Positions 1 to 53,292 of a stretch of 53,292 bases of DNA are shown piece after piece (position 1 is the stretch's first letter; each line of letters begins with the position of its first letter). The stretch covers positions 1 to 53,292 of the forward strand of contig JAQSWV010000029.1 in NCBI GenBank assembly GCA_029266455.1. Direction: 5' to 3'. The position numbers were made by a program, and so were the translations under genes. Source of the stretch: Nocardioidaceae bacterium. Its GTDB lineage: Bacteria > Actinomycetota > Actinomycetes > Propionibacteriales > Nocardioidaceae. The notes under the pieces were generated by a model. It saw nothing but the letters and a program-made list of their open reading frames with translations, was not told where the DNA came from and did no database searches.

Positions 1-1406
1 TCATCGACGGCGATGACACCGGTGGCGGCGAACAACGCATCGACACCGGTTGCCGACGTGATCGCGCCGGCGGTGTGCGACTTCCCGGCGAGCCGACCGG
101 CCTCGGAGGTGCCCGCCCGGACAGCCAGCAGCGGCTTGCGCCGGGAGAAGCGCGACGCGAGCCGCGCGAACTTGGCCGGGTTGCCGAACGACTCGAGGTA
201 GAGCACGGCAGCAGTCACCTCAGGATCATCGGTCCAGGCCGCCAGCAGGTCGTTGCTCGAGACGTCGGCCTTGTTGCCGAGAGAGACCAGGACAGAGACG
301 CCCAACCCGACGTGGCGTGCCGCGTCGACCAGAGCGATGCCCACACCACCCGACTGCACGCCGATGGCGACGCCGCCGGGTGGCGGCTGAATACAGCCGA
401 AAGTGGCGTTCAGACGGACGTCTGAGGCGGTGTTGAGCACCCCGAGACAGTTGGGTCCGACGACGCGCAGGCCGCCGGTCAACGCATGCGCCACCATGTC
501 CTGCTGCGCTGAACGCCCGCTTGGCCCAGCCTCCGCCAAGCCGGCGCTGAGGATCACCATGGCTCCGACATGTGAATGGCACGCGTCGTCGACAACTTCC
601 GCCAGCCTTGGGGCTGGAACGGCCACCACCGCGAGGTCCACCCGATCGGGCACCGAGCCCAGGTCGGGATACGAGGCCACGGCACCGATCGCGTGAGTGG
701 CCGGGTTGACCGCCACCACCTGCCCGGTGAAGCCGCCGGCGAGGACGTTCTCGAGCACCTCGCGGCCGATACCTCCCCGCCGTCGCCCAGCGCCGACGAC
801 GGCGACTGTGCGTGGCGCCAGCAGTGGCCGCAGGGACTGGGCCTCGGCCTGACGTTCTCGAGCGTCCATCGCCTCGAGAGTCGTGTCGGTGACCTCGGTC
901 GCCATCTGGACGGTGGCGATGCCTCCGTCGTTGTGGCGCACGACTGTGTAGCCGGCGTCGACGAAGACGCGCAGCATCGGGACATTGTGTCCCAGCACCT
1001 CGGCCTCGAAGGTCGTGACACCCCGTCGCCGCTGGGTGGCCGCGAGGTTCGTGAGCAGCAGGGTGCCCACGCCGTGACCTTGCATGGCGTCCTCGACCAT
1101 GAAGGCCACCTCGGCCACGCCAGGCTCCACGTCCTCGGCCGCCGCCATGCCGACAACAGCGCCCTCCACCTCCAGCACGAGCGCCCTCGCACTGACATCG
1201 TCCGCCGCACACAACCGGTGGGCATAGGCATCGGCCTGGGTCCGACCGGCACTGAAGAAGCGCCGGTAGAGGCTCTCCTCGGAGCTGCGCTCCGCCAGGC
1301 CGTGCAGGGCCTGCTCGTCGGCCTCGCGGAGCGGGCGGATGATGCCCAAGTGTCCGTCGGCGAGAAGCACCGGGACGACTCCGGTGCCGGGCATCGCGCG
1401 GATCAT
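1..1406 (-). CDS. GNAT acetyltransferase / NDP-forming acyl-CoA synthetase fusion (3' end outside window)
   Basis: The reverse frame stays open from ATG at 1406 to the window edge, about 468 codons. The N-terminal ~170 residues are a GNAT acetyltransferase (HLGIIRPLREAD start, acetyl-CoA loop near GHGVGTLLL). A CoA-binding Rossmann domain follows (TVAVVGAGRRRGG), then a succinyl-CoA-ligase-like domain with GPNCLG, NKADVS, YLESFGNP and KSHTAG, whose His is the phosphohistidine position in this superfamily. The ATP-grasp half lies beyond the window; intact relatives are near 900 residues. Such proteins form acyl-CoA from acid and ATP, or act as Pat-type protein lysine acetyltransferases when the synthetase half is inactive. 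The catalytic His here suggests the synthetase is active. The ATG overlaps the stop of the upstream nitroreductase gene by four bases (ATGA), so the two are probably translationally coupled. The long + strand frames over this gene are shadows. Confidence 0.9.
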   Translation of the reverse strand, partial: MIRAMPGTGVVPVLLADGHLGIIRPLREADEQALHGLAERSSEESLYRRFFSAGRTQADAYAHRLCAADDVSARALVLEVEGAVVGMAAAEDVEPGVAEVAFMVEDAMQGHGVGTLLLTNLAATQRRRGVTTFEAEVLGHNVPMLRVFVDAGYTVVRHNDGGIATVQMATEVTDTTLEAMDARERQAEAQSLRPLLAPRTVAVVGAGRRRGGIGREVLENVLAGGFTGQVVAVNPATHAIGAVASYPDLGSVPDRVDLAVVAVPAPRLAEVVDDACHSHVGAMVILSAGLAEAGPSGRSAQQDMVAHALTGGLRVVGPNCLGVLNTASDVRLNATFGCIQPPPGGVAIGVQSGGVGIALVDAARHVGLGVSVLVSLGNKADVSSNDLLAAWTDDPEVTAAVLYLESFGNPAKFARLASRFSRRKPLLAVRAGTSEAGRLAGKSHTAGAITSATGVDALFAATGVIAVD

Positions 1407-2401
1407 CGGGCTGCCTCCGCAGGCCACCGGCTGAGCACCTGGTCGAGACGCCGGCGGGGAGTCTCGGGAAGCGGGTCGAGCGACGCAGGCAACCAGCCCA
1501 CTCGGATGAGCACCTGCGGGATCCAGCAGCCGCCCAGCAGCTCGTCGCGGACCATCCGCCTGGTGGTCTCCACCTCGAGAGGCTGGGTGATGGGGCACGT
1601 GGCGAGACCCATCGCGGTGCCGGTCAACAGCACAGCGCTGAGCGACTCTCCGGCCAGAAGCTGCGACCGCACGTCATCGGACGTGGTGGCGAGCACGAGC
1701 AACTGGTCGGCATCATCGGCGTCAACGGCTGGGTCACCCTCGACAACCTCGGCCGCTGGAAAGGCCCGGAGCGCCCTATTCGCGGCGGGACCTGCCGGAA
1801 CGTTGCCGGCCGGGACTCCGTCGTCGGCAAGACGCCCCCGTCCGGACCACTCGATGAGCTCGGCCCGGTACGCGGGGGAGCCGTTCTGTCGGGCCGCGGC
1901 CTCGACGGCGGCATCGAGAAGGTGGCTCCGTACGCCGGGCTCGCTTGCGTCCGCGAGCATGCCGCCGTTCTCTTGCGCCGCAGTCGCCAGGCGATCGAGG
2001 AACGGGGTCGAAACGGACCAGCCGCTCAGCAGCCGGCGCTCCGAGCGCCTGCGCGTGATCGCTGCCGCCAGCTTGACGTCCTCGTCGCTCGGAGTCATGG
2101 GCGCCATGTCGACACTCGCAATGTGGCCGGGATGTCTCGGGTCGGGCAGCCGGTGCACCCAGGAGGCCCAGCCGGCAGCGGCAAGAGCGATCCGCAGATG
2201 ATGCAGCGCGGTACCGCAGCTGATCACCAGGTCGCGACCATCGGGGTCGACCTGCCCGAGGCGGCGAGAGGGGTCCGCCAACAACTGGATGGTGTGCTCG
2301 GTCGTCCGCCACTGCCACGGTTGAGAGTTGTGCACCGATGGTGCGCGGCATGCAAGTGCGATCGCGGCTTGCTTCGTCGCCAGGTCTGGACGACTTGTCA
2401 T
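1403..2401 (-). CDS. Acg-family nitroreductase-like protein
   Basis: This 332-residue protein starts ATKQAAIALACRAPS and carries the APSVHNSQPWQW motif of the Acg subgroup of FMN-type nitroreductases, which includes the mycobacterial DosR-regulon proteins Rv2032 and Rv3131. Length matches the subgroup, about 330 residues. The two halves each resemble a degenerate nitroreductase domain, and such proteins may sequester rather than turn over flavin, so the catalytic role is uncertain. It is the first gene of a leftward two-gene operon with the GNAT/acyl-CoA synthetase (4-bp overlap). Its upstream region, shared with the divergent alcohol dehydrogenase, carries two tandem GGG-N8-CCC/TCC dyads of DosR-box geometry, which fits hypoxia or nitrosative stress control by analogy. 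No strong ribosome-binding site precedes the ATG. Confidence 0.88.
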   Translation of the reverse strand: MTSRPDLATKQAAIALACRAPSVHNSQPWQWRTTEHTIQLLADPSRRLGQVDPDGRDLVISCGTALHHLRIALAAAGWASWVHRLPDPRHPGHIASVDMAPMTPSDEDVKLAAAITRRRSERRLLSGWSVSTPFLDRLATAAQENGGMLADASEPGVRSHLLDAAVEAAARQNGSPAYRAELIEWSGRGRLADDGVPAGNVPAGPAANRALRAFPAAEVVEGDPAVDADDADQLLVLATTSDDVRSQLLAGESLSAVLLTGTAMGLATCPITQPLEVETTRRMVRDELLGGCWIPQVLIRVGWLPASLDPLPETPRRRLDQVLSRWPAEAAR

Positions 2402-2479
2402 GGGTCACCGTCCCGGTTGGCGGGTCGAGCGTCATCGGACTGCTGGTCCCAATGTGCTCGACTGAGCCGCTCCCCACGA

Positions 2480-2513
2480 GGGCACAAAGGCCCTGCCTGG
2501 GGCCAGATGGTCC
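2480..2513. promoter_or_regulatory. Tandem DosR/DevR-like boxes
   Basis: Two 14-bp imperfect dyads, GGGCACAAAGGCCC (2480-2493) and GGGCCAGATGGTCC (2500-2513), lie with centres 20 bp apart, about 80-110 bp upstream of the nitroreductase ATG. The GGG-N8-CCC geometry and the two-helical-turn spacing resemble DosR boxes, which often occur in pairs. Identification is by resemblance only, and no DosR/DosS gene is in the window. Confidence 0.4.
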
Positions 2514-2765
2514 TGGCCAGGAAGACCGCGACAGTCGTCGCCGAGGGCCTGGTCGTGTCGGAGCAGGTCTGATGGTCGCGGTCGGCACCCATACGGGTGG
2601 TCTCGCAGCAACCCAAGCCGCCCTGGTGGGTGGTGTCGCCCGTTCCGCGCCATCTCGCTTGCGCAAGCGTCGTAGCGGTGTCGAGCAACAGCGGTGACAT
2701 TGGTCCTGGAACCCTCGGGGCGTTCGGACCTTATCTGCCGCCGGCCCCTTGGGTTGACTGAGACC

Positions 2766-2779
2766 GGGACGACCGTCCC
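2766..2779. promoter_or_regulatory. DosR/DevR-like box upstream of alcohol dehydrogenase
   Basis: GGGACGACCGTCCC has perfect 5-bp arms GGGAC/GTCCC around a 4-bp spacer, the same arms and spacing as the DosR core GGGAC-N4-GTCCC. It ends 50 bp before the dehydrogenase ATG at 2830, a position suited to a class of activator sites at or near -35. Confidence 0.45.
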
Positions 2780-2829
2780 CGGGCAGGCGCGTGGACGCGG
2801 AGCCCGAACGCACTGCATGAGGAGACATC

Positions 2830-3840
2830 ATGAAGGCTGCCGTTGTCCCAGAGCTCGGCGCTCGGCTGGAGATTCGTGACGTTCCGGTCGGTGAGCCGGA
2901 GGCCGGCCAGGTGCTGGTCAAGATCGAGGCGAGCGGCCTGTGTCACACCGATATTCATGCCGCGCGTGGCGATTGGCCGGTCAAGCCGAAGATGCCGCTG
3001 ATCCCCGGACACGAGGGTGTCGGCACCGTGGTCGCCGTCGGGACCGGGAGCTCGCCGGTCGCGGTGGGCGACCGCGTCGCCTTGCCCTGGCTCGGTCACG
3101 CCTGCGGCCACTGTCGCTACTGCGTGACCGGCTGGGAGACCTACTGCCCGACGCCGCAGTACATGGGCTACACCATCGACGGCAGCTATGCGGAGTATGC
3201 GATCGGCTACGCCAGCCATGCCGTCAAGGTGCCGGACGGCGTGTCGTCGTTCGACGCAGCACCTATCACTTGTGCCGGCGTCACGACGTACAAGGCGCTC
3301 AAGGTGGCGCATCCGCAACCCACCGAGACAGCCATGGTCGTCGGCATCGGAGGACTCGGCCACCTCGCACTGCAGTACGCCGATATCTTCGGGACGCGCA
3401 CCATTGCCGTGGATGTCGAGGACGACAAGCTGCAGCTGGCCAAGGAGCTCGGGGCCGACCACGTTATCGACGGGCGTGGCAACCAGCGGGCCGAGACCGA
3501 CGCGCTCGGTGGCGTGGACGTCGCCGTCGTGACGGTGCCCTCACCCGCCTCGATGCGGATCGCGCACGCATCCCTGAATCCCAACGGCCGGCTCGTCCTG
3601 GTGGGACTGCCTGCCGACAACCGGCTGGAGCTGCCAGTCTTCGAGACGGTCCTCAAAGGCATCTCGGTCATCGGGTCGCTGGTGGGTACCCGCAACGACC
3701 TGGCCGAGTGCTTTGACATGCATGCCCAGGGGCGAACCAGGGTGATCGCCGAGACACGACAGCTTGAGGACGTCAACGACTGCTTCGAGGACGTACTCGC
3801 TGGACGCGTCCCCGCCAGGCTCGTGTTCGACCTGAGCTGA
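2830..3840 (+). CDS. Zinc-dependent alcohol dehydrogenase (AdhP type)
   Basis: This 336-residue medium-chain dehydrogenase interconverts alcohols and aldehydes with NAD(P). The catalytic zinc site is visible as GLCHTDIHAARGDW and PGHEGVG, and the structural zinc site as CGHCRYC followed by ETYC. The nucleotide-binding loop is VVGIGGLGHLAL in the second half. Length and motif order match the AdhP/AdhA group. The ATG at 2830 is preceded by GAGGAG at a good distance. It stands alone on the + strand, divergent from the Acg nitroreductase/GNAT operon, with a DosR-like dyad 50 bp upstream. A role in recycling reduced cofactor under low oxygen would fit, but the substrate cannot be told from sequence. 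Confidence 0.95.
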   Translation: MKAAVVPELGARLEIRDVPVGEPEAGQVLVKIEASGLCHTDIHAARGDWPVKPKMPLIPGHEGVGTVVAVGTGSSPVAVGDRVALPWLGHACGHCRYCVTGWETYCPTPQYMGYTIDGSYAEYAIGYASHAVKVPDGVSSFDAAPITCAGVTTYKALKVAHPQPTETAMVVGIGGLGHLALQYADIFGTRTIAVDVEDDKLQLAKELGADHVIDGRGNQRAETDALGGVDVAVVTVPSPASMRIAHASLNPNGRLVLVGLPADNRLELPVFETVLKGISVIGSLVGTRNDLAECFDMHAQGRTRVIAETRQLEDVNDCFEDVLAGRVPARLVFDLS

Positions 3841-4179
3841 GCCGCCTCGTCGAGTGGGGACGCGGTTGCGGCCTGTGCTCACTCACCAGTGCTGTGTCTG
3901 GGCAGTGCGCTCGACGCCGGATGGGGAGTCAGAGCACGGTGTCGCCCGGGCTCGCCGGCCCGCACGGGACCTGGTGGGTGGTGGTCTCGCTCCCGCGCTG
4001 ACATGTATGTCACGGTGCCGGCCGGGCTTCGACGTACGCGGGACGATCTCACTAGCGATACCCACCGCGCGACGGTCATCCCCGAACCGAACGCACCCGT
4101 GCGCCTGACTTCATCGGCACAGGCCGCTGTGCCACCATGTGGACGCCACGGGCGGCGGGCAGTGGGGAGCGAAGAGCTC
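3841..4179. other. Gene-free leader region upstream of the MMPL/YhgE operon
   Basis: The MMPL reading frame stays open upstream to 3889, but that 97-residue extension matches no transporter sequence and lacks a membrane start. I read it as untranslated. The region contains the GGCACAG dyad at 4116-4133 and presumably the operon promoter. No other gene is supported. Confidence 0.6.
4116..4133. promoter_or_regulatory. 7-bp-arm inverted repeat upstream of the MMPL gene
   Basis: GGCACAG-GCCG-CTGTGCC is a perfect 7-bp-arm dyad about 47 bp before the chosen MMPL start at 4180. It could be an operator for a repressor or an mRNA hairpin. No regulator gene is adjacent. Confidence 0.35.
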
Positions 4180-7035
4180 ATGTCCATCATGCTGTACCGG
4201 CTGGGCCTGACCATCGCCCGCCGTCGAGGGTTGTTCATCGGCGTCTGGATGGTCGTGCTCACCGGGATCGTGGGTGCCTCGGTGGCGCTGGGGGACAACT
4301 ACGACGATACCTTCACCGTTCCGGGCACGCAGTCGCAGCAGGGTCAGGACCTGCTGCTCGATCGGTTCAACCAGTCTGGGACGAGCGCCCAGATCTTGTT
4401 CACAGCAGCGAGCGGCAAGATCACCGACTCCGCGAACGCCTCAGCGGTGAAGCGGTTGGCGCACCGGGTCGATGAGGTCGAGCACGTGAGCATGAGCAAC
4501 CCGCTGGCTGCTGACGATCCGGTGATCTCGCCCGACGGCCGGTCGACCCTGGGACAGGCGCTGTTCGCGCAGCAGCTCCCCTCCGAGCGGACGCTTGACG
4601 GGGTGCAGGTGGCGGGGGCATCGGGTTCCGGGTCGCCTGTCACCACCGACGTTGGCGGTGACGCGTACAAGAGCACCGCCGACGAGAGCAAGCTCCCGGA
4701 GCTGCTGGGGCTGATGGTGGCGTTCCTGATCCTGTGCATCACGTTCGGTTCTCTCATCACGGCCGGCATGCCGATCCTCACTGCCCTCATCGGGGTGGGA
4801 GTGACACTGAGCGCGGTGGTGGTGACCTCCCAGTTCGTCACCGTTTCGAGCACGTCGCCGACGCTGGCGGAAATGCTGGGTCTTGCGGTGGGCGTCGACT
4901 ACGCGTTGTTCACCCTGTCGCGTTACCGGCGACAGCTGGGCGACGGGGTGCCTCCGGGCGAGGCGATGGGGCGCGCGCTGGCCACCGCCGGCAGCGCTGT
5001 CGTGTTCGCGGGCGCCACCGTGGTCATCGCCCTTACGGGGCTCACCGTGGCGGGCATCCCTGTGCTCACCGTGATGGGTCTCGCGGCGGCGGTGGCGGTG
5101 ACCGTTGCCGTGCTGGTCGCGCTCACCCTGCTCCCGGCCATTGCGCTGCTCTTCGGCTCGAGGCTTCGCCCGCGTGCGCGCCGGCGGGGGTTGCCGGGGC
5201 GACGACACCGGCCGGCAAACAGGACGCGCGGCGGTGTCTCGACCCGGTGGGTGACACTCGTCTCGCGCCATCCAGTTCTGACGATCGGGACGGTCGTGGC
5301 CGCCCTGCTCGTCGTCGCTGTCCCGGCGACCAGCCTTGAGCTCGCTCTGCCGGACAACAGCACGGCGCCCGAGGCGTCCCCGGAACGGCAGACCTACGAC
5401 GCCATCACCAAGGCATTGGGGGAGGGCTACAACGCTCCTCTGACGCTGACCGCGGGAGTCATCACAAGCAGCGACCCGGTGAGCACCGTCGACAAGCTGG
5501 CCAAGGCGGTTGGCAACGTGAACGGTGTCGTGGCCGTGACCCAGGCGACTCCCAACGAGGGCGGCGACACCGCCCTCATTCAGGCCATACCCAAGGCGGG
5601 ACAGACCGCTGAGTCAACCGCGACGTTGGTGGCCCAGCTGCGAGAGCGCAGCCCTGGTTGGGAGAACCAGTATGACGTGGACGAGATCCTCGTCACCGGG
5701 CCCACCGCCATCAACATCGACGTGTCCGACCGACTCACCGAGGCACTGCTGCCCTTCGCCTGCATCGTCATCGGCCTGTCGCTGCTGTTGCTGATGGTGG
5801 TGTTCCGATCAGTAGCGGTGCCGGTCAAGGCCACGCTCGGGTACCTGCTCTCTGTCGGGGCTGCGCTTGGCGCCGTGGTGGCGGTGTTTCAGTGGGGATG
5901 GCTCGACGCCTGGGCGCCGGGATTGTCGGAGGGGCCGATCGTGAGCTTCCTGCCCATCTTCCTGATGGGCGTTCTGTTCGGCTTGGCCATGGACTACGAG
6001 ATGTTTCTCGTCTCAGCGATGCGCGAGGACTTCGTCTCCACCCGCGACCCGCGCACGGCCGTGGTCAACGGGTTTCGCGCCTCCTCAGTGGTCGTCACGG
6101 CCGCCGCGCTGATCATGGTCAGCGTCTTCGTGGCCTTCATCCCCAACGGCTCGAGCACCATCAAACCGATCGCGTTCGGCCTCGCCGTCGGCGTCTTCGT
6201 TGACGCCTTCCTGGTCCGGATGACCCTGGTCCCAGCGATCCTGGTACTGCTTGGTCGTCACGCGTGGTGGCTGCCGTCATGGCTTGAGCGCCGGTTGCCG
6301 TCGGTCGACGTGGAGGGCGCGGCCATGCACCGCCGGGTCGAGTACCAGCGGTGGGACGAGGCGCATGGGCCTGCTGCCGTTCGCGCGACCGACCTTGTCG
6401 TGTCGGCCGCCGCCGACGCCCTGGCCATCACTGTCGCACCGGGACAGGTCGCCACAATTGACGTCCCGTCCGACGTGGACCCGGTCGAGCTCGGGCTGGT
6501 GTTGGTGGGACGACGACGCCCAATCGCTGGTGAGCTCGTCATAGATGGACTGCTGTTGCCGGAGCAGGCATCCGCTGTGCAGCAGACGACCGCCTTTATC
6601 GAGGTGGGTCGACCCGGCGACGAGGTGCAGTCCTTGGAGGAGCAGATCGAGTCAAGAGCCCAGGTCACCGTGCGGTCGCGGCGCCATCGGCACGCTCTCG
6701 TACAGACGGCCAAGGCGCTCGTTGAACGACTGGGCGAGACGGTCGTCGGCGCGAGCACACCGCCGACCGTTGCCCGGACGGCACAGGCCGCTGCCCTGGA
6801 GACGGCGCTCGCCGTGGCCGGAGGGGCCCGACTTGTGGTGGTGGCTCCGCTCGACGCCACAGACCCCGATCTGGCGGCCATAGGGGCACGACTGGCCGAG
6901 GCTCTCAGTGGGGAGGACGTCACCGTGGCGCTCATCGCCGGCACCCCGTCACCGTCGTTACACCTGCGCCAGCCGGTGCGGGACCGCGGAGAAACCGCAG
7001 CCGAGGAGACCTCAGTCGAGGAGACGCGATCGTGA
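4180..7035 (+). CDS. MMPL/RND exporter with C-terminal degenerate ABC-ATPase-like domain
   Basis: This 952-residue protein starts at ATG 4180 (MSIMLYRLG), with GGGAG about 11 bases upstream. Residues 1 to ~715 form a two-lobe MMPL transporter. Both lobes carry the family's intramembrane Asp signature: GVDYALFTLSRYR in lobe 1 and AMDYEMFLVSAMRE in lobe 2. MMPL proteins export lipids or drugs using the proton gradient. Residues ~730-925 are extra. A stretch reading GRRRPIAGELVIDG aligns by eye with the post-Walker-A part of ABC ATPases, and ARLVVVAPLDATDPDL sits where Walker B and the D-loop would be, but Walker A and the signature are gone. I call it a pseudo-ABC domain, by inference. The next gene starts inside this stop codon (GTGA), so the exporter and the YhgE/Pip protein probably work together. 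Confidence 0.9.
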   Translation: MSIMLYRLGLTIARRRGLFIGVWMVVLTGIVGASVALGDNYDDTFTVPGTQSQQGQDLLLDRFNQSGTSAQILFTAASGKITDSANASAVKRLAHRVDEVEHVSMSNPLAADDPVISPDGRSTLGQALFAQQLPSERTLDGVQVAGASGSGSPVTTDVGGDAYKSTADESKLPELLGLMVAFLILCITFGSLITAGMPILTALIGVGVTLSAVVVTSQFVTVSSTSPTLAEMLGLAVGVDYALFTLSRYRRQLGDGVPPGEAMGRALATAGSAVVFAGATVVIALTGLTVAGIPVLTVMGLAAAVAVTVAVLVALTLLPAIALLFGSRLRPRARRRGLPGRRHRPANRTRGGVSTRWVTLVSRHPVLTIGTVVAALLVVAVPATSLELALPDNSTAPEASPERQTYDAITKALGEGYNAPLTLTAGVITSSDPVSTVDKLAKAVGNVNGVVAVTQATPNEGGDTALIQAIPKAGQTAESTATLVAQLRERSPGWENQYDVDEILVTGPTAINIDVSDRLTEALLPFACIVIGLSLLLLMVVFRSVAVPVKATLGYLLSVGAALGAVVAVFQWGWLDAWAPGLSEGPIVSFLPIFLMGVLFGLAMDYEMFLVSAMREDFVSTRDPRTAVVNGFRASSVVVTAAALIMVSVFVAFIPNGSSTIKPIAFGLAVGVFVDAFLVRMTLVPAILVLLGRHAWWLPSWLERRLPSVDVEGAAMHRRVEYQRWDEAHGPAAVRATDLVVSAAADALAITVAPGQVATIDVPSDVDPVELGLVLVGRRRPIAGELVIDGLLLPEQASAVQQTTAFIEVGRPGDEVQSLEEQIESRAQVTVRSRRHRHALVQTAKALVERLGETVVGASTPPTVARTAQAAALETALAVAGGARLVVVAPLDATDPDLAAIGARLAEALSGEDVTVALIAGTPSPSLHLRQPVRDRGETAAEETSVEETRS

Positions 7036-9095
7036 TCGACAAGACACAAGCCTCGCGGCGGCAGCGGTGGGCCCGCGTCACCGTCATCGCTCTGGTGGTG
7101 CCGCTGCTGGCCGCGACGGTTCTGGTGTGGTCAACCACCGGACGGGACACGAATCTCGATCGCATCCCGGTGGCCGTGGTCAACGGCGACACCATCATCC
7201 AGAAGCCGCAACCCATGGCCGCAGGACGTTCGCTCACCGCCGCCCTCACCGAGCCGGACACGTCCAGCCCGAACCTCGACTGGAAGCTCACCGACCGCAA
7301 CGACGCCAACACCGGGCTGCGAGACGGTGACTACTACGCCGTCCTGACCATCCCCTCGGACTTCTCCAAGTCGGTCGTCTCCTCCGGCACCGACCACCCC
7401 ACCCAGGGACGACTGCAACTCACGAGCAACGGTGCGGCCAGCTCGACGGTGCCCTTCATCAGCCAGGCGATCGCGGACGCCGCCGCAACATCGCTCGGAC
7501 TTCAGACCACACAGGGCTACCTGGGCCAGGTGTACGACGGCTTCAATCAGATCGCACAATCCAATCAACAGGCAGCGTCGAGCTCGGCCGAACTCGCCTC
7601 GGGCACCGACCAGCTGGCCTCGGGAGCCAAGAGCCTCGACGAGAACACCAACGACCTGGCGTCGAGCCTCGGCCAGCTGTCGTCCGGAGCAGCCGACCTC
7701 ACCAGGGGCACCGGATCCCTGGCCACCGGTGCTCAGGACCTGGCACGCGGCTCGTCACAGCTCAGCGTCGGTGCGCGCGAGCTGCACCGCGGAGCGGGAG
7801 ACCTCGCGCGGAGTTCCCGCACGCTGGCGGGCAAGGCTGGGCTGCTCGCCGACACGTCAGGCCAGGTCGCCCGCGGCGTCGGCAAGGTCGCCCACGCGAC
7901 GGAGCGGGTCGCACGGGGGACCGAGCTCGTCACCGTCAACCTGTACGTGTTGGCACGTGTCTGTGAGCGGGCCGGCGCCGGTGAGCGGTTCTGCGCGGCG
8001 CTCACCCGCGCTCGCGACCGGGCACGTCGTCTCGCCGGTGGGGCAGTGGGCGTGTCGAAAGCATCGGCGAAGGCGGCGGGGGCCACCCACCAGCTCGCCG
8101 CAGGAGCACAGCAACTGGCTGGCGGGGCGCGCGCACTGGCCCGGGGAGCGGGGTCACTGGACCGGGCCAGCGGCAAGCTGGCAGACAGCTCCGCCCGGGT
8201 ACGCGATGGGGCGTCCACCGTCGCCCAGGGTGCGACGCAGGTGGACGACGGCGCTTCTTCGGTGGCCGAGGGTGCGTCGGCGGCGGCCACGGGCGGTGCA
8301 CAGCTCGCCTCCGGCAGCACCTCGCTCGACAGCAGCGCGGACTCAGTGAAGAAGGGTGCGAACCAGCTGAGCCGGGGGCTGGCCAAAGGAGCCTCCCAGA
8401 GTCCCACCTACTCGAAGTCCCAGAAGAAGGCCCTCACCCACGTGGTCAGCGAGCCCGTCGTACTGTCGAACACGGTGCAGCACACCCATCACGGCAACGG
8501 GTGGCTGCTAGCGCTCATTCTCGGTCTCGTGCTGTGGTTCGCCGCCTTGCTCAGCACTTCGGGCCGCGACCTCGCACACGTGCTGCGCCACGCGGCGGCT
8601 CCAGTGTCCTCGGGCCGCTTGACGTCGGTCCAGCTGCGCCCCGCCGTCGGTATCGCCTCGATACAGGCTGTCGCCGTGCTCGCTGCACTGCCACTGCTGA
8701 ACGTGAGCACTGCATCCGCCTCGCCGCTGGCACTGCTGACCCTCCTCGCTGCGGCAGTGTTCACGCTCGTTGCGCTGACGCTCCGGTGGGTTCTGGGCTG
8801 GTTCGGCGTCGCCGCATTCGTGATGCTCCTCATCGTGCAGGCAGCCGCGCTCGGCAATGTGATCCCGATCGAGACGGCACCCCGGATTCTCCAGACGCTC
8901 AACGGCCTCCTGCCACTCACCGCGTACGTCAACGCCGCCAGCCAACTGGTGACGGGAGGGCATGTCGGGTCACTCAGCAGCGTGGTTCTGGTGCTGCTGG
9001 CATGGGGTCTCGCCTCGAGCTTGGCCGCCGTGCTGGTCGTCCGCCGTGGCCGGTTGACGCCAGCCCGACCAGCCTCTGTGAGCCCCGTAGGGTGA
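7032..9095 (+). CDS. YhgE/Pip-family membrane protein
   Basis: This 687-residue protein starts at GTG 7032, overlapping the MMPL stop. It has one N-terminal membrane segment (~17-35), a large external part, and about five C-terminal membrane segments from ~490 to 675. That is the YhgE/Pip topology, shared with phage-infection protein Pip and type VII secretion EsaA-like proteins. Residues ~180-460 are filled with short repeats of the form LASGAxxLAxG/LARGAxxL, which predict a long helical stalk crossing the cell wall. NLDRIPVAVVNGD near the N-terminus is typical of the ABC-2/YhgE external domain. With the MMPL partner it probably forms an envelope export or surface assembly complex. The cargo is unknown. 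The gene is convergent with the next one, 29 bp away. Confidence 0.88.
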   Translation: MIDKTQASRRQRWARVTVIALVVPLLAATVLVWSTTGRDTNLDRIPVAVVNGDTIIQKPQPMAAGRSLTAALTEPDTSSPNLDWKLTDRNDANTGLRDGDYYAVLTIPSDFSKSVVSSGTDHPTQGRLQLTSNGAASSTVPFISQAIADAAATSLGLQTTQGYLGQVYDGFNQIAQSNQQAASSSAELASGTDQLASGAKSLDENTNDLASSLGQLSSGAADLTRGTGSLATGAQDLARGSSQLSVGARELHRGAGDLARSSRTLAGKAGLLADTSGQVARGVGKVAHATERVARGTELVTVNLYVLARVCERAGAGERFCAALTRARDRARRLAGGAVGVSKASAKAAGATHQLAAGAQQLAGGARALARGAGSLDRASGKLADSSARVRDGASTVAQGATQVDDGASSVAEGASAAATGGAQLASGSTSLDSSADSVKKGANQLSRGLAKGASQSPTYSKSQKKALTHVVSEPVVLSNTVQHTHHGNGWLLALILGLVLWFAALLSTSGRDLAHVLRHAAAPVSSGRLTSVQLRPAVGIASIQAVAVLAALPLLNVSTASASPLALLTLLAAAVFTLVALTLRWVLGWFGVAAFVMLLIVQAAALGNVIPIETAPRILQTLNGLLPLTAYVNAASQLVTGGHVGSLSSVVLVLLAWGLASSLAAVLVVRRGRLTPARPASVSPVG

Positions 9096-9124
9096 CTTCG
9101 GGCCACCGTGGTTGCCTCCCGGCG

Positions 9125-10762
9125 CTAGTCATGCTCGGCGAGGAACTGATGGACCAGGCTGATAGCGATGGCGCCATAGCCCACCGACGGGGCCACCCGT
9201 CTCGTGGCCCCATGTCGGACGTCGCCGACGGCGAACACCCCGTACAGGCTGGTCTCGAGGAACAGCGGCGCTCGGGCCAGAGTGGCGGATGAGACGTCGT
9301 CTCCGGTCAGGACATAGCCGTGGGAATCACGCTGGACCTCCTCAGGCAGCCAGTCGGTGTGGGGCTGCCCGCCGGTCATCACGAACAGCGCTGTCGCGGC
9401 GACCTCTTCCTCGGTTCCCGTTCGACGCTGGCGCAGGGTCAGCCGCTGCAGCCTCGTCTGTCCCGACGCCCCGACCACCTCGGTCATTGCGCGGACATGG
9501 ATGTTCTCGACCGCTTCGAGCTGGCCGATCAGGTAGTCCGACATCGAGGCTGCCAGCGACTGGCTCCTGATCAGGATCGTGACGCTCTCGGCGTGCCGGG
9601 CGAGGTGGACCGCGGCCTGGCCGGCGGAGTTGCCGCCACCGACCACAAAGACAGGCTCACCCTCAAGGGCGTCAGCCTCAGCACCGGCCGCCCCGTAATA
9701 CACACCGACTCCCAACAGTGCCTCCACGGACGGTACCCCGAGCCGGCGCCACTCCACGCCGGTTGCGAGCACGACGGCACGGGCGGTCACGTCGGTGCTG
9801 TCGCTGAGGCTGACCACATAGCCCACCTCTGACCGGTGCAGCCGTTCCGCGCGCCGCGCCAGGACGAACTCAGCGCCGAACAGCCAAGCCTGTTCGGTCG
9901 CGCGGTTCGTGAGCTCGCTGCCGCTGAGGCCCCGTGGGAAGCCCAAGTAGTTGCGTATGCGTGAGCTCGTCCCCGCCTGTCCCCCGGGAACGCTCGGATC
10001 GATGATCACGGTCGACAGACCCTCAGACGCGGCGTACACCGCCGCCGACAACCCCGCAGGTCCCGCCCCGATGATCGCCACGTCGCACAAGAGCCCAGGC
10101 CGCGTCGCGCGGAACCCGAGCAGCTCCGAGATGGTGATGTCGCTCGGGTCAACCGCGACCTCCCCCGTGTGAAACCTCACGACGGGAAGCACCGAGCTGT
10201 CGAGTCGCATGTCAGCGATCGCTGCGCGGCCAGGCTCGGAGTCGGCGTCATGGAACGCGAACGGCACGCTCGCCCGCGACAGCATGTCGCGCAGTGCATG
10301 TGAACGATCGTCCCAGCGCCGACCGACCACGGTGACCGCGACGATCTCGGGCCTCTGGGTGCGGCTCCAGTCGGCGAGGTACTCGGCCATCGGTAGATGC
10401 AGCCACTGCTCACGCGGCATCCACGGAACAAACAGATAGCCCTCCACCTGGCCCAGCACCATCGCCCGCCGTACGGGATGGCTGGCCCACTGGCCACGAT
10501 CGACCAGCAGCACTCGGCGGGCATCAGGATGGGCGCGACGCACACCGCCCAGCACCTCGACGCCCATCACCCGGCCCGCCAACTCCACCGTGGAGATCAC
10601 CACCGCCAGGCTGTGCACGTCGCTGAGGACCGGGACGACATTGTCGGATCCCAGCTCCAGAATCGTGTAGTCCGCGCCGTACCGCCGCCGCAGATCGGCC
10701 CCGAGCGCTGAGCGGGTCTCCGGCTGGTCCATGACCACGGCGATCACCGGATGCGGCGGCAT
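9125..10762 (-). CDS. Pseudo-receiver / thioredoxin-like / thioredoxin-reductase-like flavoprotein
   Basis: This 545-residue protein has three parts. Residues 1-135 fold like a response-regulator receiver, but the phosphoacceptor strand reads VVISTVELAG with no Asp, so it is a pseudo-receiver. Residues ~140-220 resemble a thioredoxin/glutaredoxin fold (IVAVTVVGRRWDD, cis-Pro LPVVRF) without a CxxC. Residues ~228-545 are a two-dinucleotide-fold oxidoreductase: FAD motif VAIIGAGPAGLSAAVY, GGQAGTSSRIRNYLGFP, NAD(P) motif VFVVGGGNSAGQAA, FAD-closing VFAVGDVR. The redox CxxC of true thioredoxin reductase is replaced near GVYYGAAGAEA, so it cannot pass electrons through that disulfide. It probably oxidises NAD(P)H for another acceptor. 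ATG 10762 follows GAGGAG. It lies 100 bp downstream of the MerR-B12 gene on the same strand and may be cotranscribed. Confidence 0.88.
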   Translation of the reverse strand: MPPHPVIAVVMDQPETRSALGADLRRRYGADYTILELGSDNVVPVLSDVHSLAVVISTVELAGRVMGVEVLGGVRRAHPDARRVLLVDRGQWASHPVRRAMVLGQVEGYLFVPWMPREQWLHLPMAEYLADWSRTQRPEIVAVTVVGRRWDDRSHALRDMLSRASVPFAFHDADSEPGRAAIADMRLDSSVLPVVRFHTGEVAVDPSDITISELLGFRATRPGLLCDVAIIGAGPAGLSAAVYAASEGLSTVIIDPSVPGGQAGTSSRIRNYLGFPRGLSGSELTNRATEQAWLFGAEFVLARRAERLHRSEVGYVVSLSDSTDVTARAVVLATGVEWRRLGVPSVEALLGVGVYYGAAGAEADALEGEPVFVVGGGNSAGQAAVHLARHAESVTILIRSQSLAASMSDYLIGQLEAVENIHVRAMTEVVGASGQTRLQRLTLRQRRTGTEEEVAATALFVMTGGQPHTDWLPEEVQRDSHGYVLTGDDVSSATLARAPLFLETSLYGVFAVGDVRHGATRRVAPSVGYGAIAISLVHQFLAEHD

Positions 10763-10862
10763 CCCACACTCCTCCCCACGCGCGCCGGGAACCCGGGGCG
10801 CGGACGGCTCGCCATCCGAAGCGACTCTGTCCGGCCATGTCAGGGTCGCTCAGTTCTCGAGG

Positions 10863-11810
10863 TCACTCTGGCATCCGTGCCAGGCCTGCCGGAGCATGGT
10901 GTTCGGCGTTGGACTCCTGGTCACGCTGGTGGTGGATCTGTTCGGCTGCTGTGACGGGGTCGGCGGTGAGCAGCTGTGCTCCGGTCTGTCTGGCCAGGGA
11001 GGAGGTGGCGCCGGCGCCGGCTATCGCCAGTGAGCAGGTGTCGGCGAGCTGAGTGAGGTGCTCCCGGTGTCCGCGCAGCCGTTGTGGGTTGGTCAGGGCG
11101 AGCACGACGAGGACCGGGCGGCCGCGCTCGGCGACCTGGCCGAGGACGTCGATCGGCGTGTCGCCGCCGAGATAGACGATGCGCCATCCGAGCCGGTTGA
11201 GCGCGATGCCGAGCATGAGGAGGGGGAGGTCGTGTTGTTCGCCTGGTGCGCAGGCCAGAACGGCTGTGGGTCCATTGCCATTGCCCCAGCCTCTGGCCAG
11301 GTTGGTGAGTCGGCCGCGGAGGAGGTTGCTGGCGAAGTGCTCGTGAGCGACGCTGATCTCGCCACTCTCCCAGCGTTCTCCCAGGCGACGAAGGTACGGC
11401 AGTAGGAGATCGCGGAGCACGGATTCCACGGTGTAGTCGCTGAGCAGCCTGTCGAGAGCGGCCTGTGCGGTGGGCTCGTCGAAGGCGTCAAGGGCGAGGG
11501 CCAGCGCCTCCACCGTGGCAGCAGGGCCGGTGCCTGATGCCCCCCCGCTCGTAGCGGGGGAAGTGGTGCTCGGGTGCTCGGTGAGGGTTGCCCGCGCCGC
11601 CTGTGCCGCCGACAGGCCGTCGGTGATGTGTGTCTGCATGCGGCGGATCCGAGCCTCGTCGGCGGAGGTGTACAACCGGTATCCGCCGTCGGAGCGGACC
11701 GGCGCGGGGATTCCGTACCGTCGTTCCCAGGCGCGTAGGACGTGCTCGCTGATCCCCAGTCGTCGGCTGAGCTCGCCGATGCGGAGCAGTGTCACGGGAG
11801 CCTCGGCCAT
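10863..11810 (-). CDS. MerR-family regulator with cobalamin (B12)-binding domain, CarH/LitR-like
   Basis: This 315-residue protein begins with a MerR helix-turn-helix (LLRIGELSRRLGISEHVLRAWERRYGI shown in part at residues ~9-35). It continues with a B12-binding four-helix bundle carrying the W...EH motif (WESGEISVAHEHFAS) and a B12 Rossmann domain with GEQHDLP in the place of the ExH cobalt ligand, ending near SLAIAGAGA. CarH/LitR proteins are light sensors that release DNA when adenosylcobalamin is photolysed, commonly controlling carotenoids or photoprotection. Here the divergent neighbour is a DUF378 protein with a consensus promoter in the 93-bp gap, and the same-strand downstream gene is a flavoprotein oxidoreductase. 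Light or redox control of those genes is inference. No carotenoid gene is in the window. Confidence 0.92.
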   Translation of the reverse strand: MAEAPVTLLRIGELSRRLGISEHVLRAWERRYGIPAPVRSDGGYRLYTSADEARIRRMQTHITDGLSAAQAARATLTEHPSTTSPATSGGASGTGPAATVEALALALDAFDEPTAQAALDRLLSDYTVESVLRDLLLPYLRRLGERWESGEISVAHEHFASNLLRGRLTNLARGWGNGNGPTAVLACAPGEQHDLPLLMLGIALNRLGWRIVYLGGDTPIDVLGQVAERGRPVLVVLALTNPQRLRGHREHLTQLADTCSLAIAGAGATSSLARQTGAQLLTADPVTAAEQIHHQRDQESNAEHHAPAGLARMPE

Positions 11811-11842
11811 GCCGCAGCACTCTACATACCTTGGACGATCTT

Positions 11843-11871
11843 TTGACAGTGTCCGGCGGCTTGGGTACTTT
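11843..11871 (+). promoter_or_regulatory. Consensus-like promoter for the DUF378 gene
   Basis: TTGACA (11843-11848) and TACTTT (11866-11871) are 17 bp apart, close to the housekeeping -35/-10 pattern and unusually clear for high-GC DNA. The expected start lies near 11878, with GGAGG at ~11892 and ATG at 11904. The promoter sits in the divergent gap next to the MerR-B12 regulator, where such regulators usually bind. Confidence 0.55.
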
Positions 11872-11903
11872 CCTCCTCGACAAACTCTAGACGGAGGTTA
11901 GAC

Positions 11904-12140
11904 ATGAGCAAGGTGGATGCAGTCACCCTGGCACTTCTGGTGGTGGGAGGTGTCAACTGGGGTCTGGTCGCTGTGGCGGAGTTCGACCTGGTGGCGACCC
12001 TGTTCGGGATGGAGTTCGGCGAGACCAACGTCCTCAGCCGGGTGGTCTACGGGCTGGTCGGGCTGTCCGCACTCTGGCAGGCGGTGCGCCTGCCTGCCGT
12101 CGTGCGCGCGCAGTCCCGCCCGCAAGCGGTCCACTCCTGA
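11904..12140 (+). CDS. DUF378 small membrane protein
   Basis: This 78-residue protein has two membrane segments. The first holds the family signature VGGVNWGLVAV, and the second is VVYGLVGLSALWQAVRL. DUF378 proteins are short, widespread and of unknown function. ATG 11904 follows GGAGG seven bases upstream. The gene is monocistronic, with a clear promoter before it and a strong hairpin terminator right after its stop, and it faces the MerR-B12 regulator. Light- or B12-dependent expression is plausible but not shown. Confidence 0.93.
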   Translation: MSKVDAVTLALLVVGGVNWGLVAVAEFDLVATLFGMEFGETNVLSRVVYGLVGLSALWQAVRLPAVVRAQSRPQAVHS

Positions 12141-12145
12141 CCCAT

Positions 12146-12193
12146 GGGCCGGTCGCCGCTCACCGTCCTCGGGACCACAGCGGCGACCGGCCC
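12146..12193 (+). terminator. Long-stem hairpin terminator after the DUF378 gene
   Basis: GGGCCGGTCGCCGCT (12146-12160) pairs perfectly with AGCGGCGACCGGCCC (12179-12193). The 18-base loop itself contains GTCC-TCG-GGAC, so a nested stem is possible. It starts six bases after the stop. There is no U-tract, which is common for actinobacterial terminators. Confidence 0.7.
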
Positions 12194-12252
12194 GACGGCG
12201 ACCGACTGAAGAGTTGCGAGCCGAGACTTACTGATGTTCTCGAGGAGTCCGC

Positions 12253-14409
12253 GTGGAGAGTCTCGCCCGCACCGTCATCCACCACCGCCGCATCGTCGGC
12301 GGGATCTGGCTCGTGCTCTTCCTGCTCGGTGGATGGTCTGCCAGCCAACTCAGCGATCGGCTCACCTTCGACTTCTCCTTGCCCGGCCAGCCCGGCGACA
12401 CAGCCGAGCAGCAGCTCATCGAGAGCTACGGGGTCACCACCTTTGACACCTACGTCGCCGTGCTCACCGTGCCTGAGGGACAAGGGGTGCCCGACCGGCG
12501 CAGTGATGTCGCCGGTGTCTACAGAGACGTTGAGCAAGCGGTCCCCGGGATCCGCCTCACGAGCTACCCGAGCACTGGCGATAGGGCGTTCCTCAGCGAC
12601 GACGAGCGCACCACCTTCGCGCTCATTCAGGGGCCGATGGCACAGTCCTTCGGTCCCGGGATCGCAGCCGAGATCGAGCCGGTCCTCGAAGCGGCCGCCG
12701 GGCAGGCGGGCCTCGAGAGTGGGCTGACCTCGTACGGGCTGCTGTCCGAGGGTGGTGACAGTGAAGGACCGAGTGTGCTGGCGGAGACGCTACTGGGGGG
12801 TGCGGGTGCCTTGGTGGTGCTGCTGTTCGTCTTCGCCTCCTTCCTCGCCTTCGTGCCGTTGCTCATCGCCGCCGTCTCCATCCTCACCACGTTCCTGATC
12901 GTGCTAGGGCTGACCACGTTCAGCGAGGTCAACTTCGTCGTCCAGTTCCTGATCTCGCTCATCGGCCTCGGCGTCGCCATCGACTACTCCCTGCTCCTGG
13001 TGTCGCGGTGGCGGGAGGAGCGCGCCGCCGGCCGCGACAACGAGGACGCAGTCGTCACTGCCATGAAGACGGCCGGCCATGCGGTTCTGGCCTCCGGTGG
13101 CACCGTCGCCATCAGCCTCGTGGCACTCATCGTGGTGCCGGTGCCGTTCCTACGCTCCATGGGCATCGGCGGCATGCTCATCCCGCTGATCAGTGTTGCT
13201 GTCGTCCTCACCCTGCTTCCGGCGCTGCTGTCGAGCATCGGGCCACGGGTCGACTGGCCGCGCATCCGCAGCGAAGGCACGGCCTCGCGGGGCTGGACGG
13301 CCTGGGCTGAGCGAATCGTGCGCCGACGCGGCCTCGCCGCCCTGGTCGCGGCCGTGGTGCTGGGACTGCTCATCGCCCCGGTCTTCAGCATCAAGATCGG
13401 CAACGCCGACGTCGCCTCGCTGGCCCGCAGCGGCCCCGCCTACGACACGCTGACGACGTTGACATCCGCAGGTGTGGGCGAGGGTGTGCTGACGCCGATC
13501 GAGGTGCTGGTGCCGACCGGACAGGCGGACCGGGCCGCTCGATCCGCGGGGGGCGTGGACGGCGTCCAGCTCGCCACAGTAGGCGAGGACAGTGCCGACG
13601 TCGCCGTCATCGACGTACTCCCCGAGGTCGCCACTGTCGACAGTGCCAGCAACGAAGTCGTCGCCGCCGTGCGCTCAGCGGTCGAGCAGTCGGTCGATGG
13701 CCAGGTGCTCGTCACCGGTGCCGGCGCAACGGTCGAGGACTACTTCACGGCCGTGTACGACAAGTTCCCCTACGTGCTGGCCCTGATCGCGCTGATCACT
13801 TTCCTGCTCCTGGTACGGACCTTCCGTTCGGTCCTGCTGCCGCTCAAAGCCGTGCTGCTGAACCTGATCTCGCTGGCCGCAGTGTTCGGCACGGTCGTGT
13901 TCTTCTGGCAACTGGGCAACGGCTCGGACGCCGTGTTCGACGTCTCGGCCACCGGCGCCATCACCTTCTGGGTGCCGGTAGTCATCTTCGCTTTCCTCTT
14001 CGGGCTCTCCATGGACTACGAGGTATTCATCCTGGCCCGCATGCGTGAGGAGTACGACGCCACCGGCGACACCGCCAAGGCGGTGGTGACCGGAATTGGG
14101 CGCACCGGTCGGCTGGTCACCTCCGCTGCGCTCATTCTCTTCTTTGCCTTCGCCGCTCTTGCCTCAGCCCCTGGGACGGAGATCAAGGTGCTGGGGACCG
14201 CCCTCGGCGTTGGCATCCTCATTGACGCGACCATCGTGCGCGCTCTCCTGGTGCCGGCGCTGGTCGTTCTCCTCGGCCGGTGGAACTGGTGGCTGCCTGA
14301 CTGGCTCGCCCGTCTGCTCCTCGTCGAGCCCTCACCGTTGGCTCCACCCGTCCGCGGGCCCCAAGGCGGCATGACCAAGCCTGTGCCCGAGCACAGCGCA
14401 CCGGTCTAG
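12253..14409 (+). CDS. MMPL-family RND exporter
   Basis: This 718-residue exporter has the two-lobe MMPL plan: a membrane segment near 15-35, an external loop, and a cluster of membrane segments, repeated once. The intramembrane signatures are GVAIDYSLLLVSRWREE in lobe 1 and LSMDYEVFILARMREEY in lobe 2. Length is normal for the family and there is no C-terminal extension, unlike the exporter at 4180. GTG 12253 is preceded by GAGGAG. The gene stands alone between the hairpin terminator and a convergent oxidoreductase. The substrate (lipid, drug or surface polymer) cannot be inferred. Confidence 0.93.
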   Translation: MESLARTVIHHRRIVGGIWLVLFLLGGWSASQLSDRLTFDFSLPGQPGDTAEQQLIESYGVTTFDTYVAVLTVPEGQGVPDRRSDVAGVYRDVEQAVPGIRLTSYPSTGDRAFLSDDERTTFALIQGPMAQSFGPGIAAEIEPVLEAAAGQAGLESGLTSYGLLSEGGDSEGPSVLAETLLGGAGALVVLLFVFASFLAFVPLLIAAVSILTTFLIVLGLTTFSEVNFVVQFLISLIGLGVAIDYSLLLVSRWREERAAGRDNEDAVVTAMKTAGHAVLASGGTVAISLVALIVVPVPFLRSMGIGGMLIPLISVAVVLTLLPALLSSIGPRVDWPRIRSEGTASRGWTAWAERIVRRRGLAALVAAVVLGLLIAPVFSIKIGNADVASLARSGPAYDTLTTLTSAGVGEGVLTPIEVLVPTGQADRAARSAGGVDGVQLATVGEDSADVAVIDVLPEVATVDSASNEVVAAVRSAVEQSVDGQVLVTGAGATVEDYFTAVYDKFPYVLALIALITFLLLVRTFRSVLLPLKAVLLNLISLAAVFGTVVFFWQLGNGSDAVFDVSATGAITFWVPVVIFAFLFGLSMDYEVFILARMREEYDATGDTAKAVVTGIGRTGRLVTSAALILFFAFAALASAPGTEIKVLGTALGVGILIDATIVRALLVPALVVLLGRWNWWLPDWLARLLLVEPSPLAPPVRGPQGGMTKPVPEHSAPV

Positions 14410-14448
14410 CTTCCCGGAGCCCCGATCCGACTGCTTCATCACGTCAGC

Positions 14449-15165
14449 TCAGTGGCCTGACTCATGACGCCTGGCTCTCATGAGCTTGATGTTGAACTCC
14501 GCGGTCCCTAGAGCGCCCATCAGACTCAGCCACAGCGGAAGGTACATCTCGCTCCCCCGCGACCCACGGATGCCGCCGAGATCCACAATGTTCGCGTCCG
14601 GCCACCCGAAGCCACGGAGGAAGCTCCGCACGGTGTCCTTGGCTTCTGCATCGTCGCCCGCCACGAAGACCTCCGAGCCGCCCTCGAGCCGCGCCGGGTT
14701 CACCATCACCGCAGCGGTCATGGTGTTCAGTGTCTTGACGACCTTCGCCAGCGGGTGGGTCCGCTGAATCTGTTCGCCAAGGCTGTCGGTGTTCGCCACC
14801 GACAGGGTCGGCGGCATGCCGAGCGAGAAGTCCAGCGCGTTGGCGACGTCCATGAGGACCTTGCCGGCGAGGTTGCCCGACCCCGCCGCCTCCAAGATCT
14901 GTAGTGACGCCCCTCCGGCGGTCGCGTTCACGACTACCTCGGCCCCTGCGGCGGCATCGGCGAACCTGAGCAGCTCGATATCGGTGTGGTCGTCGTGCCA
15001 CTGCCGAAAGGGTGGGTTGCCCATGCCGTCGGGCTCAGTACGGGCCAACGTAGCGGCCACGTCACGAGTACCCACACTCAGGCTGTGTCCCTGCTCCGCC
15101 AGGCCAGCCGCGAGGGTTCGCCCCACCACTCCAGTGCCCAACACAGTGATGTCCATGTCATCCAT
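14449..15165 (-). CDS. NADPH-dependent F420 reductase-like dinucleotide-binding protein
   Basis: This 238-residue protein begins MDDMDITVLGTGVVGRTLA, a classical Rossmann GxGxxG. It keeps the features of the NADP-F420 oxidoreductase family: a VGTRDV NADP-phosphate region, VVNATAGGAS, DVANALDF and VKTLNTM. Members move hydride between NADPH and F420 or act on related small substrates. The true substrate here is unknown. An in-frame open stretch upstream to 15357 is rich in Arg/Pro and non-homologous, so I start at ATG 15165; ATG 15156 is also possible and better spaced from GAAGGG. It is convergent with the MMPL gene. Confidence 0.85.
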   Translation of the reverse strand: MDDMDITVLGTGVVGRTLAAGLAEQGHSLSVGTRDVAATLARTEPDGMGNPPFRQWHDDHTDIELLRFADAAAGAEVVVNATAGGASLQILEAAGSGNLAGKVLMDVANALDFSLGMPPTLSVANTDSLGEQIQRTHPLAKVVKTLNTMTAAVMVNPARLEGGSEVFVAGDDAEAKDTVRSFLRGFGWPDANIVDLGGIRGSRGSEMYLPLWLSLMGALGTAEFNIKLMRARRHESGH

Positions 15166-15497
15166 GCCCTTCGCCCAGCGGCTTTGTGAGTCCGGCGGTT
15201 CTGCCAGGCGGCTCTGCCGCACGATCTGTTCACAGTCCCAGTGCGGCCCGTTGGGTGGCGCATGTTGTTGGCCGCGCCGACCACGATCCCACGGATCCTG
15301 GCTCAGGCGTCGGCGCGACGGCGCCGGTGACCTCCTAGCGGCTGGACCAGGAGCCATTCCTCACCGCCGTGAACGGGCACGTGCCCATGCTCGGGTCGAC
15401 CCACCGTCTGGCCGAGGAGACCGAGGACGGTGACCGGCGGCGGGACGGGCCATGGTCGGCGGACGATGCTGAGGCGCCGTGGATCGCGCGGCGACAA
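15166..15497. other. Gene-free stretch between oxidoreductase and lipoprotein genes
   Basis: These 332 bp contain only short open frames without family character. They should hold the promoter of the leftward oxidoreductase. I see no repeat or hairpin worth naming. Confidence 0.5.
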
Positions 15498-15944
15498 TCA
15501 CGCGGCACTCGCTCGTGGGCGCAATCGCTGCTGAACGTGGAAGACGCCACCTGACTCGCCGGCGTGGCAGCGGAGCTCGTCGCTGTGGGCGAACCCACCG
15601 CCGACCACAATCGCGTCACCCTCTCGGACCACCACATCGCCGCGTGCGTTGCGTACGACGACACGGCCAGCACGCTCGTCCACGCTATAGCCGGCCGGCC
15701 AGACAACGTCGACTGCGGCTCGACCAGCCACCTGAAGGTGAACGCACCCTGCGTCGTCGACACTCACCCGGCCACCGCCGCGCGCCAGCATGCTCAGATC
15801 GCCGGGAGTCCACGAACCCACGTTGAGCACTGGCCTCTCTTGCTCATCGCTCGGGTCAGGAGCAGGTCCTCCCGAGCCCACCTGAGCGGCGCCGCATCCC
15901 GTCAGCACAAGCGCCATCCACATCGCGGCTGCCGTCGTCCTCAT
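15498..15944 (-). CDS. Putative lipoprotein
   Basis: This 148-residue protein has an N-terminal signal (MRTTAAAMWMALVLTGCG) whose lipobox LTGC puts the lipidated Cys at residue 17. The mature part is Pro/Asp-rich at first (GGPAPDPSDEQERPVLN). It then becomes a compact beta-rich domain with VSVDDAGCVHLQ, WPAGYSVDERAGRVVVRN and GDAIVVGGGFAH, which looks like a small ligand-binding barrel as in other actinobacterial lipoproteins of unknown function. ATG 15944 follows GGGAG seven bases upstream; a longer frame to 15998 adds no signal-like sequence. It is divergent from the spermidine-synthase-like gene. Confidence 0.82.
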   Translation of the reverse strand: MRTTAAAMWMALVLTGCGAAQVGSGGPAPDPSDEQERPVLNVGSWTPGDLSMLARGGGRVSVDDAGCVHLQVAGRAAVDVVWPAGYSVDERAGRVVVRNARGDVVVREGDAIVVGGGFAHSDELRCHAGESGGVFHVQQRLRPRASAA

Positions 15945-16191
15945 GGTGATACTCCCGATGCATGGGGTGCTGCGGTCACGGCTTGGACGCACCATCACGC
16001 GACCCGGTTTCCGTCGGGGTGTTGTTCCTTCTGCCGCCTGCTCGGCGGTATCGCGTGGACAGGGGGTGTGGGTCGGTCGTCGTCGACGCGCGGATCCCCC
16101 GGGTCAAGGGAATGGGACGGCCTGACGTTGCCCCACTGGGCCCGTCGCGGCCGCGAAACGGGCCCGGCTCGCTCTCAGGGATGATCGGGGC

Positions 16192-17703
16192 GTGTCCGCC
16201 GCCACCACACCGCCACCGCCCGAGCCTGCTGGCACGCTCGGACCAAACGCCGCCGCCGGGCTCGTGTTCGGGTCCTCCGCAGCGGTCCTGGTCGTCGAGC
16301 TGGTCATGCTCCGACTGCTCGCGCCGTACCTGGGCCTCACGCTCGAGACCAGCACGCTGGTGATCGGATTGGCGCTGACCGCCATCGCCGTGGGGTCGTG
16401 GGCAGGCGGGCGCATGGCCGACACGGTGCCGCCGCGGCGCACCCTGGGGCCGCTTCTGGCGCTGTCTGGTGTCGCGGTCGCCCTCACCCCCGTTCTCGTG
16501 CGGGTCACAGGGTCGAGCGGCGACGCGGGCCTGCTGCTCCTGGTCGCGACCTTGGCGATGTTCGTCCCGGGAGCCGCCCTGTCGGCGGTGACTCCGATAG
16601 TGACCAAGCTGCGGCTGACCAGCCTGCACGAGACCGGGACCGTGGTCGGTCGACTGTCGGCGATCGGCACTGCCGGTGCCATCGCCGGCACCGTGCTCAC
16701 CGGCTTCGTGCTGATCACCCACGTCGCGGTCAGCGGCATCCTGGTCGGCCTCGGTGTGCTCCTGGTGCTCGCCTCGGTGGCCGTCGCTGCCGGCGCCTCG
16801 GGTCGCCGCGCAAGCGCCGTCGCCGCCGCGGTCGTGCTCCTCGGGGGGGTCGCCGCGGCTGCGGCACCGGGCGGCTGCGATGCCGAGACGGTCTACCACT
16901 GTGCGTCGGTGCTTCCGGATCCGGACCGCGACGCGGGCCGCACGCTGGTCCTCGACGGAGTACGCCACTCCTACGTGGACCTCGACGACCCCACCTACCT
17001 GCACTTCGAGTATGTCCAGGCGATCGCGTCCGTCGTTGACACCGCGTTTCCCGAGGGTGCGGCGCTGCAGGCCTACCACCTCGGCGGTGGGGGACTGACA
17101 CTGCCGCGCTACCTGGACCGCGTGCGGCCGGGCACGAACAGCGTGGTGTCGGAAATCGACGGGGGCGTGGTGAGCATCGACCGGGATCGGCTGGGTCTCG
17201 AGACCGGGAACGGCATCGAGGTCCGGGTGGAGGACGGCCGGCTCGGCCTCCAGAGGCTCGACGACCACAGCCGGGACCTCGTGGTGGGGGACGCCTTCGG
17301 GGGAATCTCCGTGCCCTGGCACCTCACCACCCGGGAGGCGATGACCGAGGTGCGCCGGGTCCTGACCGCCGAGGGGATGTACGTCGCGAACCTGATAGAC
17401 CACGGACCGCTGGCCTTCGCTCGGTCGGCAGTCGCCACGCTGCGGGACCTGTTCGACCACGTCGCCCTGACCGCTTCGCCGGCGACGCTGTCGCGCGAGG
17501 GCGGCGGCAACCTCGTCGTCATTGCCTCCGATAGTCCGGTCGACGTCGGCGCGGTCTCCGCGCGGCTCGACGACCGAGGCACCGGGTGGGAAATGATCAC
17601 GGGGGCGGAGCTGGATGATTGGGTCGGTGACGCGCAGGTGCTGACCGACGATCACGCGCCGGTCGACCAGCTACTGACGCCGTACGCCGAACCGGCGAGC
17701 TGA
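16192..17703 (+). CDS. Membrane-anchored spermidine synthase-like protein
   Basis: This 503-residue protein has two halves. Residues ~20-225 hold six or seven membrane segments in a transporter-like array (FGSSAAVLVVELVMLRLLAPYLG, given here as a feature at ~25-48, then GGRMADTVPPRR). Residues ~265-490 form a spermidine-synthase-like Rossmann domain (AYHLGGGGLTLPRYL, VVSEIDGGVV, VEDGRLGL, DLVVGDAFGG). Such proteins are annotated as fused MFS/spermidine synthase. Binding of decarboxylated S-adenosylmethionine is known only for the soluble enzymes, so polyamine synthesis here is uncertain. Start GTG 16192 fits the onset of coding bias. The long reverse frame over it (to 15976) is a shadow. Confidence 0.88.
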   Translation: MSAATTPPPPEPAGTLGPNAAAGLVFGSSAAVLVVELVMLRLLAPYLGLTLETSTLVIGLALTAIAVGSWAGGRMADTVPPRRTLGPLLALSGVAVALTPVLVRVTGSSGDAGLLLLVATLAMFVPGAALSAVTPIVTKLRLTSLHETGTVVGRLSAIGTAGAIAGTVLTGFVLITHVAVSGILVGLGVLLVLASVAVAAGASGRRASAVAAAVVLLGGVAAAAAPGGCDAETVYHCASVLPDPDRDAGRTLVLDGVRHSYVDLDDPTYLHFEYVQAIASVVDTAFPEGAALQAYHLGGGGLTLPRYLDRVRPGTNSVVSEIDGGVVSIDRDRLGLETGNGIEVRVEDGRLGLQRLDDHSRDLVVGDAFGGISVPWHLTTREAMTEVRRVLTAEGMYVANLIDHGPLAFARSAVATLRDLFDHVALTASPATLSREGGGNLVVIASDSPVDVGAVSARLDDRGTGWEMITGAELDDWVGDAQVLTDDHAPVDQLLTPYAEPAS

Positions 17704-17965
17704 CCAGCGCACCCGTGCACCCAGCGGCTCGGGGGGAGCCGGTTGCGCTGGGGCACAGGCACCCGTCCGAGGACGCCAGCCTTGTGTCAGCTCGCCGAGT
17801 GAGCGGGCGAGGCAGATCCTCCGAGGGCATTCGCGATCGCGACCACGTCATCAACGGTCGGACACCCAGGTCACGGCTGCCCGGGGTGATCACCACCAGG
17901 TCCCCACCAGCCTGCATTCGGTGGTCGTCGATGGCCCGTCCTCTCGTGCTCGCTAGCCGCATGGC

Positions 17966-18772
17966 TCAGATGTGACCGCTGAGCTGGTCGAGCCGGACCG
18001 CTAGTGCCTCGACCATCGCACTGGCCCTCTTGGCCGAGATGGCTGACGTGCGGTCCCCGCCCTGGCTGGTCACGGCAAGCACGTCGACCGACAGCTTCGC
18101 GCCACCAGCCAGCGCTCGAAGTTCGTCGAGCTTTTCGCCGAACGGGGAGCCACTTCCCGGTGAGTAGTAGTGCACGACCTCGTCCAGCTGATCGGCGAAG
18201 AGATCGGCCTTGGTCACCGCGATGACGAGCCAGACCGGCTGGTCGCGGCGTACGGCCATGGAGGCGATGCGGTGCGAGGTGATCGCCCAGTCCTCGAGCT
18301 CGGCGGCGAGCTGCTCCTCGCGGGTAGCGGTCGCCTGGCCGGTCGTGCCTGCCGTGCGCCGCGGTGTGGCGTGACCATTCGCGACCACGTGGATCACGCC
18401 ATCGACGGGTTCGTCGTGGAAGACCTCATCGAGGGCACCGAGCCGGGTTGCCGCGTTGTCGCCAGGCACCACGAGGAAACGGAAGCCCTGCAACCGGGGG
18501 GAGCGGCGGGTACGGCGTTCCAGCACCGCCGAGCCGACCTCGGGCCCGCTTTGTCCGGACGTGCGTCGCGCGAGCCGGTCGGCGAGCCGGGTCTTGCCGA
18601 CTCCTGTCATCCCGGTCACGGCCACCGTCGGGAACCGCCGCCGAAACAGCCGGCTCATTCGCTCAGGAGCCGACGCCAGGCCGCTCAGTACGCCGCCGGC
18701 GATGGTTGCGCCGAGGGCGGTGCGGCCCGAGTAGGGCAGGATCGTGCGGAATCGAGTGGCAGCGCGCGACAC
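17966..18772 (-). CDS. P-loop GTPase with N-terminal hydrophobic segment
   Basis: This 268-residue protein starts at GTG 18772, with GAGGAGG four bases before it. The G1 loop is GMTGVGKT at residues 54-61 and the G4 specificity motif is TKAD at 187-190 (preceded by WLVIAV). The G3 region reads FLVVPGDN at ~99-106, a PG-D form instead of DxxG. Residues ~12-33 are hydrophobic and Gly/Ala-rich, suggesting membrane association. It belongs to the TRAFAC GTPases seen as single proteins or in conflict systems, without a closer name. Upstream in-frame sequence to 19246 overlaps the divergent acyltransferase gene and is not coding. It lies 1.5 kb from the EACC1/caspase operon, and a functional link is only possible. 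Confidence 0.85.
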   Translation of the reverse strand: MSRAATRFRTILPYSGRTALGATIAGGVLSGLASAPERMSRLFRRRFPTVAVTGMTGVGKTRLADRLARRTSGQSGPEVGSAVLERRTRRSPRLQGFRFLVVPGDNAATRLGALDEVFHDEPVDGVIHVVANGHATPRRTAGTTGQATATREEQLAAELEDWAITSHRIASMAVRRDQPVWLVIAVTKADLFADQLDEVVHYYSPGSGSPFGEKLDELRALAGGAKLSVDVLAVTSQGGDRTSAISAKRASAMVEALAVRLDQLSGHI

Positions 18773-19009
18773 GGAACCTCCTCGGCTGGCGATCAGGAGC
18801 AAGCGTGCAGGCCCGAGCGTACGGTCCGGCGACCACCGAAGGGGGTCTCGCTCTCCGCGAGGACGAGGTTGACGACCGCGCCGCTGTCCAGACTGCCGCC
18901 GTCCGCGGGTGCGAACCAGCATGGCGGGCTCCGAAGCCATGTGCAGCACAGGATCGGGCCTGTCCACTTCTCCTCGACTCGGGGCACCGGCTGCGTCTTC
19001 AATGTCAGC

Positions 19010-20260
19010 GTGGAGTCGTACGCGCTGACGTCGGAGGATCAGGCAATTCTTGCGTTGGAGAGCGCCATCGTCGTCGGGCACACCTGCAAAGTCATCCTTG
19101 TGGGTGCTGGGGCGCCCCGTCTGGCGGACCTGCGCGCACGGGTCGCCGAGCGCCTTGAATCGACGCCCGCCCTGACCCGCCGGTTGGCCGAGACCCCCGC
19201 CGGGCCGGCGTGGGTGAGCGACGACCGGTTCGACCTCGCGGCTCACGTCACCGAGATGCCCGGTGCGCCCCGGGAACCTGCGACCGTGCGCTCAGTGGTC
19301 GCCGACGTCTTCGCGGAGCGGCTGGACCGGTCGCGGCCGCTGTGGCGTATCGACCTCGTTCCCGTGCACGGCGGGGGAGCCGCGCTCGTCTGGCGCGTCC
19401 ACCACGCGCTGGCAGACGGCACCACATTGATGCGGTACGCCCACGACTTGTTGTGGGATCCCTCGCCCACTGCCGGACCGGCACACCGCCACGCTCTGTC
19501 ACATGCCGATGACGACGCACGACGCCGCGCACACCTGGGCGGCTTCGTGGTGCGTGAGTTCGCCCGAACCCGTGACAGCTCGCCGTTCGCCGGGCGGATC
19601 GGGACCCGCCGCGAGATCGCGTTCGCCTCGACTGGGCTGGACCGGTTGCATCTCGCGGCCAAGCGCCTTTGCGGAGCGACGCTCAACGATGCCGTCCTCA
19701 CCAGCGTTGCCGGCGGCCTGCGACGCTGGGTGCTGGAGCACCACGGTCACCTCGGCACCGTCCGGGTGAAGGTTCCGGTCAGCCTGCACGACGGGAACAA
19801 CGATGCCGCGAACCGGGATTCCTTCTTCAGCATCAACCTGTCACTGAACGAACCGGACCCGGTGGCCAGGCTGCGCGAGACACAGGCGGCGACCTCGGTA
19901 CGCAAGGCCGACGACGACGCGCAGACGATGGACAGGCTGCTGCGTCACCTGAGCGACATCTCGCCCTCGCTGGCGCGGCTGTGCGCGCGCATCGAGCGGA
20001 GCCCGCGCAGCTTCGCGGTCAACGTCTCCAACGTCCCCGGACCTCGGGTCCCGGTGACGTTGCTCGGGGCACCGGTCGACGCGCTGTACTCGATCGCCGA
20101 GATCAGCGAGCGTCACGCGCTGCGCGTGGCGGTGATCTCGTACGGGGACACACTGTCGTTCGGCATCTGCGCCGACCCTGTGATCGTCGAGCACGTGCAG
20201 ACGATCGCCGAGGGCATCGAGGCCGAGGCGCGCGCCCTGTCCGCAGCCACTCCCGCCTAA
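19010..20260 (+). CDS. Wax ester synthase / diacylglycerol acyltransferase (WS/DGAT)
   Basis: This 416-residue acyltransferase esterifies fatty alcohols or diacylglycerol with acyl-CoA to store neutral lipid. The catalytic HHxxxDG is HHALADG at 131-137. The PLW motif (SRPLWRIDL, ~108-116) and the ND motif (ATLNDAVL) are present. It is slightly shorter than the usual ~460 residues, mainly by gaps rather than lost motifs. I start at GTG 19010 because the family begins with a sequence like LTSEDQAILALE; the frame is open far upstream (to 18170) through the divergent GTPase gene, where it is a shadow. No clear ribosome-binding site is visible. The EACC1 gene begins 75 bp after its stop. Confidence 0.9.
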   Translation: MESYALTSEDQAILALESAIVVGHTCKVILVGAGAPRLADLRARVAERLESTPALTRRLAETPAGPAWVSDDRFDLAAHVTEMPGAPREPATVRSVVADVFAERLDRSRPLWRIDLVPVHGGGAALVWRVHHALADGTTLMRYAHDLLWDPSPTAGPAHRHALSHADDDARRRAHLGGFVVREFARTRDSSPFAGRIGTRREIAFASTGLDRLHLAAKRLCGATLNDAVLTSVAGGLRRWVLEHHGHLGTVRVKVPVSLHDGNNDAANRDSFFSINLSLNEPDPVARLRETQAATSVRKADDDAQTMDRLLRHLSDISPSLARLCARIERSPRSFAVNVSNVPGPRVPVTLLGAPVDALYSIAEISERHALRVAVISYGDTLSFGICADPVIVEHVQTIAEGIEAEARALSAATPA

Positions 20261-20334
20261 CGCGGCGCCATGCCTCTGGGCCATCTGTGGGTATAGCCTG
20301 CCAAGCGGCTGATGGGATGTTCGGAGGGGATTCC

Positions 20335-20712
20335 GTGAGCGACACGTTGGTGGTGAGTATCGCTGATGTCGAGGCGGACAGTGAGCGGCTGGACGAGTTG
20401 ACGCTCGCCCTGAGACGAGAGCTTCTGGAGCTCGACGTTGATGATGTCGAACGCGTCAGTGCCGGGCCGGCCCCCGCAGGAACGAGGGGATTCGATGTCG
20501 CCGCCGTGGGTGCCCTCCTTGTCACGCTCAGTTCCTCGGCGAGTGCCATCGGCAACCTGGTCACCACGGTTCGCGGCTGGCTGAGACATGCTCCCGCGGG
20601 ACGGTCCGTGGAGCTGGCTATCGGTGACAAGTCGATCAAGCTGTCCGGCGCGACCAACGAGCAGCAGGAGCGGCTCATCCACGAGTTCCTCCGTTCGGTC
20701 GCCACGAGCTGA
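20335..20712 (+). CDS. Effector-associated constant component EACC1
   Basis: This 125-residue protein has the EACC1 layout: an N-terminal helix-rich part (ELTLALRRELLELDVDDVERV), a hydrophobic central helix (FDVAAVGALLVTLSSSASAI), a basic WLRH link, then the two-strand end VELAIGDKSIKLSG followed by NEQQERLIHEFL. EACC1 is described in actinobacterial and other NTP-dependent conflict systems as a constant partner encoded beside variable effectors such as caspases, trypsins or TIR domains. It is proposed to couple sensing to the effector. GTG 20335 follows GGAGGGG six bases upstream. The caspase gene begins two bases after this stop. Confidence 0.88.
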   Translation: MSDTLVVSIADVEADSERLDELTLALRRELLELDVDDVERVSAGPAPAGTRGFDVAAVGALLVTLSSSASAIGNLVTTVRGWLRHAPAGRSVELAIGDKSIKLSGATNEQQERLIHEFLRSVATS

Positions 20713-20714
20713 TC

Positions 20715-22742
20715 GTGTCCGGGCGTCGGCTCGCACTGGTCGTGGCCACGGACCGCTACGACGATCCGACGTTGCACGGGTTGGCCGCGCCTGCAGCGGA
20801 CGCCGAGGCGCTGGCCGCCGTCCTCGGGGACCCGGACCTCGGCGGGTTCGAGATCGAGGTCCTGCGCAACCCCACCTCCTGGGACACCGCGCAGCGCGTG
20901 GAGATGCTGCTGTCCGAGCGTGTCCCCGCTGACCTGGTGCTGCTGCACTTCTCGTGCCACGGGCTGAAGGACGAGTCCGGGGAGCTGTTCTTGGCGGCTC
21001 GGAACACCTCGCCGACCCGACTGGCCTCGACGGCGGTGGACACCTCGCTGGTGAACCGGTTGATGCAGCGCAGCAGGGCGCAGCGGATCGTGTTATTGCT
21101 GGACTGCTGCTACGGGGGAGCCTTCGAACGCGGTGTCGTGTCCCGCGCTGACCCCAACGTGCACGTGGGCGACCAGTTCTCGCAGGGACGACTGGTCGCC
21201 GGTCGTGGCCGGGTCGTGATCACCGCCTCGAGCGCGATGGAGTACGCGTTGGAAGGCACCGACCTGACCGTGGGCGGATCCCCCCAACCGTCACTGTTCA
21301 CCGGCGCGCTCGTCAACGGGCTGAGCAGTGGAGAAGCGGACCGGGATCAGGACGGTCATGTGGGCTTGGACGAGTTGTACGAGTACGTGTTCGAGAAGGT
21401 CCGGGAACGCAGCCCCAACCAGACCCCGAGCAAGTGGGAGTTCGGCCTGCAGGGGGACCTGGTGATAGCTCGTAACCCTCGGCGCCAGATCCACCCTGGA
21501 TCAGTGCCGGAGGACATCGCCGACCTTGTCCACCACCCGACCGCGGGAGTCCGCCTCGGCGCAGTTGACGAGCTCGCCCGGATCGCCGCGCAGGAGAACC
21601 TGAGAAGGGGTGCGGGTGCGGTGCTCCTGCTTCGTCGGCTGCTGGACGACGACAGCCGGCGGGTGTCGCAGGCGGCTGCCGCGGAGCTGGACAGGCTCGC
21701 ACCCACTGCCTCACCCAGTGACGTCGACTTCGACGACATCCCGGTCGGCGCGACGTCGGCGGCGGAGGTGCAGGTCCAGGGCGGCCCACTCGCGCTGGCG
21801 TCCACCGTCGAGACCTCACGACCGGAAGTGCAGGCGCGGTTCGAAGGGGCGGTCCTTCAGATCGAGGTCACCGGCACCGCGCTCGGACCGTTGGACGGGT
21901 GGGTGAGCCTGACGGGTCCCGCGGGCGAGCGGCGCATCCGCGTCACCGCCACCGTCGTGGCAGGCGCAGAGCCCACCCGACCCGACACCGTCGCAAGGCC
22001 GCCGTCTGAGCTGACGTCAGCGCGATCCGCCACGCCGGTGGGATCGGCTCCGGCAGGGGCGAGCTCTGAGTCCCAAGAGCCGCGGTCATCCCCTCGTCGA
22101 ACCATGCACGAGGAGCATCCACCAACCGGGCATGAGGATACGGCGGGCGACGGCACGGGGAAGGCCGCGTCGCCGGAGGCCACGCCGAAGACGGTGGGTC
22201 GTCGTGGCCGGTACGCACTCGCTGTCCTGCTACCTGCTGCGGCACTCGGCCTCATCGCGTACCTGGGTTTGTCGGCGCCTTGGCAGTCGAACGACGAGAC
22301 TCCGCCGCAGCCCTTCACGTCGGCAACGCTGTACGACTTCGCCAACGACTACTTCGACGCCGACGACTGCATTGCTGATCCAAACGCCCGCCAGGCCCCC
22401 GTCGCGTCGAGGTTGCCGCACATCGAGCTGGTCAAGTGTGGCACCAGGAGTGATCAGTACGAAGGAACCTTCCTGTGCACCGACAACAGGGACGACTTCG
22501 AAAGCAACCGGGCCGAGTTCCTCAAGAGGGCGGAGGACGGCACGCTCGAGGACATCGATGGGGCGGGCGCGGGCATGGACGAACCCATTGACGGCGTTCA
22601 GTTCTCCTTCCAACGCGTTCAGTCCGGGTACGCCCGCGTCTACTGGGACTCACCGTCGCTGCTGTGTCTGAGCGAGATCCAGGCACATGATGCGGACGTC
22701 GACGCCACCGTCGCCTTCTGGCGCGACGGCACGTCACCCTGA
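20715..22742 (+). CDS. Caspase-family peptidase, EACC1-associated type, membrane-spanning
   Basis: This 675-residue protein is a predicted caspase/metacaspase peptidase. The catalytic dyad is His82 in HFSCHGL and Cys132 in LLDCCYGG. An EF-hand-like loop DRDQDGHVGLDEL lies at ~209-221. Residues ~262-330 form two HEAT-like helical repeats (HPTAGVRLGAVDELARI; LLRRLLDDDSRRVSQAAA). A beta-rich Ig-like domain covers ~335-418, then a Ser/Pro/Glu-rich linker to ~495. One membrane segment is at ~500-519 (ALAVLLPAAALGLIAYLG), and a ~155-residue external domain with four Cys follows. The protease is therefore cytoplasmic and the C-terminus external. GTG 20715 lies two bases after EACC1. EACC1 is expected to regulate or target it; the esterase downstream may share the operon. 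Confidence 0.9.
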   Translation: MSGRRLALVVATDRYDDPTLHGLAAPAADAEALAAVLGDPDLGGFEIEVLRNPTSWDTAQRVEMLLSERVPADLVLLHFSCHGLKDESGELFLAARNTSPTRLASTAVDTSLVNRLMQRSRAQRIVLLLDCCYGGAFERGVVSRADPNVHVGDQFSQGRLVAGRGRVVITASSAMEYALEGTDLTVGGSPQPSLFTGALVNGLSSGEADRDQDGHVGLDELYEYVFEKVRERSPNQTPSKWEFGLQGDLVIARNPRRQIHPGSVPEDIADLVHHPTAGVRLGAVDELARIAAQENLRRGAGAVLLLRRLLDDDSRRVSQAAAAELDRLAPTASPSDVDFDDIPVGATSAAEVQVQGGPLALASTVETSRPEVQARFEGAVLQIEVTGTALGPLDGWVSLTGPAGERRIRVTATVVAGAEPTRPDTVARPPSELTSARSATPVGSAPAGASSESQEPRSSPRRTMHEEHPPTGHEDTAGDGTGKAASPEATPKTVGRRGRYALAVLLPAAALGLIAYLGLSAPWQSNDETPPQPFTSATLYDFANDYFDADDCIADPNARQAPVASRLPHIELVKCGTRSDQYEGTFLCTDNRDDFESNRAEFLKRAEDGTLEDIDGAGAGMDEPIDGVQFSFQRVQSGYARVYWDSPSLLCLSEIQAHDADVDATVAFWRDGTSP

Positions 22743-22893
22743 CACCCGCCCGTCTCGGAGCCCGCCAGCCACTGCGCCGCGGTCCACTCGGGGTTGACGT
22801 CGTTGGCCGGCCCTGGTTCCGTGACCAGTTGTGGCGAGCGCAGGCGATGGCGCCGGGTCGCAGGATGTGACACCTCCGGCTCGGGAGGGACTC

Positions 22894-24531
22894 GTGGAAG
22901 CACTCAGACCGCCCCGACCTTTGATCCTGATTCGAGGCTTCGGCGGGCCTGACGTCGCAGACGAGCAGGCCAACGCTTACCAGGGGTTCAACGATGGCAC
23001 GGTGTATCCCACGAAGCGGGGCGAGAACTACATCTACGAGGGGTTCATCCTCCGGGCGATGAAGTCGGATCGCTATCGGTACACCGACGCCACCAATGTC
23101 ATCGGCTACTACTCCCAGGACGTGGAGGCGCCGGTCGACGTCGACGGGTACGCGACCAGCGACGTCAGCGGAACCGTCGTCATCGACCCGGCGACCGCAC
23201 GACGGGTGCTCACGGACGGAACCGCCGGCACCATCTGGGTGTACCGCTACTACGACCTCTCACCACGCGCGCTGCGCCGCTACGGCGAAGGCCTCGTGAC
23301 GCTGCTCCGGCTGATCCGCTCGGCGGCGGCCCGTCACGAACGACCCTTCAACGGAGTCGACGTGGTGGCGCACAGCATGGGCGGCCTGGTGCTCCGAGAG
23401 GCCTTGCGGCAACTGGACGACGCCGAGAAGGGCTCGGCAGCCCAGGTGATCCACCGGGCTGTGACCCTGGGCACTCCTCACCGCGGCATCGCCTTCCAGC
23501 GCGCGCCACGCTGGCTGCTCGAACGCCTGCCGAGTGTGGAGAAGGCCGCCGACGAGCTCGCGGCGTTCGACCCGGCGAGCACCGAGTTCCGCAAGGTCGG
23601 CGACTGGTTCCCGCTGGAGCGACTCCTCACGATCGTGGGCACCAACTACGCCACGTACGGGGTCAAGGGGGCCTCGGCGTTGAACCGGCTGTCCAGCCTC
23701 ATCGATGAAGGGAGCCTGACCTACAACCGGAGTGACGGATTGGTCAAGCAGGCGTCGGCACAGCTGCCGGGCGCTCCACGGACGTTCGTCCACAAGTGCC
23801 ACGGCGGCCCCGACTCGGTCGTGACCTCGCGTGAGGCGTTCGAGATCGCCATGCGCTTCTTCCACGGCACCCATCGGGTGCGGCTGTGGGTCGACGAGGC
23901 CCAGATCCTTCGCGGACGCGACTGGTTCGGCCGCAGCGAGTTCTACCTGGGCTTCTCGGTCAAGCCGCGATTCGTCGACTTCGACCTCGTCCACCAAAGC
24001 GTCGAGGCCGAGAACTGCTACGGGCCGTTCCGTGAGCCCGACCTGTCCGACGGGCCGCCCCCGCTGGCCGAGGAGCTGGCCAAGCCGCTGGCCGAGCCCG
24101 GCGACCGGACCACCGGCTGGGCCGGGCCGGACCGGCTGGTGTGGGAGGGCTGGATCGACGCCGGGGCCAAGCCCGCAGCGGGCGGGGAGGGCCTCGTCTT
24201 CCGCCTCGACATCTACGTCGGTGAGCGGGACAGCCGTGGCACCGGGTTCTCCGACAACGTCGTCTTCCGCAAGCAGTACTACGTGCAGGCATTCCTCGAC
24301 CCGCTCACTCTGGTCATCCACACCGGGGAGGAGCACCTGAGACCCGGCGACCAGACCAACCGCCAGGAGCTGGAGGCGATCGCCAGGCCAGGAGCCGACC
24401 AGGAGGTGCAGGCTCCGGTCGCGACCGGTGTCGACGGTGAGTGGACCTTCCAGGCGGCCGGAACGGGGTTTCGGGCCACCCTTCGCCTGGCCATCGAGGA
24501 CCGGGACGGGCCGAGCACGGCGGGCCCCTAG
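22894..24531 (+). CDS. Alpha/beta-hydrolase esterase/lipase
   Basis: This 545-residue serine hydrolase has the oxyanion region PLILIRGFGG near the N-terminus and the nucleophile elbow AHSMGG with Ser near residue 161. GTPHRGIA is a typical lipase loop, and the His is probably in HKCHGGPDSVV. The first ~330 residues form the hydrolase. The C-terminal ~210 residues are a beta-rich domain of unknown type (VRLWVDEAQILRGRDW; GLVFRLDIYVGERDS). I use GTG 22894 because GGGAGGGA stands four bases upstream; GTG 22831 would add 21 residues without homology. There is no signal peptide, so it acts in the cytoplasm. It follows the caspase gene by 151 bp on the same strand and could be a second effector. 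Confidence 0.85.
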   Translation: MEALRPPRPLILIRGFGGPDVADEQANAYQGFNDGTVYPTKRGENYIYEGFILRAMKSDRYRYTDATNVIGYYSQDVEAPVDVDGYATSDVSGTVVIDPATARRVLTDGTAGTIWVYRYYDLSPRALRRYGEGLVTLLRLIRSAAARHERPFNGVDVVAHSMGGLVLREALRQLDDAEKGSAAQVIHRAVTLGTPHRGIAFQRAPRWLLERLPSVEKAADELAAFDPASTEFRKVGDWFPLERLLTIVGTNYATYGVKGASALNRLSSLIDEGSLTYNRSDGLVKQASAQLPGAPRTFVHKCHGGPDSVVTSREAFEIAMRFFHGTHRVRLWVDEAQILRGRDWFGRSEFYLGFSVKPRFVDFDLVHQSVEAENCYGPFREPDLSDGPPPLAEELAKPLAEPGDRTTGWAGPDRLVWEGWIDAGAKPAAGGEGLVFRLDIYVGERDSRGTGFSDNVVFRKQYYVQAFLDPLTLVIHTGEEHLRPGDQTNRQELEAIARPGADQEVQAPVATGVDGEWTFQAAGTGFRATLRLAIEDRDGPSTAGP

Positions 24532-24595
24532 TCGGGCCGCAACGGGGCGCGTGTGCGTGTTCTGCGGGCGGGCGATCGCCCCTGACGGCACGGCG

Positions 24596-25267
24596 TCACG
24601 TGGAGGTGCCGGGGGACACCACGCCGGACTCGTAGGCCAGCATCACCAGCTGCGCCCGGTCGCGAGCACCGAGCTTGGTGAGCAGCCGGCTCACGTGGGT
24701 CTTGGCGGTGGCATACGACATGAACAGGGTGTCGGCGATCTCGTCGTTGGACAGACCTCGGGCCACGGCGGCCCAGACCTCGGTCTCGCGCGGGGTGAGG
24801 TGGTCTGCGGTGACCAGCGCGTTCGCCGATCGGCTCTCAGGGCGGCGGGCGAACTCGGCCATCAGCCGCCGGGTGACGCTGGGCGCCAGCAGCGCCTCGC
24901 CGCCGGCAACCACCCTTACGGCGGCGAGCAGGTCGTCGGGGAGCGTGTCCTTGAGCAGGAAGCCGCTGGCGCCGGCCCGTAGGGCGTCGAAGACGTACTC
25001 GTCGAGGTCGAAGGTGGTCAGGATCAGCACCCGGGTGGCCGACAGCCGCTCGTCGCCGGTGATCAGCGCGGTGGCCTCGACGCCATTCATGCCGGGCATC
25101 CGGATGTCCATCAAGATGACGTCGGGACGCTCTTGGGTCACGAGGTCGACCGCCGCGCGTCCGTCTGCTGCCTCGCCGACCACCTCGATGTCCCCGGCGG
25201 TACGCAGCAGCACTGTGAACCCGGCGCGTACAAGTGCTTGGTCGTCCGCGACCGCCACCCGGATCAC
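24596..25267 (-). CDS. NarL/LuxR-type response regulator
   Basis: This 223-residue regulator has an intact receiver (VAVADDQ acidic pair, VILMDIRMPG phosphoacceptor Asp, T in LILTTFD, K in FLLKD) and a C-terminal LuxR helix-turn-helix (LTPRETEVWAAVARGLSNDEIA, described at ~155-176, then KTHVSRLLTKLGARDR). Its ATG overlaps the stop of the sensor kinase gene by four bases, so the kinase gene is first and the pair is cotranscribed leftward. Divergent genes encode a CPBP protease and an ABC exporter, the usual targets of this pair type. A TACATC/GACGTA dyad in the divergent promoter region is the likely binding site. Confidence 0.95.
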   Translation of the reverse strand: MIRVAVADDQALVRAGFTVLLRTAGDIEVVGEAADGRAAVDLVTQERPDVILMDIRMPGMNGVEATALITGDERLSATRVLILTTFDLDEYVFDALRAGASGFLLKDTLPDDLLAAVRVVAGGEALLAPSVTRRLMAEFARRPESRSANALVTADHLTPRETEVWAAVARGLSNDEIADTLFMSYATAKTHVSRLLTKLGARDRAQLVMLAYESGVVSPGTST

Positions 25268-26436
25268 GCCACCGCCTCCTGGTCGTAGGGCAGCCGGGCC
25301 AGTACGCGGAACCCCCCGCCTGGGCCGGTGCCGGCTTCCAGCGAGCCGCCGTGCACGGCGACCCGCTCGCGCATACCGACCAGGCCGTGCCCCCCGGACC
25401 CCCTGCCGTTGGCCCCTCGGCCGTCGTCGCTGACCTCGATGACCAGCCCCCCCGGCTCGTACCCCAGCCGAACCGTCGCCCGCTCGGCGTCGGCGTGCCG
25501 CAGCGAGTTCGTCAGCGACTCCTGAACGATCCGGAACGCGGCCAGCCCCACGCTGCGGGGGACACCGTCCGGCTCGACCCGGACGTCGAGGTCGACGGGC
25601 AGTCCCGCTTTCTCCACGTCGTCGGCCAGCTGCGGCAGGTCGGTCAGTCCGGGCGCGGGGACGTACGCCGGCCCGGCCGGTCCGCTGCGCACCACCCCCA
25701 GCAGCCGGCGGATCTCGGCCAGGCTCGACCGGCTGGCGTCGGAGATGCTGTCGAAGGACCGCTTGGCCTCGGCAGGGTCGGTGTCGATGATGTGCCGTCC
25801 GACGCCAGCCTGCACCGCGATCACCCCGAGCGAGTGCGCCACGATGTCGTGCAGCTCCTGGGCGATCCGCAGGCGTTCGTCGGCCGCCGCTCGCAGCCTG
25901 GCCTCCTCCCGCTGACCCTCGAGGGCGTCGAGGCGCTGTTGGCGGGACCGGCTGCCCCGCCCGAGCAGGGTCGCCGCGCCGAATCCGACACAGCTTGTGA
26001 GCAGTTCACCCAGGCCGAACCGGGGGACGTCGGCGACGAGGAGGACGACGAGCAGGCCGGCCACCACTGCGGTCGCCGCTACGACCACGGGCACCGGCCG
26101 GTATGCCGCCAGCGTGTACGCGCCGACCGCAAGGACAGTCGGCAGGGCTCCCTCGTCGTAGCCGCTGAGCATCAGCACTGTCACGGCCATCGCGGTGACG
26201 ATGTAGACCGGCGCGGGTGCCCGGCGGCGCGCGGCGTAGGGCAGCGTAGCGGCTAGCACCAGTGCGAGCCCCAGCGCGTCACGTTCCTCGTACGGTCCGG
26301 GGGAGGCCGCTGTGCCTCCCCTGGCCGTGGTGAGCAGAGCGGCCAGTGCCAATGCGATCGCCAACGCGGCGTCGATCAGCAGCGGTCGCGTGCGAGCCCA
26401 CCGCTGCAGCGACGAGGTCCACCCGGCTGTGCGCAT
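25264..26436 (-). CDS. Sensor histidine kinase (HisKA_3 type)
   Basis: This 390-residue kinase has four or five membrane segments in residues ~15-165 with almost no external loops, a cytoplasmic coiled linker (SRQQRLDALEGQREEARLR), and the HisKA_3 box IAQELHDIVAHSLG with the phosphorylatable His. The ATPase domain follows, with ESLTNSLRHA (N-box) and DDGRGANG. The design suits sensing of membrane stress, as in LiaS/DesK-like kinases. ATG 26436 was chosen because upstream in-frame sequence to 26667 overlaps the divergent promoter and is non-homologous. The regulator gene overlaps its stop. Confidence 0.93.
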   Translation of the reverse strand: MRTAGWTSSLQRWARTRPLLIDAALAIALALAALLTTARGGTAASPGPYEERDALGLALVLAATLPYAARRRAPAPVYIVTAMAVTVLMLSGYDEGALPTVLAVGAYTLAAYRPVPVVVAATAVVAGLLVVLLVADVPRFGLGELLTSCVGFGAATLLGRGSRSRQQRLDALEGQREEARLRAAADERLRIAQELHDIVAHSLGVIAVQAGVGRHIIDTDPAEAKRSFDSISDASRSSLAEIRRLLGVVRSGPAGPAYVPAPGLTDLPQLADDVEKAGLPVDLDVRVEPDGVPRSVGLAAFRIVQESLTNSLRHADAERATVRLGYEPGGLVIEVSDDGRGANGRGSGGHGLVGMRERVAVHGGSLEAGTGPGGGFRVLARLPYDQEAVA

Positions 26437-26493
26437 CCCCTGACGGTAGCCATCCGCCGGCGCTGTCACATCGGCCTGCGCGACGAGTGCGCA

Positions 26494-26509
26494 TACATCC
26501 CTAGACGTA
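26494..26509. promoter_or_regulatory. Inverted repeat in kinase/CPBP divergent region, likely response-regulator site
   Basis: TACATCCCTAGACGTA is a dyad of the form TACRTC-N4-GAYGTA, about 58 bp upstream of the kinase ATG and 133 bp upstream of the CPBP ATG. NarL-type regulators bind dyads of this size, so autoregulation and control of the divergent exporter genes are likely but unproven. Confidence 0.4.
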
Positions 26510-26641
26510 CGGCCAGCGACGGCCACCCCGCACCGACAACGGGCCTCGGGACCGACGACTCCGGCTCTGCCGACGACGCACCGTTGAGTCCGTACTGGAA
26601 CCGGCTTGGCGGGCAGGCGGCCCCCGACCCAAGGAGTAGGG

Positions 26642-27454
26642 ATGACCCCGAGCAGCGACTCCTCCACCCGAGGCCGGCTCTACCAGGAGCATCTGTCGGT
26701 GCCCGCTGAGCGGGTGACGCACATACCGCAGTACACGTTGACCGGTGTGCTCGGAGTGTGGGCCGCGGCAGCGCTGCCGATGGCGGCCTTGGCCTGGCTG
26801 GGCGCCCCCTGGCTCGCCTCGACCATGAACGGCCCCACCGCACTGCCCCGCGCTCTGCTCGCCTGCCTGACGGCTGGGCTGATCTGGCAGTTCGTGCTGG
26901 TGCTCGGCCTCGTCCACCGCGAGCAGCGGACGCTGCGCTGGGCGGTGGTCAAGGATGCGCTGTGGCTACACGGCCCCCGTCCCCCGGGGAGCCGTCGACG
27001 CGGGGGTTGGGCATGGCTGGTGATCGTCCCACTGATTCTTGCCGTGGTCGCCATCGAGATGATGCCGGCTCTGCCGGCCCCTGGCGACCGGGACATGGGG
27101 CTGTTTCTGGAGACCGAGGCTGGGCGGAACTTCCTGTCCGGGAACTGGGTGTGGTTCGCCGTCATCGTCACCATGGGCATCTTCAACACCGCTCTCGGCG
27201 AGGAGCTGCTTTTTCGCGGCCTGTTGCTGCCCCGGATGAGTGGAGTGTTCGGGCGGTGGGACTGGGCTGCCAATGGCGTCCTGTTCGGCCTCTACCACCT
27301 GCATGTCCCGTGGGCGATCCCCAGAACCCTCCTCGACACCTTCGTCCTGGCTTACCCGTCCCGGCACTACCGCAGCTCGCTCATCGGCATCACCGTGCAC
27401 AGCGCGCAGACCGTCGTGATCTCAGCGCTCGTCCTCGCGTTGGTGCTGCGCTGA
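26642..27454 (+). CDS. CPBP-family intramembrane metalloprotease
   Basis: This 270-residue membrane protein has about six to seven membrane segments and the CPBP (Abi/Rce1) motifs in the second half: GEELLFRG (motif 1, EExxxR), FGLYHLH (motif 2, FxxxH) and a third His in TVHSAQ. The family cleaves or anchors membrane substrates and occurs in bacteriocin self-immunity and resistance clusters. ATG 26642 follows AAGGAG. An ABC exporter pair begins 49 bp downstream and the operon is divergent from a sensor kinase/regulator pair, so the unit looks like a membrane-stress or peptide-resistance module. Confidence 0.9.
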   Translation: MTPSSDSSTRGRLYQEHLSVPAERVTHIPQYTLTGVLGVWAAAALPMAALAWLGAPWLASTMNGPTALPRALLACLTAGLIWQFVLVLGLVHREQRTLRWAVVKDALWLHGPRPPGSRRRGGWAWLVIVPLILAVVAIEMMPALPAPGDRDMGLFLETEAGRNFLSGNWVWFAVIVTMGIFNTALGEELLFRGLLLPRMSGVFGRWDWAANGVLFGLYHLHVPWAIPRTLLDTFVLAYPSRHYRSSLIGITVHSAQTVVISALVLALVLR

Positions 27455-27503
27455 GCCCCAGCACTCCCAGCGGCACTCACCACGACACCCGGAGGCTCCA
27501 GCC

Positions 27504-28400
27504 ATGATCACCATCGACTCCCTGACCAAGAAGTACGGCGACGCCATCGTCGTCGACACCATCAGCTTCACCGCCCGGCCGGGCCGTATCACCGGCTTCC
27601 TCGGCCCGAACGGCGCCGGCAAGTCGACGACGATGCGGATGCTGGTCGGCCTCACGGAGCCGACGGCGGGCAGCGCCACCATCGACGGTGACCGGTTCGC
27701 GGATCTGGCCAACCCGGGGATGGAGGTCGGCGTCATGCTGGACGCCTCCGCTCAGCATGCCGGCCGTACCGGCCGCGAGATCCTCACCATCGCCCAACAG
27801 ACGATGGGATTGCCGCGACATCGGGTCGCCGAGATGCTCGCCGTGGTGAGCCTCGACGCCACCGAGGCCGACCGCCGGGTGGCCAACTACTCGCTCGGCA
27901 TGCGCCAGCGGTTGGGCATCGCCACCGCTCTGATCGGCGACCCAGCCGTTCTTGTCCTCGATGAGCCAGCCAACGGGCTCGACCCGGCCGGCATCCGGTG
28001 GATGCGGGACCTGCTCCGTGACCACGCCGACCGGGGGGGCACGGTGCTGCTGTCGTCGCACCTGCTGCGCGAGGTAGAGGTCATCGCCGATGACATCGTG
28101 ATGATCGGCCACGGCGAGATCGTCTCGCAGGGCTCCAAGACCGAGCTCCTCAAGGCCGGCGGCAGCCTCGTACGCACGCCGGAGGGGGACACCCTCGAGC
28201 AGGCCCTCGCCGCAGCCGGCGCCGAGACGGACCGGTCCGGTGACGGAGCCCTGCGTACGAGCGCCGACCCGGGCCTGGTCGGACGGATCGCGCTGGCGGC
28301 GGGGGTGGCCCTTACTGAACTGCGCACCGCCGACGGCGGGCTCGAAGACATGTTCCTCGAGCTCACTGCAGACACCCAACGAGAAGGGAGAGCGGCATGA
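27504..28400 (+). CDS. ABC transporter ATP-binding protein
   Basis: This 298-residue ATPase has Walker A GPNGAGKST, the signature in NYSLGMRQR (a variant LGMRQ rather than LSGGQ, usual for BcrA-like exporters), Walker B VLVLDEPANGLD and the switch His in LLSSHLL. The C-terminal ~80 residues are the regulatory tail typical of BcrA/NatA-like exporters. ATG 27504 follows GGAGG (at ~27491). The permease gene overlaps the stop by four bases. It energises the export or removal of a membrane-active compound together with the permease. Confidence 0.95.
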   Translation: MITIDSLTKKYGDAIVVDTISFTARPGRITGFLGPNGAGKSTTMRMLVGLTEPTAGSATIDGDRFADLANPGMEVGVMLDASAQHAGRTGREILTIAQQTMGLPRHRVAEMLAVVSLDATEADRRVANYSLGMRQRLGIATALIGDPAVLVLDEPANGLDPAGIRWMRDLLRDHADRGGTVLLSSHLLREVEVIADDIVMIGHGEIVSQGSKTELLKAGGSLVRTPEGDTLEQALAAAGAETDRSGDGALRTSADPGLVGRIALAAGVALTELRTADGGLEDMFLELTADTQREGRAA

Positions 28401-29194
28401 CCACCATCGCTACCGAGCACGTTCTCGAGCGCCGGGCCGGGACGGGACGGATGCCCCTGTCGCGAGTCGTCGGCGTCGAGCTGCGCAAGATGTTCGACAC
28501 GCGTGCCGGCTTCTGGCTGGTCGCCAGCATCGGCATCACCGGGCTGCTGGCCACGGTCGCGACGGTCCTGTTCGCCCCCGACGCCGACCTCACCTACGAC
28601 ACCTTCGCCACGGCCGTCGGGTTCCCGATGACCGTCATCCTGCCGATGATCTCCCTGCTGTCGATCACCGGTGAGTGGAGCCAACGCACCGGCCTGACGA
28701 CGTTCACGCTGGTTCCGGACCGGCGTCGGGTCATGATGGCAAAGACGGTGTCAGCGGTGACCGTCGCGGTCGCGTCGATGCTCTTCGCGCTCGTGCTCGG
28801 AGCGCTCGGGAACCTGGTGGGCAGCACGATCGCCGGCACCCCCCTGGTGTGGGACGTGCCGCTGGCCCAGGGTGCGACCATCATCCTCGGCAACCTGATC
28901 GGCCTCCTGACCGGCACCATGCTCGGCATGGTGATCCGCAACTCGGCGGGAGCACTGGTCGCGTACTTCTGCTACTCGCTCCTGCTGCCCACCCTGGCCG
29001 ACCTCCTGGCAGCCAGCCAGAACTGGTTCCGCGACCTGCAGCCCTGGGTGGACCTCAACCACGCGCAGTCCGCGTTGTTCGTCGGTTCCCTGAGCGGTGA
29101 GCAGTGGGCGAACCTCGCGGTCACCGCGGCCACCTGGGTCCTCCTGCCCAGCGCCGCCGGCCTGAGGTTGGTCATGAGGTCTGAGGTCAAGTAG
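28397..29194 (+). CDS. ABC-2 type transporter permease
   Basis: This 265-residue permease has about six membrane segments, starting VELRKMFDTRAGFWLVAS, the amphipathic entry typical of ABC-2 permeases. The motif EWSQRTGLTTFTLVPDRRRVMMAK marks (at ~94-117) the conserved first cytoplasmic loop of BcrB-like proteins. It overlaps the ATPase gene by four bases (ATGA) and completes the kinase/regulator/CPBP/ABC resistance module. The substrate is unknown. It is convergent with the methyltransferase gene, with 53 bp between. Confidence 0.9.
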   Translation: MTTIATEHVLERRAGTGRMPLSRVVGVELRKMFDTRAGFWLVASIGITGLLATVATVLFAPDADLTYDTFATAVGFPMTVILPMISLLSITGEWSQRTGLTTFTLVPDRRRVMMAKTVSAVTVAVASMLFALVLGALGNLVGSTIAGTPLVWDVPLAQGATIILGNLIGLLTGTMLGMVIRNSAGALVAYFCYSLLLPTLADLLAASQNWFRDLQPWVDLNHAQSALFVGSLSGEQWANLAVTAATWVLLPSAAGLRLVMRSEVK

Positions 29195-29247
29195 CGGGTC
29201 CGGCGTCCACCCACGGCATGGTCCGAGTCGGTCGACAGGCTCGAGCG

Positions 29248-30297
29248 TCAGGCCCGGTCTCCCAGCGCGACGACGTGCTCGGGGAGTCGCTCGTTGTCGC
29301 CGTACATGAAGTGGTTCTGCATGTTCTCGGAGAACCGGCTGGCTTCGGTGGTGCGCCCGACTGCCTCGGCCACCTGGCGGATCAGCATCGGCGACGCCCC
29401 ACAGCAGACACCCAGATAGCGAATGCCCAACTCAGCCGCCTCGCTGGCGAACGCACCGACCTCGTAGCGGTTCGCGTAGAGCGGGTCCAACGCTGTCGGG
29501 AAGGTTCGGCCGTGCGGCGAGGGCACGCTCGCCCGGTCATCGCTGAGGTTGAAGAAGGTCGGCTCTTCCGCGCTGGTCCGGTAGGGGATGGGCAGTGCCC
29601 CGACGTGACAGGATACGGCGGCCCGGATCTGACGCAGCCAAGGCATCATCGTCTCGGGCCCCCGGAAACAGTTCATTCCGACGACATCTGCACCTGCCTG
29701 CTCCAGGCGCTGGCAGGTCTCGACGATCCCCACCCCGTCGGCCATCTCCTCCATCGCCATCGGCGCGACGGTGAGCACGACGGGTAGCCCCGTCGACTTG
29801 CCGACCTCGAGAGCGGCCAGCGCCTCGCCGGCGAAGTAGAAGGTCTCGCCGATGATGAGGTCGGCGCCGCCGTCGACCGCCCAGCCGACCATCTCCTCGA
29901 ACATGCCCCGGACCTCGGCCTGCCGTCCGGTGTCGGACGGGTCCCAGATGTTCGTGTTGGAGATGTTGCCGGCCATCAGGTCCCCGGGACGAGCGTCGGC
30001 CACCTCCCGGGCGATCTGCAGGGCTGCCCGGTTCAGCGGCTCCAGCAGCTCCTCCTTGCCGATGACCCGCATCTTCTCGCGATGTCCGTTGTAGGTGAAC
30101 GCCTCGACGATGTCGGAACCGGCGCGCTGGAAGTCGACGTGGAGCGCCCGGAGCGCGTCGGGGTACTCGAGGGCTACCTCGGGAACGAACTCACCGGCGC
30201 TCAGGTAGCCACGTCGTTCCAACTCGAACAAGAAGCCCTCGGCGCAGATCACCGGTCCGGCATCCAGACGCTCGATCAAGTCTCGACTCTCGGTCAT
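29248..30297 (-). CDS. Homocysteine S-methyltransferase family protein (betaine-homocysteine type)
   Basis: This 349-residue protein is a zinc-dependent methyltransferase barrel. The zinc Cys are visible in VVGMNCFRG and in the C-terminal pair YLGVCCGASP. The N-terminus (AEGFLFELERRGYL) resembles betaine-homocysteine methyltransferase more than the folate-dependent enzymes. The likely reaction is transfer of a methyl group from betaine or a similar onium donor to homocysteine or another thiol. ATG 30297 follows GAGGAG; in-frame sequence upstream to 30372 is not family-like. The gene stands alone, but a GTCTAGATC motif ~107 bp upstream matches sites near the GntR/kinase/EutH and dimethylglycine-dehydrogenase-like genes 8-13 kb away, which suggests joint control. 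Confidence 0.88.
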   Translation of the reverse strand: MTESRDLIERLDAGPVICAEGFLFELERRGYLSAGEFVPEVALEYPDALRALHVDFQRAGSDIVEAFTYNGHREKMRVIGKEELLEPLNRAALQIAREVADARPGDLMAGNISNTNIWDPSDTGRQAEVRGMFEEMVGWAVDGGADLIIGETFYFAGEALAALEVGKSTGLPVVLTVAPMAMEEMADGVGIVETCQRLEQAGADVVGMNCFRGPETMMPWLRQIRAAVSCHVGALPIPYRTSAEEPTFFNLSDDRASVPSPHGRTFPTALDPLYANRYEVGAFASEAAELGIRYLGVCCGASPMLIRQVAEAVGRTTEASRFSENMQNHFMYGDNERLPEHVVALGDRA

Positions 30298-30403
30298 GAG
30301 GTGCTCCTCGGTGGCGAAGGGTCGGGCATCGAGCCCCCTGGTCACAGTGGCGAGGACCGTGTCGGATCCCACCGACTTCCCGGCTCGGCATCGCCGCCGG
30401 TGA

Positions 30404-30412
30404 GTCTAGATC
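30404..30412. promoter_or_regulatory. GTCTAGATC motif upstream of the methyltransferase gene
   Basis: The nine bases match exactly the reverse complement of the site at 38268-38276 and share GTCTAG with the site at 43071-43079. GTCTAGAC-like cores are typical for HutC/DasR-type GntR regulators, and a HutC-type gene is in the window at 37473. Confidence 0.35.
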
Positions 30413-30481
30413 CCGACGATCCCGGCGCTCAACGACGCCCCGGCGAGGAGCCTCGACGATCCGCTACCGGCGGCGGCACGG

Positions 30482-31651
30482 TCATGCCGACCCACCGTCG
30501 ACGGTGGCATCGAGCAGGTCAGAGTTGAGCCGCGCGGCCTGTCGAGTCAGATGATCGCGTTCTGGCAGGTTGGTCGCCCGCGTGGCCGCTTCGGCGTAGA
30601 GGCGGGCGGCGATCGCCAGGTCGCCATTCCGTTCGTGCAGGTGGGCAGCGACCGCGGCATGGCGCGGCAGGTCCGGGTCGAGCGTCGTCAAAGCGGCCAG
30701 GCCCGCCCGAGGTCCGTCAGCCTCGCCGACGGCTACGGCACGGTTGAGCTCGACGACCGGGCTGTCGGTGAGCCGCGCCAGCTCGTCGTACCACTCGACG
30801 ATCTGCACCCAGTCGGTCTCCTCCGCCGTCCGGGCGTCGGCATGGAGAGCCGCGATCGCAGCCTGAGCCTGGAACTGGCCGACGTCGTCCCGGGCGAGGG
30901 CGGTCTGGAGAATCTCGACGCCCTCGGCGATCAGCCGGGTGTCCCACCTGCTGCGGTCCTGCTGGACCAGCGGCACAAGACTCCCATCGGGGCGGGTGCG
31001 TGCGGAGCGTCGGGCGTGGTGGAGCAGCATCAGTGCCAGCAGCCCGGCGACCTCCTCCCGGTCGATGGCGGAGTTCAGCTGGCGGGTCAGCCGGATGGCC
31101 TCGGCGGCGAGGTCGACTTCGCCCGAGTAACCCTCGTTGAAGACGAGGTACAGCACGCGCAACACCGTGGTCACGTCACCGGGCTCGTCGAACCTCACGT
31201 CTGCCACAGTCTTCTTGGCGCGGCTGATCCGCTGGGCCATGGTCGTCTCCGGCACCAGGTAGGCCTGCGCGATCTGACGTGTGGTCAGGCCGCCGACGGC
31301 CCGCAGGGTGAGTGCGACCGCCGACGCCGGAGTCAGAGACGGATGGGCGCACAGAAAGTAGAGCTGCAGGGTGTCGTCCACGGGCACTGCGGGACCGGGA
31401 GCCGGTTGCTCCTCGACCACCTCCTCCCGCCGACGGCGGGAGGCGTCGGAGCGGGCGGCGTCGAGGAACTTGCGCCAGGCCACCGTGACCATCCAGCCCT
31501 TCGGGTCCTGCGGCGGTCTGGCCTCCCACAGGCGCACCGCTTCGACCAATGCGTCCTGGACGGCGTCCTCGGCCGCCGCGAAGTCGGCTCCGCGACGGAC
31601 GAGGACCCCGATCACACCCGGCGTCAGAACCCGGAGTGAGCGCTCATCCAC
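30482..31651 (-). CDS. ECF42-type RNA polymerase sigma factor with C-terminal TPR-like extension
   Basis: This 389-residue sigma factor has region 2 (LVRRGADFAAAEDAVQDAL) and region 4 (LRAVGGLTTRQIAQAYLVPE) in the first ~170 residues. A long helical repeat domain follows (DUF6596/TPR-like) with the VFNEGYSGE and LNRAVAVGEADGPRAGL motifs typical for ECF42. ECF42 sigma factors lack an anti-sigma factor; their C-terminal extension and the neighbouring DGPF protein take part in control. That partner gene is immediately upstream (stop at 31656, four bases before this start), so they form an operon. Targets are usually the DGPF gene itself. No distinctive promoter motif was recognised. Confidence 0.93.
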   Translation of the reverse strand: MDERSLRVLTPGVIGVLVRRGADFAAAEDAVQDALVEAVRLWEARPPQDPKGWMVTVAWRKFLDAARSDASRRRREEVVEEQPAPGPAVPVDDTLQLYFLCAHPSLTPASAVALTLRAVGGLTTRQIAQAYLVPETTMAQRISRAKKTVADVRFDEPGDVTTVLRVLYLVFNEGYSGEVDLAAEAIRLTRQLNSAIDREEVAGLLALMLLHHARRSARTRPDGSLVPLVQQDRSRWDTRLIAEGVEILQTALARDDVGQFQAQAAIAALHADARTAEETDWVQIVEWYDELARLTDSPVVELNRAVAVGEADGPRAGLAALTTLDPDLPRHAAVAAHLHERNGDLAIAARLYAEAATRATNLPERDHLTRQAARLNSDLLDATVDGGSA

Positions 31652-31655
31652 CGGG

Positions 31656-32063
31656 TCACTCCGTGACGGTTGGAGGTGCAGTCAGGAACGGGCGTAGCTC
31701 CAGCCACTCGTGCAGCGGTCTTCCTCCCGCCCCGGGAGCCGCCGACAGCTCGCCCGCCAGCTCGAGCGCGCGGTCATAGCTGTCGACGTCGATCACCATC
31801 CAGCCGGCGATGAGATCCTTGGTCTCCGCGAAGGGGCCGTCAGTCACGGGCGGTTTCCCCTCACCGTCGTACCGGACGAAGGTGCCCTCCGGCGACAGCG
31901 CCTGGGCGTCGACAAACTCGCCCGTGCCCTCGAGCCGAGCAGCGAAGTCGTTCATGTACTGCACGTGATCGGCGATCTCCTCCTGAGCCCACCGGTCCAT
32001 GGGCACATCGTGCACCGGCGTCGGGCCGCCGCGGTAATGCTTGAGCAACAGATACTTGGCCAT
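31656..32063 (-). CDS. DGPF/YCII-domain protein, ECF42 partner
   Basis: This 135-residue protein contains DGPFAETKD, the signature that names the DGPF family, within a YCII-like ferredoxin fold (MAKYLLLKHYRGG start, AGWMVIDVDSYDRALELAGEL). It is genetically tied to ECF42 sigma factors and probably feeds a signal to them. The biochemical role is unknown. I use ATG 32063, which has AGGAGG five bases upstream; GTG 32066 would be too close to that site. The sigma gene begins four bases after this stop. Confidence 0.92.
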   Translation of the reverse strand: MAKYLLLKHYRGGPTPVHDVPMDRWAQEEIADHVQYMNDFAARLEGTGEFVDAQALSPEGTFVRYDGEGKPPVTDGPFAETKDLIAGWMVIDVDSYDRALELAGELSAAPGAGGRPLHEWLELRPFLTAPPTVTE

Positions 32064-32176
32064 CACGTCCTCCTCGGTTCGGTGCGACCATGGTGGCCGC
32101 CTTCGCTGCAGGGACGGAACCGTTGCCCGGTTCTCGACATGGTCTCGACGAGGATCTTGAACCGGTACCCCCGCGC

Positions 32177-32671
32177 TTACCGCGGGTGGTCCGTCGCAGC
32201 ATCGACGCTTGGCTGACTAGTCGTCGGGGTGCGGCGCGGTGGGAGTCGTAGCTGGCGCAGAGGAGCGCCGCCGCCGATAAGCAGCTGCCCGTGTGGGGTG
32301 AGTGCGTCAGCGATGCGTTGGAGGGCAAGTCGGCCGGCTTCCGGGTGTCTTCCGTCGAGGGCGCCGACGCGCACGGCAAAGGCCAGATCGAAGGGCTCCT
32401 CGTTGGGCAGCAGTTCGAAGTCCTCGATGGCGACCCGGCGGACGCTCAAGCGGCCGGCGTCGATCTCGACGGCTGCATTCTTCTCGGCCAAGTCTGTGCT
32501 CTTGGCGGAGCGGTCGATCATGAGTATGTGTCCGTCGCCGATTCGTCCGGCAATGGCTTTGGCCGCCGCGCCCGGGCCTCCACCGATCTCCAGCACTCGC
32601 ATCCCCGCTCGCAGCGGGAGCGCCTGAACGACTGCTTCGAGCCGCGGGGACAACGCGCTCATGACGAGCAT
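32177..32671 (-). CDS. Class I SAM-dependent methyltransferase (short)
   Basis: This 164-residue protein carries the SAM-binding motif I VLEIGGGPG and later motifs (ILMIDRS, VAIEDFELL, FDLAFAVRVGAL). Domain length is shorter than the ~200-250 of most relatives, with a Pro/Arg-rich tail (LRLPPRRTPTTSQPS) that is probably unstructured. The substrate is unknown. ATG 32671 or 32662 could be the start; neither has a strong ribosome-binding site. It lies upstream of the ECF42/DGPF pair on the same strand with a 113-bp gap and may be independent. Confidence 0.82.
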   Translation of the reverse strand: MLVMSALSPRLEAVVQALPLRAGMRVLEIGGGPGAAAKAIAGRIGDGHILMIDRSAKSTDLAEKNAAVEIDAGRLSVRRVAIEDFELLPNEEPFDLAFAVRVGALDGRHPEAGRLALQRIADALTPHGQLLIGGGAPLRQLRLPPRRTPTTSQPSVDAATDHPR

Positions 32672-33060
32672 CTTCGCGCTTGGTGATCCGGTAGTGGCAG
32701 CCAGGGTGACGTTTGCGGCGGTGGCCGGGGGCTGTGCGACCGGTGTCGACCCTGTGCCCCCGGTGCACCTGGCCCGGGACCCGGCCCGCTACCTGGTCGG
32801 ATGAGGGTTCTCTCACCGATGCCTAATCGTGGCCTTAGTGCACGGCGGCATCGTGGGCGTTACACGGGGTCCGGAATCGCCGGACTCGACTGAAGAAGGT
32901 GAGATCTTCACATGGCTCTCTCGATGCTGTTCACGGCTCTCGAGCCGGCGCGCATGGGTGCCCGTGGTGACACGAACTCTGGTCGCCGCCCCTGCCGTCG
33001 GATGCCCAACCCCCGGCGGTGTCGCCGCCGGCGTCGTAGCCGCAGCCGCACCAACTGACA
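32672..33060. other. Intergenic region upstream of the ABC exporter, with one micro-ORF
   Basis: This 389-bp divergent region lies between the methyltransferase and the ABC exporter genes. The only candidate gene is a 48-codon basic frame at 32912-33058, listed separately. A longer frame from 32829 running into the exporter gene has no family character and is rejected. A GGCGG-TGTCG-CCGCC hairpin at ~33016-33030 lies within the Arg-rich part of the micro-ORF. Confidence 0.5.
32912..33058 (+). CDS. Possible 48-residue Arg-rich peptide
   Basis: The frame starts ATG 32912, nine bases after AAGGTGAG, and its TGA ends two bases before the ABC exporter GTG at 33061. It reads MALSMLFTALEPARMG, then a basic tail with RRPCRRMPNPRRC and a run of Arg ending SRSRTN. 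Two Cys and about 16 Arg are present. Third-position GC is about 75 percent, below that of the neighbouring genes, so it may be a chance frame. If real, it could be a translational leader for the exporter or a peptide cargo. I recognise no family. Confidence 0.25.
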   Translation: MALSMLFTALEPARMGARGDTNSGRRPCRRMPNPRRCRRRRRSRSRTN

Positions 33061-34935
33061 GTGGCCAACAACCGTTGTGGGGTGGGCGGGACCGTATCGG
33101 GTCCCGCTCACCCGCCCGCCCGCTCGGGGGGAGTCGTACGACGTAGCTGGCGTCGGATCATCGCCTCGCTGCGCCCTATTGCCGATGACGGCGCCTTTGT
33201 GGCGGATGCGCCGGCGCTGCGGCTGGTGCAGGTGTTCACACACTTCTGGCCGCAGGCGAGACCCTTGCGTTGGTGGATGGTTCTGGGAGTCGTCCTGCTT
33301 GCTGCCGCGCCGCTGATCGCTATCGCGGAGATCTTCCTGTTCCAGCGGCTGGTCGACGACGTGCTGGTACCGGCCGATCTGGGACCGTTGCTGGGCATCG
33401 GTGCGTTGTTCGTTGGTCTGAACGTGCTGAGTGCTGTGGTGTCTGGGGGAGATGACTACCTGTCGACGTGGGTGTCGCAGCGGTTCTTGGTGTCGTTGCG
33501 CACCACGACGTTTCGACACGTCTTGGCGTTGCCGCTGCATCTGCACGAACAGCGGCGTCTGGGTGACGTGTTGTCGCGCCTGACCTCCGACATCGGGTCG
33601 GTCGAGGCATTCATGGTGCGGTACCTCGCCAACGGAGTCGGTGCGGTCTTGCGTCTGCTCTTCTTCGTAGCGGCCCTGTTCTGGTTGCAGTGGGATCTGG
33701 CGTTGGCGTCGATGCTCGTGGTGCCGGTGTTCTGGCTCATCTCGACCAAGTTCGCCGGCTTTGTCAAGGACGTGTCTCGCGAGCGCGCACGTCGGGGCGG
33801 ATCGCTCAGCTCGGTCGCTGAGGAGGCGCTGGCGTCGGCCCCACTGGTACAGGCCTACAACCGCGAGGACGAGGCGGTGGACGGATTCCACCGCCAGACC
33901 CGCGGCATCGCCGAGGCTGAGTTGGCTGCCAGCAGGATCCGTTCGGCGTTCCTTCCGGTGGTCGACCTGGCCGAGCTCGTCGGGATCCTGTGCGTCATAG
34001 GTCTGGGGACCTGGGCGTTGTCCACCGACCGGCTCTCGCTCGGCGGACTTCTCGCCTTTCTCGCGTTGATGGGTCAGTGCTACCGCCCGATCCGCGAGCT
34101 GAGCGACCTGCTGCCCGCCCTGTTCGCAGCGGCCGCCGGCGCCGAGCGGGTGGTGGAGCTGCTCGACGAACCGGAGGTCCATGAGGACGCCGACGCACGA
34201 CCCTGGGCCCATCCCCGCGGCTATGTGCGGTTCGAGGACGTCACGGTCCGCTACCCGGGGGCACACCGTGACGCGCTCCACGACGTCAGCTTCAGCGCAT
34301 CGCCGGGTGAGGTGGTGGCCATCGTGGGGCCGAGCGGGTCGGGCAAGTCAACGCTGGCCCGTGTCCTGACCCGACAGGTGGAGCTCACCGCAGGACAGGT
34401 CACTTTGGACGGTCACCCCACCGAGCGGCTCACGATCGCCTCGACGCGTGCGGCGGTGGCTGTGGTGTTGCAGGAGGTCATGCTGCTCGACACCAGTGTG
34501 CGGGCCAACATCGCCTACGCCGACCCCGAAGCCGGCCCCGACCGGGTGGAGGAGGCAGCACGCGCCGCCGACGCCGACTCGTTCATCCGGCTCTTGCCAG
34601 CCGGGTACGACACCCGCATCGGCCAGCGTGGGCGATCGCTGTCCGGTGGTCAGCGACAGCGCCTCTCGCTGGCCAGAGCACTGCTGCGTGGCAGCAAGGT
34701 GCTCGTTCTCGATGAGCCCACCACCGGCCTGGACCCGGACAGCGCTCGCCGCATTCTGACGCCACTGCGGAGCGCCGCAGCTGGCCGCACCGTACTTCTC
34801 ATCACCCACGACCCCGTCGCCGTGGAGTTCGCGGACCGCGTGGTCCACCTCGACGAGGGAACCATCACACCCGCTGCCCCGGAACGTCGCCACCCGGCTC
34901 GGCCGATACCGACCCTGTCCGGTGGTACGCGGTGA
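33061..34935 (+). CDS. ABC exporter, fused membrane and ATPase domains
   Basis: This half-transporter of up to 624 residues has six membrane segments (~70-340, starting after RPLRWWMVLGVVLLAAAP) and a C-terminal ATPase with Walker A GPSGSGKST, Q-loop VLQEVMLL, signature LSGGQRQR, Walker B VLVLDEPTTGLD and H-loop LLITHD. It works as a homodimer for lipids, drugs or peptides; there is no peptidase C39 domain. Start GTG 33061 is tentative, because GTG 33199 lies closer to where homology should begin. The kinase gene starts within the stop codon (GTGA), so transporter and kinase are translationally coupled, an unusual pairing. Confidence 0.9.
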   Translation: MANNRCGVGGTVSGPAHPPARSGGVVRRSWRRIIASLRPIADDGAFVADAPALRLVQVFTHFWPQARPLRWWMVLGVVLLAAAPLIAIAEIFLFQRLVDDVLVPADLGPLLGIGALFVGLNVLSAVVSGGDDYLSTWVSQRFLVSLRTTTFRHVLALPLHLHEQRRLGDVLSRLTSDIGSVEAFMVRYLANGVGAVLRLLFFVAALFWLQWDLALASMLVVPVFWLISTKFAGFVKDVSRERARRGGSLSSVAEEALASAPLVQAYNREDEAVDGFHRQTRGIAEAELAASRIRSAFLPVVDLAELVGILCVIGLGTWALSTDRLSLGGLLAFLALMGQCYRPIRELSDLLPALFAAAAGAERVVELLDEPEVHEDADARPWAHPRGYVRFEDVTVRYPGAHRDALHDVSFSASPGEVVAIVGPSGSGKSTLARVLTRQVELTAGQVTLDGHPTERLTIASTRAAVAVVLQEVMLLDTSVRANIAYADPEAGPDRVEEAARAADADSFIRLLPAGYDTRIGQRGRSLSGGQRQRLSLARALLRGSKVLVLDEPTTGLDPDSARRILTPLRSAAAGRTVLLITHDPVAVEFADRVVHLDEGTITPAAPERRHPARPIPTLSGGTR

Positions 34936-35813
34936 CCTTCCGTTCCTCCCTGCGATCATCACTGCGTTCATCGGCGGCCCCCGAGGTTCCCAGCGCAGCC
35001 CCGGGAACGGAGGTGATCCCCGGCTATCAGGTGGTGTCTTTGCTGCGGCGTGGCGGGCGCCTCGACACCTACGACGTGTACAGCCAGGAGCGGGACTGCC
35101 GGTGCGTGGTGAAGATTCTGCGGGCGGACCGAGCCCACGAGGCACGCTGTCGACGCGACCTCTTGCTGGAAGGCCAACTTCTGCGCGACCTGACGCATCC
35201 ACATCTGGTCCGCGCCTACGAGGTCGTCGACCAGCCCCGACCTGCAGTGGTGCTGGAAACCCTGACCGGCGCCACCCTCGCCGCGCTGATCGAGGACGCA
35301 CCTCTCCTCCCGGCCGACGTAGCCCATCTCGGCATGCAACTCGCCTCCGGCCTGGGCTACCTCCACCGCCACCAGTGGCTCCACCTGGATGTCAAACCCT
35401 CCAACATCGTCGTCCAAGCCGGCCGCGCCATCCTCATCGACCTCAGCCTGGTGTCGCGCCCCGGAAACGGACGGGCCGGCGCCGGCACAGACGGTTACCT
35501 GGCTCCCGAGCAAGCCCACGGTCGCAACCTGTCACCCGCATCCGACGTGTTCGGGCTCGGTGTCACTCTCGGCGAAGCGCTCACCGACCGGCTGCCCTAC
35601 GGCGAGAACAGCGACTGGCCCACCGGATCGGGGCCACGACGCCCCGGCCGTGCCTTCGTCCGCCACCTGACCCGTGCACCCGAGACGTTGGCGTCCCTCG
35701 TTCGTGCGTGCATCGACCCGGATCCAGCACACCGACCGAGCCTCACCGAGGTGGCAACCACGCTGGCCCCGCTCACCGCCGGCGCCGCCGCGACCGCGTC
35801 ACCACCGATCTAG
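34932..35813 (+). CDS. Serine/threonine protein kinase, non-RD variant
   Basis: This 293-residue Hanks-type kinase has no membrane segment or sensor domain. The ATP lysine is in CRCVVKILR, the catalytic loop reads HLDVKPSN (Arg of HRD replaced by Leu), the metal Asp is in LIDLS (DFG changed to DLS), and the activation segment ends APEQA. Catalytic Asp, Asn and Lys are all present, so it is probably active but does not need activation-loop phosphorylation of the RD type. GTG 34932 overlaps the ABC exporter stop. The likely substrate is the exporter or the sensor kinase that follows 46 bp downstream. Confidence 0.9.
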   Translation: MTFRSSLRSSLRSSAAPEVPSAAPGTEVIPGYQVVSLLRRGGRLDTYDVYSQERDCRCVVKILRADRAHEARCRRDLLLEGQLLRDLTHPHLVRAYEVVDQPRPAVVLETLTGATLAALIEDAPLLPADVAHLGMQLASGLGYLHRHQWLHLDVKPSNIVVQAGRAILIDLSLVSRPGNGRAGAGTDGYLAPEQAHGRNLSPASDVFGLGVTLGEALTDRLPYGENSDWPTGSGPRRPGRAFVRHLTRAPETLASLVRACIDPDPAHRPSLTEVATTLAPLTAGAAATASPPI

Positions 35814-35859
35814 ACACGATGCCTGCCGGTCTGCCCACCGGGCGGTCTACTGTCGGGTC

Positions 35860-37476
35860 ATGACGGGGGCTCGCCTGGTGGGCCGCGCCTGGTTCGGAAG
35901 TATCAGATTCCGCATCTTTGCCGTCGTAGCGGGACTGCTCCTGATGTCCTCACTCGCTTCGGTGTTCCTGCTGCGCGCCCTGCTTCTCGACCAGCTGGAC
36001 GTCGAAGTCGAGCGTCAGCTCGATGCCGAGACCGAGGAGGTGATGCTCCTTCGGGACGGGAACGATCCCGACACAGGACGACCATTCGCCGGCGACCTGC
36101 GCGCCTTCTTCGACCTCTACTTCGCCCGCGAGGTCCCGGACGAGGGTGAAGCCCTCTTAGCGTTCGTCGACGACGAGCTTTACCTGTCGAGCCGTGCGAA
36201 GGGCGCGGCCGCGGCCGGTGACCTTGACGCAGCCATCGACTACTGGCTGTCGGTGGACGAGATCGAACGCTCGACGATCAACACCCCACTCGGTGAGGCC
36301 CGCTACGTGGCCATCCCCATGGACGGGCAACCCGAGGACGGGGTGTTCGTCGTCGTCAACTTTCCCGCCTTCGAACGCGACGAGATCAACCAGGCCGTCG
36401 AAACGTTCATCTGGGTCCAGCTGGCCGCCATGCTGGTCGCCGGCGTCCTTGGCCTGTCGCTGGCCGGACGCGTCCTGCGCCCGCTGCGGCGGCTGGTCGA
36501 CACCGCACGACGCATCTCCGACACCGACCTGAGCCAACGCATCCCCGTGACCGGCCAAGACGAGGCCTCCGACATCGCCACCACCTTCAACGACATGCTC
36601 GCCCGGCTCGAGCATGCGTTCACCATGCAGCGACAATTCCTGGACGAAACCAGCCACGAGCTGCGCACCCCACTGACCGTCATCCAGGGTAACCTCGAGC
36701 TCCTCCACCTCGACTCCCCCGAAGAGCGCCGCCGCACCGTCGACCTGGTGATGGACGAGCTCGACCGCATGGAACACCTCGTGAACCACCTTTTCCTGCT
36801 CGCTCGCGCCGAGCACCCCGAGTTCCTCACCATGACCGCCACCGACGCCCGACATGTAGTGACCGACGTCCACCGCAAAGCAGCAGCCCTCGGTGAGCGA
36901 GACTGGCGACTCGAGGTCGCCGAGGAAGTCCCCATCATCGCCGACACCAACCGACTGGCGCAGGCACTGCTTCAGCTGGCCGACAACGCGGTGAAGCACA
37001 CCACACCAGGGGACCAGATCCGCATCGGCACCGGCCACGTCGATGGCAACCCCCACCTATGGGTCGACGACCAAGGCACCGGAATCCCTCCCGAAGACGA
37101 GGAACGCATCTTCCGGAGGTTCACCCGGGGCACCACCAGCACCGACGACAAAGGCGCAGGCCTCGGTCTCGCCATCGTCTCCGCAATCGCAGCAGCACAC
37201 GGCGGCAACCTCAGCCTCAAGCAGCGACCGGGCCCGGGCGCACGATTCGAGATCACCCTCCCGCCTGCCCAAGACCAGCCAGCACACCACATCAGCGCAA
37301 GACGCGTCTCCAGACGACCACACCAAGAGGGGCCTCAAGCCACACCAAGAGGGGCCTCAAGCCATGAGCGGCTTGTGAAGGACAAGGTGGCCGGGGCGGT
37401 GGACTATGGCCGCCTCGGACGTCGCGAGGGCGAGCGCACTGAGAGATCGTGCAGGGCGAGTAGGGTCATGATGTGA
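35860..37476 (+). CDS. Orphan sensor histidine kinase with repeat-altered C-terminus
   Basis: This 538-residue kinase has a membrane segment at ~17-40, an external sensor of ~145 residues, a second membrane segment at ~186-206 (LAAMLVAGVLGLSLAG), HAMP (to ~260), the HisKA box FLDETSHELRTPL, and HATPase with DNAVKH, DDQGTGIPP and GAGLGLAI. Family proteins end shortly after FEITLPP. Here a further ~70 residues follow because a 22-bp tandem duplication at 37318-37361 shifts the frame; with one copy the protein would stop 40 residues earlier. There is no response regulator next to it, so the partner is elsewhere. ATG 35860 follows the kinase gene by 46 bp; the open frame upstream is a shadow. Confidence 0.9.
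   Translation: MTGARLVGRAWFGSIRFRIFAVVAGLLLMSSLASVFLLRALLLDQLDVEVERQLDAETEEVMLLRDGNDPDTGRPFAGDLRAFFDLYFAREVPDEGEALLAFVDDELYLSSRAKGAAAAGDLDAAIDYWLSVDEIERSTINTPLGEARYVAIPMDGQPEDGVFVVVNFPAFERDEINQAVETFIWVQLAAMLVAGVLGLSLAGRVLRPLRRLVDTARRISDTDLSQRIPVTGQDEASDIATTFNDMLARLEHAFTMQRQFLDETSHELRTPLTVIQGNLELLHLDSPEERRRTVDLVMDELDRMEHLVNHLFLLARAEHPEFLTMTATDARHVVTDVHRKAAALGERDWRLEVAEEVPIIADTNRLAQALLQLADNAVKHTTPGDQIRIGTGHVDGNPHLWVDDQGTGIPPEDEERIFRRFTRGTTSTDDKGAGLGLAIVSAIAAAHGGNLSLKQRPGPGARFEITLPPAQDQPAHHISARRVSRRPHQEGPQATPRGASSHERLVKDKVAGAVDYGRLGRREGERTERSCRASRVMM
37318..37361 (+). repeat. 22-bp perfect tandem duplication in the sensor kinase 3' end
   Basis: Two identical 22-bp units (37318-37339 and 37340-37361), each starting CCACACCAAGAGG and ending GCCTCAAG, lie back to back. 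As 22 is not a multiple of three, the second copy changes the reading frame downstream. With a single copy the frame would reach TGA at 37376-37378. Confidence 0.95.
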
Positions 37477-38282
37477 AACCCCGGAGCCTTCACGGTGATC
37501 TCGGGCTGCAGGATCTGCGCACCCTGCGATCAACCAGCGGCATCCCGGCGTACCAGCTGATCGAGCAGTGGCTGAGTGGGCTGATCGCCGAGCGCAAGCT
37601 TGTCGTTGGAGACCGCTTGGCGCCCGAGGGCGGCCTCGCTGACGCTCTCGGGGTGAGTCGGATGACTCTTCGCCAGGCACTCGCCGCACTCGAGGCCAAG
37701 GGGGTCGTGGAGCGTCGACGAGGTCGCACCGGCGGCACCTTCATCGCCCAGCCCAAGATCGACCTGGACCTCACCGGTCTGGCCGGGTTCACAGAGCAGA
37801 TGCGCCGGGCGCATGTGCGCGCCGGTGCGCGCCTGATCAGTGCCGAGACGGTGGCCGCGTCCGGCTCCGTGGCGCTGGCTCTCGACCTCGCACGCGGATC
37901 CCTGGTGCACGAGGTGATCCGGGTCAGGTCGGCCAACCGTGAACCCCTCGCCCTGGAACGGTCCTACTTCCCCGTTGCCACGTTCCCCGACCTGCTGGAC
38001 CAGTCGCTCGCCGGGTCCCTGTACTCCTTGATGGGGCGTGTCTACGACCGCTTCCCGCACACCTGCACCGAGTCGCTGGAGCCGGTGGTGGCGACCGACG
38101 GCGAGGCGTCGCTGCTCGGCGTGGAGGTCGGATCGCCCCTGATGCTCATCGAGCGGACGGCGTACGCTGAGGACGGACTACCCGTCGAGTCCGCCGTCGA
38201 CCTCTACCGGGCAGACCGCACGCGCATCCGGCTACGTGCAGAGATCCGGCCCCGGACGCACGCTAAAGATCTAGACAAATAA
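37473..38282 (+). CDS. GntR-family regulator, HutC/UTRA type
   Basis: This 269-residue regulator has the GntR winged helix in the first ~80 residues (PAYQLIEQWLSGLI, LPPEGGL-like LAPEGGLADALGVSRMTLRQAL given as ~48-69, RRGRTGGTFIA). A C-terminal UTRA ligand domain follows (VHEVIRVRSANREPLALERSYFP region at ~140-162, then SLMGRVY and LMLIERTAY). UTRA domains bind small metabolites, often sugars or amino-acid breakdown products. It precedes a choline/ethanolamine kinase and an EutH permease on the same strand, and its last codons carry a GATCTAGAC motif that recurs near related genes, so it is the likely local repressor. GTG 37473 has AGGG upstream and overlaps the lengthened kinase stop. Confidence 0.92.
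   Translation: MKPRSLHGDLGLQDLRTLRSTSGIPAYQLIEQWLSGLIAERKLVVGDRLAPEGGLADALGVSRMTLRQALAALEAKGVVERRRGRTGGTFIAQPKIDLDLTGLAGFTEQMRRAHVRAGARLISAETVAASGSVALALDLARGSLVHEVIRVRSANREPLALERSYFPVATFPDLLDQSLAGSLYSLMGRVYDRFPHTCTESLEPVVATDGEASLLGVEVGSPLMLIERTAYAEDGLPVESAVDLYRADRTRIRLRAEIRPRTHAKDLDK
38268..38276. promoter_or_regulatory. GATCTAGAC motif at the end of the GntR gene
   Basis: This is the reverse complement of GTCTAGATC at 30404. It lies ~95 bp upstream of the kinase gene start and overlaps the last codons of the GntR gene, a usual place for a downstream operator. Confidence 0.35.
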
Positions 38283-38309
38283 CTCCGTTGCGCCCTACCC
38301 TCTACGGGA

Positions 38310-38325
38310 TGTGACCGGGATCACG
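38310..38325. promoter_or_regulatory. CRP/GlxR-like site upstream of the kinase/EutH operon
   Basis: TGTGACCGGGATCACG matches the CRP-family half-site pattern TGTGA-N6-TCACA in nine of ten defined positions and lies 46 bp before the chosen kinase start. Actinobacterial CRP/GlxR proteins bind this sequence, which would tie the operon to cAMP-linked carbon control. Confidence 0.45.
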
Positions 38326-38371
38326 TGTGCGCACCAGGCTGCTCGCCCCTCTTCCGAAGGGAGTACCTGAC

Positions 38372-39334
38372 GTGAGCGTCGACCAGCCTGTCCAGGACAC
38401 GGTCGGCGAGGCCTCCGGCCAGCGCGTCGACGATCGTTGGGACGATGTCCTGCGCCACATCGCCTGCCTGTGCGACCGGCCTTGTGAGGTCGAGGAGCTG
38501 TCAGGCGGGTTGACCAATGTGAACCTCAAGGTCACCTGCGAGGAGCGCACGGTCGTGGTCCGTGTCGCGCAGACGGGCAGCGACCTTCTCGCCATCGATC
38601 GGCGCGTGGAGCATCGCAACTCGATCGCGGCGGCCGCGGCTGGCGTCGGCGCACCCGTCATTGACTTCCTCGAGGATCCCCAGCTGCTCGTCGTCGGCTA
38701 TATCGACGGCCACACCTTCACCGACGACGACTTGCGGCGCGGTGACCAGCTGCACCGCGTGGCCGCCGCCTGCAAGCAGCTTCACCAAGGGCCCGAGTTC
38801 GTCAGCGTGTTCGACATGTTCGCCATCCAGCGTCGCTACCTACGGATCGTCGAGCAGCATGGCTTCCGGCTCCCCGATCGCTACCTCGACTTCGCACCGC
38901 AGGTGCAGCGCATAGAGCGCGCGATGGCGGTCCTCCCAGTCGCGCCGGTGCCCTGCAACAACGACCTGCTCGCCGGCAACTTCATCGACGACGGCAGCAA
39001 GATCTGGCTCATCGACTACGAGTACTCCGGAGCCAACGACCCATACTTCGAGCTCGGCAACATCTGGAGCGAGGCGAACCTGACCCTGGAGCAGCTCGAG
39101 GAGCTGCTCCAGGCGTACGACGGTGCCGTGCACCGGCACCTGGTCGCCCGGGCTCGACTCTGGGGGCTGATGTCGAAGTACGGCTGGACCCTGTGGGCCT
39201 CGATTCAGAGCTCGGTGAGCGACATCGACTTCGACTTCTGGTCCTGGGGCATGGAGAAGTACGACCGTGCGGTGGCGGAGTTCGACGACCCCGCGTTCGA
39301 GCGGCTCCTCCAGGAAGTCGCCACTCAGTCCTGA
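38372..39334 (+). CDS. Choline/ethanolamine kinase family phosphotransferase
   Basis: This 320-residue protein has the LicA-type aminoglycoside/choline kinase fold. The catalytic loop reads CNNDLLAGNFI, followed by the metal-binding IWLIDYEYSG and the NDPYFELGN choline kinase signature. It phosphorylates choline, ethanolamine or a related amino alcohol. I start at GTG 38372, eight bases after GGGAG; ATG 38327 lies inside the regulatory region. It forms an operon with EutH (gap 30 bp), so the imported amino alcohol is probably trapped as its phosphate. Confidence 0.88.
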   Translation: MSVDQPVQDTVGEASGQRVDDRWDDVLRHIACLCDRPCEVEELSGGLTNVNLKVTCEERTVVVRVAQTGSDLLAIDRRVEHRNSIAAAAAGVGAPVIDFLEDPQLLVVGYIDGHTFTDDDLRRGDQLHRVAAACKQLHQGPEFVSVFDMFAIQRRYLRIVEQHGFRLPDRYLDFAPQVQRIERAMAVLPVAPVPCNNDLLAGNFIDDGSKIWLIDYEYSGANDPYFELGNIWSEANLTLEQLEELLQAYDGAVHRHLVARARLWGLMSKYGWTLWASIQSSVSDIDFDFWSWGMEKYDRAVAEFDDPAFERLLQEVATQS

Positions 39335-39364
39335 CCCACCGGATTCGACACCGAGGAGCGCGGC

Positions 39365-40594
39365 ATGGAGATCATCGGCGAGGTAGTCATCGCGATCATG
39401 ATGTTCTTCGTCGTGATCGGCGCGGTTGCCGCGATCCGCAACGAGGACTCCGGGCTCGGGGCGGAGTTCAAGGCCGGTCTGCACTCGATCGGGCCCATCT
39501 TCATCCCCGTGGCCGGGATCATGGCCTCCATCCCGTACCTGTCCGTGTTCGTGGAAAGGGTGATCGGGCCGGTCTTCGGCGTCTTCGACGGCAGCCCGGC
39601 GATGGCGGCGACCACGTTCATCGCCGTCGACATGGGCGGCTACCAGCTCGCGGAAGCCACCGCGGAGAACACCGACGTGTGGATCATGGCGATGGTGGCC
39701 GGCTACATGGCCGGCGCGACGCTGGTGTTCAGCATCCCGGTCGGCCTCGCGATGCTTGACAAGGCGGATCACAAGTACATGGCGCTCGGGATCATGTCCG
39801 GCATCCTCACCGTCCCGGTAGGGGTGCTGATCACGGTGGCAATCCTGGCCCTGTCGCGTACCAACGTCCGCAGCGAGGTCTCGACCGAGTCCGCCTCGGA
39901 GCACGCCTTCGCGGTGGACGTCGCTACGATCGCCTCCAACCTGGCGCCGTTGACCATCGTCGTGGTCGCGATCGCGCTAGGCCTCAAGTTCCGCCCGCAG
40001 ATGATGATCACCGGCTTCATCTGGTTCGGCAGGTTCCTGGATGCCGGGCTGAAGCTGGTGCTGGCGTTCGCGATCGTCGAGTACTTCACCGGCTTCTTCA
40101 GCTGGCTGCTCGGCTCATGGGGCTTCGACCCGATCATCGCCGACGAAGCCGACCAGTTCCGAGCACTGGAGATCGCCGGGTACATCGGCATCATGCTGGC
40201 CGGCGCCTTCCCGATGGTGTGGGCGATCCGTACCTACCTGTCCAAGCCGCTGTCGGTGGTCGGTGGTCGCTTCGGTATCAGCCCCGAGGGCACGGCTGGC
40301 TTCCTGGCCGCCGCGGCCAACATCCTTGCGCTGTTCCACCTGATCAAGTCGATGCCGGCCAAGGACAAGGTGCTGTGCATTGCGTTCTCGGTGTGCTCGG
40401 CGTTCTTGCTCGGCGACCATCTGGCGTTCACCGCCAACTTCCAACCCAACATGATCGGGGCACTGCTTCTCGGCAAGCTCGGGGGAGGGATCCTCGGGGT
40501 CGTCCTCGCGTACTGGATCGCCGTCCCGACCGCGCAACGGCTGGAGCGTGAGGACTGGGCGAAGACGGAGGACGACCGCAGTCTCAGCGCCTGA
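39365..40594 (+). CDS. eutH: Ethanolamine permease EutH
   Basis: This 409-residue membrane protein has about ten segments and the EutH features: IGAVAAIRNEDSGLGAEF near the N-terminus, FIAVDMGGYQLAE, the LGDHLAFTANFQPNMI stretch and the C-terminal LLLGKLGGGILGV. EutH carries ethanolamine across the membrane in enteric bacteria. Here there is no EutBC lyase or microcompartment gene nearby, and the upstream neighbour is an amino-alcohol kinase, so ethanolamine or a methylated analogue is probably phosphorylated. ATG 39365 follows GAGGAG. Its last 11 bases overlap the convergent flavoenzyme gene. Confidence 0.92.
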   Translation: MEIIGEVVIAIMMFFVVIGAVAAIRNEDSGLGAEFKAGLHSIGPIFIPVAGIMASIPYLSVFVERVIGPVFGVFDGSPAMAATTFIAVDMGGYQLAEATAENTDVWIMAMVAGYMAGATLVFSIPVGLAMLDKADHKYMALGIMSGILTVPVGVLITVAILALSRTNVRSEVSTESASEHAFAVDVATIASNLAPLTIVVVAIALGLKFRPQMMITGFIWFGRFLDAGLKLVLAFAIVEYFTGFFSWLLGSWGFDPIIADEADQFRALEIAGYIGIMLAGAFPMVWAIRTYLSKPLSVVGGRFGISPEGTAGFLAAAANILALFHLIKSMPAKDKVLCIAFSVCSAFLLGDHLAFTANFQPNMIGALLLGKLGGGILGVVLAYWIAVPTAQRLEREDWAKTEDDRSLSA

Positions 40595-43040
40595 TGCGCT
40601 CACCGTCCGGGTCGAACAGCGGCTTGAGGGAGACCGTTACCGGCGTCAGGGCGCCCCCGGCGTTGACCTCGTAGGCGCCCCCCTTGACCCAGGCCGCGTC
40701 TATTGTGCTGCCGTCGCGGTCCCCGACAAGGGCAAGGCCCACACAAGTGCCGACTGACTCGCCCCAGGCTGCGGAGGTGACCTGGCCGGCTGCCACACCG
40801 TTGCGCAGCAGGAGCTCGCCGCCCCAGAGCATCACGTCGGGACTCTCGGACCGGAAGGACGTCATCCTGCGGCGTGGCCCCTCCGCCTTCGCCTTCTCGA
40901 GCGCGTCCCGGCCGAGAAACGGGACCTCTGTCTGGAGCTTGCACGCGAACATCAGCCCGGCTTCGAGGGGGCTGATGTCCGGCGTGAGATCGCGGCCGAA
41001 CGCGCGGTAGCCCTTCTCCAGCCGCATTGACTCGATGGCGTAGTAGCCACCGTTGCGGACGCCGAGATCCTCCCCGGCACGCATCAGGTCCTCGTACACC
41101 CCGACCGCGAACTCGGTGGGCACGTAGAGCTCCCAGCCGAGCTCACCGACGTAGGTGATCCGGGTGGCCCGGACTGTCGAGTAGCCGAGATCGATCCGGT
41201 GGGAGGTCCCGAAGGGGAAGCCCTCGTCGCTGAGGTCGCTGCCGCTCAGCCGGGAGAGGAGCTCCCGTGACTTCGGCCCCATCACGCCGTACACCGCATA
41301 GCTGGACGTGACGTCGACGACGTTGACCCGCTGGTCGACGGCGATCTGACGGCGTAGGTGGTCTTGGTCCCGCTCGGTGGTGGCCGCGCTGCTGACCAGC
41401 AGGAACTCGGCGGGCGAGAGCCGCGTGACGGTGAGGTCGGACTCGTATGTGCCCCGCTTGTTCAGCAGGCCGGTGTAGACCGTGCGTCCGGGCTCGACCG
41501 CGACGTCGGCGGTGCAGACCCACTGGAGCACGGCTTCGGCGTCGGGGCCGGTGACGAGGTACTTGGAGAACGAGGTCTGGTCGAACACGGTGACCGCCTC
41601 GCGCGTGGCGCGCTGCTCGGCGGCTGACCACTGCAACCAGGCCGGCTTGCCCCACGAGTAGTCGAGCGTTGCAGCTTCAGCGTCCGGCGCAAAGTAGTTG
41701 GCGCGCTCCCACCCCATCCGGCTGCCGAAGTTGGCGTGTGCCTGGTCCAGCAGGTGATATGCCGGAGAGCGCCGGAATGGGCGCGCAGTGCGCATCTCGC
41801 GGTTCGGCCAGGGGATCTCGTAGTGCAGTCCCAGCACCTCGCCGACCCGGTCGTGAAGCCACTGGTTGTTGCCGTTGAACGTCGCGAACCGGCGGATGTC
41901 GACGCTGGTGAGGTCGCTGGTCGCCTCTCCCTCGACGATCCACTCCGCCAGCGCGCGACCGGCGCCCCCCGCCGACGCGATCCCGACCGAGTTCAAGCCG
42001 GCGCCCACGAAGAAGTTCCGCACCTGAGGCGCCTCGCCGAGAATGAAGTGGTTGTCCGGGGTGAAGCTCTCCGGGCCGTTGTAGAACTTGCGTATTCCCG
42101 CGTCCTGCAGAGCGGGGACTCGCAGTATCGCGTTCTCCATCAGGATCGAGAAATGGTCCCAGTCCTCCTCGAGGAGCTGGAACTCGAAGGGGTAAGGGAT
42201 CTGGTCCGGGGAAACCCAGGGCTTCGCCTCGGGCTCGAATCCGCCGACGACGAGACCGCCCACCTCCTCCTTGAAGTAGGTGTAGCCGTCCGGATCACGA
42301 AGCAGCGGAAGCTCGGGGTGCACGCCGTCGAACGGCTCGGTGACGACGTAGAAGTGCTCGGCGGAGTGCAGCGGCACGTTGGCCCCGGCGAGCGCGCCAA
42401 TCTGCTTGGCCCACTGACCGGCGCAGTTCACGACCACCTCGGCCTCGATGTCGCCTTGGTCTGTGCGCACCCCTGTGACGGTGCCCCCGATGACGGTGAC
42501 GTCGAGCACCCGGGTGTGCTCCATCACCTTCGCACCACCCTGCCGGGCACCCTTGGCGAGCGCGGTCGTCAGGTCAGTGGGGTTGACCTTGCCGTCCCCC
42601 GGGAGCCAGATCGCCCCGACCAGGTCCTCGGTGTCCATGATCGGCCAGCGCTCGCCCGCCTGGCCGGGGGTCAGCAACTCGCACTCGAGCTGAAACGCCT
42701 CTGCTGTCGCCGCCGTACGCCGCAGCTGGGTCATCCTGTCCTCGGTACGAGCCACGATCACTCCGCCGCACTGCTTGTAGCCCGAGCTCAGCCCGACCTC
42801 GTCCTCGAGCCGGGCGTAGAGATCCGTGGAGTACTGCACGAGCCGGGTGCCGCTCTCCGAGGCGCGCAACTGGCCGACCAGTCCAGCGGCGTGCCACGTA
42901 GTGCCCGACGACAGCTCTCCCTGCTCGATCAGCACCACCTCGGTCAGGCCGAGTTTGACCAAGTGGTAAGCGACGCTGGTGCCGATGACTCCGCCGCCGA
43001 TGATCACGACCTGAGCCCGCTCGGGGAGGGTGGCATTCAT
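40584..43040 (-). CDS. Dimethylglycine/sarcosine dehydrogenase-like flavoenzyme with GcvT domain
   Basis: This 818-residue protein has an N-terminal DAO-type FAD domain (VVIIGGGVIGTSVAYHL), the SSGTTWHAAGL site where His carries covalent FAD in dimethylglycine and sarcosine dehydrogenases, and a central FAO_M-like part. From ~430 a GcvT folate-binding domain follows (FDQTSFSKYLVTG; VMGPKSRELL; GELGWELYVP). Such enzymes demethylate N-methylglycines, passing the one-carbon unit to tetrahydrofolate. ATG 43040 is preferred over 43058. It is transcribed leftward, convergent with EutH. A GTCTAGTCC motif ~31-39 bp upstream links it to the GntR regulon. Confidence 0.92.
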   Translation of the reverse strand: MNATLPERAQVVIIGGGVIGTSVAYHLVKLGLTEVVLIEQGELSSGTTWHAAGLVGQLRASESGTRLVQYSTDLYARLEDEVGLSSGYKQCGGVIVARTEDRMTQLRRTAATAEAFQLECELLTPGQAGERWPIMDTEDLVGAIWLPGDGKVNPTDLTTALAKGARQGGAKVMEHTRVLDVTVIGGTVTGVRTDQGDIEAEVVVNCAGQWAKQIGALAGANVPLHSAEHFYVVTEPFDGVHPELPLLRDPDGYTYFKEEVGGLVVGGFEPEAKPWVSPDQIPYPFEFQLLEEDWDHFSILMENAILRVPALQDAGIRKFYNGPESFTPDNHFILGEAPQVRNFFVGAGLNSVGIASAGGAGRALAEWIVEGEATSDLTSVDIRRFATFNGNNQWLHDRVGEVLGLHYEIPWPNREMRTARPFRRSPAYHLLDQAHANFGSRMGWERANYFAPDAEAATLDYSWGKPAWLQWSAAEQRATREAVTVFDQTSFSKYLVTGPDAEAVLQWVCTADVAVEPGRTVYTGLLNKRGTYESDLTVTRLSPAEFLLVSSAATTERDQDHLRRQIAVDQRVNVVDVTSSYAVYGVMGPKSRELLSRLSGSDLSDEGFPFGTSHRIDLGYSTVRATRITYVGELGWELYVPTEFAVGVYEDLMRAGEDLGVRNGGYYAIESMRLEKGYRAFGRDLTPDISPLEAGLMFACKLQTEVPFLGRDALEKAKAEGPRRRMTSFRSESPDVMLWGGELLLRNGVAAGQVTSAAWGESVGTCVGLALVGDRDGSTIDAAWVKGGAYEVNAGGALTPVTVSLKPLFDPDGERIRR

Positions 43041-43070
43041 CCTGTGACGATAATGCACCGATCGCCAAAA

Positions 43071-43086
43071 GGACTAGACTATTTAC
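43071..43086. promoter_or_regulatory. GTCTAGTCC motif in the dehydrogenase promoter
   Basis: On the gene's strand the sequence reads GTAAATAGTCTAGTCC. GTCTAG is shared with the sites at 30404 and 38268, and GTCTAGTCC resembles DasR-type operators. It overlaps the expected -35 area; a CATTAT -10 candidate lies closer to the gene, which suits a repressor. Confidence 0.4.
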
Positions 43087-43238
43087 GCGTGCTTCTGACC
43101 TGGGAGTGCGCTGCGCGTTGCCGCTGGGTGTCTCGAGTGGGCGCTCGGGGGGGTGAACAACCTCGGACGTGCGGCTCACCCCATCCCAGGACAGACCTAC
43201 CCGGCGGCAGACTCTGCTGCTGAGGAGGGGTGCGGAGG

Positions 43239-43610
43239 ATGACTGTCGTGCGGGTGCTGCTGGTCGACGACCAAGCGCCGTTTCTGCGGGCCATGGCCGC
43301 GGTGGTCGAGGAGACCCCTGGATTCGAGGTCGTCGGCGAGGCCTCCTCCGGGGAGCATTCCCTCCGTGCCGCCGCTGAGCTGCTTCCGGATTGCGTGCTG
43401 ATGGATGTGAACCTTCCCGGCATCGACGGTTTGGAGGCCACGAGGCGGCTGCGGGGGTGCCAGGCTCCGCCGATGGTCGTGCTGCTCTCGACGTATGACG
43501 AGGATGCGGGTGCGCACTTCGCCGCCGAGTGCGGGGCGGCGGCCTACGTGACCAAGTCAGCGTTCGGGTCGGACCGGCTCCGCGAGGTGTGGGCAGCCGC
43601 GTTGGGGTGA
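43239..43610 (+). CDS. Single-domain response regulator (receiver only)
   Basis: This 123-residue receiver is complete: acidic pair LLVDDQ, phosphoacceptor Asp in CVLMDVNLPG, switch Ser in LLSTYD, Lys in YVTKSAF. No output domain follows; the frame ends after the last helix. ATG 43239 follows GAGGAGGGG. It is convergent with an operon coding NarL regulator, intact kinase and degenerate kinase, so it may act as a phosphate sink or a protein-protein regulator in that pathway. Confidence 0.9.
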   Translation: MTVVRVLLVDDQAPFLRAMAAVVEETPGFEVVGEASSGEHSLRAAAELLPDCVLMDVNLPGIDGLEATRRLRGCQAPPMVVLLSTYDEDAGAHFAAECGAAAYVTKSAFGSDRLREVWAAALG

Positions 43611-43641
43611 GTCGTGGTCCCCGTGGGCAGTGTGCAGCGCG

Positions 43642-45681
43642 TCACGACACAGCGGGTGGCCTGGCGGCGGGTGCCCGAACCTCGATGAGGATGCGGCCGT
43701 CTCGTTCCCGCACCGACACAGAACCGCCAGTCGCCTCGACTCGGTCACGCATGTGGCTCAGGGAGAGGCCACCGCCATCGTCGCCAGTCATGCACAGGCA
43801 TACTTCATCGCCGTGGACCGAGAGGGTCACGTCGATGGGGTGAGCCAAGGCTCGCGTCGCCTCGGCAACGCAGAAGTAGGCTGCCGCCTCCACCCGTGGA
43901 GCGAACCGCAGGCCTGCGGCGGAGTCAGCAACCGTCAAACGCCCGGTGAGGTCGGGTCGAGCGAGCAGTGAGCCGAGTGCGGTGTGGAGCCCTGATCTGG
44001 CGAGCTGCGCCGGGAACACCCCACGAGTGATCTCTCGGAGCGACTGCATCGCGGTGTTCATGGAGGTGAGCAGCGGTTCGAGCTGTGCGGTTCTCAGCGC
44101 CGTCGGCACGCCAGGGTCGGACTGCGACAGATGGCGGAGTCGCTCCGGTAGCGGCGCGATATGGGGGATCACGTGCCGTGCGATCGCTCTCTCCACTCGG
44201 CTACGTTCGGCGTCGCCGGCGCTGATCAACCGTGCGCGGGACCGCTCGACCTCGGACGTGTGCCGGCTGAGTTGCTCCACCTGGGCAGAGAGCTCGGCGC
44301 TGAGCCGGGCGTTGCGGAACGCCACGCCGGTTTGGTCTGCAAGGTCAGCGAGCAGCCGTTGGTCTCGAGGACGCAGCGGGTGTCCGGCTGCCATCTCCAC
44401 GGTGATGCCGCCCAGCCGCTCGCCATGGTCGACGACCGGTGTCGTGACCCGCGTCGCCGCGGAGTCGTCCGTGCCGATCGGTGGCCATGCAGCCATACGG
44501 TCCGGACCGGCGTGCACGTGGACGGACGCCACTGCACGGCTCGCGTTCACCGCGTGCGCGGCCGCTTCGGCCACTGCGGGCAACAGAGCCGTCGGATCGG
44601 GCAGGTCTTCGAGCCGTCGGCTGAAGTCCGACAGTGCCTCGTACGGCGTCGCGGCCTCGCCGAACGCCAACCGGTCGGCCAACCGGACCACCCGGCGCCT
44701 CAGTGGCTGGAATGCCATCGCCACCAGAGCGGTCGCGATCAGCGATGGCCAGAAGCCGCCGGCTCCATCACCCACCGCGGAGCCGACAACCACCACCACG
44801 GCCACGTATCCGATCGCCGCCAGTCCGGCTGCCAGGGCGACCAGCAATGCCCGGTTGACGAGCAGGTCGATCTGCAACAGACGGTGGCGCAGCACGGCGA
44901 CCGCCACACAGAGCGGGACTGCGAGCTGCGCCAGGCGCAAGGGCAATGCCGCCAGCCAGGTCCCTTCCTCGCCCGCTAGGCGCGGGACCACCAAGATGAC
45001 CACCACGCCGATCGCCAGAAACACTGCCGACGACGCTATCCACAGCAGTTGGCGCCGCTCATCGTCCTGCGCCCTGCGCAGGCGCAGCACCAGGGAGACG
45101 GCTGAGGCGATCAGGCCGGCAGCGACGAGGAGGTAACCCATCGTGAGCAGCACCGTCGACAGCGAGAATCCGTCGTACTGCTCGGCGTAGACGAAGTCAC
45201 CGGGGGGCATCGTCAGGGTCCCGAGCGTGCGCAGGCCGAGCCCGGCCAATGTGGCCCATAGCGCCCAGCGCCAGCGGGGCGAGGCCAGATGCCCGCTGGG
45301 CGAGATGAGGAAGATCACGATCAACGCGGTGAACGCGGGCCAGCCGATCAGCGGCGACGCCCAGGCGATCACGTGGGCCCAGTAGGAGGAACCTGGCCCG
45401 TCCCCCTCGAGCACCCAGAGGGTGTACGCATCGGCCGCCAGGGTCACCGAGAGCAGGCTCGCGACACACAGCAGCCACCCCAACGGGTGCTTCGGGTGGC
45501 GCGACACGATCAACGCGCCCATCACGGCGCATCCCAGACCGGACAGCGGAGCCAGTGGCCATCCGTGGTCGGCCCACGTCGCCTCGCTCAGCAACGGGCG
45601 GTAGGCGGCTGTGAAGAGCGTGTCCACGATGACGGCGATCGCTGTCAGGCCGACGATGCCCCAGGCGATCCGAGCGTGCAC
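43642..45681 (-). CDS. Degenerate (pseudo) sensor histidine kinase with 7-TM-like and GAF domains
   Basis: This protein of 679 residues starts at GTG 45681, one base after the stop of the intact kinase gene; ATG 45717 is an alternative with a 35-bp overlap. It has about eight to nine membrane segments (to ~330), a GAF domain (~340-470) and a HisKA_3/HATPase-like end. In place of the ERDLHDGxxQ box it reads VERAIARHVIP, with Ala where the phosphorylated His should be. The N-box reads EATRALAH with no Asn. The DDGGG and ATGGS glycine motifs remain, so nucleotide binding is conceivable but kinase activity is unlikely. It is last in an operon with a NarL regulator and an intact kinase, and probably modulates them. 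Confidence 0.85.
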   Translation of the reverse strand: MHARIAWGIVGLTAIAVIVDTLFTAAYRPLLSEATWADHGWPLAPLSGLGCAVMGALIVSRHPKHPLGWLLCVASLLSVTLAADAYTLWVLEGDGPGSSYWAHVIAWASPLIGWPAFTALIVIFLISPSGHLASPRWRWALWATLAGLGLRTLGTLTMPPGDFVYAEQYDGFSLSTVLLTMGYLLVAAGLIASAVSLVLRLRRAQDDERRQLLWIASSAVFLAIGVVVILVVPRLAGEEGTWLAALPLRLAQLAVPLCVAVAVLRHRLLQIDLLVNRALLVALAAGLAAIGYVAVVVVVGSAVGDGAGGFWPSLIATALVAMAFQPLRRRVVRLADRLAFGEAATPYEALSDFSRRLEDLPDPTALLPAVAEAAAHAVNASRAVASVHVHAGPDRMAAWPPIGTDDSAATRVTTPVVDHGERLGGITVEMAAGHPLRPRDQRLLADLADQTGVAFRNARLSAELSAQVEQLSRHTSEVERSRARLISAGDAERSRVERAIARHVIPHIAPLPERLRHLSQSDPGVPTALRTAQLEPLLTSMNTAMQSLREITRGVFPAQLARSGLHTALGSLLARPDLTGRLTVADSAAGLRFAPRVEAAAYFCVAEATRALAHPIDVTLSVHGDEVCLCMTGDDGGGLSLSHMRDRVEATGGSVSVRERDGRILIEVRAPAARPPAVS

Positions 45682-45682
45682 G

Positions 45683-47044
45683 TCAGCCGACCGGGTGGGG
45701 GAGTGGCATGAGCGCATGATCGCCCACGGCTTCGTCGGTCCGGGGGACGACGGCGGTCACCGTGGTGCCCGTGCGCTCCGACACGACCTCAACGGTTCCG
45801 CCGACCGCGTCCAGGCGGTCGCGCATGTTGAGCAGTCCCACGCCGGTCGTCGCAGCGGTGTGAGTCTGGTCGAAGCCGATCCCGTCGTCAGTGACGGTGA
45901 GACACCATCGATCTGGTTCCTCGTTCACGCGCACCGACACCTGGTCGGCCTGCGAGTGCTTGGCGGCGTTCTGCACCGCCTCCATGCAGCAGAAGTACAG
46001 CGTGGCCTCAACCTGGGCGGGAAGTCGCGCCACCCCGTCGGTGTCGACGGCGACCGCCATCGCACCTCCCGCCACCGCGGCTCGCAACGCTGCTCCGAGG
46101 CCCTCGTCGGCCAGCTGCCGCGGGTATATCCCGCGGGACAGGGCGGACAGCGTCTCGATCGCCACGCTCGCCGCGACCGCCTGGTCGGCGAGCACCGAAG
46201 CGGCGCGCTTCGGGGAGCGGACGATGATCGTGAGCGCGAGGCGCAGATTCACCGTCAGGGCCACAAGATGTTGCTGAGCCCCGTCATGGAGGTCACGCTC
46301 GAGGCGGCTCCGCTCGGCGTCCTGGGTCTCGATGAGACGCTCGCGAGAAGCCTTGATCTCTTGCGAGCGGACCAGCAGTTCCGCGCGACGGTCAGCGAGC
46401 TGTGCCTGGAGCCCGACCCGCCTCAGCACCAGACCGGCCTGGGCAGCGAGCCCGGCGAAGAGCCGCTCCTCGACGAGGGTCAGGGCCAGACCTGGGCGCT
46501 CCTGGAGCCGCAGCATTCCCAGCAGGTGGCCGCCGTGGCGCACCGGCAGGGTGCGCACGCCCTCGTCGGTCGCGACGATGTCCTCAGGTGGCAGCAGCAG
46601 CGAACGTCGGTCGGTGTCGATGTCGGTGGGCCAGGCGGCGGCCAGGGACATGCGTCCGGACACGTTCAGCCACACTTGCGCCCACTTCGCCCCAGTTCCT
46701 CGGGCGAGCAGCATCGCCATCCGCGCCGGCAGCTCGTCGTTCGCGTATGCACTGGTGACGCCGTCCGAGAAGTGGCTCAACACGTCGTACGGAGTCGCAC
46801 CGCCCAGGCCGAATCTGATAGCGGCTCGCTCCAGCGCGGACTGCACGCGCGCGAACAGCAACGCCACGACGGTGGTCGCCAGCACGGACAACGGCACGCT
46901 GGGGGAGTCCGTGCGGTCGATCAAGGCCCCGCCACCGAGTACGACGACGACGTAGACCCAGACCACGAACCCCGCCAGGCCGAGGAGGACGACCACGCGG
47001 CTCCAGTCGCCACGGTGCAGCGGGCGCAGCAGGCGTGGTCTCAC
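45683..47044 (-). CDS. Sensor histidine kinase with GAF domain (HisKA_3 type)
   Basis: This 453-residue kinase has two membrane segments (~16-38 and ~50-65), a short cytoplasmic linker, a GAF domain (~85-220), the box RLERDLHDGAQQHLVAL with the phosphorylatable His, and a full HATPase (EAVQNAAKHS, DDGIGFD, GVGLLNMRDR). It keeps every residue the following paralogue-like protein lacks. GTG 47044 sits inside a perfect CACACTGCAGTGTG palindrome. The NarL regulator gene is 92 bp upstream on the same strand and is probably its partner. Confidence 0.92.
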   Translation of the reverse strand: MRPRLLRPLHRGDWSRVVVLLGLAGFVVWVYVVVVLGGGALIDRTDSPSVPLSVLATTVVALLFARVQSALERAAIRFGLGGATPYDVLSHFSDGVTSAYANDELPARMAMLLARGTGAKWAQVWLNVSGRMSLAAAWPTDIDTDRRSLLLPPEDIVATDEGVRTLPVRHGGHLLGMLRLQERPGLALTLVEERLFAGLAAQAGLVLRRVGLQAQLADRRAELLVRSQEIKASRERLIETQDAERSRLERDLHDGAQQHLVALTVNLRLALTIIVRSPKRAASVLADQAVAASVAIETLSALSRGIYPRQLADEGLGAALRAAVAGGAMAVAVDTDGVARLPAQVEATLYFCCMEAVQNAAKHSQADQVSVRVNEEPDRWCLTVTDDGIGFDQTHTAATTGVGLLNMRDRLDAVGGTVEVVSERTGTTVTAVVPRTDEAVGDHALMPLPHPVG

Positions 47045-47055
47045 ACTGCAGTGTG
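47042..47055. promoter_or_regulatory. Perfect 14-bp palindrome over the kinase start codon
   Basis: CACACTGCAGTGTG is a perfect palindrome covering the GTG start at 47044. It may be an operator or may fold to hide the start. No matching copy was noticed nearby. Confidence 0.3.
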
Positions 47056-47136
47056 CGCCTCTTCTGCGGTGAGCGGGGAGGGGCTGCGCCCCACCACGCG
47101 GTGGGGCTGGCCGTAGCAGCCGCCTGAACTGACGCG

Positions 47137-47805
47137 TCAGCGGCTGGTGCCGCTGGCCTCGAGGTAGGCGAGCACAGCCATCACCCGTCTGCTGACCTCG
47201 TGCTCATCAACGAGCCCCAGCTTCTGGAAGACCGATCCGATGTGCTTTTCCACCGCACGGGCGCTGAGGAACAGTGTCTGAGCGATGGTTGCGTTGTTGC
47301 TGCCGGTGGCCATCTCCTGGAGCACCGCGCGCTCACGCCCGGTCAGCCCGAGGAGCGGCCCGTCGGTTCCCCGGCGGGCGAGCAGCGCTTCGACGACCAG
47401 CGGGTCGAGTACCGATCCTCCACGTGCCACCTCGTGCAGGGCACGGGTGATCTCGTCGAGGTCGCCAACCCGCTCCTTGAGTAGGTAGCCGACACCTGCG
47501 GCGCCCTCGGCCAGGAGTGTGAAGGCGTAGTCCTCCTCGACGTACTGGGAGAGCACCACGACCCCCACACCCGGGTGCTCGGCACGTATGCGCTGGGCGG
47601 CCTCGATCCCCTCGTTGGTCTGGGTGGGGGGCATCCGGATGTCGGTGAGGACGGCGTCCGGCGAATGCTCCGCCACCGACCTCATCAGTGACTCCAGGTC
47701 GGTGGCGGTGTCGACGAGCTCGATGCCCCCGCCCTCAGCCAGCAGCGCAGCCACCCCCGTACGAGCGAGGTAGTTGTCGTCGGCGAAGACGACGCGAAGC
47801 GGCAT
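47137..47805 (-). CDS. NarL/LuxR-type response regulator
   Basis: This 222-residue regulator has a complete receiver (VVFADDN, AVLTDIRMPP, VVLSQYV, YLLKERV) and a LuxR helix-turn-helix (LTGRERAVLQEMATGSNNATIA described at ~148-169, then EKHIGSVFQKLGL). The insertion TQTNEG after the phosphoacceptor loop is typical for this subgroup. It is the first gene of a leftward operon with an intact kinase and a degenerate kinase, and it is divergent from an MMPL exporter across 239 bp. A TCCCG-N5-CGGGA dyad next to the exporter is a candidate target. Confidence 0.94.
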   Translation of the reverse strand: MPLRVVFADDNYLARTGVAALLAEGGGIELVDTATDLESLMRSVAEHSPDAVLTDIRMPPTQTNEGIEAAQRIRAEHPGVGVVVLSQYVEEDYAFTLLAEGAAGVGYLLKERVGDLDEITRALHEVARGGSVLDPLVVEALLARRGTDGPLLGLTGRERAVLQEMATGSNNATIAQTLFLSARAVEKHIGSVFQKLGLVDEHEVSRRVMAVLAYLEASGTSR

Positions 47806-47984
47806 GCATCGACTCTAGCCACGACTCAGCTGACGCAGGGGCCGCTGGCCCCGGGCGGGCCGTCGGGACGCGGCCACCGCCAGATCGTGGCGTGGTGGGG
47901 CCAGCACGCACATGCGGTGGGGACCGTCCCAGCTGTTGTGCTGCTCGCCCCATCGCGGCGGATCCCGCCGGTTCCTAGCGTCGA

Positions 47985-47999
47985 TCCCGAGTCACGGGA
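47985..47999. promoter_or_regulatory. Inverted repeat upstream of the third MMPL gene
   Basis: TCCCG-AGTCA-CGGGA lies ~46 bp before the MMPL ATG at 48045, in the region divergent to the NarL regulator. It could be the regulator's operator. Confidence 0.3.
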
Positions 48000-48044
48000 C
48001 AGCCCGACCAGGGATGTCTGGACGGTCACGTTGAGGAGTCCGAG

Positions 48045-50255
48045 ATGCTGGTTCATCTGGCCGACTGGTGCTACCGACAGCGTCGTCTGGTTGTCGTCCT
48101 GTGGATGGCCGCTCTGGCGGCCGCCTTCGCGCTCTCGAGCTCGTTCGGCGGAGAGACCAAGCAGGACTACCTTCAGCCCGGATCGGAGTCTCAGGCCGCC
48201 GCAGACACCCTGCAGGCCGAGTTCCCGCAGCAGGCGGGCGACACGGTGCAAGTCGTTCTCCACTCCGAGGGCGGCGTCTCCTCGCCGGCGGTCCGCACCC
48301 GTGCGCAAGCCATCTTCTCCGACCTCGCCGCCGTCCCCGAGGTGGTAGGTGTCGTCAGCCCGTTCAGCGACAGTGGCGCCGGTCAGATCTCCCCGGACGG
48401 CAAGACCGCATACGCCCTCGTCGCGCTCGACAAGACCGCCGATGAGTACACCCCCGCTCAGGCGAAGGCGCTCGTCGAGCCGGTCCTCGCCGCCGGTGAC
48501 GACAACCTCCGGGTCGAAGCGGGGGGCCCCGTCGCGGCGCTGTCGCAGACAGCCCCCGTAGGCGGGGAAGGCATCGGTCTCATCGCCGCGGCCCTGATTC
48601 TGCTGTTCACGTTCGGCTCCGCGGTCGCGATGGGGCTCCCCCTCCTCACCGCAGTGTTCGGCCTCGGCATGTCCCTGGCACTGGCAGAGCTGCTGCGCCG
48701 GGTCGTCGACGTCCCGGACTGGGCGACCCCCACCGCAGCGATGGTCGGCATCGGCGTCGGCATCGACTACGCGCTCCTCATCGTCACCCGCTACCGCAGC
48801 AGCCTCGCCGAAGGGCTCGACGCACGTCACGCGACCCTGACGGCGATCGCCACAGCCGGCAGAGCCGTCGTGTTCGCCGGCCTCACCGTCGTTGTCGCGA
48901 TGCTGGGCATCCTCCTGGTCGGTCAGCCGGCCCTGGCTGGCTTCGCCTTCACCGCCTCGCTCTTCGTGCTGGTCACCATGACCGCGTCGTTGACGCTGCT
49001 ACCCGCGCTGCTCGGCTTCGCCGGGCGGAACATCGAACGTCTCCACGTGCCACTGGTGAGCAAGAACCAGCACGCCTACGACACCACTCGCTGGTACCGC
49101 TGGAGCCGGTTCGTCCAGTACCGACCTTGGGTCGCCTCGATCGGTGCGTTGGCCGTGCTTCTGACGTTGGCAGCTCCGCTACTCGGCATGCGTCTGGGCT
49201 TCCCGGACGCCCAGAACGACCCGGAGTCCTACACGACCCACCGGGCCTACGACCTGATCGCGGAGGGTTTCGGCCCCGGCTTCTCAGCGCCGCTGATTCT
49301 CACCGTGCAGGGGTCGACCGGCAGCGAGCTGCTGGCGGCCAGTGACTCGGTGGGCTCACAGCTCGCCGAGGTCAGCGGCGTTGCCCTCGTCTCCCCGGCC
49401 GTCAGCAACGATGCGGGCGACACCGCCGTACTGACGGTCGTGCCCGCCACCTCTCCCCAGGACGAGGCCACCGAGAACCTGGTCGACACGCTGCGCGACT
49501 CGACCATTCCGGCTGCGACCTCGGACACCGGACTCGACGTCACCGTCGGTGGGATGGTGGCCGCGAACCTCGACATCACCCGCGGCGTCGCCGAACGGCT
49601 GCCGCTCTTCTTCGGTGGTGTGCTGCTCGTCTCGTTCGTGCTGCTGATGATGGTGTTCCGATCCCTCGTCGTCCCCCTCAAGGCCGTGATCATGAACCTG
49701 TTGGCAAGTGCGGCCGCCTTCGGCGTTCTCACACTGGCGGTCAGTGGGGGACCGCTCGGCGACCTGGTCGGCATCCCGCAGGCCACGCCGGTCCCGATCC
49801 TGTTGCCCATCGGCATCTTCGCGATCCTGTTCGGGCTCTCGATGGACTACGAGGTGTTCCTCCTGTCCCGGATCAAGGAGGAGTACGACCGGACCGGCGA
49901 CAACGCGCGCGCCGTCGCCGATGGTCTCGCCAAGTCCGCCAGGGTCATCACTGCCGGTGCGGCAGTGATGATCACCGTGTTCGTCTCGTTCGTCCTCGGC
50001 CAGGACGTCTTCGGGAAGATGTTCGGCATCGGCCTGGCCGCAGCCGTCCTCATCGACGCCACCGTGGTCCGAATGCTGCTGCTACCGGCCACGATGCAAC
50101 TGCTCGGCGATCGCAACTGGTGGCTTCCCGGGTGGCTCGACCGGCTGCTGCCGAACCTCCACATCGAGGGGCACGAGGTCGGTGCCGACCAGACGGCACC
50201 CGAACCCCTCGTCCCACCCGCCCCGCTGCCGGCGGGTACCGGGCCCCGCCCCTAA
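48045..50255 (+). CDS. MMPL-family RND exporter
   Basis: This 736-residue exporter has the two-lobe MMPL plan with GVGIDYALLIVTRYRSS and LSMDYEVFLLSRIKEEYD. The external loop following the first segment (GGETKQDYLQPGSESQ) is family-typical. ATG 48045 follows GAGGAG. The C-terminal ~20 residues are Pro-rich (APEPLVPPAPLPAG-like) and probably cytoplasmic. It is divergent from the NarL regulator/kinase operon, which is the likely controller. The substrate is unknown. Confidence 0.94.
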   Translation: MLVHLADWCYRQRRLVVVLWMAALAAAFALSSSFGGETKQDYLQPGSESQAAADTLQAEFPQQAGDTVQVVLHSEGGVSSPAVRTRAQAIFSDLAAVPEVVGVVSPFSDSGAGQISPDGKTAYALVALDKTADEYTPAQAKALVEPVLAAGDDNLRVEAGGPVAALSQTAPVGGEGIGLIAAALILLFTFGSAVAMGLPLLTAVFGLGMSLALAELLRRVVDVPDWATPTAAMVGIGVGIDYALLIVTRYRSSLAEGLDARHATLTAIATAGRAVVFAGLTVVVAMLGILLVGQPALAGFAFTASLFVLVTMTASLTLLPALLGFAGRNIERLHVPLVSKNQHAYDTTRWYRWSRFVQYRPWVASIGALAVLLTLAAPLLGMRLGFPDAQNDPESYTTHRAYDLIAEGFGPGFSAPLILTVQGSTGSELLAASDSVGSQLAEVSGVALVSPAVSNDAGDTAVLTVVPATSPQDEATENLVDTLRDSTIPAATSDTGLDVTVGGMVAANLDITRGVAERLPLFFGGVLLVSFVLLMMVFRSLVVPLKAVIMNLLASAAAFGVLTLAVSGGPLGDLVGIPQATPVPILLPIGIFAILFGLSMDYEVFLLSRIKEEYDRTGDNARAVADGLAKSARVITAGAAVMITVFVSFVLGQDVFGKMFGIGLAAAVLIDATVVRMLLLPATMQLLGDRNWWLPGWLDRLLPNLHIEGHEVGADQTAPEPLVPPAPLPAGTGPRP

Positions 50256-50334
50256 GGGTTCTGGCGCGCGATGCGCAGGAAGCCCGCGACACATCCGGAC
50301 CCGAGTGTGACGCTGAGTCGTCCAGCAGCCGCGG

Positions 50335-51351
50335 TCAGGAGAAGATGCCGGAGTACGCGTTCAAGGCAGGCTGGCCGCCGAGGTGTGCGTACAGGACGTG
50401 TGAGGAGGGGGAGATGTCGCCGCCGCGGACGAGCTCGATCAGGCCCGCCATCGACTTCCCCTCGTACACGGGGTCGATGATCATGCCCTCGAACTCACCG
50501 CTGAGCCGGATCGCGTCGATGGTGGACTGGACGGGAATGCCGTAGCGGTCGCCGGCCCAGCCGTCGAGGACGGTGATCTCGTCGTCGCGCAGCTCGCGGC
50601 CCAGGCCGATCAGCCCGGCGGTGTGGCGGGCGATGCGCTCGACCTGCGCGCGGGTTTTCTCCAGCGTTGCCGAGGCGTCGATGCCGATCACTCGACGCGG
50701 TCGGTCGAGGCCGGCGAAGCCGGCAATCATGCCGGCGTGAGTGGATCCGGTCACGGTGCAGACGACGATCGTGTCGAAGAAGACACCGAGCTCGGCCTCC
50801 TGCTGTTCGACCTCGCGCGCCCAGTTGGCGAAGCCCAGGCCTCCCAGCCGGTGCTCGGAGGCGCCGGCCGGGATGCCATACGGTGTGCCGCCGGCGTCCC
50901 GGACCTCCTGCAGCGCGTCCTCCCATGACGATCGGATCCCGATGTCGAAGCCGCTCTGGTCGAGCCGCACGTCGGCTCCCATGATGCGCGAGAGGAGAAT
51001 GTTGCCGACCTTGTCGTTGACGGCGTCAGGCCAGTCCACCCAGCGCTCCTGCACCAGGCGAGCTTTCATGCCGAGCTTGGCGGCCACCGCCGCCACCTGC
51101 CGGGTGTGGTTGGACTGGTAGCCGCCGATCGAGACCAGCGTGTCGGCGCCGCTGGCGATCGCGTCGGGCACGATGTACTCGAGCTTGCGGGTCTTGTTGC
51201 CGCCGTAGGCGAGGCCGGAGTTGCAGTCCTCACGCTTGGCCCAGATCCGGGCGCCGCCGAGGTGCTGAGTCAGCCGCTCGAGCCGGTGGACCGGGCTGGG
51301 TCCGAACAGCAGCGGATAGCGGTCGAACGTGTCGAGGCCGTCAAGTGACAC
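50335..51351 (-). CDS. acdS: 1-aminocyclopropane-1-carboxylate (ACC) deaminase
   Basis: This 338-residue PLP enzyme cleaves ACC, the plant ethylene precursor, to 2-oxobutyrate and ammonia. The PLP Lys is in [10 protein letters not shown] (residue 53; Lys51 in the Pseudomonas enzyme). The residues that separate ACC deaminase from D-cysteine desulfhydrase are both of the deaminase type: Glu in DPVYEGKSM and Leu in [11 protein letters not shown]. Length is exactly that of the family. A TetR regulator lies 102 bp upstream on the same strand and may be cotranscribed. The gene supports a plant- or rhizosphere-related habitat. Confidence 0.95.
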
Positions 51352-51453
51352 GGGTCTGTCCTGTCCCTACGGAGCGGTCGGAGGTCGTCTGGAGCGTCGT
51401 TCTCGCCAGGGGGTCAGCGGAGCGGCAGCGGAGACGGAGTCGCGGCTACGCGG

Positions 51454-52047
51454 TCAGCCGGCCCTGATCTGAAGGCGGATCGTATCCCGCACCCAGCGCC
51501 GGTACTGGTCGAGCGACCAGGATCGTTCGATGACCAGATTCTTGTAGGTGCCGATGTTCAGCAGGCCCCACAGCATGTCCGCGAACAAGCCGACAGGGAC
51601 GTCCGGCGGGAGCGCGCCGTCCCGCTCGAGCCGGCGGCCGAGGCTGAGCAGGTCGCCATAGCGCTCGTTCTCCCGCGGGCGCAAGGTCTCCTCGACCTCC
51701 GGATGCTGTCGTCGGGCCATGGTGAGGGCCTCGTGGACCCGCCACACCCTGGCTGCCACTTCGGCGTCCACGGCGATCGTGGCGTCGAGCACATCCAGCC
51801 CGGTCGTCTCGTCAGTGATCGGGTGCCGCTCGAGGACCGGGACGACCTCCGTGGCGAAGATGTGCATATGCAGGGCGGTCAGGAGATCGGCCTTCGACTG
51901 GAAATGCAGGTAGATCGCCTGGCGGGATACGCCGGCCTTCTTGGCGACGGCACCAAGGCCGGCCCCGTAGTAGCCGAGCTCCTCGAACATCGCGCGCGCC
52001 GCCTCGAGGATCTGGGTACGAGTCTGCGGACGACCGACGCTTGACAC
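51454..52047 (-). CDS. TetR/AcrR-family regulator
   Basis: This 197-residue regulator has an N-terminal helix-turn-helix (TRTQILEAARAMFEELGY, GAGLGAVAKKAGVSRQAIY, LHFQSKADLL) and a C-terminal ligand domain (~60-197) with LGRRLERDGALPPDV, common in TetR C-terminal groups. It starts at GTG 52047. It is divergent from a GT1 glycosyltransferase across 60 bp holding a TGTAAA-N11-TTTACA dyad, and on the same strand as the ACC deaminase gene. It probably represses itself and the glycosyltransferase. Confidence 0.94.
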   Translation of the reverse strand: MSSVGRPQTRTQILEAARAMFEELGYYGAGLGAVAKKAGVSRQAIYLHFQSKADLLTALHMHIFATEVVPVLERHPITDETTGLDVLDATIAVDAEVAARVWRVHEALTMARRQHPEVEETLRPRENERYGDLLSLGRRLERDGALPPDVPVGLFADMLWGLLNIGTYKNLVIERSWSLDQYRRWVRDTIRLQIRAG

Positions 52048-52049
52048 GT

Positions 52050-52072
52050 TGTAAACCTTACCCTACTTTACA
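52050..52072. promoter_or_regulatory. TGTAAA-N11-TTTACA operator candidate
   Basis: A perfect 6-bp-arm inverted repeat, AT-rich against the background, lies three bases before the TetR start and 36 bp before the glycosyltransferase start. TetR proteins usually bind such dyads in their own divergent promoter. Confidence 0.55.
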
Positions 52073-52107
52073 GGCAGTCAAGTACTCGGCACCCGAGGAG
52101 GCATGAC

Positions 52108-53289
52108 GTGGGCAGCTACCTGATCGTCACCTGGGACGGCGCGGGCAACCTTGTGCCGACACTGGGAATCGCACGCACCATCGTCGAGCGTGGCCACGAC
52201 GTCCGGCTGCTTGGGCACGACACGATCGCCGGGCGGTGCGGCGATGTCGGAGCCCGCTTCGTCCCGTTGAGCCAGGGCGAGGGGTGGGACGCGATGGAGG
52301 ACCCTGAAGACTTCGAAGCCGAGGTGAAGCTGCTGATCGAGGAGCTGTGTTTCAGCTCCACCATCGCCCGCGACGTCGCGCGGGAGCTGGACCGCGAGCC
52401 GGCCGACGTGGTGCTGGTCGACTGCATGCTGTTCACGGCGATCGACGTCGCGCTGGCATCGGGCACTCCCACGGCGGCGCTGTTCCACGCGCCGTACACG
52501 CTGTTCCGGGGCGGGCCGCTTATCGAGATGTTCGCACCGGGCCTGTCCATCGCCAACGCGCACCGCGCCGAACTCGGCCTGCCGGCGATCGAGAGGCTCG
52601 GCGACATTCACGACGCCTGTGAGTACGCGATCGTTTCGGCGCCGAAGGAGTTCGAGCCCGAGGTGTGGGACGCGGCCAACGTGCTGCGCATCGGAGCCGT
52701 GCTCGACGCACCTCCGCTGTCCCGCGAGATCGACGAGGTCGACGTGCGCGACGGGTCGGCGCCCCTGGTCCTCGTCAGTCTCAGCACGAGCGAGCAGGGT
52801 CAGGCTGACCTGCTGCAGCGGTGCGTCGACGCGGTCGCGCAGCTGCCGGTGCGCGCCATCGTGACGACAGGCATGGCGATCGATCCCGCGACTGTGGACG
52901 CCGGCGCCAACACGCAGGTGGTTCAGTACGTGCCGCACGCCACGATCCTTTCCCGGGCGTCGCTGGTGATCACTCACGCCGGTCTCGGCACCACGCTGGC
53001 GGCACTCGGTCGAGGCGTTCCGTTGCTGTGCACGCCTATGGGTCGCGACCAGTTCTTCAACGCCGAGCAGGTTCAGGCCCTCGACGCCGGTCGGATGCTG
53101 CTGCCGGACTCCACCAGCGACGAGATCGCACGGGCCGCCGAGGAGGTCCTCGGGAACGATCGCTTCACGGCAGGCGCGAAGAGGATGGCTGTGACGATGG
53201 CCGACTACGGCGGCGCGGTGGCAGCCGCTGCGGCGCTCGAAGCGGTCACTGGTGGTACTGCGATACGGGCGACGCGGGTCATGTCATAG
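52108..53289 (+). CDS. GT1-family glycosyltransferase (MGT/UGT type)
   Basis: This 393-residue enzyme has the two-domain GT-B fold of macrolide/UDP-glucuronosyl-type transferases. The acceptor domain starts SYLIVTWDGAGNLVP, and the donor domain carries THAGLGTTLAALGRGVP followed by MGRDQFFNAEQV, the sugar-nucleotide site. It moves a sugar from a nucleotide donor to a small hydrophobic acceptor, often for detoxification or natural-product tailoring. GTG 52108 follows GAGGAGG six bases upstream. It ends three bases before the window edge. A divergent TetR regulator and shared operator suggest induction by the acceptor compound. Confidence 0.93.
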   Translation: MGSYLIVTWDGAGNLVPTLGIARTIVERGHDVRLLGHDTIAGRCGDVGARFVPLSQGEGWDAMEDPEDFEAEVKLLIEELCFSSTIARDVARELDREPADVVLVDCMLFTAIDVALASGTPTAALFHAPYTLFRGGPLIEMFAPGLSIANAHRAELGLPAIERLGDIHDACEYAIVSAPKEFEPEVWDAANVLRIGAVLDAPPLSREIDEVDVRDGSAPLVLVSLSTSEQGQADLLQRCVDAVAQLPVRAIVTTGMAIDPATVDAGANTQVVQYVPHATILSRASLVITHAGLGTTLAALGRGVPLLCTPMGRDQFFNAEQVQALDAGRMLLPDSTSDEIARAAEEVLGNDRFTAGAKRMAVTMADYGGAVAAAAALEAVTGGTAIRATRVMS

Positions 53290-53292
53290 CGC

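Follow-up and report, generated by a model that had tools for sequence, protein, structure and literature searches.

A predicted pseudo-ABC domain fused to an MMPL transporter and its conserved association with YhgE/Pip proteins in actinobacteria

What role is left for an ABC-like domain without ATPase motifs at the end of an MMPL transporter, and why does the next gene encode a YhgE/Pip protein? The question is raised by two overlapping genes in a 53,292-nucleotide stretch of Nocardioidaceae DNA (assembly GCA_029266455.1, contig JAQSWV010000029.1, forward strand), the whole of which is called the window here. Most of what is known of YhgE/Pip proteins concerns their part as phage receptors, and to our knowledge they have no settled cellular role. 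A first-pass annotation had proposed that a dead ATPase may serve here as a docking domain between a proton-driven pump and a YhgE channel or stalk. No description of such a pairing was found in the open-access literature searched, and none of the papers found there that mention both YhgE and MMPL treats the pair as a system. Coordinates of all features are collected in Table 1.

Table 1. Features of the MMPL/YhgE locus, in window coordinates.
Feature	Position	Strand	Basis
MMPL (RND) transporter with C-terminal pseudo-ABC domain, 951 aa	4180..7035	+	PF03176, MmpL3 match
MMPL core, aa 1-705, comparable to MmpL3	4180..6294	+	Pfam, PDB search
First proton-relay motif GVDYALF, aligned to MmpL3 AIDYGLF	4891..4911	+	alignment
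Second proton-relay motif AMDYEMF, aligned to MmpL3 STDYEVF	5986..6006	+	alignment
Tail, aa 706-951 (~245 residues), pseudo-ABC domain	6295..7032	+	profile, AlphaFold model, structure match
ABC NBD fold within tail	about 6367-6981	+	predicted structure
Walker A-equivalent position, VPSDVDPVE; no Gly-rich loop, no Lys	6463..6489	+	motif alignment
GELVIDG strand, aa 784-790; equivalent of ABC strand after Walker A helix	6529..6549	+	motif alignment
ABC signature-equivalent position, TVARTAQ	6766..6786	+	motif alignment
Walker-B-like strand LVVVAPLDATDPDL, aa 885-898, without Asp-Glu pair	6832..6873	+	motif alignment
GTGA overlap: YhgE GTG start inside MMPL stop codon, 4 nt	7032..7035	+	sequence
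YhgE/Pip protein, 687 aa; sole YhgE of genome	7032..9095	+	NCBIfam, AlphaFold model
Predicted antiparallel coiled-coil hairpin, residues 177-456, xxxLxxG repeats	7560..8399	+	repeat matches, model
Cys311 and Cys321 flanking hairpin tip, turn at residues 315-317	7962..7994	+	model, sequence
ABC-2 / type V transmembrane domain fold, residues 485-677	8484..9062	+	ABCG2 structure match
Cytosolic TM2-TM3 loop, residues 510-526, coupling-helix position of ABC-2 proteins	8559..8609	+	model topology; analogy

The MMPL protein and its degenerate tail

The first protein scores well above the cut-off of the Pfam model PF03176 (257.6 bits, cut-off 20.5), and the best PDB relative of its core is MmpL3 (1.4e-40). 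Asp-Tyr proton-relay motifs are present in both halves, and on these retained motifs the MMPL part reads as a proton-driven RND pump. No coiled-coil hairpin insertion of the MmpL5 type is seen in the chain when the core is aligned to MmpL3. The source genome holds eight MMPL genes and one YhgE gene, which only the tailed MMPL adjoins. Two more MMPL genes lie in the window (12253-14409 and 48045-50255), both without a tail and without YhgE neighbours. A plasmid search with the query P0001 returned no place covering 80% of the query and, among the matches listed, the MMPL core only.

The window tail alone matched no Pfam or NCBIfam model and its PDB sequence search gave nothing useful; its ABC homology becomes visible only through a family profile. 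With a limit of E up to 1, a profile of 69 tails matched 502 PDB chains (best 2.9e-17), and the 60 matches listed are all ABC proteins; PF00005 is matched directly by 12 of the 69 relatives (E up to 0.01), the window tail having no match. Structure prediction, which the first-pass annotation had suggested as a check, agrees with the profile: the AlphaFold model of the tail (pLDDT 88.9, pTM 0.82) retrieves ABC ATPase domains throughout the top 50 Foldseek matches (best 3.8e-9), and VIA-align superposes 186 of its residues on the ABC ATPase 1vpl with an rmsd of 3.1 and a Z of 15.9, well above the background of 7-8 quoted by the tool. The predicted structure of the tail thus shows an ABC nucleotide-binding-domain (NBD) fold, preceded by a family-invariant D-x-E-G linker. 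When 58 relatives were scanned with the tail, the matches were either tails fused to MMPL or ABC proteins encoded as free-standing genes. When the alignment of junction plus tail was searched against genome contigs, 546 relatives were confirmed and 80 loci returned, all organisms named among the matches being actinobacteria.

To compare catalytic motifs, 92 fused tails were aligned with 20 free-standing partners and five ordinary ABC controls. The ABC-like segments attributed to the extension are indeed there, GELVIDG and the Walker-B-like strand both being located in the tail, and the reported lack of Walker A and signature holds as well: where true ABC proteins read GPNGAGKTT, RRLSGGQQKRL and VVLDEPTAGLD, the window tail reads VPSDVDPVE, TVARTAQAAAL and VVVAPLDATD. 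Walker A, the LSGGQ signature, the catalytic Glu and the H-loop His are all absent from it in this alignment. Judged by its motifs, the window tail is a pseudo-ATPase, a catalytically dead NBD.

The family is less uniform. The Walker A Lys is kept by 10 of the 92 fused tails, in which the P-loop is intact (for example GPSGSGKT and GQAGSGKT), and is Arg in 36; among the 20 free-standing partners it is kept by two and replaced by Arg in 17, so that these members mostly show a K to R change with the loop glycines kept. Roughly 77% of fused tails retain the Walker B Asp. Some members with the Walker A Lys may, on this evidence, still bind nucleotide. LSGGQ occurs in no aligned relative, fused or free-standing, and most fused tails have a gap in place of the signature-bearing helical subdomain. 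On a quick tree of the MMPL proteins the state of the Lys requires five changes, or about 10 losses if regain is disallowed. In two genomes (G053 and G040) a free-standing partner with an intact P-loop, GPAGAGKS, lies beside YhgE (L169, L170), and a fused MMPL/YhgE pair is found in the same genomes.

Several non-catalytic positions of the tails are conserved nonetheless, namely the D-x-E-G linker, a Trp, a Gly-Arg after the Walker A helix, a Gly and a Pro. Divergence is quicker in the tail than in the core: dN/dS of the tail is 0.15-0.37 for the majority of close pairs and reaches 0.51 and 0.61 in two others, the core giving 0.06-0.40. These values indicate that the pseudo-ABC domain is maintained under purifying selection.

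YhgE/Pip proteins and their pseudo-ABC partners

The second gene had been described as a YhgE/Pip gene starting within the stop of the first, and both parts of the description stand: the two frames share GTGA, and the product scores 107.9 bits against the N-terminal-domain model TIGR03061 (cut-off 96.15). The C-terminal-domain model TIGR03062 gives 66.5 bits (2.5e-18), below its curated cut-off of 102.2; it is accordingly the N-terminal domain that identifies the partner as a YhgE/Pip protein, its C-terminal domain being divergent. Eight matches to the NCBIfam xxxLxxG heptad repeat are found. The AlphaFold model (pLDDT 78, overall pTM 0.52; orientation of the hairpin uncertain) orders the protein as an N-terminal membrane helix, an alpha/beta domain, a hairpin of two helices of about 138 residues (~20 nm) and a membrane domain. 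Residues 485-677 match ABCG2 with a Z of 17.9 and an rmsd of 2.6 over 190 residues, NosY and ABCA also matching; the modelled membrane half thus has an ABC-2 (type V) fold.

The survey of tailed MMPLs for linked YhgE genes that had been proposed gave a near-universal association. YhgE adjoins the tailed MMPL in 11 of 11 cases reached from relatives and in 79 of the 80 genome-contig loci, the remaining one stopping at the contig end, and the spacing seen most often in relatives is again the 4-nt overlap. With more than 90 other actinobacterial loci sharing it, the arrangement of tail and YhgE is not attributable to chance. A TetR-like gene lies upstream in 57 of the 80 loci (by one lenient query), and clustering of neighbours gives a TetR-type regulator as the only frequent additional gene.

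The converse search started from YhgE. Across 148 genomes of the class, 38 YhgE genes score above the family cut-off; an ABC-like gene lies directly upstream in 36 of the 37 that were fetched, or 37 of 38 with the window included. The 36 include one pseudo-ABC protein lying inside a long open frame (L191), and L211 is the sole remaining YhgE of the 37 fetched without an ABC-like gene directly upstream. Thirty of these 37 partners are free-standing and seven are fused to MMPL. In all 35 upstream partners that were aligned, the signature, the Q-loop Gln and the H-loop His are absent, the five ordinary ABC controls scoring normally. Actinobacterial YhgE/Pip proteins as a rule thus have a pseudo-ABC partner, mostly free-standing and MMPL-fused in one clade. 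Most of them now gain a dedicated partner, the pseudo-ABC domain, together with a membrane fold, ABC-2, and in that one clade the partner is covalently linked to an energised pump. Fused-type YhgEs all fall on the same side of a supported branch (97*), which is consistent with a single origin of the fusion. No MMPL gene was found in the 12-14 kb checked around free-standing pairs, from which it follows that YhgE does not need MMPL everywhere.

The broader statement that YhgE-type proteins elsewhere pair with ABC ATPases needs correction after this survey. The actinobacterial partners examined are degenerate, and no intact ATPase gene is conserved beside the pair; in the window, the tail is the only NBD-like partner of YhgE, with no catalytically competent NBD adjoining. 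Upstream of YhgE in five Bacillota loci and one Deinococcus locus there is no ABC gene at all; the Bacillota proteins (phage infection protein) share the N-terminal domain and the repeat stalk with the protein studied here but differ in this lack of an adjoining ABC-like gene.

Cys residues flank the hairpin tip as a pair in 73 of 88 fused-type YhgEs, in two of 14 beside free-standing partners and in none of five from Bacillota. Because the tip Cys pairs trace back to the same phylogenetic origin as the fusion, the association of the two may be a single event.

Two groups of candidates were set aside. Ordinary ABC genes of relatives matched by the tail (L019, L021-L023, L025, L027-L029) have no adjoining YhgE. 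Short YhgE-like proteins that score below the cut-off of TIGR03061 (L212-L225) lack a directly upstream ABC partner and probably belong to another family.

Some individual loci depart from the simple layout. Fused and free-standing pseudo-ABC/YhgE systems also occur together in genomes G148, G159, G170 and G191, and another genome carries two tandem pairs (L159, G174:C9). A second tailed MMPL (L172, G170:C1:1352000-1364000) is followed by a YhgE in a 1725-residue open frame that overlaps the MMPL frame; the YhgE family model matches it in two pieces, and it is possibly a divergent or damaged copy. On the Tsukamurella plasmid NZ_LR134454.1 (L226) the pseudo-ABC partner of YhgE is annotated merely as a hypothetical protein, and an acyltransferase gene follows the pair, which may point to a function connected with lipids or the cell wall.

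Roles considered for the pseudo-ABC domain

Proteins with an ABC-2 membrane fold offer a binding site to an NBD, and the sole NBD-like element of the system is dead and fused to a pump; a docking piece is therefore the simplest reading of the tail, and the recurrence of the pairing across actinobacterial loci suggests that a dead engine has been kept as a connector. We consider it probable, with some reservation, that the two genes encode one export machine in which the pseudo-NBD docks a proton-driven pump onto an ABC-2-like stalk protein. The pseudo-NBD would bind YhgE on its cytosolic face, in the place of an NBD, and would tether the MMPL pump to it, possibly coupling their conformations. 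The YhgE hairpin would form an external stalk or conduit, an element that this short MMPL lacks and MmpL4/5 carry in their own chain, and the cargo would probably be a lipid or another amphiphile. Such a machine is predicted to have proton-driven, ATP-independent energetics and would be an unusual instance of RND and ABC exporters crossing over. Weighing against it are the Walker A Lys kept by some members, the free-standing pairs with no MMPL nearby and the faster divergence of the tail. A further-reaching version is put forward only tentatively, as we hold it at somewhat below even odds: the RND pump would do for an ABC-2-type protein what ATP hydrolysis does elsewhere, with the dead NBD as mechanical link and the ABC-2 partner as a trans-envelope coiled-coil conduit, and more broadly actinobacterial YhgE/Pip would work with a dedicated pseudo-ABC subunit.

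The variable state of the P-loop bears on a different possibility, in which the ABC-like domain is a nucleotide sensor or weak ATPase and the binding of ATP, not its hydrolysis, gates YhgE, the window lineage having lost even that. Intact P-loops in 10 of 92 fused tails with five changes on the tree, the glycines kept alongside the K to R change in free-standing members and the frequent Walker B Asp speak for such a sensor; the window tail, however, lacks the P-loop entirely, signature, Q-loop Gln and H-loop His are missing from 35 of 35 upstream partners while the five controls score as expected, and the no-regain model implies at least 10 losses of the Lys. We regard a sensor as unlikely. 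The same repeated loss of catalytic motifs, together with the faster divergence of the tail relative to the core, could instead mark a vestige of an ABC/YhgE operon, fused to MMPL by chance and without present role, only the adjacency being maintained. Retention of the tail across the relatives found, the purifying selection on it, its non-catalytic residues that are invariant throughout the family (D-x-E-G linker, W, GR, G, P) and the retention of free-standing versions, degenerate though they are, make this quite improbable.

Asymmetric ABC exporters with one degenerate NBD exist, and the ABC-2 fold of YhgE would suit an arrangement of that kind, in which the pseudo-NBD dimerizes with an ordinary ABC ATPase encoded elsewhere to drive YhgE as an ATP-dependent exporter. 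Asymmetric NBDs normally retain Walker A in both halves, though, which is not the case here; moreover, an intact ATPase gene is not conserved beside the pair and an ABC gene is missing from the six loci of YhgE in other phyla, so that we give this arrangement very little credence.

One published expression dataset fits a joint role of the two genes. Cholesterol induces a candidate pair of Saccharopolyspora hirsuta, an MMPL gene (F1721_04140) and a YhgE/Pip gene (F1721_04135) whose locus tags are consecutive, each more than 3-fold (PMC9782250). The fused arrangement is present at four other loci of Saccharopolyspora (L064, L082, L085 and L106).

Comparison with known transport systems

MmpL3, the trehalose monomycolate exporter, is the closest solved relative of the MMPL core and keeps the same Asp-Tyr relay, but it lacks an ABC-like tail, and we know of no YhgE partner for it. 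The type V or ABC-2 exporters (ABCG2, ABCA, NosFY and TarGH) share with the present system the fold of the YhgE membrane half and a partner of NBD fold; here, in contrast, the NBD is dead and sometimes part of a proton-driven pump, and YhgE carries a long external hairpin.

A direct parallel can be drawn with MmpL5, a coiled-coil exporter of drugs and siderophores. The MmpS5-MmpL5 and MmpS4-MmpL4 systems likewise combine an MMPL core driven by the proton-motive force, a long coiled-coil hairpin outside the cell, bearing a pair of Cys at its tip, and a cytosolic partner at the membrane face, there AcpM. They differ in that the hairpin lies inside the MMPL protein and not in YhgE, and in that the cytosolic element here is a pseudo-ABC domain fused to MMPL. 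In MmpL5 the antiparallel coiled coil comprises 196 residues of its own chain and has a tip disulfide needed for efflux (PMC12501195); it has been modelled as a tube, and function is lost without it (PMC12501195; see also PMC12346298). A link to corynebacterial CmpL4 was dropped because the gene downstream of CmpL4 is tgt (PMC4287177).

EsaA/YueB of type VIIb secretion has a YhgE-like N-terminal domain, and the model TIGR03929 matches the YhgE/Pip protein of the window under its cut-off. That system serves protein secretion, has no MMPL and employs another pseudo-enzyme, the pseudokinase EssB/YukC (PMC9600267); it is nonetheless a second case of a YhgE-like protein working with a pseudo-enzyme partner.
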